From NCBI RefSeq assembly GCF_000353285.1, contig NZ_KB731324.1:1010577-1074576 (forward strand): DNA of 64,000 bases, given 5' to 3'. The notes beneath the pieces were generated by a model that was not told the origin of the DNA, made no database searches, and saw nothing but the letters and a program-made list of their open reading frames with translations. Numbering within the stretch: position 1 is the first letter of the stretch; the number at the start of each line of letters is the position of its first letter. This document shows, piece by piece, positions 1 through 64,000 of this stretch. The position numbers were made by a program, and so were the translations under genes. Source of the stretch: Leptolyngbya boryana PCC 6306. Lineage in GTDB: Bacteria > Cyanobacteriota > Cyanobacteriia > Leptolyngbyales > Leptolyngbyaceae.

Positions 1-813
1 CAACTAGAACTCGATTGCAGTCAGCCTGGAAATTGTGATAAGCCCATCAGCCTCGACGCAATTCGTGAAGTGTTGAAGACTGAGAATTTAGGCGACTCGA
101 GCCTTCAACTTGTCGGTCAGGATCAGCGAGCAGTGTTGATTCGGACGAATACATTAAGCGTGGATCAGCGCACTAAACTGCAAGCAGAACTGCAATCGAA
201 AATTGGCAAATTTGATGCGGCGAAAACGCAGATTGATACTGTCGGTCCGACGATCGGGAAACAGCTCTTTCAATCTGCACTCTTGGCGCTGATTGTTTCC
301 TTTGCAGGCATCACGTTCTACATGACAATTCGCTTTGAGTTGGACTATGCGATTTTTGCAATTCTCGCGCTTTTCCACGATGTGCTGATCACCGTTGGTT
401 CCTTCGCAATTCTGGGGTTAACGCCTTTGAGAACCGAAGTCGATAGCTTGTTCGTTGTGGCGCTACTGACGATCGTGGGTTTCTCGGTCAACGATACGGT
501 TGTCATCTACGATCGTATTCGCGAGACGATTCAACTTAACCCAGGTCAGCATATCAATGAGATTGTCGATGATGCAGTCAATCAGACCTTAACGCGATCG
601 ATCAACACAACTTTGACGGTGTTATTGACGTTATTTGCGCTGTTTTTCTTCGGAGGCGAAACGCTGAAGAATTTTGCATTGGCGTTGATTATCGGATTTG
701 CTATGGGAGCGTATTCAAGTATCTTTATCGCGAGTACACTATTGGCACTGTGGCGTGAGAAGCGGGGTCGAGCCTTTGCCCCGGTGAAAACGGCAGCAGT
801 AGAAGCCGAGTAA
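1..813 (+). CDS. secF: Protein translocase subunit SecF (5' end outside window)
   Basis: SecF works with SecD in the plasma or thylakoid membrane and uses the proton-motive force to help pull proteins through SecYEG. The frame is open from base 1, so the gene starts upstream of the window; about 270 codons are visible. After a periplasmic part come about five membrane segments with SecF marks: VGPTIGKQL just before the first, then [17 protein letters not shown] in the membrane region. The stop codon at 811-813 is followed 9 bases later by the next gene, which suggests co-transcription. secD probably lies just upstream, but this cannot be seen. Confidence 0.95.
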
Positions 814-822
814 CGATAAAGT

Positions 823-1245
823 ATGACACCTCCAGATTTCATTGACCCGAATGCACCCAAACTTGACCCCAAATTTCAAGCCGCTGTGCAACGCTTGCAT
901 CAATTGACAGTATTGGGGCGGTGGCTGACCCTCATCGGACTGTGGTTGACGATCGGGGCACTGAGTCTCTGGGGGTTACGCTATCCAATTTCGCTGATGC
1001 AAGATTACTTTACCTGGGCAGCATTGCGGCATGGGTTAGCGAACAATTTGCTTGCTTCACTTGGCTTAGGGTTGTGTATTGGGCTAACGGTGAGTGTTCT
1101 GGTTTGGCAGAGCCGAAATATTCTGTTTGGTCTGCCCAAACCTGAGCAGGAAAGACTGGAACGAATGGTGTTCAAGATTTGGCAACAGGGTGAAAGTCAT
1201 CCGCTCTGGAAGTGGATTCAGCCCAAGTCATCGAGTAGAAGTTGA
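823..1245 (+). CDS. Small conserved membrane protein downstream of secF
   Basis: This 140-residue protein is not recognised as a named family. It starts with a short hydrophilic region (about residues 1-28). Two strong membrane segments follow, at about 31-53 (WLTLIGLWLTIGALSLWGL) and 70-93 (LLASLGLGLCIGLTVSVLVW), and then a charged C-terminal tail. It begins 9 bases after the secF stop codon in the same direction and is probably in the same operon. A role beside the Sec machinery is only suggested by position. Confidence 0.75.
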   Translation: MTPPDFIDPNAPKLDPKFQAAVQRLHQLTVLGRWLTLIGLWLTIGALSLWGLRYPISLMQDYFTWAALRHGLANNLLASLGLGLCIGLTVSVLVWQSRNILFGLPKPEQERLERMVFKIWQQGESHPLWKWIQPKSSSRS

Positions 1246-1292
1246 AGTGCAGAAAACCCGCTACGCTAGATGAGTGAATTCTAGAAAGCGAT

Positions 1293-2087
1293 ATGCAAAA
1301 TTCTGAGCGCAATTCTCCCGCTGCACCGCTGCTTCAGAGTGCAACATTGATCTCAATTCTCGCGGCGATCGTGATTAATGCGCTTTCCAATGTGTTTCCG
1401 CTACGAGGCTTAAATATTGGCGCGATCGCAAATCAGGTTTTAGGCGGAGTTTTGATCACGCCAGCGAATTATGCGTTTGCGATTTGGGGTGTGATTTACC
1501 TAGGTTTAGTCAGCTTTGGCATTTATCAAGTGCTTCCGGCTCAGCGTCATAATCCCCGGTTATTGAAATTACGCGCTCCGATCATTTGGGCATCGATTTT
1601 TCAGATTGTTTGGGTGTATTTATTTCAACTGCAACAGTTCTGGTGGTCTGTTGTCTTCATGTTGGGGATTTTGTTGAATTTGATTGCTGCATATTGGTGG
1701 TCAAGATTTCAAAATACTCGGATTTCACGTGAAGATAAATGGTTGGCTCAGATTCCAATTCGGATTTATCTAGGCTGGATTAGTGTGGCAACGATCGTGA
1801 ATGTTGCCTCTGCTTTATACGCTTCTCAGTGGAATGGTTTTGGCATTGCGCCGAGTGTGTGGACAGTGTTGATGCTATTGATTGCAGCAGCGATTACTTG
1901 TGCGATCATTCTCCAATATCGAGATGTGGCATTTACGGGCGTAATCGTGTGGGCATTTTTAGCAGTTGCGGTGCGTCAATCTGCACAGCCTGCGATCGCG
2001 ATTACTGCGCTTGGTTGCGCGATCGGGCTTTTAGTGTTGCTGTTGTTGAGAATATCGAAGAGGCAGACAAACTCGCTGCGGGGATGA
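1293..2087 (+). CDS. TspO/MBR-related tryptophan-rich membrane protein
   Basis: This 264-residue, almost wholly hydrophobic protein has about eight predicted membrane segments and many tryptophans. The stretch ITPANYAFAIWGVIYLGL (about residues 53-70) is typical of the larger TspO/MBR-like proteins of cyanobacteria. TspO family members bind tetrapyrroles or cholesterol-like ligands and take part in stress responses. This one is much longer than classical TspO (about 160 residues), so the ligand and function are not assured. HIP1 sites inside the gene show long residence in this genome. Confidence 0.7.
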   Translation: MQNSERNSPAAPLLQSATLISILAAIVINALSNVFPLRGLNIGAIANQVLGGVLITPANYAFAIWGVIYLGLVSFGIYQVLPAQRHNPRLLKLRAPIIWASIFQIVWVYLFQLQQFWWSVVFMLGILLNLIAAYWWSRFQNTRISREDKWLAQIPIRIYLGWISVATIVNVASALYASQWNGFGIAPSVWTVLMLLIAAAITCAIILQYRDVAFTGVIVWAFLAVAVRQSAQPAIAITALGCAIGLLVLLLLRISKRQTNSLRG

Positions 2088-2164
2088 GTTCTAATTGATT
2101 GGGATGCGATCGCGAAAGTTTCTGTAATTTCTCTAGATCATCCGTGTAGAAGCGCGATCGCAGT

Positions 2165-2195
2165 GTATCAATGAGAGAAAGCCTCCTATTGATAC
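2165..2195 (+). promoter_or_regulatory. Inverted repeat abutting the NACHT start codon
   Basis: GTATCAAT (2165-2172) and ATTGATAC (2188-2195) form a perfect 8-bp inverted repeat around a 15-base spacer. It ends three bases before the ATG at 2199. In RNA it would be a hairpin covering the place where a ribosome binding site should lie; the only purine-rich stretch (GAGAGAAAG) is in the loop. It could equally be a protein operator. This is structure seen in the sequence; its function is inferred. Confidence 0.45.
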
Positions 2196-2198
2196 CTT

Positions 2199-4235
2199 AT
2201 GACGATCGATCCTATCTCGCAGGCAGTGATTACGAATCTGATCAAACTTGCGATCGAGACGGGCTGGAAACAAGCTGGCAACCAAATTGATAAGAAAATC
2301 CAGCAGCAAGTGGGTCATGCGATCGAAGAGTATGTCCGAACGTATGAAAAGCGACACTGTACGCTGAAATATGATTGTCTGCGAATGGATAATTCGCAGA
2401 CTTTGGAAGAGATCTACACTGATGTCCAGGTTTTGAATACTCGTGAGAGTCGTCGGTTTGAAAGTCCTGAAGCGTTGAAAGAATTGTTTCTAGAGACGGG
2501 GCGAGGATTTATTTTTGAGAAAACGACTCGACAAGAAGGTATTGCGGTCGCAAATCTTGAGCCTCGATTGATGGTGCTAGGAAGTCCGGGAATTGGCAAA
2601 TCGACTTTTCTCAGGAAGGTTGGACTGGAAGCGCTGAAGTGGGAAACGGCAAGGTATCGACATGAATTGATTCCGGTATTTATCGAGTTAAAGCAGTTTG
2701 GGGATCAACATAGTGAGATTGAAAAGCTGATTGCTGAAGAGTTTGAGACTTGTGGTTTTCCCAATGCGGACGTGTTTACGCAGAATCTTTTGAAAGCAGG
2801 GAAGCTTTTGATTTTGCTGGATGGTTTGGATGAAGTGCCGACCGCTTATGTCGATCGAGCGATCAGCCAAATTGGAACATTTGTTGATAAGTACGACAAA
2901 AATCATTTCATTGCATCCTGTCGAATTGCTGCCTATAAAGGAGGATTCCCGCGATTCAAAGATGTGACGATGGCGAACTTTAATGATTCGCAGATGCAGA
3001 CTTTTGTGCAGCAGTGGTTTCGACGAGAGCCGAAAGTGGCAGAGCAGTATTGGCAATTACTCGATAGTTCAGAGTACAAAGCAGTCAAAGAACTTGGTCA
3101 AACGCCTTTGCTCTTAACCTTGCTTTGTGCCGTTTATGACGAATCGCAGAGCTTACCGAAACGAAGATCAGCGCTGTATGGTGAAGCATTGGAAGTTTGG
3201 CTGAAGAAATGGGCAGCAGAACGACGAGTTCACCGCGATCCGATCTATCAAGACTTGAATCTTCAGCTAGAACAAGTTTTACTATCTGAGATCGCTTATC
3301 AAAGCTTTGCCGAAGATCAGCTATTTTTCTCAAAGCGAGAACTAACTGATCAGATTCGAGCTTTTCTTGTGGGCAATTTGAATGCACCCAAGCATCTTGA
3401 TGCAGAAAAGGTATTGAATGCAATTCAAGTACAGCAAGGAATTTTAGTTGAACGCGCTAGAGATACTTTCTCATTCTCACATCTAACTTTTCAGGAGTAT
3501 CTCACCGCTCAATACATTGTGGATGAGCAGCAATTAGAAACCCTGGTAACGAATCATTTGATGGATAGACGTTGGCGTGAGGTTTTCTTTCTTGTAACAG
3601 GTCTAGTGAGAAGCGCGGATGTGCTTCTAAACCTTATGAGAGCTAAAACACAAGAATTGCTGTATACAGACAAACTTAAAGGACTGATCAGATGGACAAA
3701 TGCAGTAACAACTGGATCAGCAGGTGATTTTAAGCCAGCAGTTATGAGAGTCATTACACTTTTCTATGCACTAGCCCTTGACTCCTCCCTCACTCCTAAT
3801 TGCTGTATAGCCCTTGTTCTTGCCCTCGATCGCTACTGCGCTCTAAATTTCACCCTCGACGGTGCTCTTACCCTTGATGGAGTGATTGAGAACTCTATCA
3901 CCCTTAACCACATCAAAGTCTTTGCCTCTATCAATTTTCAAGTCTTGGTCAATCAACTTGAAGCGATGAAAGACTCTGTTCCAAGCGACGATGCTTCATT
4001 AGAGGAGCGTCGAGTTTTTATTAGTCAACTTCGACACATCTGGTATGACGCTCTCCACCTTAATCCTAAGTTGCTTAAACTATCCCAGGAAGAGAGACAA
4101 TCTCTCGAAAACTATCTCTACGCCAACGAACTGATGATTCGCTGCAAAGAAGCTGCCTTGCGAGTGTCGCCGCAGGTGTGGGACGCGATCGAATCCCGAA
4201 TGCTAACCGTCAGCGATGATGAAATTGACTTGTAA
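2199..4235 (+). CDS. NACHT-domain NTPase (bacterial NLR-like, probable antiphage protein)
   Basis: This 678-residue STAND-type protein has an N-terminal helical region (1-100) and a NACHT ATPase. The ATPase shows Walker A GSPGIGKST (128-136), Walker B LLILLDGLDEVP (203-214), a sensor-like SCR (about 240) and the later FSHLTFQEYLTAQ (about 427-437). Residues 520-570 are a low-complexity stretch rich in L, A and D whose coding strand is pyrimidine-rich, unlike the rest of the gene. The tail carries VSPQVWDAIESRMLT. Bacterial NACHT proteins of this kind are known antiphage proteins; no separate effector domain is obvious. The gene is followed by a small conserved gene and a copy of its own 3' end. 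Confidence 0.9.
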   Translation: MTIDPISQAVITNLIKLAIETGWKQAGNQIDKKIQQQVGHAIEEYVRTYEKRHCTLKYDCLRMDNSQTLEEIYTDVQVLNTRESRRFESPEALKELFLETGRGFIFEKTTRQEGIAVANLEPRLMVLGSPGIGKSTFLRKVGLEALKWETARYRHELIPVFIELKQFGDQHSEIEKLIAEEFETCGFPNADVFTQNLLKAGKLLILLDGLDEVPTAYVDRAISQIGTFVDKYDKNHFIASCRIAAYKGGFPRFKDVTMANFNDSQMQTFVQQWFRREPKVAEQYWQLLDSSEYKAVKELGQTPLLLTLLCAVYDESQSLPKRRSALYGEALEVWLKKWAAERRVHRDPIYQDLNLQLEQVLLSEIAYQSFAEDQLFFSKRELTDQIRAFLVGNLNAPKHLDAEKVLNAIQVQQGILVERARDTFSFSHLTFQEYLTAQYIVDEQQLETLVTNHLMDRRWREVFFLVTGLVRSADVLLNLMRAKTQELLYTDKLKGLIRWTNAVTTGSAGDFKPAVMRVITLFYALALDSSLTPNCCIALVLALDRYCALNFTLDGALTLDGVIENSITLNHIKVFASINFQVLVNQLEAMKDSVPSDDASLEERRVFISQLRHIWYDALHLNPKLLKLSQEERQSLENYLYANELMIRCKEAALRVSPQVWDAIESRMLTVSDDEIDL

Positions 4236-4246
4236 AGCGCGATCGT
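4181..4246 (+). repeat. NACHT 3'-end direct repeat, intact copy
   Basis: This is the last 55 bases of the NACHT gene plus about 10 bases after its stop codon. It matches 4751-4815 at nearly every position over about 60 bases. The two copies are direct repeats about 570 bp apart and flank the small gene at 4282-4641. Confidence 0.8.
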
Positions 4247-4281
4247 CGTTAAAATGAAAAACCCCCGTGAGACACTCAATC

Positions 4282-4641
4282 ATGACTCACACTGACATTC
4301 GCCAAAGAGCGATCGAACTGATTCAACAATTGCCACCCGAACGGCTCAATGATGTCGTTCACTGGCTCGAATCGCTCAGTTCAACTGATGAAACAGCACT
4401 CATCGAAATTATTCAACGTCGGCTCCCTCCACACGAACAGCAACGACTCAATGAATTACGCGATCGCAGCGAACAAGCTCTACTCAATGAAACCGAGCAA
4501 CAAGAATACATCACCTACGCCGATCGACTAGAACAGCAGAACGTCGATCGGCTAGAAGCTCTCATCAAACTTGCCAAACTTAGAAACATTGATGTCCCAA
4601 CCCTAAATCAACAATTTTGTGTAGAGCCTTATGCCTCCTGA
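4282..4641 (+). CDS. Small conserved protein of unknown function next to NACHT gene
   Basis: The protein has 119 residues from ATG 4282; a GTG 15 bases upstream is possible. The N-terminus (RAIELIQQLPPERLNDVVHWLESL) resembles short helical DUF2281-like sequences. The rest is charged and helical, with RLPPHEQQRLNELRDRSEQ and LEALIKLAKLRNIDVPTL. From memory, this pattern is widespread in small cyanobacterial proteins found near toxin-antitoxin loci, but no function is established. It starts 46 bases after the NACHT stop codon in the same direction, and both flanks carry the NACHT 3'-end repeat. Confidence 0.75.
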   Translation: MTHTDIRQRAIELIQQLPPERLNDVVHWLESLSSTDETALIEIIQRRLPPHEQQRLNELRDRSEQALLNETEQQEYITYADRLEQQNVDRLEALIKLAKLRNIDVPTLNQQFCVEPYAS

Positions 4642-4750
4642 GTCTGAACGAGTTTCCGCTGCCTTGGTGCTATGAATCTACGTCGTTTATTGATAACAAT
4701 TGGACTTCATCTACCTTGCAATCAGAATCCTGAAAGCTCACTTTTTTAAA

Positions 4751-4815
4751 GACTGCGATCGAATCCCGAATGCTGACCGTAAGCGATAATGAAATCAACT
4801 TGTAAAACGTGATCG
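4751..4815 (+). pseudogene. Relic of a second NACHT gene 3' end
   Basis: The segment encodes CDRIPNA-like out-of-frame text, but in the NACHT frame it reads IESRMLTVSDNEINL followed by TAA. The intact gene ends IESRMLTVSDDEIDL. Several of the differences are silent, which fits descent from a coding sequence. Similarity stops sharply before 4751, so only about 20 codons remain. It is either the scar of a deleted NACHT paralogue or a repeat made during insertion of the 4282-4641 gene. Confidence 0.7.
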
Positions 4816-4896
4816 TTTGTTTCCATGCTTGCCAAACCTGTATAAGTAATTTATTCACAAGAGCGAGATCGAAAGTTATTTATCTTGGATAAAACA

Positions 4897-5181
4897 ATGC
4901 AAATTACAATCGAGATTCCTGACATCCTGGGAAATCAGCTACAAACCAACCCAGGAAATTTAGAGCGAAAGATGCTCGAACTTTGCGTTATTGAAGCTTA
5001 TCGAAACGCATGGATTAGCTCAGGCAAAGCGAGAGAACTCCTTGGATTTTCAACGCGGTTGGAACTTGATGCTTTCTTCAAGCAGCGAGCGGTTGATCTC
5101 AATTACGATCTGTCTGATTTAAAGAAGGATCTAGACACGCTAGAAACCCTTCAATCAGAAGGTAATCTAGCTACACCATGA
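4897..5181 (+). CDS. UPF0175 family antitoxin
   Basis: The protein has 94 residues from ATG 4897; a TTG 12 bases upstream is less likely. Its core ISSGKARELLGFSTRLELDAFF, followed by DLNYDLSDLKKDL, is the UPF0175 pattern: small DNA-binding proteins that pair with PIN-like DUF3368 toxins. The stop codon overlaps the next start in ATGA (5178-5181), giving a tightly coupled two-gene module. It probably represses its own promoter, as such antitoxins usually do. Confidence 0.85.
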   Translation: MQITIEIPDILGNQLQTNPGNLERKMLELCVIEAYRNAWISSGKARELLGFSTRLELDAFFKQRAVDLNYDLSDLKKDLDTLETLQSEGNLATP

Positions 5182-5657
5182 TCGTTATCTCTGACACTTC
5201 CCCTCTTTGCTATCTCTTACTGATTGATTTGATTGACTTACTCCCAGAGTTGTACGATCGCATCGTAATTCCCGAAATAATTCGAGATGAATTAGCCGCC
5301 CCCAAATCTCCTGCAATTGTTCAAGCCTGGATCGCCCAACCTCCAAGCTGGTTAGAAATCAGAGCAGTTACAACCTCAAACACTCTGTCCGCTGATGCAC
5401 TTGACCCAGGAGAACGAGACGCGATCGTATTAGCTGAAGAACTGCAAGCCGACTTAATTCTCCTTGACGATCAAGCTGCAAGAGCGGTTGCGACACAAAG
5501 AGGCTTAGCGATCGTAGGAGTTTTAGGCATCTTAGTCAAAGCAGGTCAACAAGGAAAAATTGATTTTCCAACTGCGATTTCTCGACTGCAACAAACAACC
5601 TTCCGTGCTTCTGCGAGTCTAATCCAAACATTAATCGATCAATTTGAACAGCTGTAA
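5178..5657 (+). CDS. DUF3368 PIN-like toxin
   Basis: This 159-residue PIN-fold protein has acidic residues in the expected places: D6 in ISDTSPL, E38, E79 and D81 in PGERDAI, and D97/D98 in LILLDDQA. DUF3368 proteins are the predicted ribonuclease partners of UPF0175 antitoxins. The 4-base overlap with the upstream gene supports a toxin-antitoxin pair. The protein is full length and no key residue is missing. The RNA target is unknown. Confidence 0.85.
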   Translation: MIVISDTSPLCYLLLIDLIDLLPELYDRIVIPEIIRDELAAPKSPAIVQAWIAQPPSWLEIRAVTTSNTLSADALDPGERDAIVLAEELQADLILLDDQAARAVATQRGLAIVGVLGILVKAGQQGKIDFPTAISRLQQTTFRASASLIQTLIDQFEQL

Positions 5658-5773
5658 AACCAATGGCTCTCAGAGAAAGCCAACTGCAACAAATCCCGAT
5701 TGCTCGTTGGATGAATTGAAAATATCAATTTCTTCAAGAGCTTGCTTAAGACGTTAATGCGATATCGCGTAGA

Positions 5774-6715
5774 TTAAGAATTCGCCAGATGAACACCGCA
5801 CTGGCTTAATTTCGTCACCCAAAGGTCTAAATCCGAATCAGGAATACTCGATCGCATTCTTTCTCGAATTTCTTCTGCTTGCGATCGCGATTCCGCCAAA
5901 GCAAACACAGTCGATCCCGACCCAGACATCATCGTTCCAATCGGATTAAACTTCGCAAACTGATCTCGGATCTGTTGAATTTTCTCAAATTCTGGTAACA
6001 CGACCAATTCCAAATCGTTGTATAAGTGCTGTCCGATTTGTTTGAAATCATGATGAGCGATCGCATTGAGCATTTCTCTCGATCGCGCTTTCTTCGCTTC
6101 AATCTCTGATGGCGATTTTGGATAAGTGCCACCAAACTTTTGCCGATAGGTTTTGTACGCCCAAGGGGTCGAAACAGGCAGATCCCGATATTTGGCTAAA
6201 ACAACATAGAGATGATCCAAACTGGTCAGCGGTGCAAGCTGCTCTCCTCGTCCCGTAGCCAAGGCTGTCCCGCCTGAAATGCAAAATGGAATATCCGATC
6301 CGAGTCTGGCGCTAAGTTCTTGCAGTTCCCACTGCGTTAACCCCAAATTCCACATCAGATCAATTCCAACCAAGACTGCAGCCGCATTACTCGATCCGCC
6401 TGCCAAGCCTGCCCCCATCGGAATCCGCTTCTGCAAATCAATTTCCACACCGCCGAATCGAGCAGCCATTTCAGGAAATTCTTGCATCATCAATTCTGCG
6501 GCTCGGTATGCCAAATTTGTTTGATCGACCGGAACTGCCGGATGATCGCAGTGAACCCGAATTTGATCCGTGCCGATCGCGCGAACTGTGACTAAATCCG
6601 CCAGTTCAATGCTTTGCAGCACCATGACGAGTTCATGGAAGCCATCGGGGCGATCGCCCACAATTTGCAGATAGAGATTAATTTTAGCGGGAGCAACGAG
6701 AGAATACGATCGCAT
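5774..6715 (-). CDS. ispE: 4-diphosphocytidyl-2-C-methyl-D-erythritol kinase
   Basis: IspE phosphorylates CDP-methylerythritol with ATP in the MEP pathway, which makes isoprenoids such as carotenoids and the phytol tail of chlorophyll. The 313-residue protein is a GHMP kinase with K11 near the start, the ATP loop PMGAGLAGGSSNAAA (99-113) and the catalytic aspartate D141 in LGSDIPFCISGG. Length is normal. The gene is read away from the + strand gene at 6864 and lies two genes downstream of rsmA, often its direct neighbour in other bacteria. Confidence 0.95.
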   Translation of the reverse strand: MRSYSLVAPAKINLYLQIVGDRPDGFHELVMVLQSIELADLVTVRAIGTDQIRVHCDHPAVPVDQTNLAYRAAELMMQEFPEMAARFGGVEIDLQKRIPMGAGLAGGSSNAAAVLVGIDLMWNLGLTQWELQELSARLGSDIPFCISGGTALATGRGEQLAPLTSLDHLYVVLAKYRDLPVSTPWAYKTYRQKFGGTYPKSPSEIEAKKARSREMLNAIAHHDFKQIGQHLYNDLELVVLPEFEKIQQIRDQFAKFNPIGTMMSGSGSTVFALAESRSQAEEIRERMRSSIPDSDLDLWVTKLSQCGVHLANS

Positions 6716-6863
6716 AAGATTCGCTGAGTCAGACCTATACCATTATCGGGATTGTAGGGACACCTTCACACCAATAATTTTTTACGGGTGTTTCCGTAAA
6801 CTCTCCCAAACAGTTGAAAACAGAAGCAATCGCAACAGCAGTCATCTTGATTTACGTAGAACA

Positions 6864-7484
6864 ATGAAAACAACATTCCTGAAAAAAGTGCTTGGTCTAT
6901 TTGGATTCGCAGTGATTGGACTAATGGTTGCCGTAACGTCAGGGTATGCCCAAGATCTGCCCATGGTTGGATTTCTCTTTTCAGGTCGAAGTGTTGGCAA
7001 TACTGGTCAAGCAACCGTTCCACTCGTCGGAATTCGCTACACAGGTGAATGTCCCGGCGAACAAGTGGCTTCTGCGCGATCGCGATTTTACTCAAAGACA
7101 ACTCGCCCTGCCCCAGAACTTCGGGCAGTCATTAGAAATGTGACGTTTGGATTTCCGGGAGAGACGAAACCGTTTACCGATCGAGAATATTTCAACGGAG
7201 ATGTTTCAGAAGATTTTGATATCCGATTTGGGGATGAGCACAAAGGTCGATTTCTAGCTGTACGCCCTGGAGAAAATCAGTTTGAATACGAAATCAAACG
7301 GGGAAATCAGGTACTTGAATCAGGCGGGTTTACAGCCTCATTTGAAGAAAGAACGATCGAGCAAAATCGCAGCGCTCGAAACGTTTGGCGCGAGAAAAAA
7401 TACTGCCGAAGATATGACAAGAAAAAGAAACGTTGCATCGATGAAGATGTGCACGGTTACTATGAGCGCACGTGTGGGCAGTAA
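6864..7484 (+). CDS. Secreted protein of unknown function
   Basis: This 206-residue protein has a clear signal peptide (KKVLGLFGFAVIGLMVAV, cleavage likely after GYA near residue 29). The mature part has no recognised domain. It ends in a basic, cysteine-bearing tail (KKYCRRYDKKKKRCIDEDVHGYYERTCGQ region), with one more cysteine in TGECPGEQ, so disulfides are plausible in the periplasm. The gene sits on the opposite strand between rsmA and ispE. Confidence 0.7.
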   Translation: MKTTFLKKVLGLFGFAVIGLMVAVTSGYAQDLPMVGFLFSGRSVGNTGQATVPLVGIRYTGECPGEQVASARSRFYSKTTRPAPELRAVIRNVTFGFPGETKPFTDREYFNGDVSEDFDIRFGDEHKGRFLAVRPGENQFEYEIKRGNQVLESGGFTASFEERTIEQNRSARNVWREKKYCRRYDKKKKRCIDEDVHGYYERTCGQ

Positions 7485-7604
7485 ATCATTAAGTGAGATC
7501 AATTTACGAGTGAGTTGTATTTTGGCTTCGCTCAACATGAGAGATCTGCTATCAAATTTCTTGCCAGGTTGAGCGAAATTCAAGCCGTTCGCTAGGGACA
7601 AATA

Positions 7605-8417
7605 TCAACTAACAAAGGCATTGCTCAATGTCACCCATTCTTCCACGCTCAAATCTTCGGCTCTTGCTTGAGGATTGAGATTCAAACGCTCAAGCAATTG
7701 ATTCAACTCTTCAACCTCAATTAAGCTCTTCAAATTGTTCCGCAGCATTTTCCGCCGACTTGCAAATCCTAGTTTCACAAGCGTCTCTAATTTTCTCGGA
7801 TCATTTGCAGGAAGCTCGATCGCTCTTGGCTTCAGACGAATCACTGCCGAATCGACTTTCGGAGGAGGTGAAAATGCCTTTGCTGGCACATCACAGATAA
7901 ATTCTGCATCTGCCAAATACTGCACCCGAATCGATAATGCTCCGTAATGACTCGAATTGGGATTCCCGCAAATTCTTAACGCCACTTCTTTTTGAAGCAG
8001 CAAGACGATCGATTCAAAAGGCTGCGGATTCGGAGCCGCGATCGTACCTAGCAACTTTTCGAGAATTGGACCTGTAATGTTATACGGAATATTAGCAACG
8101 ACTTTTCGAGGCTGCTGAAATGCTGGAAAAGGCTCTAATAATTCATCAATATCGAGTGTGAGAAAATCGCCTTGAAGTAAGACGAAATTCTCAAATTGCC
8201 CAAACTTTTGAACTAAAATCGGGCACAAATCTCGATCAATTTCAACCGCAACGACTGCCTGAGCTTGCGATAATAATTGCCGCGTTAAAATCCCCGTTCC
8301 TGGCCCAATTTCTAAAACGCGATCGCTTTCGTTCAATTCAGCGGCACTGACAATTTTGGCTAAAGCTTTCTCACTCTTTAGCCAATGTTGCCCAAACTGT
8401 TTTCTCGCTTTTGGCAC
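7605..8417 (-). CDS. rsmA: 16S rRNA (adenine1518-N6/adenine1519-N6)-dimethyltransferase
   Basis: RsmA (KsgA) dimethylates two adjacent adenines in the last helix of 16S rRNA late in 30S assembly. The 270-residue protein shows the SAM site LEIGPGTGILT (35-45) and the catalytic NIPYNITGP (109-117, the NLPY motif). Its ATG follows the purM stop codon after one base, so the two are translationally coupled. Confidence 0.95.
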   Translation of the reverse strand: MPKARKQFGQHWLKSEKALAKIVSAAELNESDRVLEIGPGTGILTRQLLSQAQAVVAVEIDRDLCPILVQKFGQFENFVLLQGDFLTLDIDELLEPFPAFQQPRKVVANIPYNITGPILEKLLGTIAAPNPQPFESIVLLLQKEVALRICGNPNSSHYGALSIRVQYLADAEFICDVPAKAFSPPPKVDSAVIRLKPRAIELPANDPRKLETLVKLGFASRRKMLRNNLKSLIEVEELNQLLERLNLNPQARAEDLSVEEWVTLSNAFVS

Positions 8418-8418
8418 G

Positions 8419-9447
8419 TTATTCCGGTAATCCTAATAGTTCACCCGAACCTGGAACGACTGTTCCAATTCTTGATGGTTTCAACTCGTGAGTTGTGAAA
8501 AATTCCAAAGTACGATCGACACTTTCTTCTGGAACAATCACAACATAACCAATCCCCATATTAAAAGTATTAAACATGGCATTGGGTGCAACATTGCCCT
8601 GACTCGCTAACCAATGAAAAATCGGTAAAATTTCCCAAGCATGGGGATCAATTTCAACCGTTTGATTGGGCGCTAAACAGCGCGGCAAATTCTCTGGCAA
8701 ACCGCCTCCCGTAATGTGCGCCATGCCATGAATCTCAATTCCGGCTTTCAATGCTGCCAAGATCGGTTTGACATAAAGCTGAGTCGGTGTGAGTAAAACT
8801 TCACCTAAAGTCGCACCGCCCAAATCACTCGGTCGATCGCTCCAATCAAATCCACGATCGACCACGATTTTCCGTACCAAACTAAACCCATTGCTATGAA
8901 CGCCTGAACTCGCAAGCCCGATCGCGACATCGCCAACTTTCACACGCGAGCCATCTAAAATTCGGCCCTTTTCAACAATGCCAACACAAAATCCAGCCAA
9001 ATCATACTCATTCGGCTGGTAAAAACCGGGCATCTCCGCCGTCTCGCCCCCCATCAGGGCACATCCTGACAACTCACACCCTTGGGCAATTCCATCCACG
9101 ACATCGGCAAGCTGATCCGGTAGCAATTTTCCCGTCGCCACATAATCGAGGAAAAATAATGGTTCGGCTCCACAGGTCAACACATCGTTCACACACATCG
9201 CCACTAAGTCAATGCCAACCGTATTGTGAACATCGAGTTGATGTGCCAATTTTAGCTTCGTCCCAACTCCGTCCGTTCCTGAAACTAAGATCGGCTCTTG
9301 ATATCCAGACGGTAATTGAAATAACCCGCTGAATCCACCTAAGCCTCCTAAAACCTCAGAACGATAAGTACGCTTGACAGAATCGCGAATGCGATCAACA
9401 AACGCCCGTCCTGCTTCAACATCAACTCCTGCTTCCCGGTAATCCAT
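8419..9447 (-). CDS. purM: Phosphoribosylformylglycinamidine cyclo-ligase
   Basis: PurM (AIR synthetase) closes the imidazole ring in purine synthesis with ATP. The start is taken at ATG 9447 ([13 protein letters not shown]), giving 342 residues, the usual length; an in-frame ATG 33 bases upstream would add an unlikely tail. Visible family marks are [14 protein letters not shown], the metal/ATP-binding loop, then [10 protein letters not shown] and [12 protein letters not shown]. It is the first gene of a pair with rsmA. Confidence 0.95.
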
Positions 9448-9701
9448 GAACCTGCGCGTGAATCTGCAAAACAACAGCATACCTCACAAAATGTATGAAG
9501 TTATCGTAAAGTTATCGTGAAGCTGAAAAATCCTCAGCCTGCCTATAAATCCCTAAAAGCCTTTGTATGCAAGACCTTCGTCTTTTGTCAGAATTTGAAG
9601 CTAATATGAAGTTTCATTTCGCACTGATAGCACCCTGATCCCCTGGGTAAAAACTTCATGCTAGTCTGTTGCAGTTCTGAACTCAGGAGTGAACACGGAG
9701 C
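9448..9701. other. Divergent promoter region between purM and rlpA
   Basis: This noncoding stretch must hold the promoters for purM (minus) and rlpA (plus). It is AT-rich near 9481-9560. The part after 9702 is highly structured and is listed separately. No operator was recognised with confidence. Confidence 0.4.
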
Positions 9702-9760
9702 GAGTACGAGTTAGCACAGCTTAAGTTGTGTCAGTTGGCAGACCGCCACATCTCGGACTC
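9702..9760 (+). promoter_or_regulatory. Candidate structured RNA leader of rlpA (three-way junction)
   Basis: An outer stem of nine pairs with one mismatch joins GAGTACGAG (9702-9710) to CTCGGACTC (9752-9760). Inside are two hairpins: CACAGC-TTAA-GTTGTG (9715-9730) and TGGC-AGACC-GCCA (9736-9748). Together they make a compact three-way junction ending 30 bases before the rlpA ATG. It does not match the c-di-AMP (ydaO) consensus known to me. Pairing is seen in the sequence; a regulatory role is inferred. Confidence 0.4.
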
Positions 9761-9790
9761 AAGGTTTGAAGTGAATCTCATATAGGATGT

Positions 9791-10843
9791 ATGAACCAAA
9801 AATTGATTAGCGGATTGACTGCCGCGTTACTGTGTTCCAGTACGGTCGGTGTGACCGCCGCCCTTGCGGAGTCCACCCAGGCAGCCAGCCAAGGATCGAA
9901 AGAGTCTACTGAGGCTCCCCGACCGTCTTCTCCAACCGTGGTGAAGATGGGCGAAGAACAAAAAGTCGGTGAACAGCTGACCCCCCAAAGCCAGGAATCG
10001 ATCGCGAAGATTCATTCGCACGAAATCTCTGGGCGTAAAGCCGCTACCCTCTATGTCCGTAATATTCCCGTTGTTACGTTTCTAGGTCAGTCCCGGATTT
10101 CCTCAGACGAAGTGAAAGTCGGTGAGGTTGCTGACTCCTCTACCCAAGCCGCGAAACTGAAATACGGTGCGTCTAATTCCCAAGTTGATACTCGCACTCC
10201 ATCGCGCCAGAATTCCTCTGCTGATCCAGTTAGAAGAGCCACTGAGATCGCAGCAAAATTAAACCAACTCCACCGTGACGGTATTAACGCAGATCAAATC
10301 ACCGTCCGATGGAACGAACAAAAGTCCGGCGATCGATTTGTGATCGAGGCAAATAAAAAAACGATCGTCGCGGTCGATCCAGAAACGATTCTGCCAAACT
10401 CAACGCGCGATCCTGAGCAAGATGCGCTCCAGGTTGCAAATCGTCTCCGCCGATTGCTTGGAAATGCAGAACCCCTGCGCCAAGTGTCGAATCGTCCGCA
10501 ACGTGCTCCTCAAGAAGTGGCTCTCGGTCCCATTCGGTTCCGCTCTCAGGGGATGGCGTCTTGGTATGGACCTGGCTTTCACGGCAATATGAGCGCGAGT
10601 GGTGAAGTGTTCAATCAGAACGCGATGACCGCGGCTCATCGAACTTTGCCCTTTGGTACGCTGGTGCAAGTAACCAATTTAGACAATGGTCGAACAGTGA
10701 CAGTGCGGATTAACGATCGTGGACCGTTCTCCGGTGGTCGCGTGATTGATTTGTCTGCAGGTGCGGCTCGTGTGCTCGGATTAGTTCAAAGCGGCGTTGC
10801 TCCCGTTCGCCTTGAAGTTCGAGACAGAATTGCAGGAAATTAG
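9791..10843 (+). CDS. rlpA: RlpA-type double-psi beta-barrel protein (septal lytic transglycosylase family)
   Basis: This 350-residue secreted protein has a signal peptide (about 1-26, ending near ALAES). A middle domain (about 75-230) includes KAATLYVRNIPVVTFLG. The C-terminal RlpA/DPBB domain (253-347) shows MASWYGPGFHGNMSASGE, TAAHRTLPFG and VRINDRGPF. In other bacteria RlpA cleaves naked peptidoglycan glycan strands at the septum. No lipobox cysteine is visible, so this form is probably soluble in the periplasm. The leader contains a candidate RNA structure. Confidence 0.88.
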   Translation: MNQKLISGLTAALLCSSTVGVTAALAESTQAASQGSKESTEAPRPSSPTVVKMGEEQKVGEQLTPQSQESIAKIHSHEISGRKAATLYVRNIPVVTFLGQSRISSDEVKVGEVADSSTQAAKLKYGASNSQVDTRTPSRQNSSADPVRRATEIAAKLNQLHRDGINADQITVRWNEQKSGDRFVIEANKKTIVAVDPETILPNSTRDPEQDALQVANRLRRLLGNAEPLRQVSNRPQRAPQEVALGPIRFRSQGMASWYGPGFHGNMSASGEVFNQNAMTAAHRTLPFGTLVQVTNLDNGRTVTVRINDRGPFSGGRVIDLSAGAARVLGLVQSGVAPVRLEVRDRIAGN

Positions 10844-10978
10844 AAGTTTAGGACATTCGGATGGGTGAATTGTTCACTCCTGTTCAATGCTGCAATTGAA
10901 ATTTCGCGGTTGATTTGCAGCACCCATCTATGAATTTCTAGATTGAGTTGATTTTTCTGAGTACAGACTCTGATCCTC

Positions 10979-11024
10979 TATCCTCGCTGAATCAGTGAGG
11001 ATGGAGGATTTATCCTCACTGATT
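10979..11024. terminator. Nested hairpins between convergent rlpA and midA genes
   Basis: A perfect 13-bp stem joins AATCAGTGAGGAT (10990-11002) to ATCCTCACTGATT (11012-11024) around a 9-base loop. A third arm, ATCCTCGCTGA (10980-10990), can pair with the same left strand instead. The position between two converging genes suggests a two-way terminator, although no long T-run follows. Confidence 0.5.
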
Positions 11025-11048
11025 TCCTACACCTACAGGTGATTCGGC

Positions 11049-12233
11049 TCAATCATGGGTTAGCCCTTTTAGTTTGATGTCTGCATTTAGCCCTTTGCTC
11101 TGAATCAAAACCTCAAATCCACCTAATCCCATTGGATTCATCAGTTGATGCAATGCGTCGCGGCGCTGCAATCGATTTTGTAAATCCTCGCTACTGGTCG
11201 GTTCGGTGAGAGTCAATTGCGATAATCGATCGCCCAAGCCTAACGCCATTAAAAATAAACCTTGCTGAGTTAATCCCACAGTCTGCAATCCTGACAATTC
11301 TCCCTGTAATTGCAGCGCCGTGAAATTCACATGAGCCGTAATATCTTGTTCTCCCACATATATATATGGATCGTTGTGATGGCTATGTTGGTAGTAGCAT
11401 TGCAATGTTCCCCCTGATCGCATAGGATTGTAATACCGCGTCGCTGAATATCCATAGTCGATCGTTAAAACGAACCCAGATTTTAGCCGTTTCGCAATCG
11501 CATCCATCCAATCGAGCGCAGCTAAATTGACTTCGGTTCGATATCCCTCTGCATAGCCAGAAACATCAACGCCCACAAACTCAAAATACTTCGCTAATCT
11601 CTCGCTTGAAAGCTCAGCGATCGTTTCACTGAATCTGTTATCGATGAGTTCAACATAAATTTCTTTCAGTTGATGATCCTGAACCGTCACCAAATGTACT
11701 GGAAAGGCATCGACTAATTCGTTGGAAAAGAAACATCCCACGATCGACGATTCTGGAATATTCTCGATCGTCGTCCAATCAATACGTGCGCCTTTTTCAA
11801 TCCAACGTCCTAATCGCTGCCGCTGTTCAATCACATGGGCTGCCGACTTCTCAAGGATTAAATAAGACAGCGCAGAAAAACAATCTAAATCTCGGCGCTC
11901 TAGATATCGCAAAATATCCACAGCCAGCAATCCTTGACCCGCACCCATTTCCACTACAGTGAATGGATTCGGCTGACCCAAGACCTGCCACATGTCGATC
12001 AACTGTTCCGCCAGCAATTCCCCAAAATCAAAAGACAAATGGGACGAAGTGAAAAAATCACCCTTCGCCCCAATTTTCTCGCGCTGTCGCGTGTAATAGC
12101 CCAATTGCGGGCAATACAGCGCAAGATCCATAAATTCGGCAAACGTTAACCGTGAACATCCGCGAATTCGCTGCGATATTAAATTGTAAAGAGGACTCGA
12201 CTCGTCCAAAGATTGATTGTCCTGAGCAAACAC
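11049..12233 (-). CDS. MidA/NDUFAF7-family SAM-dependent methyltransferase
   Basis: This 394-residue class I methyltransferase of the DUF185/MidA family has its SAM site at about residues 93-106 (VVEMGAGQGLLAVDIL). Before it come YYTRQREKIGAKGDFFTS and SFDFGELLAEQL, both typical of the family. The mitochondrial homologue NDUFAF7 dimethylates an arginine of the 49-kDa subunit (NDUFS2) of complex I. The cyanobacterial relative of that subunit, NdhH, is encoded about 1.1 kb away on the same strand. The substrate here is unproven. Confidence 0.9.
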   Translation of the reverse strand: MFAQDNQSLDESSPLYNLISQRIRGCSRLTFAEFMDLALYCPQLGYYTRQREKIGAKGDFFTSSHLSFDFGELLAEQLIDMWQVLGQPNPFTVVEMGAGQGLLAVDILRYLERRDLDCFSALSYLILEKSAAHVIEQRQRLGRWIEKGARIDWTTIENIPESSIVGCFFSNELVDAFPVHLVTVQDHQLKEIYVELIDNRFSETIAELSSERLAKYFEFVGVDVSGYAEGYRTEVNLAALDWMDAIAKRLKSGFVLTIDYGYSATRYYNPMRSGGTLQCYYQHSHHNDPYIYVGEQDITAHVNFTALQLQGELSGLQTVGLTQQGLFLMALGLGDRLSQLTLTEPTSSEDLQNRLQRRDALHQLMNPMGLGGFEVLIQSKGLNADIKLKGLTHD

Positions 12234-12400
12234 AATTCACCTGAATACTAGAAACGATCGTCTTTCACTCTATTGCATTTTTTAGCTGGCTACAGTAGAG
12301 TATCTGTACTAAATCGCTATCTAAACTGAAATCTAGGATTCAGGAAGGAGGGATGCACGTCCACTAAAAATCAAAAACTGCACCACACTCCGCCTAGGGT

Positions 12401-12619
12401 TTACGCTTTTGCCAAAGCAGGTTCTTCTGCTGCGACATTCGTTGTAGCCTGCGGAGCATCAAATGCTACGATGAACTTCGCGTTTGGACGGGTCTGAGTC
12501 AGAACCTTCAAATACGAATCTGCATCGTTACGACGACGGAACCGAATGACAACCTGACGTTGGAGGTCAGAAGTCAACTGATATACAACCCAGGGAGTTA
12601 GCTGCTCTTGGTACTTCAT
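12401..12619 (-). CDS. Small conserved cyanobacterial protein
   Basis: This 72-residue protein reads as KYQEQLTPWVVYQL then QRQVVIRFRRRNDADSYL and NAKFIVAFD. The beta-alpha-beta look and the basic RFRRRND patch suggest a small folded domain like those of SPOR or ferredoxin-like type, but no family is certain. The last 20 residues are alanine-rich and probably disordered. It stands alone on the minus strand between the MidA-type gene and ndhH. Confidence 0.7.
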   Translation of the reverse strand: MKYQEQLTPWVVYQLTSDLQRQVVIRFRRRNDADSYLKVLTQTRPNAKFIVAFDAPQATTNVAAEEPALAKA

Positions 12620-13290
12620 AATTCAACCGTGGAGAATAAGGGCGTTACAAGAAATGAACAATCACTCGAATTAAGCTTAAGATCCGGTTTTGGAGAGAAA
12701 CGCTACATCTAGGGGTCGCGCTTCAGTTCACATACTATTGATAGCGTCTAAGTTGAAAAAAGTCAATCTTTTTGCTGCAAGAGCGTCTGTCCGTGCATTC
12801 GCTCAGTGTTATTGCTGAAATTGGCGGACGAGTGGCTAGAATGGAGCACCATTTCACAGCAGAGTAGGCAAAGTAGAAAAATCTCCTACTTTAGTCGAAT
12901 AGCCAAACGCTCTCACAGAAGTATAGATTGTTAATTCAGATACGCTACAAATTCTACGAAACTCCTCGATCGAATCCTTGAACTCATTAGAGTGCTGCGA
13001 GCCATAGAATCGCCTGAAATACATCCCTGAAAGCTACTCCAGCATACGCACTAGCTGAGTCTCTAGCAGGAATATCCGTATACAGACGAAAATAAAGTCA
13101 CGCTTCTCAAACAATATCCAGCACTGAGCTGTTGACGGAAACTGATTTTGGGTTGCCTCCGTGTGAGCACAGAACGAGATTAAAAAAAGTTTATTGAAAG
13201 CTTAAAATCTAGCCGCAACTCATACTAGCTTAAAATGAAGCATTTGAGGACATCATGTTGTGTTTTATCAAACGCGATACAGAATGCAAC
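12620..13290. other. Long noncoding stretch upstream of the small minus-strand gene
   Basis: About 670 bases contain no convincing gene. It holds small hairpins, including AAAGTAG/CTACTTT at 12870-12892 and a possible long-range GTCCG/CGGAC stem at about 12790-12832. A small RNA is possible, but no known family was recognised and no terminator-like end is clear. Confidence 0.35.
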
Positions 13291-13316
13291 AAAAAAGGCA
13301 GGTTCGTTACCTGCCT
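13291..13316 (-). terminator. Intrinsic terminator of ndhH
   Basis: Perfect 8-bp stem AGGCAGGT/ACCTGCCT (13296-13303 and 13309-13316) with a 5-base loop. Read on the minus strand it is followed by six T residues, 28 bases after the ndhH stop codon. Confidence 0.85.
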
Positions 13317-13343
13317 GGAGTTGATGAGGTCTGGGCAAGGAGT

Positions 13344-14528
13344 TTAGCGATCGACTGATCCCATAATGATGTCGATACTACCGAGAATCGTAACGATATC
13401 TGCCACCTTCATGCCCTTGACCAAGTAGGGGAGAATCTGCACGTTGTTGAAGTCTGCTGCCCGAACTTTGAAGCGCCACGGGAAGATATGATCCTCTCCC
13501 ATGATGAAGACACCCAATTCGCCTTTGCCGCTTTCGAGTCGAACGTAGTGTTCTCCTTTGGGGATCTTGAATGTCGGTGCGATCTTCTTACCAATGAATT
13601 GATAATCGGGTCCATTCCAGTCAGATTTGGGACCTTCGAGCATCCGCTTCGCTTCCAAATTCTCAAATGGTCCACCTGGCAAGCCTTTAATTGCTTGTCT
13701 GATGATTTTGACGGACTCACGCATTTCGCGAATCCGCACTAGGTAACGCGCAAAGCAATCTCCTGCGGTTTCCCAATGCACATCCCAATCTAGCTCGTCA
13801 TAGCGCTCGTATTTGTCAACTTTCCGCAAGTCCCAGTTCACGCCAGAGGCGCGCAGCATTGGACCGGATAAGCTCCAGTTAATAGCATCTTCGCGAGTGA
13901 TGACTCCAATACCATCGACACGACGACGGAAGATTGGATTATCAGTAATCAGCTTCTCGTATTCATCGACTTTCGGCATGAAATAGTCGCAGAAGTCTAA
14001 GCACTTATCCACCCAACCGTACGGCAGATCCGCAGCAACACCGCCGATTCTAAAGTAGTTGTGGTTAACCATGCGGTAGCCTGTTGCTGCTTCCCACAGG
14101 TCGTAGATCAGTTCGCGTTCGCGGAAGATGTAGAAGAAAGGAGTTTGTGCGCCGACATCTGCCATAAACGGACCAAGCCACAGGAGGTGATTTGCGATCC
14201 GGTTCAATTCCAGCATGATCATCCGGATGTAGCTGGCGCGTTTCGGAACGGGGATCCCAGCGAGTTGTTCGGGAGCATTGACCGTGATGGCTTCGTTGAA
14301 CATGCCTGCCGCGTAGTCCCAACGGCTAACATAAGGCACGAACATAATGTTGGTACGGTTTTCGGCGATTTTCTCCATGCCGCGATGAAGATAGCCAATG
14401 ACAGGTTCGCAATCGACCACGTTCTCGCCGTCGAGCGTGACGATTAAGCGCATTACCCCGTGCATGGAGGGGTGATGCGGACCCATGTTGAGAACCATGG
14501 GTTCTGTTTTGGTTTCGATCATTGCCAT
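13344..14528 (-). CDS. ndhH: NAD(P)H-quinone oxidoreductase subunit H
   Basis: NdhH is the 49-kDa-type subunit of the photosynthetic NDH-1 complex in the thylakoid membrane, next to the quinone site. It works in respiration, cyclic electron flow and CO2 uptake. The 394 residues show [16 protein letters not shown] (13-28), [15 protein letters not shown] (45-59) and the C-terminal [19 protein letters not shown]49 in YLHRG aligns with the arginine methylated by NDUFAF7 in mammals. The gene is transcribed alone and ends in a strong terminator. Confidence 0.97.
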
Positions 14529-14720
14529 CGGTGTTCTGCCTCTCGATTCACAGATTTTGGGAAAAGCTTAGATTTCGGGCTTTTGGGCGCTTGTTGCACT
14601 TTTTTAATTATAGAGAATCATGCCTCTTCGTGCGGTTTGGAATCAATTTTGTCAGGATTCAATTTACACTTAGACCCGGATAGAATTAAGTCGATGGCGC
14701 AGTGAGCGCCCTTTGTTTTC

Positions 14721-15584
14721 ATGACTTTAGATTTTCACCATATTCCAGTTTTGAGTCGCGAAGTGATCGAAGGTTTGGCGATTCAAAGCGGTGGACATTA
14801 TTTGGATGCAACGGTTGGTGGTGGTGGGCATAGTGCGTTGATTTTGGCAGCGGCGGATGCGGTGCAGTTAAGCGCGATCGACCAGGATGAAACTGCGATC
14901 GCGGCAGCAAAAGCGAAATTAGGCGATCGTGTTACGTTCTATCACGAAAATTTCTCAGAATTTGATCCCGGTGATACACGATTTGATGGAATTTTGGCGG
15001 ATTTGGGTGTGAGTTCGGTTCAGCTGGATGTGGCCGATCGCGGGTTTAGTTTTCGGCAGGAAGCGGCACTCGATATGCGGATGGATCGCAGGCAGGAGTT
15101 GACAGCTGCTGAGATTGTGAATCATTGGGAAGAGTCGAAGCTGGCTGATATTTTTTACACCTATGGCGAGGAGAGACTGTCGCGGCGAATTGCCAAGCGA
15201 ATTGTCGAACAGCGACCGTTTAAGACGACGACGGAATTAGCGGATGCGATCGCACACTCCGTTCCGAAGCAATATCGATATGGTCGAATTCATCCGGCAA
15301 CTCGCGTGTTTCAAGGATTGCGAATTGCAGTGAATCGAGAACTTGAGGTGTTGGAGACTTTGATTGCGAAAGCTCCGATGTGGCTAAAACCAGGCGGGCG
15401 GATTGCAATTATTAGTTTTCATAGTTTGGAAGATCGGATCGTTAAGCATCGACTGAAAGAGTCGGAACTTTTGACAGTACTCACAAAGAAGCCGATTATT
15501 GCCCAGGAGGATGAGATTCGGGAGAATGTCAGATCTCGATCGGCGAAGTTGCGAATTGCAGAGAGGAAAGCGATCGACCATTAA
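14721..15584 (+). CDS. rsmH: 16S rRNA (cytosine1402-N4)-methyltransferase
   Basis: RsmH (MraW) methylates the amino group of C1402 in the ribosomal decoding centre. The 287-residue protein starts [15 protein letters not shown] and has the SAM loop [14 protein letters not shown] (about 29-42). [16 protein letters not shown] and the C-terminal [14 protein letters not shown] are diagnostic. It is divergent from ndhH and is not followed here by the usual ftsL-ftsI cell-division cluster, as is normal in cyanobacteria. A strong terminator follows. Confidence 0.95.
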
Positions 15585-15612
15585 TTGTTCTAGTTCTTCC
15601 TCGTCTCAGGCT

Positions 15613-15660
15613 TTAAAGAGTTTGATAGACTCAGATCTCTGCCAAACTCTTTAATTTTTT
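15613..15660 (+). terminator. Intrinsic terminator of rsmH
   Basis: Perfect 12-bp stem TTAAAGAGTTTG (15613-15624) with CAAACTCTTTAA (15643-15654), followed by six T residues. It separates rsmH from hisC, whose ATG lies five bases further on, so hisC translation begins almost at the terminator. Confidence 0.85.
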
Positions 15661-15664
15661 GATC

Positions 15665-16738
15665 ATGCTTGAGTTCATTCGCTCCGATCTGGCTGAATTT
15701 GCGGCATATAACACGCAGCATACAGATAATTCACATCTGGATCATCCCGATCGCTTAGATGTGAATGAAAATCCATACGATCTCCCGGATGAACTCAAGC
15801 AAAAATTAGCCTGGACTTGGCAAAATGAAATCGAGTCCAATCGATATCCAGATGGCGGATATTTAGCGCTGAAAGATGCGATCGCGCAATACGCTGGAAC
15901 GCAATTCACCAACTCAAATATTTCAGTGGGCAACGGCTCAGATGAATTGATTCGCTCGATTCTGATGTGTACTTGTTTGAATGGCGAAGGGTCGATTCTC
16001 GTTGCCAATCCAACGTTCTCCATGTATGGAATTTTGGCGAAGACTTTGGGAATTCCAGTGGTGAGTGTGGATCGTTCTCCTAAGAATTTCGAGATTGATT
16101 TGCAAGCGGCTCAGAATGCGATCGATACTCAAGCGATTCGTGTTGTTTTTGTTGTTCATCCGAATTCGCCGACAGGAAATGCGCTGACTTCTGCCGAAAT
16201 TGCCTGGTTAAAAAGTCTGCCGCAAAACATTCTAGTTGTGATTGATGAGGCTTATTTTGAATTTAGCCAGACGACTTTGGCGGATCAATTGCTGGAACGC
16301 CCGAATTGGATCATTTTGAGAACGTTTTCTAAAGCATTTCGATTAGCAGCGCATCGGGTTGGATATGCGATCGCGCATCCTGAAATGATTGAAGCGTTAG
16401 AGAAAATGCGTTTACCGTTCAATTTGCCCAGTTTCTCGATCGCTGCGGCGCGGTTGGCTTTGGCAGAACGCGATTCTCTTTTAGAAGTCGTGTCAGAGAT
16501 TTTAGAACAAAGAGCGATCGTTTATCAAAAACTCGAACAACTGCCAAATCTGCAACTTTGGCAGAGTGCAGCAAACTTTATTTACGCGCGATCGAGTCAT
16601 GATTTAGAGCAATTAACCGAACAATTGAGACAGCAAAGAACGATTATTCGGCATACAGGTGGCGGGTTGCGGATTACGATCGGAACACCGGATGAAAATG
16701 TACGCATGTTCGATCGACTCAAGAATGCTCTGACCTAG
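15665..16738 (+). CDS. hisC: Histidinol-phosphate aminotransferase
   Basis: HisC is a PLP enzyme that converts imidazole-acetol phosphate to histidinol phosphate in histidine synthesis. The ATG at 15665 gives 357 residues ([12 protein letters not shown]); a TTG two codons upstream is possible. Visible marks are [21 protein letters not shown] and the PLP-lysine segment [16 protein letters not shown]. Other family members act on aromatic amino acids, so some doubt remains about the substrate. Confidence 0.9.
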
Positions 16739-16748
16739 CTCAATTTCT

Positions 16749-17057
16749 ATGCGAGTCATTAGTCGAAGCACCCTGAGAAAGTTTTGGGAGAAACACGCGA
16801 ATGCTCAGACCAGTTTGCTAACTTGGTATGAGCGTGTGGTGTCGAACTCGTTTGATACCTTTGTTCAAGTCAGAGAGGTGTTTCCTTCTGCGGATTTAGT
16901 CGGAAATTTTATCGTCAATATTGGTGGTAACAATTATCGATTAATCACGTACTTGGATTATCGGTTTCAGATCATTTTTATTCGAGCAGTTCTGACTCAT
17001 GCAGAATACGACGAGGAGGATTGGAAAAATGACGACTGGTTTGAAGATGCCGAGTAG
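16749..17057 (+). CDS. HigB-type mRNA interferase toxin
   Basis: This 102-residue RelE/HigB-fold protein reads as RVISRSTLRKFWEKH, then NIGGNNYRLITYLDYRFQIIFIRAVLTHAEYDEEDW, the standard HigB core. HigB toxins cut mRNA on the ribosome and are held inactive by HigA. The toxin comes first, which is the typical higBA order. It overlaps the antitoxin gene by 29 bases. Confidence 0.9.
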   Translation: MRVISRSTLRKFWEKHANAQTSLLTWYERVVSNSFDTFVQVREVFPSADLVGNFIVNIGGNNYRLITYLDYRFQIIFIRAVLTHAEYDEEDWKNDDWFEDAE

Positions 17058-17448
17058 TTATTATATGCAATTGATTAATGCGTTTCCTCCTCGTCCGATT
17101 ACTGATGATGCGGAACTGTTAGCAACGCAAGCTCGGATTAATGCGATTCTGGATCGCAGTCCTTTGACGCAGGATGATCAGGATTATCTCAAGGTTTTAG
17201 GGACGCTAGTTTATGAGTATGAGGAAAGGACGGAAGTTTTTCCAAGGCTGACGGGACTTGCATTGCTTAAGTTGCTGATGACGGAGATGAATTTGCTGCC
17301 TCAAGATCTAGTGCCGATTTTGGAAGATGAATCGATCGTAGATGGGATTTTAAGCGGTGCAGTTCAACCCTCGAAGCTTCAAGTGCAACAGTTAGCGACG
17401 TTCTTTCGGGTGTCTCCACAATCTCTAGAAATGCGATCGCGAGTGTAA
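17029..17448 (+). CDS. HigA-type antitoxin (XRE-like)
   Basis: The protein has 139 residues from ATG 17029. The start is chosen because a strong Shine-Dalgarno sequence, GAGGAGGA (17013-17020), lies eight bases upstream within the toxin gene. An earlier GTG/TTG start would skip this signal. The C-terminal half (LALLKLLMTEMNLLPQDLVPIL to VQQLATFFRVSPQSL) is the HTH of HigA antitoxins found with this toxin. HigA usually represses the operon. Confidence 0.88.
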   Translation: MTTGLKMPSSYYMQLINAFPPRPITDDAELLATQARINAILDRSPLTQDDQDYLKVLGTLVYEYEERTEVFPRLTGLALLKLLMTEMNLLPQDLVPILEDESIVDGILSGAVQPSKLQVQQLATFFRVSPQSLEMRSRV

Positions 17449-17483
17449 GAAATGCGATCGCGCTTTGTTTCAGATGCGATCGC
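17433..17483. repeat. Cluster of three HIP1 palindromes
   Basis: GCGATCGC occurs at 17433-17440, 17454-17461 and 17476-17483, so the starts are spaced 21 and 22 bases. The first copy lies in the last codons of the antitoxin gene and the other two follow its stop codon. HIP1 is frequent genome-wide, but this density with near two-turn spacing stands out. Confidence 0.7.
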
Positions 17484-17616
17484 TTTGTGGCGTGAAGCGA
17501 TCGTTCCATTAAAAACAGCAAATGAATGAAAAAGTAACGAAATTCAGCAGTCTCGATTGCAAGTTTGCCTACGTCCTAGATAATAGGTCTGGTGACTTGC
17601 GCCTCTTGTATTGCTT

Positions 17617-19221
17617 ATGAAGTTCCGTTCTTTTCAAAACCTTGTTTTTGCGATCGCTGGCGTTCTCTTATCAATTGGAGTCGTTAGCTTTGTCTGGATT
17701 TTTGCTCAAAGTCCACTTGGCTTATTCCAAGGCAGTCGGCTCAATGCACCGACTGCTGCGATGTTTGTTCCAAAACAAGCGCCAGTGCTGGCATCGCTCT
17801 TAGTGAATCCAGATCAGTTAGAAACATTGCGTCAATTGTCCGCAAAACCAGGAGATCGAGCTGCAACACGCGCCGAATTTGAACAATTCAAACAAGGAGT
17901 TTTAGGAAGTTCGGAACTGAACTACAAGCGAGATGTGCAGCCCTGGTTAGGCAATGAAGTGACGGCTGCAATTACAACGTTAGATATCGATCGCGATGAG
18001 ACAAACGGCAAAGAAGCTGGATATTTACTGGCTTTAGCGACGAAAGATACTGAGCGATCGAGAGAATTTCTGCAATTGTTTTGGCAGAAACGGGCAATTG
18101 CTGGAACTGAATTAGTATTCGATGCGTATCAAGGCACAAAAATTATTTACGGCAAGATTGAATCAGAGTCGGTTCCCATAACGGTTGCAAGTGCGGTTGT
18201 GGGTCGCCAGTATGTTCTGTTTGCCAATAGTCCGAAAGTGCTGCGGGATGCGATTAATAATGTGCAAGCTGCGGAATTGAATTTAGAAAATTCGAGTCAG
18301 TATCAAGCAGCGATCGCGGCGCTCGATCGAGGACGAATTGGAGTTGTGTTTGCAAATTTGCCTGAACTTGCAAAGCTCAATGGTAAAGAACCTCCAACTG
18401 CTTCCACGGCTGCAATTTCGCTGAGCTTGGATCGCAAAGGATTAGTTGCAGAAACCGCGATCGTGCGAGACGGTGAGACATCCAAATTGAGCGATAAAGC
18501 AGTTGGCGCATTGAATTACATTCCTGCGATGGCGTCAATTTCTGCTTCTGGGATCAACCTCAATCAATTATGGTCAGGACTTTCAAGCGAGAGCAGCTTG
18601 ACAAAGCTAGTTAATTCTCCGGTTGATACTTTAGGTCAGCGATGGAACCTCAATTTACCGAAAGATATTTTTAGTTGGGTGACCGGAGAGTATGCGCTGG
18701 CTTTGATTCCAGATTCTGATTGGGTGTTTGTGGCAGAGAAGACAGAAGGAGCCGAAAGCGCGATCGCGCATTTAGACGAATTAGCTAAAGCTCAAAGAAT
18801 CAGTACAGGTACGATTGATGTCGGCAATCAGTCTGTTTCAGTTTGGACGAAGTTCTCGTCGGGTGCGGCAACGAAGAAAATTGAAGCAGATGTAGTTGGA
18901 GTACATACTACGATCGGGAAATACGAAATTTTTGCAACTTCCATCAATGCGATGAATGCGATCTTGACGGCGCAGAACAATACACTCGCCAACAGTCAAG
19001 AATTCACAAATGCGATCGCTGGATTACAAAAAACGAACACGGGTTATCTCTATATCGATTGGGATGCAGCACAGCCGATTTTAGAGAAGCAATTGCCAAT
19101 TTTGAAAATTGCTGAATTAGCAGGTGGATCGATTTTTGAGCACTTGAAATCACTGACGATTAGTAACTATGGCAATCGATCGGGTATTCAACGCGGCGGT
19201 GTTTTCGTGCAATTAAGTTGA
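17617..19221 (+). CDS. DUF3352 domain protein (membrane-anchored, periplasmic)
   Basis: The protein has 534 residues from ATG 17617. An N-terminal membrane anchor (about 9-32, VFAIAGVLLSIGVVSFVWIF) is followed by a long exported part. That part includes NAPTAAMFVPKQAPVLASLLVNPDQLE and several repeats of a beta-rich module, as in cyanobacterial DUF3352 proteins. The biochemical role of this family is unknown. The gene is transcribed alone and ends at a two-way terminator shared with the suf operon. Confidence 0.85.
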   Translation: MKFRSFQNLVFAIAGVLLSIGVVSFVWIFAQSPLGLFQGSRLNAPTAAMFVPKQAPVLASLLVNPDQLETLRQLSAKPGDRAATRAEFEQFKQGVLGSSELNYKRDVQPWLGNEVTAAITTLDIDRDETNGKEAGYLLALATKDTERSREFLQLFWQKRAIAGTELVFDAYQGTKIIYGKIESESVPITVASAVVGRQYVLFANSPKVLRDAINNVQAAELNLENSSQYQAAIAALDRGRIGVVFANLPELAKLNGKEPPTASTAAISLSLDRKGLVAETAIVRDGETSKLSDKAVGALNYIPAMASISASGINLNQLWSGLSSESSLTKLVNSPVDTLGQRWNLNLPKDIFSWVTGEYALALIPDSDWVFVAEKTEGAESAIAHLDELAKAQRISTGTIDVGNQSVSVWTKFSSGAATKKIEADVVGVHTTIGKYEIFATSINAMNAILTAQNNTLANSQEFTNAIAGLQKTNTGYLYIDWDAAQPILEKQLPILKIAELAGGSIFEHLKSLTISNYGNRSGIQRGGVFVQLS

Positions 19222-19237
19222 AGCAGCCTTGGAGATA

Positions 19238-19284
19238 AAAATAAGGGTGTCGGCTCAAAGAAAAGCTCGACACCCTTATTTTTT
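19238..19284. terminator. Two-way terminator between DUF3352 gene and sufS
   Basis: AAATAAGGGTGTCG (from about 19239) pairs with CGACACCCTTATTT (ending near 19283) around a short loop with one bulge. There are A residues on the left and T residues on the right, so it can stop both converging transcripts. Confidence 0.85.
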
Positions 19285-19300
19285 CAATCATTCTTGCGTT

Positions 19301-20563
19301 CTAGTTCATCATTCCGCTGAAAAACTCGATCGTGCTTTTCAACGCTTCAATAAACTGATCAATCTCTTCGTGAGTATTGTAAAAATACAAGCTAGCTCGC
19401 GCTGATCCAGGAGCATTCAACAATCGATGCAAAGGCTGTGTGCAATGATGCCCGGATCGAATCGCAATGCCTTCGTGATCGAGCAGAGTCGAAAGGTCGT
19501 GAGGATGCAATTCTCCAGCCGTAAAGGATGCTAAAGCCGCTCTGCCTCGACCCCGTGCATCTGGCTTAGTTCCATAAATCCGCAGATTCGGAATCTCAGC
19601 CAACCGTTGGAATAGATGCGCTGTTAACTCTTCTTCGTAAGCATGAATCTTATCCATGCCAATGTTCGTTAAGTAATCAACGGCTGCACCTAAAGCGATC
19701 GCTTCTGCAATCGCCGGAGTTCCCGCCTCAAACTTATGCGGCAAATCTGCATAAGTCGAATGATCCAAGTACACATCCGCAATCATTTCACCGCCGCCGA
19801 AGAACGGAGGCATCGATCGCAGAACGTCTAACTTGCCATACAAGAATCCGATCCCAGTCGGTGCACACATTTTATGCCCCGATGCGACGAGCCAATCACA
19901 ATCGATCGCCTGCACGTCAACTTGCATATGCGGCACAGCCTGACATGCATCAATTAAAACTCTCGCCCCAACTTTGTGAGCTTCTGTACAAATCTCATGA
20001 ACCGGATTAATGCATCCCAAAGTATTCGAGACATACACCACTGAAACCAGCTTAGTCTTCTCAGACAGCAATGATTTGAAATGCTCAAAATCAAGGCCCT
20101 CTTCTTCATTCAGTTGGACATGCTTAATCACCGCACCTGTTCTCGCAGCAATAAGTTGCCAAGGCACAAGGTTACTATGATGCTCCATCACCGTCAGAAT
20201 GATTTCATCGCCTGCCTGCAAGTTATTCAAGCCCCAAGCATACGCCACGATATTGATTGCTTCACTTGCATTGCGCGTGTAAACAATCTCTTGCCGTGAT
20301 GCTGCATTCACAAACGCTGCTACCTTATCGCGTGCGCCTTCATAAGCATCAGTCGCTCTCGCACTCAGCGTATGTGCGCCACGATGAACATTTGCATTGT
20401 CATGCTCGTAGTAATGACGCAACGCATCGAGAACCGCGATCGGCTTTTGTGAAGTCGCGGCATTGTCGAGATAGACTAACGGCTTATCATGAACACGCTC
20501 ATTTAGAATCGGAAAGTCCGATCGCACTTGAGCAGCGAGGGTTTTTTCTTGCAGGAAAGTCAT
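19301..20563 (-). CDS. sufS: Cysteine desulfurase SufS
   Basis: SufS takes sulfur from cysteine as a persulfide and feeds it to SufBCD for Fe-S cluster assembly. The 420-residue PLP enzyme has the PLP lysine K231 in [11 protein letters not shown] and the catalytic cysteine C374 in [13 protein letters not shown], a group II desulfurase pattern. It is the last gene of the suf operon; two bases separate it from the sufD stop codon. No sufE is seen in this window. Confidence 0.97.
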
Positions 20564-20565
20564 GG

Positions 20566-21894
20566 TTAGGTGTGTTGGGAACGAATAAACGTAGCGAGTC
20601 GATCGCGCAAAGACTCAACGGGAATTTGATCAATTACTTCAATGGCAAACGCATAGGTCAACAATTTCCGAGCCGATTCGTGATCAATGCCTCGACTCTG
20701 AAGGTAAAAGACTTCATCTTCTTCGAGCTGGCTGACGGTCGCACCATGAGCGCATTTCACATTGTCTGCAATAATTTCTAGCTGTGGCTTCGTATCAACT
20801 CGTGCTTTCGGAGAGAGCAATAAATTTCGGCTGAGCTGTCTCGCATCGGTTTGCTGAGCCGCTTGAGGAACGAAGACTTTGCCGTTGAAAACAGCATGAG
20901 CACGATCGCTAACAATCGTCTTATTCACCTGATTTCCGACCCCATAAGGTCTGCTCAGAGAAAGCAAACTGTGCGTATCCCCAACGCGATCGCCATCTAG
21001 CACAGTCAAGCTATTCAACGTTGTTTCAGTTTGCTCCCCGGTCTGGTAAATCTCTAGATTATGTCGAGCAACCTTGCCGCCGAAGTGAACTGCGGTACAG
21101 GAATAGCGAGAATCTCTTGCCTGAGAAACAGCCGTTTTGCCAATGTGAAACGCAGCGTTACTATCTCTCTGAACTCTAGTATGGCGAATTTCTGCGTTTT
21201 CCGCGATCGCGATTTCCGTAACGGTATTGGTGAAGTATGCGCCCTCGGTTAAGGTGACAAAATCTTCAACTACTGTTGCGCGGCTGCCTGTTTCCGCAAC
21301 GACTAAGCATCTTGGGTATTGAGCCGTTTCGCTTTGAGTTGAAACATAGAGAATATGAATCGGCGCTTCAACGTCCTGATTCTTCGGAATAAACGCGATC
21401 GCGCTATCACTCAAATTTGCTGTATTTAATGCAGTGAAAACTTCCTCTCCACCAGGCAATTTTGCCAGATGATTTTTGATGTCTGGAATGAATTCTGCAA
21501 CGTTTGCGAAGTTACTCACGACAACGCCATCCGGCAAGTCGTCTATCGCAGAAAGATCAGGAGCAAAAGCACCATCGACAAAGACTAAGCGCGAATTCAC
21601 GGCTTCTTTCAGCAGAAAAGCTTCAATTTGCGGATAGCCTAAGCTTGCAGGTTCAGCAGATTTTAAGCTGAGAGAAAGTAACCCAGATAAATCTGTGAAT
21701 CGCCATTCTTCATCACGAGTCGAGGGAATTGCTCGATCGTGAACAATCACAGCAGCGCGATCGCGGATGTCCTGCAATTCGGGTGCAAGATTCGATCGCA
21801 GTTTGAGCAAATTGGCGAGATATTCAGCCCGATCAACTTTCGGGACTGTCCCTAAATTTCCAACTTCGGGAACGGTTGAGACTTCAATCATCAT
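20566..21894 (-). CDS. sufD: Fe-S cluster assembly protein SufD
   Basis: SufD is the SufB-like partner in the SufBC2D scaffold. The 442 residues show [12 protein letters not shown] early, the beta-helix core, and the C-terminal [25 protein letters not shown] typical of SufB/SufD. The start overlaps the sufC stop codon by four bases (ATGA), showing tight coupling in the sufBCDS order. Confidence 0.97.
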
Positions 21895-22673
21895 GCACCT
21901 ACCGCTTCACCTTCTACAACCCAGTCGTATCCTCTTTCTTCAAGCTCTAGCGCTAATTCTTTTCCGCCGCTTGTGAGAATCCGCCCATCTGCCATCACAT
22001 GGACAAAATCAGGTGTGATGTAGTTCAGTAACCGCTGATAGTGCGTAATCATTAGCACTGCATTCTCTGAAGTCTTGAGCGCATTGACACCCTGCGAAAC
22101 GACTTTCAACGCATCGATATCCAATCCAGAGTCAATCTCATCCAAAATGCCTAACTTCGGCTCTAACAAAGCCATCTGTAGGATTTCATTGCGCTTTTTC
22201 TCCCCGCCTGAAAATCCTTCGTTAACACTGCGAGTGAGAAAGCCTGCATCCATTTTCAATAGCTCAAGCTTAGAATGCACGATATCGTCAAAGTCAAATG
22301 CATCTAGCTCTTCTAAGCCTTCCTGTTTGCGCTTTGCATTGTAAGACACTCGCAAGAAATCCACATTCGTTACGCCTGGAATTTCAAGCGGATACTGAAA
22401 CGCGAGAAATACGCCAGAATTTGCGCGTTCGTGAGGTTCAAGCTCGAATAAATCTTTTCCTCGAAACAGAACTTCTCCACCCGTTACGGTATAAGCGGGA
22501 TGTCCTGCCAAAATTTTAGAAAACGTACTTTTCCCCGATCCATTCGGGCCCATAATCGCGTGAGTCTCACCAGCTTTAATTTCGAGATTCATTCCTTTTA
22601 AAATCGGAGTCCCATCAATCTCAGCCGTGAGATTTTTAACCGACAGAATCACTTCACCATTTTCAACAATCAT
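21891..22673 (-). CDS. sufC: Fe-S cluster assembly ATPase SufC
   Basis: SufC is the ABC-type ATPase of the Suf scaffold. The 260 residues show Walker [10 protein letters not shown] (42-50), the signature SGGEKKRNE and Walker [13 protein letters not shown]. It has a good Shine-Dalgarno (AGGAGG) just upstream of its ATG at 22673. The gap to sufB is 127 bases, the largest within the operon. Confidence 0.97.
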
Positions 22674-22800
22674 TCGCTCCCTCCTAACTGTGCCCTATGC
22701 CAATTAATATTCGGCGCGATCAGGAGCTTCAAAACTTGACTAACCTCGATCGCTAAAGTTCAGCAGAGCAAGGGTGTCCCACTCTGCTGAATCGATTTTC

Positions 22801-24237
22801 TTAACCCACGCTACCTTCTAGCTTGAGGCTGAGCAGCTTATCTGCTTCGACTGCAAACTCCATCGGCAATTGGTTAAAGACATCCTGACAGAAGCCGCTA
22901 ATCATCATTGAAATTGCGTCTTCTGGAGAAATGCCGCGCTGAGCAAAGTAAAACAATTGGTCTTCGCCAATCTTAGAAGTCGAAGCTTCGTGTTCGACTT
23001 TGCCCTGATTATTCTGCACCTGGATGTAAGGGAACGTATTCGCTTGAGCGCGATCGCCAATCAGCATCGAATCACACTGCGAATAGTTCCGCGCTCCAGT
23101 TGCTTTCGGTGAAATTTTCACCAAACCGCGATAGCTATTCTTCGACTGACCCGCCGAAATCCCTTTCGAGATGATCGTGCTGCGAGTATTCTTGCCGATG
23201 TGAATCATTTTCGTACCCGTGTCAGCTTGCTGATGATTGTTCGTCAAAGCAACCGAGTAGAATTCACCGACAGAATTATCGCCGACTAAAACACAACTTG
23301 GATATTTCCAAGTAATCGCAGAACCCGTCTCCACCTGTGTCCAAGAAATCTTAGAATTCTTCCCTTGGCACAATCCACGCTTGGTCACAAAATTATAGAT
23401 TCCGCCTTTCCCGTCTGCGTCTCCTGCATACCAGTTCTGAACAGTCGAATATTTAATATCCGCATCGTCCAGCGCCACTAATTCGACAACTGCTGCATGA
23501 AGCTGATTTGAATCGTACATCGGTGCAGTACAGCCTTCGAGATAGCTGACTTGTGCGCTTTCTTCCGCCACAATCAAGGTGCGCTCAAACTGTCCCGAAT
23601 CGCCATTATTGATGCGGAAGTAGGTCGAAAGCTCCATCGGACATTTCACGCCTTTCGGAATGAAGACGAATGAGCCATCACTGAACACTGCCGAATTCAA
23701 AGCAGCAAAGTAGTTATCGCCAACGGGGACGACGCTACCCAGATATTTTTTCACCAGCTCTGGATGTTCCCGCACTGCTTCTGAAATCGAGCAGAAGATT
23801 ACGCCATCTTTTGCCAGCTTCTCTTTAAAAGTCGTTGCGACAGAGACACTATCAAAAATCGCATCGACTGCCACATTACTGAGCCGTTTTTGCTCCGAGA
23901 GTGGAATTCCAAGCTTCTCAAACGTCTCCAGCAATTCGGGATCAACCTCATCGAGGCTTTTCTTCTTCTCGCTGACTTTTGGAGCCGAGTAGTAAATGAT
24001 GTTTTGATAATCGATCGCGGGATATCCCACCGCCGCCCAATCTGGCTCGGTCATTTTCAACCATTGCCGATAGGCGCGCAACCGGAAGTCCAGCATCCAT
24101 TCCGGCTCTTCTTTCTTCGCAGAAATCAAACGAACTACATCTTCGCTCAATCCACGTGGAATTGTGTCGGATTCGATGTTGGTGACGAATCCGTATTTGT
24201 AGGGTTGGTTAACGAGCGTTTGAACAGTTGCACTCAT
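22801..24237 (-). CDS. sufB: Fe-S cluster assembly protein SufB
   Basis: SufB is the subunit on which the nascent Fe-S cluster is built, together with SufC and SufD. The 478-residue protein contains [19 protein letters not shown], the CTAPMYD segment and the C-terminal [24 protein letters not shown]. It lies 72 bases downstream of ftrC on the same strand, so both may be read from the SufR-controlled promoter. Confidence 0.97.
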
Positions 24238-24309
24238 GGTTGAATTTATCGATCGTGTTCTCTGAATCGGATCTTTTTAAGGAGGGACGAAACCGCCCCT
24301 GGGTGCGAC

Positions 24310-24672
24310 CTAGATGTTACTCGTAGCTTTACGAATCTCATCAAAGGTAATGTCTTGCTTCTCTCCGGCAAAATCGTTTTCGGGCGTGAGGAACAACATA
24401 CAGTGACACTCTTTGCGTTCTCGCATTGGGACACAGGGGCAATTCCAGTACGCCGCCGCGACTTCTGCTTCTTTGTCTTCGTAGTGACGACAGGGGCAGA
24501 GTGGCGATCCTAAGTCTTCTTTATGCTTCGCGAGTCCTTCGATCACAACGGCGGTTACGCCCGGATCGATACAGAAATACGTGCCTGTGCGCTTCGCATA
24601 TTGCTCGGAAAAGTGGCGCATCGCTTCAAGGTTTTTGTCTGATGCTTGTGTAGCTTGAGGGTCAGTGTTCAT
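24310..24672 (-). CDS. ftrC: Ferredoxin:thioredoxin reductase, catalytic subunit
   Basis: FtrC passes electrons from ferredoxin to thioredoxin, linking light to enzyme regulation. In its 120 residues the cysteine pattern is complete: C59-P-C61, C78-P-C80 and C89-H-C91. By alignment with plant FTR, four of these bind a [4Fe-4S] cluster and C61/C91 form the redox disulfide. The gene lies between sufB and the divergent sufR, next to three SufR operators. This is an Fe-S protein gene placed in the Fe-S assembly cluster. Confidence 0.95.
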   Translation of the reverse strand: MNTDPQATQASDKNLEAMRHFSEQYAKRTGTYFCIDPGVTAVVIEGLAKHKEDLGSPLCPCRHYEDKEAEVAAAYWNCPCVPMRERKECHCMLFLTPENDFAGEKQDITFDEIRKATSNI

Positions 24673-24714
24673 GAGTCAGATCAGCAGTACATTTAGAGGA
24701 TCTTATTACTAAAA

Positions 24715-24728
24715 CAACACCTGTGTTG
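24715..24728. promoter_or_regulatory. SufR operator 1 (ftrC side)
   Basis: CAAC-ACCTGT-GTTG matches exactly the CAAC-N6-GTTG site described for SufR in Synechocystis. It lies 42 bases upstream of the ftrC ATG. Confidence 0.85.
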
Positions 24729-24773
24729 CGTTGCGCGATCGAGAAAAGCGAGCCAGAACAGGACGAAGCAGTT

Positions 24774-24798
24774 TATAATTAAAACAACTTCCGTGTTG
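24774..24798. promoter_or_regulatory. SufR operator 2 with TATAAT box
   Basis: CAAC-TTCCGT-GTTG (24785-24798) is a second exact CAAC-N6-GTTG site. A TATAAT (24774-24779) sits six bases before it on the plus strand, so bound SufR would cover the sufR start region and repress its own gene. Confidence 0.8.
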
Positions 24799-24824
24799 CT
24801 TAATCCTATTGTAGAGTACTTTAG

Positions 24825-24838
24825 CAACATTAGAGTTG
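24825..24838. promoter_or_regulatory. SufR operator 3 (sufR side)
   Basis: CAAC-ATTAGA-GTTG is a third exact site, 37 bases before the sufR ATG. The three sites start 70 and 40 bases apart, so they may lie on similar faces of the helix. Confidence 0.8.
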
Positions 24839-24875
24839 TCAAAGTCGGTTAGGAATTGATGACTTGAGGCAGGAG

Positions 24876-25511
24876 ATGACGACGATTCAGCAGCCTTCGA
24901 CGAAACAAGATATCCTGCGTCACCTTTTGAAGCAGGGCGAATCGACCGCGCAAGATTTAGCAGAACAATTAAATTTAAAGCCCCAAGGAATTCGACGGCA
25001 CTTAAATGAACTCGAAGCAGAAGGCTTAATTGTTCACAAAAAGATTCAGGCTGGAATGGGTCGCCCGAATTATGTGTACGAACTGAGCCGAGAAGGTCGA
25101 TCGCAGTTTCCCGATCGCTATGACGAATTTGCCGTTTCTCTGCTGGGGACGTTGGCAGAGACGGTCACGAAAGATCAAATGAAATCGATCTTGCAGAAAC
25201 AATGGGAACGTAAAGCGATCGAATATCGCGATCGACTCGGTTCTGGTTCTCTCGAAGAACGAGTGGCAAAATTAGTCGAACTGCGGGTCTCAGAAGGCTA
25301 CATGGCAGAATGTCACACTGTTGAAACGGGTGGATTTATTCTGACTGAATATAACTGTGCGATCGCGCAAATCGCCGAGTCGTTTCCGAGTGTATGCGGA
25401 CATGAGTTAGAGATGTTTGCGATCGCGCTTCCCGACTGTAAAGTTGAGCGAACTCACTGGCTTGTGAATGGTGAGCATCGCTGCGGATATTTGATTCAAC
25501 TGAAAGGATAA
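24876..25511 (+). CDS. sufR: Fe-S cluster biogenesis repressor SufR
   Basis: SufR is a DeoR/ArsR-like winged-helix repressor that binds a [4Fe-4S] cluster and shuts off sufBCDS when clusters are plentiful. From ATG 24876 it has 211 residues with an N-terminal HTH (DLAEQLNLKPQGIRRHLNEL). C-terminal cysteines at 161, 174, 188 and 203 fit the C-X12-C-X13-C-X14-C pattern of SufR. It is divergent from ftrC-sufBCDS across three operators. Confidence 0.95.
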   Translation: MTTIQQPSTKQDILRHLLKQGESTAQDLAEQLNLKPQGIRRHLNELEAEGLIVHKKIQAGMGRPNYVYELSREGRSQFPDRYDEFAVSLLGTLAETVTKDQMKSILQKQWERKAIEYRDRLGSGSLEERVAKLVELRVSEGYMAECHTVETGGFILTEYNCAIAQIAESFPSVCGHELEMFAIALPDCKVERTHWLVNGEHRCGYLIQLKG

Positions 25512-25646
25512 GCAGATCGACTGCAAGATGCTGAGGTTCGTGAAGTTGAATTGCAGGTGTGAATGTGCCTCAAATTCTCAGGAGCAATCTAATCAGAGAG
25601 CAATATTTAGAGAAAGGATTAATTACGCTCGTCAAGGGGATGAACC

Positions 25647-25847
25647 ATGAAAATCAAAGCAGTAATCTGGCAAGAAGATGATGTATGGTGTGCTTCTGTT
25701 CCAGCGTTACCAGGCTGTCACACTTGGGCAGAAAATCGTGAACAGTTAACTGAAATGCTACAAGATGCGATTCAAGGATGGTTAGAGGTAGCAAGTGAGC
25801 GAGAAGTACTTGAACCTGAGAAGCAATTAGTCGAGATTTCTGTATGA
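25647..25847 (+). CDS. HicB-type antitoxin
   Basis: The 66 residues start KIKAVIWQEDDVWCASVPALPGCHTWAENREQL, the partial RNase-H-like fold of HicB family antitoxins. No separate DNA-binding domain is present, as in short HicB forms. It overlaps the hicA gene by four bases (ATGA). The antitoxin-first order is common in cyanobacteria. Confidence 0.9.
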   Translation: MKIKAVIWQEDDVWCASVPALPGCHTWAENREQLTEMLQDAIQGWLEVASEREVLEPEKQLVEISV

Positions 25848-26053
25848 AATCTATTTCGGGGAAGATGCTTTGCAAGATTGTGGAGCGTCAAGGTTGGGTG
25901 TTGAAGCGAACGACAGGCAGTCACCACATTTATTCTAAGGAAGGAGTAGATGTGATTCTTTCAATTCCAGTTCACGGTAATCGAGATTTGCCCAAGGGGA
26001 CACTGAGAAGTATTTTGAAAGATGCTGACCTGACCGAAAACGACTTAGAGTAA
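25844..26053 (+). CDS. HicA-type mRNA interferase toxin
   Basis: The 69-residue double-stranded-RNA-binding-like protein has GKMLCKIVERQGWVLKRTTGSHHIYSKEG. The catalytic histidine of HicA lies in GSHHIY, and IPVHGNRDLPKGTLRSILKDA is the standard C-terminal part. It is full length with no missing residue, so probably active. Confidence 0.92.
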   Translation: MKSISGKMLCKIVERQGWVLKRTTGSHHIYSKEGVDVILSIPVHGNRDLPKGTLRSILKDADLTENDLE

Positions 26054-26064
26054 TCCAACTTTTT

Positions 26065-26445
26065 ATGCAACCAGATTCAGAATTTCTCACACCAGAAGAA
26101 TGTCTTGAAGTGGATAAAGCGCTTTTGACTTCAAGAGATAAGTTTTCTGCACGAGTTGCGATCTACTCACTGCGATCGCTGAAACAAATCGCTCAAGCTT
26201 CAGGTAAAACGATCGCGAACCTTGACTCGACTCAAATCGAAGATTGGATCTACCAGGATGAGAGCTTACAAGGTGGAATCGACAACGAATTTAAGAAATT
26301 CTTCTCCAAACTTGTGATTGCGTCGATTAATCCGTTGAATCAAGTTGCAGCAGCGAACGGAAGTCCGATCGAAGAGCTGAACATTCAGCAAGTAGTCGCT
26401 TGGTTTGAGGCGAAAGCGAAAGCGGAGATGCAATCAAAGAATTAA
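26065..26445 (+). CDS. Uncharacterised protein with two copies of a 30-residue motif
   Basis: The 126 residues contain two related segments: SLKQIAQASGKTIANLDSTQ...IEDWI (about 52-82) and PLNQVAAANGSPIEELNIQQ...VAWF (about 93-117). Each fits L-x-Q-[IV]-A-x-A-x-G-x-x-I then L-x-x-x-Q and a tryptophan. No family is recognised. It starts 11 bases after hicA in the same direction, so it may be a third member of that operon. Confidence 0.7.
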   Translation: MQPDSEFLTPEECLEVDKALLTSRDKFSARVAIYSLRSLKQIAQASGKTIANLDSTQIEDWIYQDESLQGGIDNEFKKFFSKLVIASINPLNQVAAANGSPIEELNIQQVVAWFEAKAKAEMQSKN

Positions 26446-26564
26446 GGATTGAGGGAGATATAGCGATCGTTGGCCCATCTGAGATCAACGAATACGATTA
26501 CCCAATCTCGCTTGATAGTCTGAGAGAATCGATCTCCTGTGCAACCAGAAGATCGACACGCATT

Positions 26565-27350
26565 TTAGAACTGATACGTTGCCCAGTCTGGATTTCTCAC
26601 ATATTCCGTCATGTTATTAAACTTGCGGAATTCAGCTTGATGAATCCAAAACTCGTTCTCTGGATAATGATCCAGCCATTCCTGATGCAACTCATCAAAG
26701 GTCTGACTTAACTGATCGCGATCGAGATTTTCTGGCAGCTTGCCAAAATACCCCAACGTAATATGCGGCGTAAAGTAATACTGCTGCTCAATCCCAATCT
26801 CAATGAGGTCTGGATTCTGATAAATTGCCCGACGGCACTTTAAAATCCGCTCATATCCCGCACTATCCGTCGTCGCCAAACAGACCGCGATCGCGCGAGC
26901 CATCACCATCAAGCCCACCACTTGAAATCGGATCGATTCCCCCGTGGAACTCAACTGCGACTGTCGAAAACTGCTCGCCACTCGATCGCGCAACCGATCA
27001 TCAAAACCTGGCGTTTCTTTTGCATGAAGATACGCCTCATTCCAGATCAAATCCGCGATCGTCAGATGAAAACTCTCAGCCGGAATCGGCACAAACATAT
27101 CTGCGCCCAATTTCTCCACAATTTGCGACTGATACTGTTTCAGGGACGCATAAATGCCACGATTCTTGCCGTCCTCCGACCCTGGAGGCGTAATCACCGT
27201 GTACCCTGGAAAAGCAGTAGGTTGCCAGCCCTGCCCCGGCACAAGCTGGAACTTCGGAGACTCTTGGATATGCTGCACCTGTGACTTATACGTTTCTGGT
27301 AAAGTCAGCCGCATCACCCGATTGAGGAAAGTTTGATAATTCTCGTCCAA
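26565..27350 (-). CDS. DUF1868 2H-phosphoesterase-like protein
   Basis: This 261-residue protein has the two H-x-T motifs of the 2H phosphoesterase superfamily: FHLTIADL (about 92-99) and PHITLGYFG (about 194-202). 2H enzymes open cyclic phosphates or trim RNA ends and nucleotides; the DUF1868 group has no fixed substrate. It is transcribed alone and divergent from holA, with 142 bases between the starts. Confidence 0.85.
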   Translation of the reverse strand: MDENYQTFLNRVMRLTLPETYKSQVQHIQESPKFQLVPGQGWQPTAFPGYTVITPPGSEDGKNRGIYASLKQYQSQIVEKLGADMFVPIPAESFHLTIADLIWNEAYLHAKETPGFDDRLRDRVASSFRQSQLSSTGESIRFQVVGLMVMARAIAVCLATTDSAGYERILKCRRAIYQNPDLIEIGIEQQYYFTPHITLGYFGKLPENLDRDQLSQTFDELHQEWLDHYPENEFWIHQAEFRKFNNMTEYVRNPDWATYQF

Positions 27351-27492
27351 TGTGCGATCGCCTCGCGCCGTAAATCGATAAATTAGAAATCCATTCTTAA
27401 ATCTAACGGTAAAGTGTCATCTCGCTGCGAGAGAAATAAGAACTTGGAATGCCAGGGATTAACTCTAGGACTAAGGGGAGACTAAATTCGGT

Positions 27493-28482
27493 ATGGGGAT
27501 TTACTTTTATTGGGGGGAAGATAGTTTCGCGATCGCTCAAGCCGTGAAAGCCCTGAAACAACAGACACTTGACCCCATGTGGGAAAGCTTTAACTTTGAT
27601 AAATTTTCCCCGGAGCAAAGCGATGCGGTCGTTCAAGCCCTTAATCAAGCGATGACTCCCCCCTTCGGCACTGGAAATCGTCTTGTCTGGCTCTCTGAGA
27701 CGACGCTAGCGCAACGATGCCCGGAAGAGATGCTATCTGAACTCGATCGCACATTGACTGCTCTACCAGATACCACAACGCTGCTGCTGACAAGTTCCTC
27801 AAAACCAGACGGACGGCTCAAATCCACGAAACTTCTACAGACTCACGCCACGATTCAAGAGTTCTCACTGATTCCGCCCTGGAAAACTGAATTAATTCGG
27901 ACTCAAGTGCAGCGAGTGGCGCAGGAATTTGACCTCAAACTTACGTCAAAGGCGATCGATTACATCACTGAAGCAGTCGGCAATGATACGCGCCAGCTTT
28001 ACAGCGAATTAGAGAAACTGAAAGTCTTTGCCGCTGATTCTAAGAAACCTTTAGATGAATCTGCGATCGCGCCTCTGATTACCGCCAGTACGCAAAGTTC
28101 TCTGCAACTGCTCGCTGCAATTCGGCAAGGGAAAACGGCTCAGGCATTAGAACTGGTGGCTGACTTGTTACGCCAAAATGAGCCTGCTTTGCGAATTGTC
28201 AGCACTCTCGTGGGGCAATTCCGGCTGAGATTGTGGATCAAGCTCATGCTCGAATCAGGAGAACGCGACGATCGAGAAATTGCCAAAGCCGCAGAACTAG
28301 GCAACCCGAAACAGCTTTATTTTCTCAAACAAGAACTTCAATCTGCGTCACTTCAACAATTGCAACAGGTTCTCCCAATTTTGCTGGAGTTAGAATTTAG
28401 CCTAAAACGAGGTAGCGATGAGACGATCACGCTGCAAACAAAGGTGATTGAACTTTGTCAAATTTTCCAATTCAGAAAGTGA
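27493..28482 (+). CDS. holA: DNA polymerase III subunit delta
   Basis: The delta subunit is the part of the clamp loader that opens the beta sliding clamp. The 329-residue protein begins IYFYWGEDSFAIAQAVKAL and shows TTLLLTSSSKPDGRLKSTK. The central EAVGNDTRQLYSELEKL and the C-terminal FRLRLWIKLML/ELEFSLKRG region belong to the HolA family. Length is normal. Confidence 0.92.
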   Translation: MGIYFYWGEDSFAIAQAVKALKQQTLDPMWESFNFDKFSPEQSDAVVQALNQAMTPPFGTGNRLVWLSETTLAQRCPEEMLSELDRTLTALPDTTTLLLTSSSKPDGRLKSTKLLQTHATIQEFSLIPPWKTELIRTQVQRVAQEFDLKLTSKAIDYITEAVGNDTRQLYSELEKLKVFAADSKKPLDESAIAPLITASTQSSLQLLAAIRQGKTAQALELVADLLRQNEPALRIVSTLVGQFRLRLWIKLMLESGERDDREIAKAAELGNPKQLYFLKQELQSASLQQLQQVLPILLELEFSLKRGSDETITLQTKVIELCQIFQFRK

Positions 28483-28591
28483 TCGAAAATTTCTCACTTC
28501 TTTTCTGGTTCGCGGAACTTCTTGCAAGTAAAATAATTCAGATTATTTGTACCTCTCTTGTGTGCTACTTTGCCGGATGTCACACCGCCTT

Positions 28592-29089
28592 ATGATGATG
28601 AATCGTGAACCCTCTTCTCTCTCTCAAATGCTGATCAAACGCTCTCTTGCAATCGGTGCCTTTTCGACGATCGCTGTTTTAGCAGGCTGGACACCGAATC
28701 TCTCCGCTCCAGTCGCAAAAATGTTTGATCAATCTGCTTTTGCACAGGAAACTGCCTTTACCCGGTACGTTCGGTCTGCGGTTGCGCTAGAACAACGCCG
28801 ACTTGAACTTGAAAATCAACTGCGACAAGTCACAGGTGGCAGCGTGCCTAAAGGGGTGTGTCAAAATATCAATCAAGTGAATTCTGGTGCCCGTGATCAA
28901 GTGCGTGGGCTATGTCAGGAGTTTCGTCAAAGTTTTTATAAAATTCTTGCCAGTCAAAATCCTCAATTGAGTTTGGATGAATTCAACTCTTTCCAAAGTC
29001 AAGTCGGCAGTCGTGCAATGTGCGATCGAGTGGCTCAAGAAGCTCGACGCTTGAAAATTGGCGATATTAGCTGTGAAGGCACGAAGTAG
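28592..29089 (+). CDS. DUF4168-like secreted protein
   Basis: The start is uncertain: ATGs at 28577, 28592, 28595 and 28598 are all in frame and none has a clear ribosome site. A signal sequence (KRSLAIGAFSTIAVLAGW, cleavage near AFAQE) is followed by a helical domain. That domain, FTRYVRSAVALEQRRLELENQL with GGSVPKGVCQNINQ and EFNSFQSQV, fits the DUF4168 pattern of exported cyanobacterial proteins. Function is unknown. Confidence 0.7.
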   Translation: MMMNREPSSLSQMLIKRSLAIGAFSTIAVLAGWTPNLSAPVAKMFDQSAFAQETAFTRYVRSAVALEQRRLELENQLRQVTGGSVPKGVCQNINQVNSGARDQVRGLCQEFRQSFYKILASQNPQLSLDEFNSFQSQVGSRAMCDRVAQEARRLKIGDISCEGTK

Positions 29090-29112
29090 TTTCACAAGCA
29101 TTTCTTGATCAG

Positions 29113-29192
29113 GCTAAAAAATCGGGGTAGTGAAAACTGCCCCGATTAGTCTATGAACAGAGTTTCAACAGACAGTCACAGTTGAGATACAT
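29113..29192 (-). repeat. Second copy of the ftsH 3' end and terminator
   Basis: On the minus strand this reads Y-V-S-Q-L-stop, matching the ftsH end Y-V-P-Q-L-stop. The same 3' untranslated bases and the same hairpin (ATCGGGGTAGT-GAAA-ACTGCCCCGAT, 29122-29147) with T-run follow. One base of the stem changed but still pairs (G-T). It lies about 770 bases downstream of the ftsH copy and serves as terminator for the gene between them. Confidence 0.85.
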
Positions 29193-29296
29193 AGCTTCTA
29201 GCTTGCCTAATCCTGTGAATGTCGATCGATCAACTCAGCGACGGCAGCCATTTCGGCTCTAGCACTGACTCTCGATCGTCTGCTGCATTTAACTGA

Positions 29297-29812
29297 TTAG
29301 GCTTCAGCCTGCTTGATGAATGGCACGAGGTGAATCATGTAATCGCGTTTACCAAGGGGTACACCAGCCATACGAAGAATGTCATACGCTGTGACCAAAT
29401 GGAAGTAAAAGTTTGGGATGAGAAATTCATTCACATAGGCGCTACCAGATAGCTCGATGTATAGGTTCTTGTCATAAATGCGTGTCATCTCATCTAGCTT
29501 TATATCTTCAACGTTAATGCTCAAAAGAAGTTCATTCGTGTTTGCGATAAGTTCGTATGCTTGTGCAAGAGATGTGACATTTGGATCTAAATTATCCGCA
29601 GACTTACCATCACACCAGAGAGCAAAGTTGCGTGGCTGATTACAGGTGAAAGCAATCTGAGTCCCGAAGGGAAACATATCAGCCGCGATGCGCTGTTGAA
29701 GAAACGATTCGTCATCACAAAAATGAGCTTGAGCTGTTTTCAAGAGATGCTCAAGAGTTGCTAAGCGACTTTGAAAGAGGTTTTGAATTAAATCTATATT
29801 TTGCCGTTGCAT
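29297..29812 (-). CDS. DUF1993 domain protein
   Basis: This 171-residue helical protein of the DinB-like DUF1993 family shows HFCDDESFLQQRIAADMFPFGTQIAFTCNQPRNFA (about 31-65) and later NFYFHLVTAYDILRMAGVPLGKRDYM. Family members are of unknown function and often scattered by gene transfer. The gene lies downstream of ftsH on the same strand, and both flanks carry copies of the ftsH 3' end and terminator. Confidence 0.85.
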   Translation of the reverse strand: MQRQNIDLIQNLFQSRLATLEHLLKTAQAHFCDDESFLQQRIAADMFPFGTQIAFTCNQPRNFALWCDGKSADNLDPNVTSLAQAYELIANTNELLLSINVEDIKLDEMTRIYDKNLYIELSGSAYVNEFLIPNFYFHLVTAYDILRMAGVPLGKRDYMIHLVPFIKQAEA

Positions 29813-29889
29813 GTTGTAATTTTTAAGACTTGTTCTGTAAATCCTAGCTGTAACTCAGATGGATTTCAGCCTAACAAGCTTATCTCATA

Positions 29890-29921
29890 TAAAAAATCGG
29901 GGTAGTGAAAACTACCCCGAT
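29890..29921 (-). terminator. Intrinsic terminator of ftsH
   Basis: Perfect 11-bp stem ATCGGGGTAGT/ACTACCCCGAT with a GAAA loop (29896-29921). Read on the minus strand it is followed by a run of T residues, 23 bases after the ftsH stop codon. A second, slightly changed copy lies at 29122-29147. Confidence 0.9.
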
Positions 29922-29944
29922 TAGTTTATGAACAGAGTCTCAGC

Positions 29945-31831
29945 TTACAGTTGAGGCACGTAGCGCTCTTTGTCAGGAACTGCCGTGTACTCAGCCACGA
30001 TTTGACGGAATTCGTCACCATCGATCGTTTCTTTGTCCACGAGTAGATCAACCAATCGGTCAATCACCTCGCGATTTTCGCGAATGATCTTGCGAGTGTC
30101 TTCTAAGCAATGTTCAACAATGGAACGGACTTGAGCATCAATTCGAGCCGCGATTTCTTCGGAATACTCCGATCGCGTCATCCAACCGCCACCCAAGAAA
30201 ACCTCGCCTTGCTGACTTTCTAGCGATAGAGGACCTAAATCCGACATGCCATAGCGAGTGACCATCTGACGTGCCATGCTTGTGACTTGTTGAATGTCAC
30301 CGCCTGCACCTGTCGTCACTTCAGCATCTCCAAAGATCACTTCTTCTGCTGCGCGTCCACCCAATGCGCCTTTAATTCGCGCCAAGATTTGAGCACGTGA
30401 GATCAATCCTTGATCTTCACTCGGCATAAACCAAGTTAGACCACGAGCCTGACCGCGAGGAATTAAGGTTACTTTCTGAACTGGATCGTGTTCTTTCACC
30501 AAAGTGCCGACGATCGCATGTCCAACTTCGTGATACGCAATCAACCGTTTGCTCTTGCTGTCGGTTAGCGGTGTGCCTTCCATCCCTGCAACAACCCGGT
30601 CAACTGCATCATCAATCTCAGACATCGTAATCGCATCTTTGCGGCGACGTGCGGTGAGAATCGCAGCTTCGTTCAGCAAGTTGGCTAAGTCAGCCCCAGA
30701 GAAGCCAGGAGTCCGACGCGCGATCGCATCTAATGAGACTTCTTCGGAAATCTTCTTGTTGCGAGCGTGAACATTGAGAACTTCTAAGCGACCTTTGATA
30801 TCAGGGACATCGACGGTCACTTGGCGATCGAAACGACCGGGACGAAGCAAGGCGGAATCCAACACATCAGGACGGTTTGTTGCCGCAATGATGATGATGC
30901 CAGAGTTGCCCTCAAACCCGTCCATTTCAGTGAGAAGCTGGTTCAAGGTTTGCTCACGTTCGTCGTTACCGCCACCGATACCTGCTCCACGTTGACGACC
31001 CACTGCGTCAATTTCATCGATAAAGATGATACAGGGTGCATTTTCTTTGGCTTTTTTGAACAGATCGCGAACTCGGGAAGCCCCGACACCCACGAACATT
31101 TCGACGAATTCAGAACCCGAAATCGAAAAGAATGGTGTACCCGCTTCGCCTGCGATCGCTTTTGCTAATAAAGTTTTCCCGGTTCCAGGAGGTCCGACGA
31201 GTAAGACTCCTTTGGGGATTTTCGCGCCGACTGCGGTAAAGCGTTCTGGCTTCTTCAAGAAAGTAACAACTTCTTGAAGTTCCTCTTTGGCTTCTTCGAT
31301 GCCCGCGACATCATCAAACAAGACACCTGTTTTGGCTTCCATTTGGAACCGAGCGCGAGACTTGCCGAAGTTCATCGCTTGTCCAGGACCGCCCGGAACA
31401 TTACCAGAGCGACGGAACAAGAAGAACAATCCACCTAATAAGAGAATCGGGAAGACCAAGTTACCGAGTAAACCCCAGACTGCCCCATCGTTGCGAACTG
31501 GGTGCGAATCTAGGTTAATGTTCGAGGAACGTAAGCGTGTGATGAGTTGGGGAGTGTCGCCTGGTAGATCGACCCGTAACCGTTGTAGCCGATTGTCCAA
31601 GTCTGGATCGACGGCTTCGACGATCGCGGTACGACCGCCATCATATAAGTCAACGCTAGTAATTCGATTGGCATCCAAATACTCTAGGAATCGCCCGTAG
31701 GTCATGCGTGTACTAGCAGTATTTTTCCCAGTGTTGGGTGCGGCTGGAGCGATTGATCCTTGCCACAGGAAGAACCCAACGACTAGCGCGGGAATCGCCC
31801 ATAGCAGGATGGTTCTCCAAGAAGATTTCAT
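29945..31831 (-). CDS. ftsH: ATP-dependent zinc metalloprotease FtsH
   Basis: FtsH is a membrane AAA+ protease that in cyanobacteria degrades damaged photosystem II D1 protein and other membrane proteins. The 628 residues hold two membrane segments (about 8-23 and 118-139), Walker A GPPGTGKT (213-220), [12 protein letters not shown] and the AAA second region of homology. The zinc site is HEVGH (434-438), and the protein ends in RYVPQL. Which paralogue this is cannot be told with certainty. Its 3' end and terminator are duplicated downstream. Confidence 0.95.
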
Positions 31832-32029
31832 AAATTGGCAACCTCGTGATATGGCTACAACGGTAATTTTATCGATCGTGCTTCAAGTATGGGATTTTCC
31901 ATACAGCTTGGGATTTAGCTTGAGAATGAGGCTCAGTCGCGTCCCAAGTACTATGACGGATTCTCTATCAAGTGATTAATGAGAAGAATCTTAACTAAAT
32001 TTAACAGAAATTGTGAGATTCAGGCAATG

Positions 32030-32122
32030 AAGGTGGGAGATGGGAGAGTGGGGAGATGGGGAGTGGGGGCAAGAAGCAATTTTCTCTTTATTCCCCCATT
32101 CCCCTATTCCCCCATTCCCCTA
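32030..32122. repeat. G-rich/C-rich low-complexity inverted repeat overlapping the gltX stop
   Basis: A G/A-rich arm (about 32031-32069, repeated GGGAGATGGG units) faces a C/T-rich arm made of two perfect 16-base tandem units, TTCCCCCATTCCCCTA (32091-32106, 32107-32122). The arms can form a long imperfect hairpin. The gltX stop codon lies inside the second unit. Such arrays are common between cyanobacterial genes. Confidence 0.75.
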
Positions 32123-33565
32123 TCCAGCATTCGCGATCGATAACGCTTGCTCAAAGCGAGATCGATCGAGTCCTTTCTGATTGAGTAACAGCCAGGATTG
32201 AACGAGGTCAGGACCTTGTAATGCTCCAGTTAGAGCGGCTCTGAGAGATTTCATCACGATGCCTTTTTTCAAGTTCTGCTCTTTGACCACTTGTTTGATG
32301 ACATCTTGAGTTGCAGTCTCGGTGAGTTCAGCAGGCATGGCATCCAAAATGGCTTGGATAGCAGTTGCAGCGCCGTCTTGTTGCATTTGTGCCTTGGCAT
32401 CGTCGGTGTAGTCCAACGATTGGAATAAGTAGCGGGTCATGTCGGCTGCTTCGTTTAATCGAGCAAGACTGGGTGCAACGAGCGCGGTAATCTGTTCGAG
32501 CCAAGCGCGATCGCGCTCTGCATCAAATTCATATCCTGCTGATTTCCAAACCGGAATTAATAAATTTGTTGCCTCAGAAACGGGCATGGCATGAATGTAT
32601 TGCCCATTAATCCAGTTGAGTTTGTCCCAATCGAATTTTGCACCGGCTTTGTTGACGCGATCGAAGCTAAATTGCTCAGCCGCTTCAGCCAGGGTGAAAA
32701 TTTCAGTCATCGGTTCAGGGGGCGACCAGCCGAGCAGGGTCATATAATTCGCGATCGCTTCTGCGGTGTATCCCATCTCTTTAAAGTCAGAAATTGAGGT
32801 CACGCCGTCCCGCTTGGAAAGTTTCGCGCCTGCTTGGTTGAGAATCAGCGGGGTATGTCCAAATTCAGGCAGAGTTGCGCCTAAAGCTTCATACAGCAGA
32901 ATTTGCTTTGGAGTATTTCCGATATGATCTTCGCCTCGAATCACATGGCTGATGTTCATATCAATATCGTCAACCACCACTACAAAGTTATAGAGGGGTT
33001 GTCCGACTTCTTGACCTTCTGCTGCACGGGCAATCACCATGTCACCGCCTAGATCGCGACCTTTCCAAGTCACCGTGCCGCGCACGAGATCTGTCCAGGA
33101 AATTTCTCGATCGTCTTCGATTTTGAATCGAATTACAGGTTTACGCCCTTCTGCTAGAAACGCTGCTTCCTGTTCGGGGGTGAGGTTGCGATGGCGATTG
33201 TCATAGCGCGGTGCTTCATTTCTCGCTTTTTGAGCTTCTCGCATTGCGTCGAGTTCTTCCGGCGTATCATAAGCGCGATACGCCAATCCTCGATCGAGCA
33301 ACTGCTGAATCTTCTCGCGATAGAGATGCATCCGAGCCGTTTGATAAACGGGTTCTTCGTCCCACGTCAAACCGAGCCAGGTTAATCCCTCGAAAATATT
33401 TTGCGTGAATTCAGGTTTCGATCGCTCTAAATCAGTGTCTTCAATCCGTAGGATAAACTTGCCGCCATGATGGCGGGCAAATAGCCAATTAAATACCGCA
33501 GTTCTAGCCGTTCCGATGTGGAGATTGCCAGTAGGACTGGGTGCAATACGAACGCGAACGGTCAT
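32120..33565 (-). CDS. gltX: Glutamyl-tRNA synthetase
   Basis: GltX charges tRNA-Glu, which serves translation and also the C5 route to chlorophyll and heme. ATG 33565 ([12 protein letters not shown]) gives 481 residues; an upstream ATG would add 20 unrelated residues. The class I motifs are HIGT (16-19) and KLSKRDG. The stop codon falls inside a G/C-rich repeat unit, so the last residues IANAG sit next to the repeat. Confidence 0.95.
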
Positions 33566-33644
33566 GAGTAAATCGCCCAGAGTTTTTTGTGCATTCTCCA
33601 TTCTAACGGAGTGCAGCAACTCCAACGTCTAGGCGATTCAACGA

Positions 33645-35027
33645 TTACTGCAAGAAGGCTTGAACGGTTCCATCCGGTTTGTACAACACTCGGAAAGTGG
33701 CTGAACCTCTTCCCTTGAGCGGAGAAACTAGATTCTCTCCAATTTTCGGAATTCCGGTGACGTTCGCAAACTTTCTTGCAGTGTCGTCTAATGCCTGTCT
33801 GTCTGTAACATTTCCTTTCTCATCTACAAAAATCACAAATTCAAAATTGCTCTTGAGATCGGCTGGCGGTTGCCAAGCCTTTTGTAGTCTCTGCTCTGCT
33901 TCCTTCGCTTGAGGAATCTGCACAGCGGCAGGAGGAGCAGCAGCACGAGACAGAGAGGAAGGTTGTGGTGCGCTCTCAGCAGATGGAGATGCTTCACGTG
34001 CAGCGCTTGCGATCGCGGCATCACCCGCATTTTCAGGAGGGGTTGGTGCTTCGTTAGGATCTCTCGATCGAGCAGCTTGGTTGCCAGTAGTATTTCCTTG
34101 GGCGGGCGATGGCTTAGTTTGGTCAGGAATCGAAGCTACTGGAACATCTTGTAGCGGAGGCGTTTGAATTTGGATTTGCTGTTGAGGAGGAGCTTCAACA
34201 GCGGGTTCTTGAGCAATTCTCAGTTGGGGCGGCTGACCAGGCTGTGCTGGGAGACTACCAGGATTTAGATTAGGAGCGGTTTGGGTTCCAGGAGAACCAG
34301 AAGGCAAGGGCACTGGGGAAGTGGGGAGCGCTCCAATCGTATTGGGTGCAGGAGTGCTTGGAAGGGGTTGTACTGGAAGGCGCTGATCGTTGCTGCTCGG
34401 AGATTGGGCGGTTTGGGGTGCAGGAGATGAGTCAAATAGAGGTCTAAAGGCTGCCATTACGCCAATGGCGACAATGAAACCTGCTGCGATCGTTCCCCAT
34501 GCAGGAGCGACCTGCACCCAACTCGGTTTTTCAAGATTGGGAAGTGCAGTGACATCAGCAGAATATTCATCGAGTGCAGAGGCAAGATCTGCGAGTTGAA
34601 CCGCACTCAATTGCAACGTTGATCCGGTTGATTCGTTGGCAAGCGTGCCTAAATGTAATTCGTGCGAGATCAATCCTCTCGGTTGCAGGTGAATTCCAGC
34701 CGAATTTTGCTCAGTTTCAGGCATGACAGCGGTGTTAGGTTCTGTCGCTGTCGCAGAGTCACGATTTCCAAATCGGCTGGACTGGCTGAGAAAATTTTGG
34801 ACGTAGTGGCTGACCGCATTACAAAGGGCTTCGAGCTGATTGCGATCGCCTCTAATGGTTGTCCACTGTTCTTCACTGACTCGTGGATCGTCAAAGCTGA
34901 GTTTGAAGCGCAGATGTTTGAGAACAGATTGACCCATCCAACGCGAAAGCGGCGAATCCTTCGCAGCGATTTCTAAAGTGCAGGTGGGCGGTGTGTAACG
35001 TCGAATCACAGAGTTGGGTGAGGACAT
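33645..35027 (-). CDS. DUF4335 domain protein
   Basis: The 460 residues begin VIRRYTPPTCTLEIAAKDSPLSRW, the DUF4335 signature, with a folded part to about 80. A membrane segment (about 172-190, GTIAAGFIVAIGVMAAF) is followed by a long proline/glutamine/serine-rich linker (about 195-370). A small C-terminal domain ends in GSATFRVLYKPDGTVQAFLQ. The family is cyanobacterial and of unknown function. It lies 39 bases downstream of the DUF3038 gene, its usual partner. Confidence 0.88.
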   Translation of the reverse strand: MSSPNSVIRRYTPPTCTLEIAAKDSPLSRWMGQSVLKHLRFKLSFDDPRVSEEQWTTIRGDRNQLEALCNAVSHYVQNFLSQSSRFGNRDSATATEPNTAVMPETEQNSAGIHLQPRGLISHELHLGTLANESTGSTLQLSAVQLADLASALDEYSADVTALPNLEKPSWVQVAPAWGTIAAGFIVAIGVMAAFRPLFDSSPAPQTAQSPSSNDQRLPVQPLPSTPAPNTIGALPTSPVPLPSGSPGTQTAPNLNPGSLPAQPGQPPQLRIAQEPAVEAPPQQQIQIQTPPLQDVPVASIPDQTKPSPAQGNTTGNQAARSRDPNEAPTPPENAGDAAIASAAREASPSAESAPQPSSLSRAAAPPAAVQIPQAKEAEQRLQKAWQPPADLKSNFEFVIFVDEKGNVTDRQALDDTARKFANVTGIPKIGENLVSPLKGRGSATFRVLYKPDGTVQAFLQ

Positions 35028-35066
35028 GAGTTCAAAGTTGAGCGCGTCAGGTCAGGTCGGGACAGG

Positions 35067-35672
35067 TTAATTTGGAACCGTGGGCAATGAGCGATCGAGC
35101 AGGGTTAACCACAGGCGGCGTACACCTTGCGGATTGCCATAAAACAGCAGGTCAATCAGCAATTTTAACGCCAGATTGGTGAGTGAATCAGTCGAAGCTT
35201 TTTCGCCTTCTTCCATTCGCTCTTGATAGGTATTGTGAAATGCATCTAGATAGTTGCCTAGAAGGGCAGCTTGATGGGGTTCGCGATTCTGTTCGGTCAA
35301 TTGTTCGAGAAGTGCAACAGCGCGCCGAATCAGCTCACTGTGCTGTTTTGCCAGATGACAGATGATTAGAGTTAAAGCGCGAGCTTCATCGACATCGAGC
35401 TTTTTGCGTCCGCCTTGTCCTTTACGTAAAGGACTCGATTGCCTCAACCGCCAGAGTGAGACTCGATCGCTGATCATCGATTCGAGCTTCAAATCGGTTG
35501 CAGCTTGCAGCATGGCTTCCGAGGAGAGATTCGCGATCGCTTCGAGTGCCAGCAAAATGAGATCAAGTTGGGCTTTGATGTTGTCCAACTGATCGGGGCT
35601 TGGCTGGGCTGAGAGGTTGAGGTCTTCCCAATTTGAGGGAGAGGAGGCGGTTGGCTGCACGATCGATGTCAT
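35067..35672 (-). CDS. DUF3038 domain protein
   Basis: This 201-residue, mainly helical soluble protein has LDLILLALEAIANLSSEAML and RQSSPLRKGQGGRKKLDVDEARALTLIICHL, the DUF3038 core. It is found next to DUF4335 genes in many cyanobacteria, so the two probably work together. No catalytic motif is visible. It is the first gene of a two-gene operon. Confidence 0.88.
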   Translation of the reverse strand: MTSIVQPTASSPSNWEDLNLSAQPSPDQLDNIKAQLDLILLALEAIANLSSEAMLQAATDLKLESMISDRVSLWRLRQSSPLRKGQGGRKKLDVDEARALTLIICHLAKQHSELIRRAVALLEQLTEQNREPHQAALLGNYLDAFHNTYQERMEEGEKASTDSLTNLALKLLIDLLFYGNPQGVRRLWLTLLDRSLPTVPN

Positions 35673-35852
35673 ATATTCAGCGTATGGGAGAACTTTGACA
35701 GTGTGGAGGCGGTTTCAAGTCTTGAAACATGCGACTCGATCAAAATTCGTTTTGTTTCCCCGCCTAAATTCAATCACAGATTAGGCTACGGAGGGTAGCG
35801 CAGGGGGAACTTCTATCGGGAGGTAGAGATTGTGGGGAGTGGGGGTCTTTAA

Positions 35853-36356
35853 TCAAACAACGCTTCCCAATAAATTTCCCACTTCTGCTTGTTCATGCCG
35901 AAGGAGCCATTGTTTACGATCGACTCCTCCTGCATACCCTGTTAAAGCTCCATTGGCTGCGATGACTCGGTGGCAGGGAACGACGATCGCGATCGGATTT
36001 CGACCGTTCGCTGCACCGACCGCGCGAGATGCAGTAGGATTGCCAGTTTGTTTGGCTAATGTGCCATAAGAGATAGTCTGACCAAAGGGAATCTCTGTGA
36101 GCAATTGCCAAACTTGTTTTTGAAATGGGGTTCCTTGAGGCTCAAGTGGCAGATCAAACTGCTGGCGCTGATGTGCAAAGTATTCTGTCAGTTGTTCTTG
36201 AACTTGCACAAACAGATCGAGCGTTGATTCTTGCCAGTCTTCAGTTCGATTAGGGAAATATTTTTGTCCGTGCAGATGCAACCCAGTCAGCGATTGACCA
36301 TTTGAAGTCAGCAGCACTTGACCTAAAGGACTCGTGAACCATTGGTAGTAAATCAT
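35853..36356 (-). CDS. ogt: Methylated-DNA--protein-cysteine methyltransferase
   Basis: This suicide repair enzyme takes methyl groups from O6-methylguanine onto its own cysteine. The 167-residue reading from ATG 36356 contains the active site PCHRVI with C128, the recognition helix ([12 protein letters not shown]) and [13 protein letters not shown]. Five extra upstream codons are possible. Ogt and the C-terminal half of Ada look alike; no Ada N-domain is present. Confidence 0.92.
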
Positions 36357-36414
36357 TGCAATCGACTCCACAATCTCAGAAGTCGGAGTTTAGAACGCTC
36401 CGACTTCTCGGACA

Positions 36415-37734
36415 TTACATCGATCGTAATACGTGGCTCAATCGTTCCACCATCTCATCGATATGATGTTTTTCCAGAATCAAGGGCGGGGACAGCGCAA
36501 TAATGTCTCCGGTGGTTCTAATCAGCAAGCCTTGCTCAAAACAATTGACTAGCGCATTGTAAGCTCGAACTCCGGGTTGTCCTGGAATGGATTCCAACTC
36601 AATTCCTGCCACTAATCCTAAATTCCGCACATCAATCACATGCGGCACGCCTTTGAGCGAATGCATTGCTTCTTCCCAATATGAAGCAAGACTGGCAGCC
36701 CGATCGAATAACTGCTCCTCTTCATAAATATCCAGCGTCGCCATTGCTGCTGCACAGGCTAAGGGATGTCCTGAATAGGTATACCCATGAAATAGCTCGA
36801 TCGCACTTTCCTGCCCATGCATAAACGCATCATAAATATACGATCGTGCAAACACAGCCCCCATCGGAACCGCAGCATTTGTAATGCCTTTTGCGACACA
36901 AACCAAATCTGGCATGACTCCAAAGTAATCAACCGCAAACGCTTTGCCCAAGCGCCCAAAGCCTGTGATCACCTCATCAAAGATCAAGAGAATGCCGTAC
37001 TTGTCGCAGATCGATCGCAGTTTCTCTAAATACCCGACAGGCGGAATCAGCACACCAGTCGATCCAGCAACAGGCTCAACAATCACAGCCGCGATCGTGG
37101 ATGGATCATGCAAGGTCACAATCCGCTCTAGCTCATCAGCTAAATGTGCCCCCCAAGTCGGCTGTCCTTTACTAAAGGCATTCTGTTCTAAATTATGCGT
37201 ATGCGGAAGATGATCAACGCCTGGAAGTAAACTGCCGAAGAACTTACGATTTGGAGCAATTCCTCCTACCGAAACTCCTCCAAATCCGACCCCGTGATAG
37301 CCTCGCTCTCGACCAATTAACCGAGTTCGGCTCGCTTCACCCCGCACCCGATGATACGCCAGCGCAATCTTCAGCGCAGTATCGACTGCCTCTGAGCCAG
37401 AATTCGCAAAAAATACATGATCCAAATCGCCAGGAAGCATTTTGGCTAAGCGATCGGCTAAGGCAAATGGACCAGGATGTCCCATCTGAAACGTGGGCGA
37501 AAAATCTAAAGTCGCGGCTTGCTGATGAATGGCATCGACAATGCGATCGCGGCAATGTCCTGCATTCACACACCATAGCCCCGCAGTCCCGTCTAAAACC
37601 TGCCGCCCATCGACTGTGATGTAGTGCATATCTTTGGCAGATGCCATCAGACGAGGCTTAGCTTTGAACTGTCGATTTGCAGTAAAAGGCATCCAGAAAG
37701 CATCAAGGCTCTCTGGTAGAGAGATATCTAACAT
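36415..37734 (-). CDS. Class III (omega) aminotransferase, beta-alanine/pyruvate-like
   Basis: This 439-residue PLP enzyme contains FWMPFTANRQFKAKPRLM at the start, FANSGSEAVDTALKIA, FDEVITGFGRLG and the PLP-lysine segment CVAKGITNAAVPMG. It most resembles omega-amino acid:pyruvate transaminases. The exact amine donor cannot be told from sequence. It lies 58 bases upstream of the alkyltransferase gene in the same direction. Confidence 0.85.
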   Translation of the reverse strand: MLDISLPESLDAFWMPFTANRQFKAKPRLMASAKDMHYITVDGRQVLDGTAGLWCVNAGHCRDRIVDAIHQQAATLDFSPTFQMGHPGPFALADRLAKMLPGDLDHVFFANSGSEAVDTALKIALAYHRVRGEASRTRLIGRERGYHGVGFGGVSVGGIAPNRKFFGSLLPGVDHLPHTHNLEQNAFSKGQPTWGAHLADELERIVTLHDPSTIAAVIVEPVAGSTGVLIPPVGYLEKLRSICDKYGILLIFDEVITGFGRLGKAFAVDYFGVMPDLVCVAKGITNAAVPMGAVFARSYIYDAFMHGQESAIELFHGYTYSGHPLACAAAMATLDIYEEEQLFDRAASLASYWEEAMHSLKGVPHVIDVRNLGLVAGIELESIPGQPGVRAYNALVNCFEQGLLIRTTGDIIALSPPLILEKHHIDEMVERLSHVLRSM

Positions 37735-37828
37735 GGCTAAATTCTTTTAGGGAATGAACGATCGACATTCAGCGATAAGACAGGTTCTTGCTGAATGTCG
37801 ATCGCGGAAGCTGAACGACAACGATCCG

Positions 37829-38362
37829 TTAACTGGCTGATTTTTTGCGAGTGGTCGTCTTCGTCGTTTTTGTGGACGTAGTTTTTGCTTTTGCTGCGGG
37901 TTTAGTTGCAGCTTTAGCAGGTTGCTTCGCAGGCGTTTTAGGAGCCGATTTGGTTGCTTTTGGGGCAGCTTTTTCGCGCTTGGGCTTCTCTTCAGAAGCT
38001 CCTGCTTCGCTGTCTAAAGCATCCGATCCGTTTTGCAAAGTTTCGGCTGTCATCGACAATGTTCTACGACGACGACCTTTTGTGCTACTTCCATCTTCTT
38101 TACGAGCAGAAGAGAGATAGTACTTCAACGTAGAAGGGCTAATCTCAACACCTTTCGAGGAAAGCATCTGCGAAACCTCGGTATAGGTATACCCACGATC
38201 GAGTGCCAAAATGATTTGATCTTTCAGCAGGCTAATGGCTTCTCTCAGTGACCAAATTTCTTTGGGCTTTTCAGGCAGATCCTTGAGCGCACTGGAAGCT
38301 CCGCTGATCGAATCTTTAGATACAAGTGTTGAGGTCGGCGATCTTCTTTTCGTTGCAACCAT
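37829..38362 (-). CDS. Small DNA-binding-like protein with histone H1-like tail
   Basis: ATG 38362 gives 177 residues (MVATKRRSPTS). A short domain at about 30-85 (EIWSLREAISLLKDQIILAL then GYTYTEVSQMLSSKGVEISPSTLKYYL) looks like a helix-turn-helix of the kind in plasmid TraK/MobC-like proteins. The last 60 residues are a lysine/alanine/proline/threonine tail like histone H1 (KTPAKQPAKAATKPAAKAK). A nucleoid-binding role is likely but unproven. An upstream in-frame ATG would add 50 poor residues. Confidence 0.75.
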   Translation of the reverse strand: MVATKRRSPTSTLVSKDSISGASSALKDLPEKPKEIWSLREAISLLKDQIILALDRGYTYTEVSQMLSSKGVEISPSTLKYYLSSARKEDGSSTKGRRRRTLSMTAETLQNGSDALDSEAGASEEKPKREKAAPKATKSAPKTPAKQPAKAATKPAAKAKTTSTKTTKTTTRKKSAS

Positions 38363-38611
38363 TGTGTTCTTCCTAATTCGTAAATGGGACACAAGTTTAG
38401 AGTTCAGATAAAATTTTTCAAGCATTCGATCGTGATCGAAGTGCTGATCGATCTGATGCTCTTCCGGGTCGGTTTGAAGTAGTAACAATCCTGTTATCAC
38501 TATCGTCGTCAATTATAGAGACATTTTTGAATTTGGTAGCAAATCTTAAAAAACCTTGATCAAGCTGCAGTCATGCATCGTTTATATGTACGGATATATT
38601 ATCGATTTCGG

Positions 38612-39388
38612 TTACGCCAACCACTCAATGATTGCACAAAGTAATGGCGCAAGCAGCAGTCCTGGCAGAAATGCAGCAATGCTTAATTCTGCGACCTCTA
38701 AAAGGTTTAAGCCAAGTCCCATCACGATTAATCCGCCGACTCCAGAGGTGAGTAAAACGGATGGATTTGTCGCTGGCTCAGATAGGGATTGCGCTAAAAA
38801 ACTAGCGGCGATCGAGAGTCCGCCTTGATAAACCACGATCGGCAAGATCGAGAACGCGACTCCAATGCCATAGCTGCTGCTCAATGCGATCGAGGCTAAG
38901 CCATCCATTGCAGATTTGATCGAAAGGAGTGTATTGTCTCCTGACAAACCATTGTTCAAACTCCCAATCATTGCCATCGGGCCAACGCAAAACAGTAAAC
39001 TTGCCGCCACAAATCCTTCTGTAAAACTTCCGCCTCCTTGAAAGCGATGTTTCAACGCATCCCCGATCGCACGAAGTCGAGCATCAATGCGCCACCATTC
39101 ACCGAGTAACCCGCCGATGACGATCGCAATTAACCCAATAATCACGCCATCGAAAATGCCAAGCTTGACCTTGAGCAAACTTCCTGCCATCGTTACACCG
39201 AGAAACAAAGTCAGCAATCCGAGCGCTTGAGTAATGATGCGCTGCATTCGGGTGGGCAGATTGCCTTTTAGCACAATGCCGAGTCCACTTCCAATGAGCA
39301 CGGTTGCAACATTGATCCAAGTGCCGCTTGTTTTTACGAATACGCCAAGTGTTGCAGGATGAATGAGCCAGATCAGGGTTGTTAGCAT
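38612..39388 (-). CDS. DUF554 (YqgA-like) membrane protein
   Basis: This 258-residue protein has about six or seven membrane segments. It shows GTWINVATVLIGSGLGIVLKGNLP at residues 22-45 and GPMAMIGSLNNGLSGD and KSAMDGLASIALSSSYGIGVAFS further on, the DUF554 marks. Function is not established in any organism known to me. The protein is complete. Confidence 0.9.
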   Translation of the reverse strand: MLTTLIWLIHPATLGVFVKTSGTWINVATVLIGSGLGIVLKGNLPTRMQRIITQALGLLTLFLGVTMAGSLLKVKLGIFDGVIIGLIAIVIGGLLGEWWRIDARLRAIGDALKHRFQGGGSFTEGFVAASLLFCVGPMAMIGSLNNGLSGDNTLLSIKSAMDGLASIALSSSYGIGVAFSILPIVVYQGGLSIAASFLAQSLSEPATNPSVLLTSGVGGLIVMGLGLNLLEVAELSIAAFLPGLLLAPLLCAIIEWLA

Positions 39389-39575
39389 TCGTCGTAGCGT
39401 TATCCTAGCCGTAAAGATGATATTGCTCTCGTTCCCAGGAAAGAGCTATCGAATGATAACGTTTACCCATACGGGAGAGACATCTTTATTAAAGCTTTAG
39501 ATATTCTTTCAGCAATCGCATCGGAAACGGTTGAAGAAGGAAGCAAGGTTGCAAGGTTGTATAGAGGTGAAGAAC

Positions 39576-39797
39576 ATGATCGCCGTGAAGTCAGTCCCAA
39601 AATTTAGCCCCGATCAATCCGTGCGGTTTATTGGTGGTGAAGGAAAGGTGAAAGAGTATCGAGCAGAAGCAGGAAACTGGTCGTACTTGGTTGAGATGGA
39701 ATTGGGCGAGGAGCCTGAGATGGGTAGAATCGGCTACGAGACAATGATTCTGCTCTCCGAAACAGATTTGAATGCGCTTGAGGAGATTTGGAGTTAG
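39576..39797 (+). CDS. Small conserved protein with SH3/KOW-like look
   Basis: From ATG 39576 the protein has 73 residues; GAGGTG six bases upstream supports this start over a TTG 45 bases earlier. The sequence (KFSPDQSVRFIGGEGKVKEYRAEAGNWSYLVEMEL) suggests a small beta-barrel that could bind nucleic acid or protein. No family name is recognised. The acidic C-terminus ends in LNALEEIWS. Confidence 0.65.
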   Translation: MIAVKSVPKFSPDQSVRFIGGEGKVKEYRAEAGNWSYLVEMELGEEPEMGRIGYETMILLSETDLNALEEIWS

Positions 39798-39864
39798 TGC
39801 GTCAGAAAAGTTTACTGTGTGGTCATGGGCGGTTTCAGCGATGAAGCCGCTTTTATTTTGGGCG

Positions 39865-40644
39865 CTAGAGGTTGGATTGCGAATCAAGTAGAAAGTGTTG
39901 AAGCCGATCGACAAATTCTTCTGGTTTTTCAAAATGAACGTTATGACCGCAATCTGAAACGATCACCAGTTCTGCGGTTGGACAGAGCGCCGCCATTTCT
40001 TGATTGATTTCGATGAATTTACGATCGCATTCTCCCACAATCAACAAAATCGGCTGCCGATGCGATTCTAATGTCTTCCATAAACTCGGCTGCATTCCCG
40101 TTCCCATTTCTCTGAGCGATCGCGCAAGTTCAAGCGGATTATTCTTTGCTCTCTCTTGTACGATTTGCACGAAGTTCGGATGCGCAGCAAATGATCGAAA
40201 CAGCGGCATGTTGTACCAATCTCTTAAGAACTGCTGGAAATCTGCTTCTAATCGATTAGCTAATTCGTGATCGTGCTGGATTCTCTGCGATCGCTCTCTG
40301 GCTGTTTTCAGCCCTGGTGAACCTGATTCGATCACAACCTTCGGAAATCGATCAGGATAAGTCAACGCCAAATAGAGCGCTAAGCGTCCGCCCATTGAGT
40401 ATCCGACCAAATTGGCTTGATCAATTTGTGCCTGTGTTAAAAGCTCAACGATCGCTTCAGCAGTGTTCGGCAGACTATACTCCCACGTTTCTTGAGTTTT
40501 GCCATGACCGGGGAGATCGATCGCCATGCAATTAAACTGCTCCAGCCGCGAACTTACGGAATGAAACTCTGTATGGTTCCCAAGAAACCCATGTAAAAAC
40601 AAGACAGCAGGTTGGCTTGACGCAGACGTGAAATTCAGCAGCAT
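39865..40644 (-). CDS. menH: MenH-like alpha/beta hydrolase (phylloquinone pathway)
   Basis: MenH removes pyruvate from SEPHCHC in phylloquinone (vitamin K1) synthesis for photosystem I. From ATG 40644 there are 259 residues with HGFLGN (18-23), the nucleophile S83 in GYSMGG and the late histidine in DCGHNVHFEKPEEF. Upstream in-frame starts would add residues rich in unrelated sequence and approach the divergent gene. The alpha/beta hydrolase fold is sure; the exact substrate is probable. Confidence 0.82.
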   Translation of the reverse strand: MLLNFTSASSQPAVLFLHGFLGNHTEFHSVSSRLEQFNCMAIDLPGHGKTQETWEYSLPNTAEAIVELLTQAQIDQANLVGYSMGGRLALYLALTYPDRFPKVVIESGSPGLKTARERSQRIQHDHELANRLEADFQQFLRDWYNMPLFRSFAAHPNFVQIVQERAKNNPLELARSLREMGTGMQPSLWKTLESHRQPILLIVGECDRKFIEINQEMAALCPTAELVIVSDCGHNVHFEKPEEFVDRLQHFLLDSQSNL

Positions 40645-40731
40645 TTCTGTAAACTTCTGGGGAACAATATTAAAACCTAGCTCGAAGCAGGATCGCTTAC
40701 CAGCAGTTGATCCCCTCATGTTGACACATCC

Positions 40732-41808
40732 ATGAATACAGACCAGGTTTTTCAGCTTGTCGATCGCGTTTTGCCCTTTGAAGCGTGCCTCTTTCACCAG
40801 ATTTTGCCCCTCTCGATCGAGGAGGGCAAACTTCATTTGGGGATGGTGATGTTAGATGATGTGGCTGCCCTAGAATACGCTCGACGCATGATCGGCTACC
40901 AAAATTACTCGCTTATCCCTCAAAGCATTTCGTCAGAGGCGCATCATAAAACGCTCACGGCTTACTTAAACTACAATCAAACTCATCCCAAGACTGAACG
41001 ATTCATCAAGGCTCCGGAACCCGAAAAGCCAAGTTCTCACGCTCAAGAACCGCTCCCCACTCCAGTGCTAGAACTCGAAAAGCCAAATCTTCACGAGAAA
41101 GAAACGCTAGTGCTTGAAGAAGATCCGGCTGAATTTGAAACCGAGCCGGAACCGAGCCAAGTTCCTATTTCTAATCTTTCCTCGAATCCATTGCCTGATT
41201 TAGCCGTCAGTACTCGATATTCAGAAGAACCGATCGCGCTGCTTAGCCAGCTTCCGCCCGCACGGCTGTTACAAGAATTACTTGGACGAGTGTTGTGTGA
41301 AGGTATTGGACGGCTGTACTTTGAGCGACAAGCAAGACATGGGCGCATTCTTTGGAGCCAAAATGGAATTTTACAGGCTTCGATCGAGGGTGTTCCTCTT
41401 CCCAAATTCCAAGCTTTATTAGACGAATTGAAAGAATTAACCCACCTTCCCCCGAAATTGGTGACTCAAGTTCGAGAAGTGGAAATTGAACGGCTCTATC
41501 AGCGCGATCGCGTTTTGCTACGACTGCGGCTGATGCCAACTGAAATGGGAGAGCAAGCAACCCTACAAGTATTACGTGGAGCCGCTTTGAAATTCCATCA
41601 ACGCCAACAGGTCACGAACTTTAACCGCGACGCTCACACGATCGCTCAAAAACTCTACGAGAAAATGGATGAGTTGCTCAATGCTCAAGCGGCAAGTTCA
41701 TTCATAACCGATCAATCTCAGTCCGATGTTGTGCCTGCACTCGATCAAGCGTTGCAAATCGTAGAGCAGCACCTCAGTCAACTCCGTACTCAAAATGGTC
41801 ATAGATGA
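40732..41808 (+). CDS. PilB/GspE-like protein lacking the ATPase core
   Basis: The first 80 residues (VLPFEACLFHQILPLSIEEGKLHLGM to ARRMIGYQNYSLIPQ) look like the MshEN/GspE N-terminal domain. After a proline/glutamate-rich linker (about 85-155) a second region resembles the N2 domain of GspE/PilB (IGRLYFERQARHGRILWSQNG). The Walker A/B ATPase that should follow is absent: the protein stops after 358 residues with a helical tail. It may bind c-di-GMP or pilus ATPases, but this is inference. Confidence 0.65.
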   Translation: MNTDQVFQLVDRVLPFEACLFHQILPLSIEEGKLHLGMVMLDDVAALEYARRMIGYQNYSLIPQSISSEAHHKTLTAYLNYNQTHPKTERFIKAPEPEKPSSHAQEPLPTPVLELEKPNLHEKETLVLEEDPAEFETEPEPSQVPISNLSSNPLPDLAVSTRYSEEPIALLSQLPPARLLQELLGRVLCEGIGRLYFERQARHGRILWSQNGILQASIEGVPLPKFQALLDELKELTHLPPKLVTQVREVEIERLYQRDRVLLRLRLMPTEMGEQATLQVLRGAALKFHQRQQVTNFNRDAHTIAQKLYEKMDELLNAQAASSFITDQSQSDVVPALDQALQIVEQHLSQLRTQNGHR

Positions 41809-42107
41809 GCAGTACAGTTGAGCGATCGCACTTCCATCGCATCAGAAACATAGCAAGATCCGCCGAATCGATTCAAGATGGGTCGGATTTTTTCGATCGC
41901 GCCTTTCACCTGTTCCGGCGTACAAAATGCAATGATATACGCCATATCAATTAGAGTGGCATCAGTTTCATTTGTGCCAGAAACCCCACTACTTTCAACA
42001 TTTCGGATCACAGTGTAGCGATGAATTTCTGACTGTTTCAGGCTTTTGAGGATTTTAGGAAGCTCGATCGAATCTGAAAGAATCTCAATCCGTTTGACAG
42101 CGTGCAT
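41799..42107 (-). CDS. sbtB: PII-like regulator SbtB, short form
   Basis: SbtB is a cAMP/AMP-sensing PII-like protein that binds the bicarbonate transporter SbtA. ATG 42107 gives 102 residues with AVKRIEILSDSIEL and FGGSCYVSDAMEVRSLNC. The C-terminal CGPEGC redox loop of Synechocystis SbtB is missing; one cysteine (C98) remains. It starts four bases after the sbtA stop codon and its own 3' end overlaps the convergent gene by 10 bases. Confidence 0.92.
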   Translation of the reverse strand: MHAVKRIEILSDSIELPKILKSLKQSEIHRYTVIRNVESSGVSGTNETDATLIDMAYIIAFCTPEQVKGAIEKIRPILNRFGGSCYVSDAMEVRSLNCTAHL

Positions 42108-42111
42108 AGGT

Positions 42112-43083
42112 TTACCAAAGTAATGTAATTCCGTATTCGTACAGGGGAATGCCGAGCAAAATATTAAATGGAAATGTGATTGCAAGCGCAGCAGAAATGT
42201 AAAAGCTAGGATTCGCTTCAGGAACCGTGAGTCGCATCGCTGCGGGAACTGCAATATAAGATGCACTGGCACAAAGAACGGCAAATAAAAGTGCATCACC
42301 CGCAGAAAGCGCGATCGCTTTTGCTAAGAAAAGCCCGATCGTGGCATTCAACAAAGGAATCAACACGCCAAACGAAACCAGAAAGAAGCCCGACTTCTGT
42401 AAATCCTGGATTCGCTTTGCGGCGACCAATCCCATATCCAATAAGAAAAACGTCAGCACTCCGTAAAACATATCTTGAGTAAAAGGCTTCAACGTGTGCC
42501 AGCCCTGTTCGCCCGTGATAAACCCGATCGCAACACTGCCAATTAACAGAAAAACTGAGCCATTCAAGAATGCTTCTTGTAGGACTTCCGACCATTGAAT
42601 CGATTCCGAATCCCCGCTGCGATCGGTAAACACATTCACTAAGATTAATCCAATAATGATTGCTGGCGACTCCATTAATGCTAACGCTGCAACCATATAG
42701 CCATCATATGGAATCTGCAATTGATCCAAAAATGAACCAGCCGTAATAAAAGTAACGGCGCTAATCGAACCATAAGTGGCTGCGATCGCGGCTGCATTGT
42801 AAGGATCTAAACGAGTTCTTAAAATAAAAAACGTATAGATCGGAACCAGAATTGACATCGCGATCGCGGCTGCCAATGTGATCACAATTGGCTGTGTAAT
42901 TCCGCTTCTCGCTAGCTCGACACCGCCTTTAAACCCGATTGACAACAGCAAATAAAGCGAAAATAACTTTGGAATCGGTGCTGGAATGTCGAGGTCAGAT
43001 TTCACCAACACTGCCAGCATTCCTAGAAAAAAGAACAAAACAGGCGGGTTGAGAAAATTGGAAATGATCAGGCTAAAATCCAT
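42112..43083 (-). CDS. sbtA: Sodium-dependent bicarbonate transporter SbtA
   Basis: SbtA is a high-affinity Na+/HCO3- symporter of the plasma membrane, part of the CO2-concentrating mechanism. The 323-residue protein has ten or so membrane segments, with LLSIGFKGGVELARSG, ATYGSISAVTFI and ASASYIAVPAAMRL. The central cytoplasmic loop is short: only about 20 residues (FTDRSGDSESIQWSEVLQEA) lie between the halves. Synechocystis SbtA is about 370 residues long. It is coupled to sbtB. Confidence 0.93.
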   Translation of the reverse strand: MDFSLIISNFLNPPVLFFFLGMLAVLVKSDLDIPAPIPKLFSLYLLLSIGFKGGVELARSGITQPIVITLAAAIAMSILVPIYTFFILRTRLDPYNAAAIAATYGSISAVTFITAGSFLDQLQIPYDGYMVAALALMESPAIIIGLILVNVFTDRSGDSESIQWSEVLQEAFLNGSVFLLIGSVAIGFITGEQGWHTLKPFTQDMFYGVLTFFLLDMGLVAAKRIQDLQKSGFFLVSFGVLIPLLNATIGLFLAKAIALSAGDALLFAVLCASASYIAVPAAMRLTVPEANPSFYISAALAITFPFNILLGIPLYEYGITLLW

Positions 43084-43225
43084 TCAATTTTTCGATTGGG
43101 GTTGCCCGTATAGAATACCGCGTCCACTTGTTCCGACATAGACTCTGCCAAAATTTCAGCGATCCTCATCAAAGATTTTATGAAAAGCGCTAGCCGTCTC
43201 TAGATTGATCCCTCAGAATAGACTT

Positions 43226-44570
<1,345 letters not shown>

Positions 44571-44657
44571 AAGATTTCATGTGCATCTCAAAATTATCTT
44601 GCTATAATCTCGACTTATCCGGGGCTGTAGCTCAGCTGGATAGAGCGAGCGCCTCCT

Positions 44658-45306
44658 GAAACATCGGGCACCGTAGAGGAAACTCTGCGCGTGAATGTGG
44701 TCAAAGTCGGTGAACCCTAAAGGGTAAGCAAACCGTGGTCAAACTCCCAGTGATGGTTAGGACAGAGAGCCACTAGATTGTTGAGGTCATTGATGATAGC
44801 AATAGGTGTGAGGTCTGAAAATTCCTGAATAGGTTTAATGTGGCAAACTTCGTAGTGTTTGTCATATTCACAGACAACACAGCATTTTGGTCTATTAGAC
44901 TGGCGGTAAATATGTCTAGCGACTTGACGAACCCTAGCGGAATGCTGGTACTTCGCTCTTGCTTTCAGTTCGCTGAGAGTTAAGCGCGTCCAATCTACAT
45001 ATGAAGGGTTACAGTCATCGCAGGTAGTTCTTCTACCGAAAATCTGAATCCTACAATGTTTGCAGCTTTTTGCCTTTGCGGTTTTCTTCTTCGGAAATTT
45101 CCGATTGTTGAAGGAAGCAGCACACGAAAGACTACAAAATGCTGGATTGGTAGTTATGCGATCGCAATGTTTGCAATTCATGGGAATACCGAGCCAAGCC
45201 TAATCGAAAGTTAGGAAGGTGTAGAGACTAGACGATCACCACCTAAGAGCATTTTTGCTTAAGGTGAAGGTATAGTCCAGAGAGTGGGGAAACTCACACA
45301 AATCTG
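44658..45306 (+). other. Group I intron (IC3-like) in the tRNA-Arg anticodon loop
   Basis: This 649-nt intron sits after U36 and ends in the terminal G (45306). Core parts resemble the Azoarcus tRNA-Ile intron as I remember it. A GGG guide (44666-44668) can pair with exon CCU, and a GAAA hairpin (P2) lies at about 44672-44687. TCGGT/ACCGA (44707-44711, 45188-45192) makes P4. GTAGAGACTAGACG and GGTATAGTCC form P7, and GTGGG-GAAA-CTCAC is P9. The arm beyond P4/P5 holds an HNH gene on the other strand. Self-splicing is likely, not shown. Confidence 0.88.
44717..45181 (-). CDS. Intron-borne HNH homing endonuclease, antisense to the tRNA
   Basis: This 154-residue protein has two Cys4 zinc sites (C3/C6/C16/C20 and C40/C43/C54/C57). 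An HNH domain follows, CCVVCEYDKHYEVCHIKPIQ (100-119) with H114, the NDLNNLVALCPNHH stretch (131-144) and two more cysteines. Such proteins cut intronless alleles so that the intron spreads. The gene runs opposite to the tRNA, and its stop codon lies in the conserved P5 side of the core (CCCTAA). A HIP1 site (about 45158-45165) lies inside the gene, which fits long residence here. Confidence 0.88.
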   Translation of the reverse strand: MNCKHCDRITTNPAFCSLSCAASFNNRKFPKKKTAKAKSCKHCRIQIFGRRTTCDDCNPSYVDWTRLTLSELKARAKYQHSARVRQVARHIYRQSNRPKCCVVCEYDKHYEVCHIKPIQEFSDLTPIAIINDLNNLVALCPNHHWEFDHGLLTL

Positions 45307-45365
45307 AAGCGCTAGGTCGAGGGTTCGAATCCCGCCAGTCCCGTTACATTTTAGTTCCATTGCAT

Positions 45366-47225
45366 TCAAGGGCTTGCAGTTGGAGAAGCATCAGGTGTTG
45401 GAGCGTCAGATGTAGATGGATTTGGGCTGCTTTGTTCAGGTGCAGTATTGTTTGGATCTGGGCTGGATTGAGTGTTTTCTGATTCTGGCGGAGCGGGATC
45501 TCCAGAATTAGGACTTGCTTTCGGAACCCGTTGAGGCTGAAACGGAGAGCCAGAACGGAAGGGAGAACGATTGCTAGAACCAACCCCGATCGCGCTCATC
45601 ACCGCTGACTGGGTGACTCTCTCTCCGGCTGCGTTTTGAGCAGTCAAGGTCACAGTTTTACTTTCTCCTGCACGTAGCGTATAGGAGGTAGAACCACTTG
45701 GCTCAACATTTCCCAAACCAGGCAAAAGCTGGACATCGGTGCTCCCTTGAACTGCCCAAGACACAACAATCTGTGCTGATTCTCCTTCTCGCACTGAAAA
45801 ACTATGTGTAGGTTGACTGGTGGCAGGTACGCCATTGATCGAAAATGCCAGCGAAATTTGTGCAGGCTGTGCAGAGGGAAAGCTCGGTTCAAACTGAGGC
45901 TCATTACTTCCTGGCTTAATTGCGATCGCGTTGGTTGTATATTCTGCGATCGGCACTTGAGCATCGGCTGCTGATTTTGAGAACAGCTTCAGCTTATATC
46001 TCAAAGTTCCCGCCTGATTTGAGACAAAGGGGATATTCTGACAAGTAATCGTCGTTGGAGTAGGAACTTGCTGGAGAGACGCAAACCACGGCAAATTGGG
46101 CAATGGCAACTGCCACAATGCAGAAGAATTATTTTTCGCAGCAGCAGTACGACATCCCTGCTTCGAGTCAGCTTTGACTTTCAACTCTTGCGGAATCGAA
46201 GTTGAGAAATCATAGCGAACCATCTGAACTTCTGCCCCTTCATTTAACTGGGAAATGACAACTCTACCGAGCCTTTCAGGATTGTTCAACTTCCAATTTA
46301 ATCGCACGGTATCACTTTGCCCGGTCGCATTGAAACTCAGGATTTCTGGTGCTGCGATCGCGGGACGATTAAATCGATACAACACACCTAAGGCAAACAG
46401 AGCAGTTCCTGCTCCCATCAATGTCAAGAGAGCGAGCACCCATTTCGGTTGCGGGAGCCAAACTAGCTTGGATTGAGTCAAATAGCGAGAACCTGCATCG
46501 GCTAACCCATCCACTGGAATTAACGTCACTCCAACAAGTGATCGCACTGGCTTTCCTCGGAGTGGACGCTGCCATGAATGATGAGGAAAAACTTTTAATG
46601 TGATCGTCTTCTCTTGACCTGGTGCAAGTTTCAAAACGTTGTCTACTAAATCCGTTTCAACTCGAAATAGGTTGCGTGAATCTTTTACTTCAAGTCTCAA
46701 AGTTCGAGTCACATTGCCTCGATTCCGAACCATAAAATTGAAGATGGCAGATTGGTTCGGAATGGTTCGACTTTCAGGAGTCAACCGAATATCGAGATGC
46801 GTATCCGGTAACAACTGAATATAAATCACATCCAACATGACCAGATCCGGCGCACCCATTGAGATGAGTTGTAAGGTCGGAAAGTAATTTCCAATGGCTG
46901 CATCAGCGGGTGGATGCAATGTGAAGTGAATCTCTCCATTGGCTTGAGGATTCAGCGCCAGCTTCTCAGTCAGTTGAATAATTCCAGGGGCATCCTCAGT
47001 CGCTTGGCTTAGATACTCGATCGTGAACCAATTCGTCGGAAGTTCCGAACATTTTAAGAAAATCAGATCTGCACTCGCAGATTGATTCGTGACTTGGATC
47101 TTAAAAACGACAGATTTTCCCGGTTGAAGTTGATAGGGTGCTTCAGAAGTTGTTTCAGGCGCGATCGTGAAACTCAAAGCTTGCTTCAGCAGACGATGGC
47201 GCTGAGAAGGTTGTCTTTTCATCAC
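45366..47225 (-). CDS. Membrane protein with Ig-like (COG1470-type) domains
   Basis: This 619-residue protein has no signal peptide. An Ig-like domain (about 40-130, VVFKIQVTNQSASADLIFLKC) and a second (about 150-230, FNFMVRNRGNVTRTLRLEV) are followed by a membrane segment (about 264-286, VLALLTLMGAGTALFALGVL). Then come further beta-rich parts and a C-terminal low-complexity tail of P, S, D and T. No catalytic motif is seen. It faces the pseudokinase gene across 232 bases, which suggests shared control. Confidence 0.75.
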   Translation of the reverse strand: MMKRQPSQRHRLLKQALSFTIAPETTSEAPYQLQPGKSVVFKIQVTNQSASADLIFLKCSELPTNWFTIEYLSQATEDAPGIIQLTEKLALNPQANGEIHFTLHPPADAAIGNYFPTLQLISMGAPDLVMLDVIYIQLLPDTHLDIRLTPESRTIPNQSAIFNFMVRNRGNVTRTLRLEVKDSRNLFRVETDLVDNVLKLAPGQEKTITLKVFPHHSWQRPLRGKPVRSLVGVTLIPVDGLADAGSRYLTQSKLVWLPQPKWVLALLTLMGAGTALFALGVLYRFNRPAIAAPEILSFNATGQSDTVRLNWKLNNPERLGRVVISQLNEGAEVQMVRYDFSTSIPQELKVKADSKQGCRTAAAKNNSSALWQLPLPNLPWFASLQQVPTPTTITCQNIPFVSNQAGTLRYKLKLFSKSAADAQVPIAEYTTNAIAIKPGSNEPQFEPSFPSAQPAQISLAFSINGVPATSQPTHSFSVREGESAQIVVSWAVQGSTDVQLLPGLGNVEPSGSTSYTLRAGESKTVTLTAQNAAGERVTQSAVMSAIGVGSSNRSPFRSGSPFQPQRVPKASPNSGDPAPPESENTQSSPDPNNTAPEQSSPNPSTSDAPTPDASPTASP

Positions 47226-47457
47226 GTGATTTCCTCCGTGCTCAACGTCGAATCAGAAGCAATGCGGTTTAACTCTATTCCTACCAAAATCAAGTGAATC
47301 TGTCTCAAGAACATGGCATAACACCCGGAAATACGATCGCTAATTCTGTTTACAATAAATAGCCATACCATCAGGAACCATGCTAGGGATTGACATTCCG
47401 CACCTGAATTCTGATGACCCGTCTCCAAGCAGTTTCGTCATATAGATCCCACTTGTT

Positions 47458-48606
47458 ATGAGCAACGATAACCTCAACCATTCTCGATCCGCTCCCGTCC
47501 AATCTCAAACCGAGCAGATCGAGAATGGTTCCACCTCGCTTGAGGGAAAGATGCTGAGTGGTAGAGAAGGACAATATGCTATTCAGCATCAACTTCAAAC
47601 TCGTCCTGGCGTGCGAACTTATACAGGTAAAGATTTACAGACACAAACTCCAGTCATTATCAAAGAGTACTACTCCTTCTGGTGGACGATTTCCGACATT
47701 CAGCAAATCGAATTACAACTTGAACAGCTAGAAGCGATCGACTTTCACAGTGGGGGCGTTCAAGACTTTCGACTATTGGTTCCTCAAGAAAGTATTGCGT
47801 CTTCAAAAGATCATCGTTGCTATTTAGTTCTGAAATCGCCCCAATATCGACCGCGATCGCTGCGAAGTTATCTAGAAACACAAGACTATCTCCCGCCGAA
47901 AGTCGTTCACCATTTCCTCTCTCAAGTTTTACAAAGCCTCTGGTTTCTACATAGTCTGCCTCTTTATCTAGAAGACAGTGATGAGGTACAGAAAGGCATC
48001 GCTCACGGCAATTTAAACTTAGATAGCATTCTGATTGCGATTGATCCCGCGATTCAGAATACTCAAATCTCGCAGTTTCAAGTGTATCTACAGGATTTAC
48101 AACTGTGGGAAGCGGCAATTTGGCATACGACTCAACCCCAAAGCCAACCCGCCTTCAAAATCAAAAAACAAAAGGATTTGCAAGATCTGGGTAAAATTGC
48201 GGCTCAACTGTTGCTCGGAGAACTTGATCTCCCAGAAGCTTGGAATCCGCTAAACGATCCGCGTTGGCAAGACATCCCCCACGACCCCTTAAAGCAATTC
48301 ATTCAACAACTGATTGGCTCAGAATCTTCCACTTTCTCTGGTGCAAAAGCTGCACGCAGTTGGCTGCTTTCAATTCCTGTTGACGTTGAAGCTTCTCCCA
48401 CTCCATTCGAGGCAGATCCATTAACAGAAAGAAATTCGGTTCCCGAACTCGAAGAAGATATAGAAGAATCCGATGCCCCCCCGACTTATTTTAAGGTGGC
48501 ATTCGCGATCGTCTTCTCTGCCCTCATTCTCAACATTGGTGTTCTCTGGATGAGAGGCGAACCTTTCAAAGCTCCAACGTTCAATCAGGTTGGAACCACC
48601 CGCTAA
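47458..48606 (+). CDS. Membrane-anchored protein kinase-like protein (probable pseudokinase)
   Basis: The 382 residues contain a kinase fold: the ATP lysine K69 in VIIKEYY is kept, but the glycine loop is degenerate (TRPGVRTYTG). The catalytic HRD is HGN (183-185, D to N) in GIAHGNLNLDSILI, and the DFG position reads DLQ (213-215). A single membrane segment (about 345-365, AFAIVFSALILNIGVLWM) follows an acidic linker. It probably binds rather than phosphorylates. It is divergent from the Ig-like membrane gene. Confidence 0.75.
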   Translation: MSNDNLNHSRSAPVQSQTEQIENGSTSLEGKMLSGREGQYAIQHQLQTRPGVRTYTGKDLQTQTPVIIKEYYSFWWTISDIQQIELQLEQLEAIDFHSGGVQDFRLLVPQESIASSKDHRCYLVLKSPQYRPRSLRSYLETQDYLPPKVVHHFLSQVLQSLWFLHSLPLYLEDSDEVQKGIAHGNLNLDSILIAIDPAIQNTQISQFQVYLQDLQLWEAAIWHTTQPQSQPAFKIKKQKDLQDLGKIAAQLLLGELDLPEAWNPLNDPRWQDIPHDPLKQFIQQLIGSESSTFSGAKAARSWLLSIPVDVEASPTPFEADPLTERNSVPELEEDIEESDAPPTYFKVAFAIVFSALILNIGVLWMRGEPFKAPTFNQVGTTR

Positions 48607-48716
48607 TTCTCGATGGCTATTTTTTCTCTCGCCGCCCCTGAAATTGTTCAAAGAGCGGCATAAGACTGCCTAGCTGTTCTGCATCAGCGAGTGGACTGCA
48701 CATTGTCAGAGTGCGT

Positions 48717-49496
48717 TCACACTTCACCAACTAACTCCCCTACAACTTCCGGTTTCAAATCCTGAACGTTATCCAAAACGATGTGCGCTCCTGCCTGCCT
48801 CAATGTCTTGCGATAATCATTCTTTCGTGTCTCCGTCTCCTGCACATGTGGCGGCAAAACGCCCACGGCAAACCACGATCGCGCATGATCTCTTTCCCTC
48901 GCCTGCGAGATCGTGTACATATCCGCCACCGTATCCCCGACATAAATCACCGGGCACTCACCACAATCCAGTCGTTCTAGGGTCAAAAACAACCCCGTCG
49001 GATCTGGCTTGCCGGGTGCATCCTCCATCGCAATCAACACAGGCTCTACCAACTCCAATCGCTGCTCAAGCACATACCGAGCCGATCCCTGGGTTGCCCC
49101 ACTAAAAAACCCCCAAGCGATCCCTGCCTTCGTCAGCGACTCCAAATAAGCGGCTTCTAGCAACAAAGGCTCCCCGCAAATATATCCATTCCAGTTCACC
49201 GGATCTGTACCTCGATACCGAGACTGAAAAAATTGCACGATCGTCGAATACGCTAATGTCACTTGCTCGCGCGCCTGTCCTTGCGCCTCAAAATGCCGAA
49301 AAATTAACTCTTGTGACGCTTCCCAATCATTATTCCAAACCCCCTCGCCCTTCAGCGCATCAATCTCCTGCGACGATGGACGAAATGCCCCATCGGTAAA
49401 ATGCTCCACCGTATCTGCCAATGCTCGCCGATACGACCCGCTGACATCTCGCACAACCCCATCAATATCGAATACCACAGCCACCACAGTTTTCAT
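48717..49496 (-). CDS. HAD-superfamily hydrolase (subfamily IA)
   Basis: The 259 residues start [21 protein letters not shown] with nucleophile D9 and acid D11, then [20 protein letters not shown] and the C-terminal [33 protein letters not shown]. This fits the TIGR01548 type of phosphatase common in cyanobacteria; the substrate is unknown. Metal-dependent phosphate ester hydrolysis is expected. Confidence 0.85.
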
Positions 49497-49599
49497 CCCC
49501 CAGAATTCTTCTCAAGAGATTTCTTATCATCTATCAAAACAGTACGGTAGAATAGCTGATCGTAGTAATTTACGCTTGGGACTGCGCTGGAGGTCGGAT

Positions 49600-49899
49600 T
49601 TGACAAAGTTTATTCTAAAAGTTCTGTGGCTCGACGAAAACGTTGCGCTGGCAGTCGATCAAGTGGTTGGAAAAGGCACAAGCCCGCTCACCTCTTATTT
49701 CTTCTGGCCCCGGAACGACGCATGGGAACAACTCAAGACTGAATTAGAGAAAAAGCACTGGATCTCAGAAGTCGATCGCGTTGAATTGCTGAATAAAGCA
49801 ACTGAAGTGATCAACTACTGGCAAGAAGAAGGCAAAAACCGCCCCATGGCGGAAGCCCAATCGAAATTCCCAGAAGTCACCTTCACGGGTAGCGCCTGA
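49600..49899 (+). CDS. Ribosome-associated protein PSRP-3/Ycf65
   Basis: Ycf65/PSRP-3 is a 30S ribosome protein found in plastids and cyanobacteria. The start is a TTG at 49600 chosen for GGAGG (49589-49593) six bases upstream; it gives 99 residues beginning [20 protein letters not shown]. The core shows [24 protein letters not shown] and [25 protein letters not shown] perfect terminator follows. Confidence 0.9.
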
Positions 49900-49931
49900 G
49901 CTGAGCTATCTCTAAACCTAGCTTTGTAAGA

Positions 49932-49974
49932 AAATAACTCCTAACTTCAATTTCGCAAGTTAGGAGTTATTTTT
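49932..49974 (+). terminator. Intrinsic terminator of the PSRP-3 gene
   Basis: Perfect 16-bp stem AAATAACTCCTAACTT (49932-49947) with AAGTTAGGAGTTATTT (49957-49972) around a 9-base loop, followed by more T residues. Confidence 0.88.
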
Positions 49975-50148
49975 AGAAATCGCCGCAAATGCAACAATTC
50001 TGTCTATGATTCAGAAGAAGCTTGTGACAAAAGAATTGTGAGTTTTACAATGATTTGCTACCGTTTATTACAGAACCTTTACATATAGAGTTTCACAGCG
50101 CTGATTTCTCACGGTTATACACAATTTTAATTTAAGGCAGGTAGCTTC

Positions 50149-52437
50149 ATGTCAATGACGATCGCCCCAGACCAGGTAGAGCGGATTGTATGGAACCAGC
50201 ATCACGACCCCTTCGAGGTGCTTGGTCCTCATGCGATTGAGCAAGATGGTAAAACCGTCTGGGTCGTGAGAGCCTATCAGCCGAATGCAGATTCTGTTTC
50301 AGTCATCCTGCCTGAATCTCGCACCGAATACCCGATGCAATCGCTGCATCATCCGCATTTTTTTGAATGTACGATCGATGTGCCCGAACTCGTCAACTAT
50401 CAGCTTCGCCTCAAATCCAGCGAGCACGATCGCGTCATCTACGATCCCTACGCCTTCCGCTCTCCTTTCTTGACTGAATTCGACCTTCACCTCTTCACCG
50501 AAGGCAATCACCACCGCATCTACGAAAAACTCGGCGCACACCTGACGACCCAAAATGGGATCGCTGGAGTCTACTTTGCCGTCTGGGCACCTAACGCCCG
50601 CAACGTCTCTGTTCTCGGCGACTTCAACAACTGGGACGGACGACAACATCAAATGCGTCGTGGCTCCACAGGAGTATGGGAACTCTTCATTCCCGAACTG
50701 ACTGTTGGCGCTCACTACAAGTACGAGATCAAAAACCAAAACGGTCACATCTACGAAAAATCCGATCCTCACGGTTTCCAACAAGAAGTCCGTCCCAAAA
50801 CTGCCTCGATCGTGACTGATCTCGATGACTACACCTGGCACGACGAAGACTGGCTCGAAAAACGTCGCCACACTGACCCCTTAACCAACCCAATCTCCGT
50901 CTACGAAGTGCATCTCGGCTCTTGGCTCCATGCCTCCTCTGCCGAACCTGCTCTTTTACCGAATGGCGAATCCTCTCCCCCTGTCATCGTCACCGACCTC
51001 AAGCCTGGGGCACGGTTCCTGACCTATCGCGAACTCGCAGACAAACTTATTCCTTACGTCAAGGAACTTGGCTTTACCCACATCGAACTCCTACCCATAG
51101 CCGAACATCCCTTCGACGGCTCGTGGGGTTACCAGGTCGTCGGACACTATGCCTGCACTTCCCGCTTCGGAACCCCCCAAGATTTCATGTATTTTGTTGA
51201 TCAATGCCATCTCAACGGCATCGGTGTCATCGTTGATTGGGTTCCCGGTCACTTTCCCAAAGACGGACATGGACTTGCCTTCTTTGATGGAACTCACCTC
51301 TACGAGCATGCCGACCCCCGCAAAGGTGAACATAAAGAATGGGGCACTCTCGTCTTCAATTACGGTCGTAACGAAGTTCGCAACTATCTGGTTGCCAATG
51401 CACTCTTCTGGTTCGACAAATATCATATTGACGGAGTGCGAGTTGATGCTGTTGCCTCAATGCTCTACCTCGACTACTGCCGCAAAGACGGAGAATGGGT
51501 TGCAAACCAATACGGTGGACGCGAGAATATCGAAGCCGCGGATTTCCTGCGTCAGATGAATCATCTTCTCTTCAGCTACTTCCCGGGTGCATTATCGATC
51601 GCCGAAGAATCTACGTCTTGGCCGATGGTTTCCTGGCCAACCTACGTCGGCGGTCTAGGATTCAATCTCAAATGGAATATGGGCTGGATGCATGACATGT
51701 TGGACTACTTCCACATGGATCCCTGGTTCCGCCAATTTCATCAAAACAATCTAACGTTCAGTATTTGGTATCACCACAGCGAAAACTTCATGCTGGCGCT
51801 TTCCCATGATGAAGTCGTTCATGGCAAAAGTAATATGATCGGCAAAATGCCTGGAGACGAATGGCAAAAATTTGCCAATCTTCGCTGCCTCTATGGTTAT
51901 ATGTTTGCCCACCCTGGTAAAAAGACGCTATTCATGAGCATGGAATTTGCTCAATGGAACGAGTGGAATGTTTGGGGTGATCTAGACTGGCATCTCCTTC
52001 AATACGAACCCCATCGCAAACTCAAGCAATTTTTTACTGTTCTCAACTCTCTCTACCGATCTGAACCCTCTCTCTATGCCCAAGACTTTTCTGAAGCAGG
52101 CTTCGAGTGGATTGACTGTAGTGACAACCGTCACAGTGTAATATCTTTCATTCGCCGAGATAAAGATTCAGGCGATTTCATCGTTGCTGTTTGCAACTTT
52201 ACTCCTCAACCTCACAGTCACTATCGAGTCGGTGTGCCTGAAGCGGGATTCTACACTGAACTCTTAAATAGCGACGCTCGTGATTTTGGGGGGAGCAATA
52301 TGGGGAATCTAGGCGGTAAATGGTCAGACGAATGGGCTTATCATAATCACCCTTATTCAATCGATCTCTGTCTTCCACCCCTATCTACCCTGATTCTTAA
52401 ACTCGATCGCCAAAAATCACGAACCCTAAGCTCCTGA
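50149..52437 (+). CDS. glgB: 1,4-alpha-glucan branching enzyme
   Basis: GlgB makes alpha-1,6 branches in glycogen. The 762 residues contain an N-terminal CBM48-like part ([25 protein letters not shown], about 140-164). A GH13 barrel follows with [15 protein letters not shown] (nucleophile D), [14 protein letters not shown] (acid) and [12 protein letters not shown]. Length is normal. AAGGCAGG lies a few bases before ATG 50149; a second ATG follows two codons on. It converges with the pseudopilin operon. Confidence 0.95.
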
Positions 52438-52445
52438 TAAACAGC

Positions 52446-52988
52446 TCATTCACAAGGGTTTCCTTGCCGATTGGGACGATTCTCTCCTAACCGAGTCGTC
52501 CCAAGTAAGTTAGAAACAAATACGCACCGTTTGCGTGAGCCACCAGATATAGGCAACAGTGTTACACGTCCACCGAGTCGCCCATTCGCTGCTGACAACT
52601 CACCACGATGATTGAAGACCATCTTGTAGACATTGCCATCTTTGATCAATGTGGTGTCTGCATCCGCAAGCGAGAGCTTGACACCATGATTAAGAGTCTG
52701 CCAAGTTTGTGCCATAGGACTGGAATTCGCCGGATGTATCGCCCATTCAACCGGATAGTCTTGTCGCTTAAAACTTATTTGGTAATCAATATGCTTCTGT
52801 TTAGCTGTACTCTGTGCTTGCCGAAAAACGCTTTCCACCTGGCTTTGTGCTGAGGTTAACTGTTGATTGCTCAGCCATGCCAGCAAAGCTGGCGCTCCAA
52901 TTACAGCTAGAATACCAGCAATCACTAGGACTATAACTGCTTCAAGCAATGTAAAACCATGCCTAGAAATCTTATTCCTACTCTTCAT
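52446..52988 (-). CDS. FimT/GspH-like pseudopilin 2 of the hps operon
   Basis: The 180-residue prepilin has a cleavage site in RHGFTLLEAVIVLVIAGILAV (residues 10-30) and a beta-rich head ending RCVFVSNLLGTTRLGENRPN. The end resembles that of the next gene (RRCVRVTTLLGATEEAS), so the two are paralogues. It is the last gene of the operon and stops eight bases before the convergent glgB stop codon. Confidence 0.85.
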   Translation of the reverse strand: MKSRNKISRHGFTLLEAVIVLVIAGILAVIGAPALLAWLSNQQLTSAQSQVESVFRQAQSTAKQKHIDYQISFKRQDYPVEWAIHPANSSPMAQTWQTLNHGVKLSLADADTTLIKDGNVYKMVFNHRGELSAANGRLGGRVTLLPISGGSRKRCVFVSNLLGTTRLGENRPNRQGNPCE

Positions 52989-53080
52989 GAAAGCAATTTA
53001 ATTCTTAAAATCTTGAAATACAGCTAAATTTAGGCTAGTCATCATAAATAATTGCCCTTAAATTTATTTAATATTGATGG

Positions 53081-53680
53081 TCACGATGTTCTATTAGGCG
53101 GGCACGCACTGTCTGATGCTTCTTCAGTTGCACCTAGCAAAGTTGTGACTCTAACACAGCGTCTTGGATTCGCGCTGCGAGTTGTCCCAATTGTCACTGT
53201 ATAGAGTGGTTGATCTAGCGCTGCCGTTGGCAGATTAGTAGTGATAACACTGCCATAGATATTAAATATTAATGGAGGTGGAGAAGCAAAATCGCCCTGC
53301 GCCACTGAAAGCCTGAGTGCAGAAGCATCTCCTATATTTTCCCATGTCGTAATTTTTGTACGATCGACCACCGGAGCGTTAGTGTCGGAGATAGGAACAA
53401 TAGCATATCTAAGTGATTGCCCAATTCGATTCTCAAACACGATTGCTTGAGCCACTTTTGTACGACTCGCTTTAGATTGAGCGTTCCGAATTGCTTGGGA
53501 AACCTGAGTTCGAGCGGCGCTGACACGCTGTTGGTTAACAAAGGCGACCCAATTGGGTGCAGCGATCGCAAACAATATGCCAGTGATGATGACGACCACT
53601 AAAATCTCAATCAATGTAAATCCATCTGTACTCGATCGTGAATTCAATACTCTTCGCCTTTTCATACCTTTAATCACCAT
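53081..53680 (-). CDS. FimT/GspH-like pseudopilin 1 of the hps operon
   Basis: The 199-residue prepilin shows DGFTLIEILVVVIITGILFAIAAPNWVAF at residues 19-47, with peptidase cleavage after the glycine. The head contains VSAARTQVSQAIRNAQSKASRTK, usual for FimT/GspH. It lies 16 bases after hpsC. It may correspond to HpsD of Nostoc; this is by position only. Confidence 0.85.
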   Translation of the reverse strand: MVIKGMKRRRVLNSRSSTDGFTLIEILVVVIITGILFAIAAPNWVAFVNQQRVSAARTQVSQAIRNAQSKASRTKVAQAIVFENRIGQSLRYAIVPISDTNAPVVDRTKITTWENIGDASALRLSVAQGDFASPPPLIFNIYGSVITTNLPTAALDQPLYTVTIGTTRSANPRRCVRVTTLLGATEEASDSACPPNRTS

Positions 53681-53696
53681 TGATTTAGTGAGCGAA

Positions 53697-54767
53697 CTAT
53701 TCTGCTGCTTTATCCGTTACACCACGAGTCAGCACACGAGTTTCCAAAGAGATGGGGATAACCGGACGAGCTAGATTTACCCCAGCAACACCTGGTCTCC
53801 CAGCAGCATCACCTTGAATCCGAATGACCACTTCCTGGTTGAGTGCGCCTTTATTCTCAGTTCCTTTTACATAGACGTAAAAACCACGGGGCGGTTCGTT
53901 ACTTGCCGAACTTTCTCGCCTTGGAGTTACTTCATATCCATTCAGAATTGGGGGCTGCGCCTTGTTGCCTGCTCCGTCATACAATCCAATTCGATCGACA
54001 AAATCTGTGAGCACAAAATTACTTGTCGTTCTACCAGGTCTACTAGCTTGTAGAGACAAAGGTGAAGATGCCGTTAATGTGGATATATTGAGTGGCCAGC
54101 TAAAGAAATTCGTTTCTTTACTAACCGGATCGACCCATCCCGTGTTGATCTGAGGAGGAATTTGAGCACCACCTTGAGCAGTAAACTGCGGTAGCTCATA
54201 GCGCCTAATCCTAGCACGACCGACTGCACCTGTTGTCTGTTCCGAATTTAGAGAATAAACAACAAGACTATACATTCGCCCTGACAGACAGGGAACTCCC
54301 CGAACCTCTGCTGGAAGATCTCGTGGATTAGCAAATCTATCTGCATTATTTTTGCAGCGATCTCTCAATATTTGAGGTAATGCATCAACTCGCCAAAATG
54401 CCAATACCGGAGTATTACTAGCGTTTTCAGAAATATTCTCGGGTAAATACCTCCTTAATCCAGGACACTCTAAAGTACTGCCTGTAGGGCGCTCAAGAAG
54501 GCAGTTACCGTCATATACATAAACTGCTTCTCGTACATCTCGTGCAATGTAATCAATAGCTGCCTGCAAATCTCTCTGGGTATCGCTTCGGGCAGCTTCT
54601 CGTGAGTTAGCCTGAATTAATTGAACGACCAGAACAAGCAGACCAGCCGAAATTATGCCTCCAATCACCATCGCAACGAGCAGCTCTAGCAATGTAAACC
54701 CACTGCGTTGAGTTTGGCGATAGAAAAAACGTAGCCAGGTGTGCTGTTGAAAGAATCCTCTAGACAT
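53697..54767 (-). CDS. hpsC: PilW-like pseudopilin HpsC
   Basis: The 356-residue PilW-like prepilin has RSGFTLLELLVAMVIGGIISAGLLVLVVQLI (22-52) and then RDLQAAIDYIARDVREAVYVYDG, typical of the PilW/HpsC group. Pseudopilins of the hps locus are needed for polysaccharide export and gliding in hormogonia of Nostoc. The gene is 27 bases downstream of hpsB. Confidence 0.85.
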   Translation of the reverse strand: MSRGFFQQHTWLRFFYRQTQRSGFTLLELLVAMVIGGIISAGLLVLVVQLIQANSREAARSDTQRDLQAAIDYIARDVREAVYVYDGNCLLERPTGSTLECPGLRRYLPENISENASNTPVLAFWRVDALPQILRDRCKNNADRFANPRDLPAEVRGVPCLSGRMYSLVVYSLNSEQTTGAVGRARIRRYELPQFTAQGGAQIPPQINTGWVDPVSKETNFFSWPLNISTLTASSPLSLQASRPGRTTSNFVLTDFVDRIGLYDGAGNKAQPPILNGYEVTPRRESSASNEPPRGFYVYVKGTENKGALNQEVVIRIQGDAAGRPGVAGVNLARPVIPISLETRVLTRGVTDKAAE

Positions 54768-54794
54768 AGTTTATCTACCCAGGGTTGACAATTT

Positions 54795-55661
54795 CTAGCA
54801 AATGCCAGTGAGTTGACCGTCTGCTGGTTGACACAGTTTTTGATAGAGTTCCAAATGACTGCCTTCAGTACTCCGAACGACTGTTGAGTATAAGACTGCT
54901 AAGGGGCGATCTAGTTGATTCCCCAATCCGTTCGTTGCTCGCAACGCAGCAGGCTCAGTTTTGCCTCTTCCAGCAAGTAATGCTGGCTCTGCCACAGCAG
55001 CGTATACGCGAACTCCCATGACAAATGCAGCAAGATTTTGAGTGCTTCTACCCTGGAACTGATTTCCCTGCTGATCTAGACCTTGGCTACGAAAAGTCTG
55101 CATCAGATAATCTGCAATACAGTCGCCGTTGGTATCTACTCGGATGAAAGCATTGATTGAACGAGATGGAGTGCCGTTCCAAGTAGATCCATTTGAAGTT
55201 ACGTCATCATTGCCGCTCGTTCCAGTACCACAATCACGGGTCGAGATAACTTTTTTGCCTGATGCTTCTGTATTAGGTGCAGCAGGAAAATTACTCGAAG
55301 TTCGCTTTCTTACATCTGATTCTGTTGCACCTGCTGAGTAGGGAGGAAGTAGATTAAATTGAGCAATTTTCACTTCATTCCTCTCCACTAGGACGCGGAC
55401 TCGATCAACCTCTCCTTGAGCAACCTTTAGAGCTTGCTCTGCACGCTGAGTTTGAACACGCGTTGCAACTGCCCAAAAAATAGGAGGTGAGATGCTAACA
55501 ACCGTAATTGAAATAATTACAATTGCAAGTAATCCTTCAATGAGAGTCAAGCCTTGCTCAGCATTTGAGTGCTGTAGATTTTTTCGATACAACCTTAGCA
55601 TTTGCCTTAGCTGTACGGAACTGAATGAGCAATGCTTGATCAGCTGGTAATTCTGCAGCAT
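54795..55661 (-). CDS. hpsB: PilV-like pseudopilin HpsB
   Basis: The start at 55661 is supported by GAGGAGAG eight bases upstream, right after the hpsA stop codon. The 288 residues have a long leader, then EQGLTLIEGLLAIVIISITVV (about 38-58) and VAQGEVDRVRVLVE. The head is full of asparagine/serine loops with several cysteines (DCGTGTSG, NGDCIADYL, KLCQPADGQLTGIC). It is the second gene of the hps operon. Confidence 0.85.
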   Translation of the reverse strand: MLQNYQLIKHCSFSSVQLRQMLRLYRKNLQHSNAEQGLTLIEGLLAIVIISITVVSISPPIFWAVATRVQTQRAEQALKVAQGEVDRVRVLVERNEVKIAQFNLLPPYSAGATESDVRKRTSSNFPAAPNTEASGKKVISTRDCGTGTSGNDDVTSNGSTWNGTPSRSINAFIRVDTNGDCIADYLMQTFRSQGLDQQGNQFQGRSTQNLAAFVMGVRVYAAVAEPALLAGRGKTEPAALRATNGLGNQLDRPLAVLYSTVVRSTEGSHLELYQKLCQPADGQLTGIC

Positions 55662-55676
55662 TTTGGTCTCTCCTCA

Positions 55677-58600
55677 TTATTTAGGACAGTTCGTTGAAAG
55701 GCTAAAAGCCGTTTTTGCTGCATCGCAAAGAGATGTAATGTAGGGATCATTTGCAGGTGGCTCAACGTAAAACTCACTGCGACTACTGCTTGGGCTTACG
55801 AAGCGAGATGCTGCTGGTCCCGCAGCGCTGAATTGAAGACCTACATCATAGCCCCAAAAACGGTTGGGAGGGACATAGTAAGCTATGTTCTCTCTATCCA
55901 CATTAGTCGTATCTGACGGCTCTAGATTTTCGAGTTCAAAGGGGGCAGTGGCATAGTTCGTATACTGGAGCTGAATGAAAGAGCCTGCAAAATTTAGGGC
56001 TGTCTTATCCCAACTCTCAAGGAATCGCGGGAAGTTCTGCAAACCCCCATAGCCTTGCTTTAGACGAGAAGGGCTAATTCCACTGACAATAATCGAATTG
56101 ATGCGAGATGCCGCTGCTGGAATGAGCGCTCTACCGGAGCTATCAGTGCCATATCTGAAATATGGATTAGAAAACGCGACGTTGTACGGAACAGGCGGCA
56201 GCAGTTCATCACGTTTCGGAGTTGAGTTTTGTACTGGGGTTAGCTCTGGAAGTGAAGAGTCTTTCGGATCTCTTGGTGCACCAGTGGTGTCTCTAGGACG
56301 AGCTACAAGAGGTTGACCAGCTCGCGAAATCTTGACTGGAGCTGCAAAATCGACCCAGTTACCATCGCTATAGTCGTTTGAACTGCTTCGACGAGGGGCG
56401 GTTGCATTGTATCGCGAGTTTTCTCGTACCCAGTCCCATCCACTGTCACGAGTTCCGTCTATCTTTCTACCTAGATTGGCTGAAGGACGATTCTGATTAT
56501 GGAAAGAGGTAAATCTTGCGCTTTGACAACCGGGATCGAATAATCCTCTGTTAGGTTGATGATAGTACGAGCGATCTGAACTCATCTGACTAAAGCTAGC
56601 GCTATCAAAATCAGGAACTGGATAAGAAGACCCTGTAAAGCCTGAGTTTCTGATGCTGTTTGGAATGAACTGCACAAACATATCCGAAATCGTACCATCG
56701 CAGAAGTTATCTGACAAAAACGAAATACTATCTGCCAAAATCTCTGTGGGTCGCCAGCGATCAGTATTGGGAGCTGCGAATCGGGAATCGCGCTTAGCGC
56801 GAGTAGAGTAGAACTGGTTCGGGTTGTACGTCGCACTGTTGGGTAATGGTACGTCAAACTCTTCTAATCTTGTACCCAGCGTATCGTCTGCTCCATCTTG
56901 ATGGAGGTTAAAGTCTCCTTCAATGTAAGTAGGTTGATCTGTAAACAGAGATAGACCACGATTGTTATCTACTGCATCCACAATGACTCCTTCAAAACTG
57001 CGGTTTCGCATAAGCTGCACACCATTCCGTAAGCGGAAGCCGTGGACACGACGATCAGGATCAGGGTATTCATCAATCGTTTTGATAGACTTTCCATTGC
57101 TCTTGATAGGTGGATCAACAGGGTTTGCAGGATCGCGTAGATTCATTTTGCAGTCTGTCCCTGTGCATGATGGTCGAGAGATAGCATCTTCTCGAACTGC
57201 ATCCTCACGGAAAGCGTAAACGATGCCGCTAAGTGGTAGCCAAGTATTATTCTTTGAACTAACTCTTGTGCTCCGAAGCATTCCCAAATCGATATCCAGA
57301 GTTCGAGCTAGCATTAACTGACGACCATCGAAAAAGGCGCGATCAAGGAATGGAACTGCAATTGTATCTAACTCATTCACATTACCTGCTTTGGGAATTA
57401 GAACTAGGTTCGTTGAGTAATTCGCTCGAGTATTACTATTAGGAGAAGCTTCCAGAGAACGAACACTACTGGGCGGAAGATAGGGAAGTTTCCACTTATC
57501 TAATGCTCTAGGTGTTAGCGCGACATCTGCAACAGAGTAATCTTCAATCGGAAAAACTTGCTGTGTGCTAGGTCTCCGACTGAGGAGACTATCAGATGGC
57601 GTTGCTGGGAAAGAGACACTTGGATGACCTGCTCTTCCCAGAGCTTTCGTATCGCTGATGCGCTTGAACTGAGATTTCATGCTTGCAATATACTGATCCT
57701 GCGCTGGAGAAGCTTCTCCATTTCCAATGTAAGGTTCTCGAAGAGGTTGCGCGTGGTTGTATCCTGTAGTTGTTTCTCCATCGTGATCATGAGTCACTTC
57801 TGGGAAGAGATAGTAAAGTGATGGAAACTTGGGTAGAACGGTATTCCCACTGTCGCTAATTGTTCCACAAAGTCGTGACAGAGCTAGCCGATATTGAGAA
57901 AAACGAGTTCGTGTAAGGTCGTCGGTTGAACGAGCATAAGTAGGAAAATCGGTAGATGGTGCAGAACTCAGCCTGCCTGCGGCTAGAACAGTTGAAGCTT
58001 TCTGCTGGAGTGAGGACGAAGTTCTGTCAATGCTTAGAACTAGGTCATCACCGTTAAGTGTAAATTGATCAGGGTCGCAAGCAGCGGGCAAACGTTGGAA
58101 TTTATTGCTAGTCGCATCTGGATCTGCCGCGAAACCTGGAGTAATGACAGCGTACTCCCCAAATATTGGCGATTCTTGGAATCCAAAAGTACGATCGCGG
58201 CGGATTTGATGATTCAGCATAATCATTTCTGCCATACGCATCTCGTCCATGAATTGTTGGCTATCAGGCGCAAGATTTTTCCCGCTTGAAGACAGTAGAT
58301 ATGCTCGCAAAGCACCAATAAAAGCTTCTGGAGGAACTGATTGATAGTCCTTAAGACGATATTGTTCGAGTTTAGCGGTGTTCGTGGCTGCTGAATAGTC
58401 GTAAGTTCTCAGGCGTTCTTTAGGAAGAACTTCTGGATTATTACGGGCTATTTCTCCATCCATGAGCAGCCGTAGATCATCTGCCAATACTGCCATCACC
58501 CTTCTCGTGGATCCAGAAAGCGATCTATCATTTGACGGATTGCTGGGATCAAATTTCTGAATTTCATTAATGTTGTAAGCCAACATCCCGATCGTACAAG

Positions 58601-61091
58601 CTGCTGTTTGCAAATAAGTTTTATCTGCGATGCTTAAACCGTCATATCCCTTAGTTCCAACATCAGCTAGCGCTCGCTTCAAACTTGAGAAATCCCCCCA
58701 CATTGATAATTTTGGATAGGGGTGAATGATTGTGTCATTCGGTGTTGGTGGAAATGCTCCAGTTTTGGGATTGCCGCTGGAATCTTTTTCGTTTGGATTG
58801 TAGTCTCCTGCAAAATTTGCGAGGTTGTCTAGTGCTTTGCGTAGAGGACTATCTGTATTCTCGATCGCTGCTTTAAATCCACTAGCACTTCCGCCTGGAG
58901 TATCAAATTCCCAACCGTTTGTGCCCATACCTGTAAAGAAATTGGTCAGGAGAGAGCCATCAGTTGTTTCATCTGTACCTTTAAATCCAAAAGGTTTAAA
59001 GATGAGCGACTGGCGGAGAGTCAGCAGCGTACCAGGATGAGATGTTGTTGCAAGACATGCGACTGGGTAGTCTTTCCCATTCTCATCAGATGCAGAATGA
59101 TAAATCGCTGTGCTTTGAACAGAAGAGAGATTATCTCTCAAAGTGCGACGGTGTAAGTCAATGTGAGAAAGCCGCCCAGTTGATGTCGCAGGATATGGTT
59201 TAACTGTTACTGGATAAAGGGGATCGCCTTCATGCTCGTATACATTCTGGTCGATAAATTTGCCAGAAGTACCACCAGGATTGCCAACATAGCCATTTTT
59301 ATCTTTGTCGTCTGGAGCATACCAAGTAAACAAATTACCAAGTTCCAGACGTTGCCCGACGATAATTCGCATCCCTACTGAGCGTGCCCGACGCTCCCAA
59401 TAGCCATCTAGACCTACATTGGCTGCATCTTTGTCAGCGGCATCTGGTTCATTCTTGAGCAGCGCTGATTTATTTGATGGGATGGGCTTCCCAAAATCTC
59501 CAGACGGGACGGTTTCTTTTGCATACTTCGGCTTGGGACCCCAGCGATCGTCAGCACGATATAAATCGTCTACATAGGGAGCAGGTTGAGAACTAGCATA
59601 TATACGCTGATCAACTTTTCTTGGAGGCGAATCGGTACTAAAACCAAAGGCCGGGAGATCCCTATTTCTAAGATTCAGGTATGGCTCGCTTCGATTATTA
59701 CGAACATTTTTGGTTACGCCTGAAGGGGGAGCAACATTCGTATATCCATCTTCTGTTAGCACAACCTCAGGGTCAATTGTAATATCAATTGGATTTGATG
59801 CTTGACTTGAGGCTGTATCTTTGTTGAGTGTTGCCCAGGTTGCCCTATTAGTTGGCGTATCAGTGTGGAGGTGGATGACAGCGCTATCGTCGGTTCCTTG
59901 GTTAGGACCATCTTTCACGACTCCAGCAGCAACTAGACCCAGTAAATCTCGATTCGTTTCTCCAGATTCTGGAACTACGTTTGTGACTGTAATTTCCGAT
60001 GAATCAGGATAGTATAAACAGGATGCAGGCGCACTAATCAAGTAGGCTGTAAAGTTCTTATTCCCAACGATTAAGCTGCCTTCGGTGTGCATTGCACCGT
60101 TCCAATTAAATGTAGCGCCTGGGTAAATCTCCAAATCGTGACGGAACCAAGCTCCCCATTTGTTGCCGCGATCGATTTGGCGATCTTGAACAAATTCCAA
60201 AGTCGCCTTGGTATCTCTTGAGTTGCCAGGAATGACTAGAGCATCAACTTGGAAGTTTTTACGCAGAATTGCACTACTGACTTTGTCGTCAAACCATCCG
60301 TCTGGCCCTGATGCGGATGTGTTTGCAGAACTAATGCTGCATCCTAGCGCTCCATCGGCTCTGAGTGGAGCTTGCCGAACGTACATATCTTTCGCTTTGT
60401 CAGCATCGCTCATTTTCAATAAGCGAGTTGCAATCGTCTCAATTGTGCTAGTTCTTCCTGTGCCAACTGTTTGTGCAGGAGGAGTGTTTAGAATGATTGA
60501 ATAGATTGTAGTAGAGTCTTTAGAACTATCAATCTTCCCATCACCATCAGTGTCTGTTTGAAAAGCCCAAACGTTTTGAGCTTTGCCATCTTTAAAGATG
60601 CGACGCTCATCGGGAAAGGTATAAGGATCAATGGTTGGTTTACCGTCTTTGTCTGCTATCCGAAGAGTGCTAAAGTCTCTGCTATCGCGGTCTTTCCCAT
60701 TGTTAAGCAGCATTGCTTCTAAAACGGTTTGTGCAGGCACACCGCTGGGAAGTCGAGTATCTTTTGTAGAGTCAAAGAGGAACTCCAGTTTGGAGCGAGC
60801 GCGATCAATTGCTGGAGTTGCAGCGTTATAGATAACGCGTTGTTGTGCTTCTCCAATCACTTGGACATTGCGATTATAGGCACGGAACGTCAGTGCTCCG
60901 ACAGTGAGCGCTACGACCAAAATCAACAGAACTGTTGTTGGCAAGATGAAGCCTGCTGTTGAGAGATTGCCTCGCCGTTGATATAGCAAAACATAGCGGA
61001 GAAGGCGATTAACAAAGGTCTTTGTAATCTTGCGGTAGAGACTTCCAAGACGGTGAAAGAAACCCTGGAGATTAAGTTTGTGATTTGACAT
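55677..61091 (-). CDS. hpsA: Hormogonium polysaccharide biogenesis protein HpsA
   Basis: From ATG 61091 (SNHKLNLQGF) the protein has 1804 residues; an upstream ATG at 61169 would add 26. A membrane segment lies near residues 47-70 (LSTAGFILPTTVLLILVVALTVGAL). A PilX-like stretch follows (NRNVQVIGEAQQRVIYNAATPAIDRARSKLEFLF). The long exported part is rich in D, N, S and P and contains RLELGNLFTWYAPDDKD and RNGVQLMRNRSFEGVIVDAVDN. HpsA is essential for gliding in Nostoc. It heads a five-gene operon. Confidence 0.85.
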   Translation of the reverse strand: MSNHKLNLQGFFHRLGSLYRKITKTFVNRLLRYVLLYQRRGNLSTAGFILPTTVLLILVVALTVGALTFRAYNRNVQVIGEAQQRVIYNAATPAIDRARSKLEFLFDSTKDTRLPSGVPAQTVLEAMLLNNGKDRDSRDFSTLRIADKDGKPTIDPYTFPDERRIFKDGKAQNVWAFQTDTDGDGKIDSSKDSTTIYSIILNTPPAQTVGTGRTSTIETIATRLLKMSDADKAKDMYVRQAPLRADGALGCSISSANTSASGPDGWFDDKVSSAILRKNFQVDALVIPGNSRDTKATLEFVQDRQIDRGNKWGAWFRHDLEIYPGATFNWNGAMHTEGSLIVGNKNFTAYLISAPASCLYYPDSSEITVTNVVPESGETNRDLLGLVAAGVVKDGPNQGTDDSAVIHLHTDTPTNRATWATLNKDTASSQASNPIDITIDPEVVLTEDGYTNVAPPSGVTKNVRNNRSEPYLNLRNRDLPAFGFSTDSPPRKVDQRIYASSQPAPYVDDLYRADDRWGPKPKYAKETVPSGDFGKPIPSNKSALLKNEPDAADKDAANVGLDGYWERRARSVGMRIIVGQRLELGNLFTWYAPDDKDKNGYVGNPGGTSGKFIDQNVYEHEGDPLYPVTVKPYPATSTGRLSHIDLHRRTLRDNLSSVQSTAIYHSASDENGKDYPVACLATTSHPGTLLTLRQSLIFKPFGFKGTDETTDGSLLTNFFTGMGTNGWEFDTPGGSASGFKAAIENTDSPLRKALDNLANFAGDYNPNEKDSSGNPKTGAFPPTPNDTIIHPYPKLSMWGDFSSLKRALADVGTKGYDGLSIADKTYLQTAACTIGMLAYNINEIQKFDPSNPSNDRSLSGSTRRVMAVLADDLRLLMDGEIARNNPEVLPKERLRTYDYSAATNTAKLEQYRLKDYQSVPPEAFIGALRAYLLSSSGKNLAPDSQQFMDEMRMAEMIMLNHQIRRDRTFGFQESPIFGEYAVITPGFAADPDATSNKFQRLPAACDPDQFTLNGDDLVLSIDRTSSSLQQKASTVLAAGRLSSAPSTDFPTYARSTDDLTRTRFSQYRLALSRLCGTISDSGNTVLPKFPSLYYLFPEVTHDHDGETTTGYNHAQPLREPYIGNGEASPAQDQYIASMKSQFKRISDTKALGRAGHPSVSFPATPSDSLLSRRPSTQQVFPIEDYSVADVALTPRALDKWKLPYLPPSSVRSLEASPNSNTRANYSTNLVLIPKAGNVNELDTIAVPFLDRAFFDGRQLMLARTLDIDLGMLRSTRVSSKNNTWLPLSGIVYAFREDAVREDAISRPSCTGTDCKMNLRDPANPVDPPIKSNGKSIKTIDEYPDPDRRVHGFRLRNGVQLMRNRSFEGVIVDAVDNNRGLSLFTDQPTYIEGDFNLHQDGADDTLGTRLEEFDVPLPNSATYNPNQFYSTRAKRDSRFAAPNTDRWRPTEILADSISFLSDNFCDGTISDMFVQFIPNSIRNSGFTGSSYPVPDFDSASFSQMSSDRSYYHQPNRGLFDPGCQSARFTSFHNQNRPSANLGRKIDGTRDSGWDWVRENSRYNATAPRRSSSNDYSDGNWVDFAAPVKISRAGQPLVARPRDTTGAPRDPKDSSLPELTPVQNSTPKRDELLPPVPYNVAFSNPYFRYGTDSSGRALIPAAASRINSIIVSGISPSRLKQGYGGLQNFPRFLESWDKTALNFAGSFIQLQYTNYATAPFELENLEPSDTTNVDRENIAYYVPPNRFWGYDVGLQFSAAGPAASRFVSPSSSRSEFYVEPPANDPYITSLCDAAKTAFSLSTNCPK

Positions 61092-61169
61092 AGCTGCTGA
61101 GTTGGCAGAAAAAAGTGACGATCGTGCGGTACTCGATCGGAAGGGGAATTCACGATCGCAGATGAGCAT

Positions 61170-61530
61170 TCACAGGGGCAACTAATGCTAAATCGACGAA
61201 ACCTACTAGTTTAGATATCGTCCAATATTTGCCCGTGGAATAGTCAAGTCAGAGCTTTGTAACTTTGTCAAAACTCTATACTTTGGTGGAGCTTTCTCTA
61301 CTGTCTTCATAATTGAAAGCAGAGTCAACCGAGAAGACACGCGCTCAAATCGAACGAAGTTGAGACAGTTCCGATAAGCTACGGAAAAACTCAGATAAGC
61401 CCTAGGTAGATTGCGGAGATTGTCCCGAATTCTGGGTTGAAGAAGAAAGCGAGGGAAGTGGATGCAGGTATGTTACCCATTTCATTGAGGATGACTACCA
61501 GGGATTGAAGAATTAGTGGATGAAAAATAA
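61170..61530. other. Noncoding region upstream of hpsA
   Basis: This stretch should hold the hps operon promoter. It is AT-rich near 61260-61300 (TTTGTCAAAACTCTATACTTTGG). No J-Bac motif (GGGAATACT) of hormogonium genes was found. Nothing else is recognised. Confidence 0.35.
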
Positions 61531-61568
61531 AACTGGAGTTGAGCTATTCGTTGCTCAACTCCAGTTTA
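61531..61568 (-). terminator. Intrinsic terminator of rpmB
   Basis: Perfect 15-bp stem AAACTGGAGTTGAGC (61531-61545) with GCTCAACTCCAGTTT (61554-61568) around an 8-base loop. On the minus strand it is followed by TTATTTTTCAT, 110 bases after the rpmB stop codon. Confidence 0.82.
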
Positions 61569-61679
61569 CAAAGTATAGACATTGCCGCAAGAACACCTAA
61601 AATCAGCGATCGGAGGGTCAATTTTTGTCTTACAAGAATTGACGATTGCGAATTAGTCTATCGGTTTTTGGCAGATGAA

Positions 61680-61916
61680 TTACAGGCGGCTGAGATCGAT
61701 TCCAGCTTCTTTGGCAAAAGCGTCTAGGCTCTTGTGCTCTAGAGTTTTGATTGCCTTAGTTGAAAGACGTAGTTTGACCCAGCGTTTCCCACTTTCCCAC
61801 CAAATTCTTTTGACTTGCAGGTTTGCTTCTTGTAATTTTTTCGTGCGACGGTGGGAGTGGGATACTGCCATTGCGTTGTTGGCTTTTTTGCCAGTCAGTT
61901 GACATCGACGTGCCAT
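61680..61916 (-). CDS. rpmB: 50S ribosomal protein L28
   Basis: ATG 61916 gives the 78-residue bacterial L28: [26 protein letters not shown], then [31 protein letters not shown]. The longer reading to 61955 has 13 unrelated residues. It is transcribed alone and ends with a strong hairpin. Confidence 0.96.
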
Positions 61917-61999
61917 AGTTTGATCTCCGATTGATTCTAGATTAGGATTTCTCACAGCCTTCTATTATATGCAATTGAGGGCTTTTGGCAAAAGTGAGA

Positions 62000-63244
62000 T
62001 TAGTTTAGAGTCGTTAGGGCACGATCGACCGCCGCGATCGCGCGATCGATTTCTTCAGAAGTGACGATAAGCGGCGGGACGAATCGCAAGACTTTTGGGC
62101 CTGCGGGGACGAGAAGAACGCCTTCCTCGATGGCGATTTTGACGATATCGGCTGCGGTGAAAGTGCTGTCGGAACTGAGTTCTAGACCGTCAATGAGTCC
62201 CCAGCCGCGAACGTCGGAGATTAAATGAGGAAATTTTTGGGCGAGTTGGATAAGTCCTGAACGCAGTTGTTCGCCACGAGCTTGAACGTTTGCCAGAAGA
62301 TTTTCGCGTTCGAGTGTGTGGCAGACAGCAAGAGCAACAGCACAGGCAAAGGGATTACCGCCAAATGTGCTGGCGTGATCCCCTGCGCTGAAGACGTTGC
62401 AATGAGATTTGCAGAGCATTGCACCAATGGGAACTCCGCCACCCAGACCTTTCGCAGATGTGAAAATGTCAGGTTCGATATCGAGATTTTCGTAACCCCA
62501 AAGTTTACCGCTGCGACCCATACCGACTTGGACTTCGTCCATGATTAGGAGAATGCCTTTTTCGTCGCAGAGTTGGCGAACGGTTTGGAAATAGGCGCGA
62601 TCGCCAGGACGAACTCCTCCTTCACCTTGTAAACCTTCGAGCATAATTGCTGCGACTTGAGGTTCGTTGCGATCGAGATCCGCGATCGCGCTCTTTAGCG
62701 CTTCAACGTCATTGTAGGGAACGTAATGAAACCCAGGGACTAGGGGATCAAAGTTTTGTTGATATTTGGGCTGTCCAGTGGCGGTAATGGTAGCAAGGGT
62801 GCGCCCGTGGAAACTCGCGTTCGCGGTGATGATGATGGGATGAGTAATGTTACGGACTGTGTGAGCGTATTTGCGGGCAAGTTTGATGGCAGCTTCGTTG
62901 GCTTCAGCGCCAGAATTGCAGAAGAAAGCACGATCGGCACATGAATGCTCAACGAGCCATTTGGCGAGGTCACCTTGAGGGGTGTTGTAATAGAGATTGG
63001 AAATGTGGACAAGAGTTTGAGCTTGTTCGGTGACGGCTGCAATCATAGCGGAATGAGCGTGACCGAGAGTGCAGGTGGCAATTCCAGCGACGAAATCCAG
63101 ATATTCTCGTCCTTGGTCGTCCCAAACTCGGCAGCCTGACCCACGCACAAGGGTTAGGGGAAAGCGGGCGTAAGTAGACATGACGTATTCGTCGAATTCT
63201 GCGCTGGAGAAGGGGGAGGATTTTACAAGGGTTTCTGGACTCAC
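62000..63244 (-). CDS. argD: Acetylornithine aminotransferase
   Basis: ArgD makes N-acetylornithine in arginine synthesis; it is a class III PLP enzyme. The 414 residues show FVAGIATCTLGHAHSAM, FCNSGAEANEAAIKLARKYA, LIMDEVQVGMGRSGKLWGYE and the PLP-lysine part SAKGLGGGVPIGAM. Close relatives act on succinylornithine, but in cyanobacteria ArgD is expected. Confidence 0.93.
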   Translation of the reverse strand: MSPETLVKSSPFSSAEFDEYVMSTYARFPLTLVRGSGCRVWDDQGREYLDFVAGIATCTLGHAHSAMIAAVTEQAQTLVHISNLYYNTPQGDLAKWLVEHSCADRAFFCNSGAEANEAAIKLARKYAHTVRNITHPIIITANASFHGRTLATITATGQPKYQQNFDPLVPGFHYVPYNDVEALKSAIADLDRNEPQVAAIMLEGLQGEGGVRPGDRAYFQTVRQLCDEKGILLIMDEVQVGMGRSGKLWGYENLDIEPDIFTSAKGLGGGVPIGAMLCKSHCNVFSAGDHASTFGGNPFACAVALAVCHTLERENLLANVQARGEQLRSGLIQLAQKFPHLISDVRGWGLIDGLELSSDSTFTAADIVKIAIEEGVLLVPAGPKVLRFVPPLIVTSEEIDRAIAAVDRALTTLN

Positions 63245-63428
63245 TGGCTTTTATCCTTGAATTTGGGGTGAAAAGAACATATTAATAGAAGTCTTTCGGG
63301 AGTGGGGAAAGGAATGAACTTTACGATAGAAGTTTGCTGACTTTATTTCATGAAACGGACATCTATATTTCGTGAAGGTTACGGTAAGCAAAGTTTGGAG
63401 AATGTTCTGAAACTGCTGAACGATTTCT

Positions 63429-64000
63429 CTAAATGACGCGATCACTTCCCCCATCCAGTGGCACTTGTGCTCCTATCGTTTTGGCAAAGGTTTTACCCGC
63501 CATTGCTGCAACCATGATGGCAACCTCGTGCGAGGTGATTTCAGTTTTTAGGAGATTGCGAGTTTTATAAGCGTCTACAGTGAGTCCATAACGGGCAGCT
63601 CGACTTGACAGGACTTCTTCGCTCCAAATGCTTGTATCGTATACGCAGTCAGGATGTACCATATTGACTCGAATTCCAAAGGGAGCGAGTTCTAAAGCTG
63701 CAATTCGAGCAAGTTGGGTTAGCCCGGCTTTGGCAACGGAATAGGCGGCGGCTCCTGGGCCAGGCGCGAGGACGTTGCGAGTTGCAATAATTACGATCGC
63801 AGGATCAATACCCTGTTTGAGAATCGGAATGCAGGCTTGTAAAAGTTGCTGATGGCTGGTGAGATTGACCGCTAAGCTTTGTTTCCAGATATCGGCAGAG
63901 AGATCCTCAATCAGTTGACTGCTTGGGAAGATGCCTGCGTTGGAGACCAAGATATCGAGTCCACCAAAGCGACGAACTGCTTCTGTAACTGCATGATTCA
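63429..64000 (-). CDS. Short-chain dehydrogenase (5' end outside window)
   Basis: The frame stays open to the last base, so the start lies beyond the window. The visible 190 residues show FGGLDILVSNAGIFP, SLAVNLTSHQQLLQA and the catalytic AAAYSVAKAGLTQLARIAALELAPFGIRVNMVHPD. ATRNVLAPGPG and NLLKTEITSHEVA suggest the C-terminal SDR half of a bifunctional aldolase/dehydrogenase rather than a lone SDR; the missing part would decide. Confidence 0.8.
   Translation of the reverse strand, partial: NHAVTEAVRRFGGLDILVSNAGIFPSSQLIEDLSADIWKQSLAVNLTSHQQLLQACIPILKQGIDPAIVIIATRNVLAPGPGAAAYSVAKAGLTQLARIAALELAPFGIRVNMVHPDCVYDTSIWSEEVLSSRAARYGLTVDAYKTRNLLKTEITSHEVAIMVAAMAGKTFAKTIGAQVPLDGGSDRVI

Follow-up and report, generated by a model that had tools for sequence, protein, structure and literature searches.

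A single arginine in a core subunit of cyanobacterial photosynthetic complex I is probably methylated by a relative of NDUFAF7, an assembly factor of human mitochondria. The reason is that midA, the gene for this relative, tends to be retained or lost along with the recognition site and to lie close to it in the genome. We put the probability that MidA dimethylates Arg49 of NdhH, beside cluster N2 and during NDH-1 assembly, at about 0.8. The window is the whole 64,000-nucleotide stretch of Leptolyngbya boryana PCC 6306 that was analysed, and the relevant features are listed here in window positions:

11049–12233, minus strand: midA, 394 amino acids, GTG start; a MidA/NDUFAF7-family class I SAM-dependent methyltransferase, proposed to act on protein arginine
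12401–12619, minus strand: 72-amino-acid gene between ndhH and midA, without a Pfam or NCBIfam match at E ≤ 0.001
13316–13296, minus strand: terminator-like hairpin with a T-run, immediately following ndhH; 8 pairs, 5 of them G-C, then TTTTTGTTGC; a consensus match only
13344–14528, minus strand: ndhH, 394 amino acids; 49-kDa subunit of NDH-1 (photosynthetic complex I), the proposed substrate
14379–14381, minus strand: codon of NdhH Gly50, retained wherever a MidA-positive genome could be read; genomes without MidA mostly have Ser or Ala here
14382–14384, minus strand: codon of NdhH Arg49, the proposed methylation site, read from sequence; equivalent of NDUFS2 Arg85

The enzyme and its proposed substrate

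The 11049–12233 gene is a cyanobacterial MidA by both family and fold. In a profile search, its product scores 241.5 bits against Methyltransf_28 (PF02636; curated cut-off 23.3) and covers positions 1–248 of 249, in effect the entire profile, as expected of a member of the MidA/NDUFAF7 family (PF02636, COG1565). It is the sole PF02636 match at E ≤ 0.001 in the genome. Its sequence relatives in the PDB are 4f3n, 1zkd and 5ztz (Dictyostelium MidA), and its AlphaFold model (pLDDT 87.9) compares with 5ztz and 5zu0 at Z 38.8 and with 4g67 at Z 40.5. The five family chains listed span Z 36.8–40.5, and the next fold scores 16.3. An alignment of 24 MidA proteins shows no variation at E95, G97, G99 and G101, the residues of the class I SAM-binding glycine motif, which we take to be the SAM site. 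The title of the 4g67 entry names a bound S-adenosyl ligand. Arginine methyltransferase activity on the HRG motif is what we propose for this protein.

The ndhH product scores 830 bits against the NdhH equivalog NF005649 (cut-off 583) and 781.6 bits against the NdhH chain 6hum_H. It reads GYLHRGMEK, i.e., Arg followed by Gly, leaving the HRG motif of an NDUFAF7-type substrate intact. A first-pass annotation of this DNA had pointed to the retained target arginine, and R49 is indeed present. However, Arg49 occurs in all 194 NdhH copies read from the class, including those of MidA-less genomes, so it is not diagnostic and we dropped it as evidence for a pairing with MidA.

Several known systems bear on the proposal. 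In mammals, NDUFAF7 is reported to methylate Arg85 of NDUFS2 (PMC3829151). The cyanobacterial pair resembles this system and Dictyostelium MidA in family and fold, and in having an orthologous complex I subunit with the HRG motif. It differs in that the proposed target is NdhH of photosynthetic NDH-1, with the modification putative, and in that several cyanobacterial lineages are without MidA, their motif being mostly HRS or HRA. The closest solved structures by sequence and fold are the COG1565/DUF185 entries 4g67, 4f3n (Burkholderia thailandensis) and 1zkd (Rhodopseudomonas palustris), whose titles name no substrate. Among bacteria, Arg65 of Paracoccus denitrificans Nqo4, the equivalent site, is reported to be dimethylated (PMC3750175; PMC11522691); that complex I is a respiratory enzyme. 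In E. coli NuoCD, the equivalent Arg249 is conserved as in NdhH but is described as unmodified by mass spectrometry (PMC3750175), and the E. coli control genome gave no PF02636 match. An unmodified arginine in a genome without MidA is therefore, on that report, a known state.

We infer the occurrence, symmetry, timing and effect of the methylation as follows. With S-adenosylmethionine as donor, MidA would dimethylate Arg49 in the HRG motif of NdhH, symmetrically by analogy with NDUFAF7 and NDUFS2, and would do so before NdhH enters the complex. Once modified, the side chain would pack near cluster N2 at the NdhH–NdhK interface, next to the plastoquinone site, where it may favour assembly or tune N2.

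Co-occurrence of MidA and the Arg-Gly motif

MidA and Arg-Gly tend to be present or lost together. Our survey of the cyanobacterial class covered 388 genomes, with MidA in 348 and ndhH but no MidA in 39. HRG NdhH was read in 345 of the 348; the other three are unreadable drafts, with no ndhH found in G295 and G242 and a truncated ndhH in G317. Two MidA-positive genomes that the HRG pattern missed (G129 and G312) read HRGVEK. Gly50 is absent from 33 of the 39 MidA-less genomes (31 HRS and 2 HRA). Two seeming counterexamples with MidA and HRS, G201 and G211, were set aside: in each, a second, HRG copy adjoins midA. HRG is kept without MidA in six class genomes (Pseudanabaenaceae G213, G324, G329 and G334; drafts G336 and G387), and HRGFEK NuoD occurs without full-length MidA in seven relatives outside the class (G001, G004, G010, G018, G026, G032 and G035), so the link is one-directional. 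A prediction set beforehand held in all three readable genomes; no ndhH was found in the G493 draft.

A 194-genome sample of the phylum gave a PF00346 match in all 93 genomes with full-length MidA (counting G005, where the gene is broken and the match partial) and MidA in none of the 60 genomes without PF00346. Three further PF02636 matches, all in one family (f30), are partial (23–35 bits). Just three of 14 control genomes gave a MidA match (Caulobacter, Synechococcus elongatus and Haloferax), and each of them is PF00346-positive. One genome that has neither gene, G046, was considered as a co-loss. The 19-kb region of a congener gave one 595-bp end and short scattered matches there, so this is a regional deletion or an assembly gap and is left out of the co-loss count.

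Linkage of midA with complex I genes

In the window, the ndhH and midA ORFs lie on the minus strand 1,110 bp apart, midA downstream, and are transcribed in the order ndhH, 72-amino-acid gene, midA. This is the arrangement described in the first-pass annotation: a MidA-type gene near ndhH on the same strand, with one tiny gene between. The proximity is real but makes a weaker argument than was stated there, because the terminator-like hairpin and T-run separate the genes, and ndhH and midA are here probably not one transcript. The region holds 6 terminator-like sites against 3.2 expected from shuffles. Given the hairpin and an adjacency seen in only part of the genomes, we dropped the operon argument for the window. 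Among the other loci compared, relatives of the 72-amino-acid gene occur at six (L110, L143, L166, L167, L170 and L199), all of which except L167 also contain midA.

Across genomes, midA–ndhH proximity exceeds chance, and midA is associated with the gene for the 49-kDa subunit by co-occurrence and, in part of the genomes, by linkage. The annotation had suggested a survey of gene distance. Where the phylum sample has both domain matches on one contig, they lie within 3 kb in 13 of 56 genomes, always on the same strand (these are related genomes, not independent cases), and further apart in 43. All four Gloeobacter-type (g115) genomes carry two ndhH copies: an HRG copy with midA at most ~100 bp upstream of it, and a second that is HRS or HRA. 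In G437, 8 bp separate the linked ORFs. G029, a non-photosynthetic relative, has the order midA-nuoA-nuoB-nuoC-nuoD, with midA heading the cluster. In G237, midA is distant from both ndhH copies.

Residue 50 against the rest of NdhH

For a comparison across columns we used NdhH from 148 MidA-positive and 37 MidA-less genomes, with 2 drafts set aside. Gly50 is present in 148/148 of the former versus 4/37 of the latter. In all, 138 columns are conserved throughout the MidA-positive genomes, and of these column 50 shows the most frequent loss in genomes lacking MidA. The stronger claim that it separates best of all 394 columns was dropped on recount, since at least 12 others have a larger raw contrast (e.g., column 113, 146/148 versus 0/37). 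Those columns follow lineage, and the same reading is possible for column 50. However, they fail in early-branching MidA-positive genomes (G237, G490, G492, G171, G203 and others), where column 50 holds. At 7 of 8 diagnostic columns, G237 NdhH agrees with the backbone seen in MidA-less genomes, yet it keeps Gly50. We also rejected the idea that NdhH comprises two ancient paralogue types of which only one goes with MidA, because G237 and G490 combine the other backbone with MidA. In a tree built without column 50, the NdhH group with that backbone is a grade. Spinach plastid NdhH carries HRG on the backbone of the MidA-less group.

Alternative explanations

It is quite unlikely, but worth weighing, that MidA was lost and residue 50 changed on the same few branches by chance, and that the proximity is old synteny. 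The MidA-less genomes are clumped (28 of 40 in family f26 and 7 in f17), and the better raw contrast of other columns favours such a clade effect. The RpoB tree has 4 changes of MidA presence, at least 3 of them forced, which speaks against such an effect. Supported branches give 3 independent pairs, of which 2.8 on average go the same way and 0 the opposite way (p 0.25), a test that with 3 pairs cannot reach p 0.05; the reverse test has 5 pairs, 3 going the same way and 2 without a difference. Also against a clade effect stand the failure of the better-separating columns in the early-branching genomes and the occurrence of both Ser and Ala at residue 50. The MidA-less members of f26 show S, A and G there, a mix that relaxed constraint would be expected to produce. 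Separate evidence comes from the linkage seen in G029 and the Gloeobacter-type genomes.

A slightly smaller chance goes to MidA acting on another protein, RNA or DNA, with an indirect association with NDH-1. Wolbachia MidA is reported in a 2025 paper to be capable of methylating adenine and cytosine (PMC12455994), and in most of the sampled cyanobacteria midA and ndhH are not neighbours. A different substrate would nevertheless leave three things unexplained: a glycine beside the known target arginine that all 148 sampled genomes with MidA retain and genomes without it have mostly lost, the placement of midA next to the HRG copy in all four Gloeobacter-type genomes, each of which also has an HRS or HRA copy, and the midA-nuoABCD order of G029. 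Least probable of all, we think, is that MidA is mainly a non-catalytic chaperone that binds the HRG loop of NdhH, methylation being incidental or absent in cyanobacteria. NDUFAF7 is described as an assembly factor and Dictyostelium MidA as interacting with NDUFS2 (PMC3829151), and what the comparative evidence indicates is that the loop is recognized, rather than any chemistry. The invariant glycine motif and the S-adenosyl ligand of 4g67 speak for catalysis, however, as does a report that a methyltransferase-deficient Dictyostelium mutant fails to rescue the knock-out (PMC9006661). The enzyme–substrate pairing of MidA and NdhH put forward in the first-pass annotation is partly supported: it gains from the Gly50 pattern, the position of midA beside the HRG copy and the midA-nuoABCD cluster, and the annotation's own two arguments lose force through the invariance of the arginine, its unmodified state in E. 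coli and the hairpin in the window.

Significance

Our search of open-licence PubMed Central literature found nothing relevant on cyanobacterial MidA or NdhH methylation, and the terms "methylat" and "dimethyl" are absent from the main text of the NDH complex structure papers checked. Since Paracoccus denitrificans already provides one bacterial case of the modification, the novelty would lie in its occurring in photosynthetic NDH-1. More tentatively, and we consider this wider reading somewhat doubtful, Arg49 methylation may form a switchable layer within photosynthetic complex I. On that view, residue 50 would report the methylation, HRG would have decayed repeatedly to HRS or HRA after loss of MidA, and Gloeobacter would run two NDH-1 forms, one methylated (the HRG copy, beside midA) and one unmethylated (the HRS or HRA copy).

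If this reading is true, spinach plastid NdhH may be methylated by an NDUFAF7-type enzyme of the host. The role of methylation near N2 was left open by a Yarrowia study because the arginine itself was changed; the study names suppression of the methylase as a way forward (PMC8042128). Cyanobacteria would offer a simple bacterial system for that role, in which lineages have lost MidA naturally and the two ndhH copies of Gloeobacter-type genomes form a natural control. A disease-relevant modification of mitochondrial complex I assembly would also extend to the NDH-1 of oxygenic photosynthesis, the complex that serves cyclic electron flow and CO2 uptake.

Locus and gene family

Three minus-strand genes are considered here, in order of transcription:

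14528-13344, minus strand: ndhH, first, with an NdhH equivalog match
12619-12401, minus strand: a 72-codon gene, second, with no Pfam or NCBIfam match
12233-11049, minus strand: a methyltransferase gene (midA, 394 aa), third, with the MidA domain PF02636

The first-pass annotation had described midA as close to ndhH on the same strand with one tiny gene between, and this arrangement is confirmed, as is its placing of Arg49 (R49) in GYLHRGMEK, residues 45-53 of the window NdhH. A terminator-like hairpin with a T-run lies directly 3' of ndhH, so ndhH and midA are probably separate transcripts. Relatives of the 72-codon gene occur at six fetched loci (L110, L143, L166, L167, L170 and L199), five of which also have midA.

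The methyltransferase matches Methyltransf_28 (PF02636) at 241.5 bits and is the only match to this domain in the 7.26-Mb genome. Its solved sequence relatives are 4f3n, 1zkd and Dictyostelium MidA (5ztz), and its AlphaFold model (pLDDT 87.9) matches the five listed MidA/COG1565 chains at Z 36.8-40.5, with the next fold at Z 16.3. The same genome has a second ndhH (L370 4856-6037; contig C1, ~5.169 Mb) that is more diverged (75% identity), of the WDYYGGMFNE type and with HRG (Arg49 followed by Gly50) kept. Two HRG copies are found in eight of the sampled MidA-positive genomes, among them this one.

Co-occurrence and linkage of MidA and NdhH

PF02636 is matched in 96 of the 194 genomes of our phylum sample, 93 times at full length and three times partially and weakly (all in family f30). 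All 93 genomes with the full-length match also match PF00346, the 49-kDa subunit domain (partially in G005, where the gene is broken over contig ends), and MidA was found in none of the 60 phylum-sample genomes without PF00346. In the control set, the genomes of E. coli and Thermus composti carry PF00346 without PF02636, and those of Caulobacter, Synechococcus elongatus and Haloferax volcanii carry the two together.

Within the class Cyanobacteriia (388 genomes), MidA is present in 348 and absent from 40, namely 28 of family f26 (which includes Pseudanabaena), seven of f17, and G226, G229, G336, G387 and G046. The NdhH of f17 is 92-95% identical to that of Gloeomargarita loci, and by its sequence the family is presumably Gloeomargarita. 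All but one of the 40 retain ndhH. The exception, G046 (3.76 Mb, rated 99% complete), has neither ndhH nor midA and, near 3.696 Mb of its contig C1 (L112, L219), is without nearly all of a 19-kb neighbourhood present in its congener G437, through deletion or an assembly gap.

A survey of gene distance had also been proposed, and it bears out proximity only in part. Of the 93 phylum genomes with full-length MidA, 92 gave coordinates for both genes (G005 was left out), and in 56 the two genes share a contig; the domain matches lie ≤3 kb apart, always on the same strand, in 13 of these 56 and further apart in 43. Eleven of the close pairs, from families f1, f4, f7 and f11 of the class, run ndhH-midA; the other two, from f32 outside it, have midA first. 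The gap can be very short (8 bp between the ORFs in G437, a few bases between the ndhH end and midA in G005). In G029, which is not of the class, midA comes immediately before nuoA-nuoB-nuoC-nuoD; G021 has it ahead of a nuoB-containing ORF and nuoD. Among 80 named loci, a biased draw chosen by similarity to HRS-type (Ser50) NdhH and with flanks often cut by contig ends, midA is in the flank of 13/64 HRG loci (same strand in 13/13) and 0/16 HRS loci.

All four genomes of genus g115, which we take to be Gloeobacter (G201, G211, G219 and G491), have midA at most ~100 bp upstream of an HRG copy of ndhH, and their second copy, elsewhere in the genome, is HRS in three and HRA (Ala50) in one. G229, from the same family, has an HRS copy only and no MidA. 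The two ndhH genes of g115 are clearly different (L093, L094, L394, L397), the copy without adjoining midA having a one-codon deletion at position 155. In G237, presumably Anthocerotibacter, midA is far from both ndhH copies.

Association of residue 50 with MidA

The first-pass annotation had noted that NdhH keeps the target arginine. Taken alone this says little about MidA: R49 is invariant in 194/194 NdhH copies from the class, with or without MidA. The following residue does vary. An HRGMEK DNA pattern is found in 349 of the 388 class genomes, i.e., 343/348 with MidA and 6/40 without. The five MidA-positive genomes it misses are two with HRGVEK, which keeps G50, and three unreadable drafts; G50 is present in 345/348, the other three being those drafts. 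The 39 MidA-less genomes with ndhH comprise 31 HRS, two HRA and six HRG, the last being four Pseudanabaenaceae and the drafts G336 and G387, both from families in which MidA is otherwise present.

With these two drafts set aside, our sequence set (148 MidA-positive and 37 MidA-less genomes) has G50 in 148/148 vs 4/37 (Fisher p 2e-32, phylogeny ignored). Every MidA-positive genome of the set keeps 138 of the 394 NdhH columns. Of these 138, column 50 shows the most frequent loss in MidA-less genomes, 11% of which keep it, followed by column 120 with 22%. A larger raw contrast between the two sets is seen at 12 or more other columns (e.g., column 113, 146/148 vs 0/37). These better-separating columns follow lineage, because they break down in early-branching MidA-positive genomes (e.g., G237, G490, G492, G171 and G203).

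Clade effects are a possible, though less likely, source of the MidA/G50 association itself. In an RpoB tree built from 28 genomes (INDEPENDENCE), the MidA label changes four times (gains or losses), at least three of them forced by well-supported branches: at G229 inside f43 (which includes Gloeobacterales ES-bin-313), at G226 beside f25 (which we take to be Thermostichus), at f17 and at f26. Supported branches gave three independent pairs, of which a mean of 2.8 had the motif changing the same way and none had it changing the opposite way (p 0.25, with p 0.05 out of reach for so few pairs); in the reverse direction, three of five pairs went the same way and two had no difference. MidA-positive G237 has residues of the MidA-less group at 7/8 diagnostic columns, yet G at column 50. 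Its relative G490 has G50 in both ndhH copies, matching a prediction written beforehand; G491 and G492 also matched, and G493 has no ndhH to read. In an NdhH tree made without column 50, the MidA-less backbone is a grade, not a clade.

Two further observations concern these proteins. Spinach plastid NdhH (9grx chain H) has the backbone residues of the MidA-less group and the codon deletion, with HRG kept. G219 has, besides its normal rpoB, a second diverged RpoB-like open frame of 1090 codons (C1 1777011-1779614), pieces of which score below the rpoB cut-off.

Proposed mechanism and alternatives

NDUFAF7 modifies NDUFS2 Arg85 while complex I is assembled (PMC3829151), and by analogy MidA probably modifies NdhH Arg49. 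PMC3750175 reports the site as dimethylated by mass spectrometry in the bovine, human, Pichia and Paracoccus enzymes, unmodified by the same method in E. coli, and occupied by Thr in Thermus thermophilus; it also gives Arg-Gly as the context of most methylated arginines. The G50 pattern fits an Arg-Gly-preferring methylase. Once MidA is gone, position 50 would be at liberty to drift to Ser or Ala, and Arg49 would stay because it is needed near N2; in Yarrowia the Arg is 3.7 Å from N2 and the cluster is lost on its mutation (PMC8042128).

MidA could possibly act instead as a chaperone without chemistry. It could also possibly have a substrate other than NdhH: Wolbachia MidA is reported, in PMC12455994, to methylate DNA bases, and the residue-50 pattern is what would need a separate account. 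Modification of Arg49 is the reading we prefer.

The claim that such a modification would be new for cyanobacteria holds as far as the open-licence literature goes, our search of which returned nothing relevant on cyanobacterial MidA or NdhH methylation. The words methylat/dimethyl are absent from the main texts of two structure papers on cyanobacterial NDH-1 and of one on spinach NDH, and a 2024 paper (PMC11522691) gives this dimethyl-arginine as not reported in bacteria besides Paracoccus. The type of modification is already known. As far as searched, it is new that MidA and Arg-Gly are repeatedly absent together and that Gloeobacter-type genomes have the two-copy arrangement, and the proposed extension of this modification to photosynthetic NDH-1 would be new as well.
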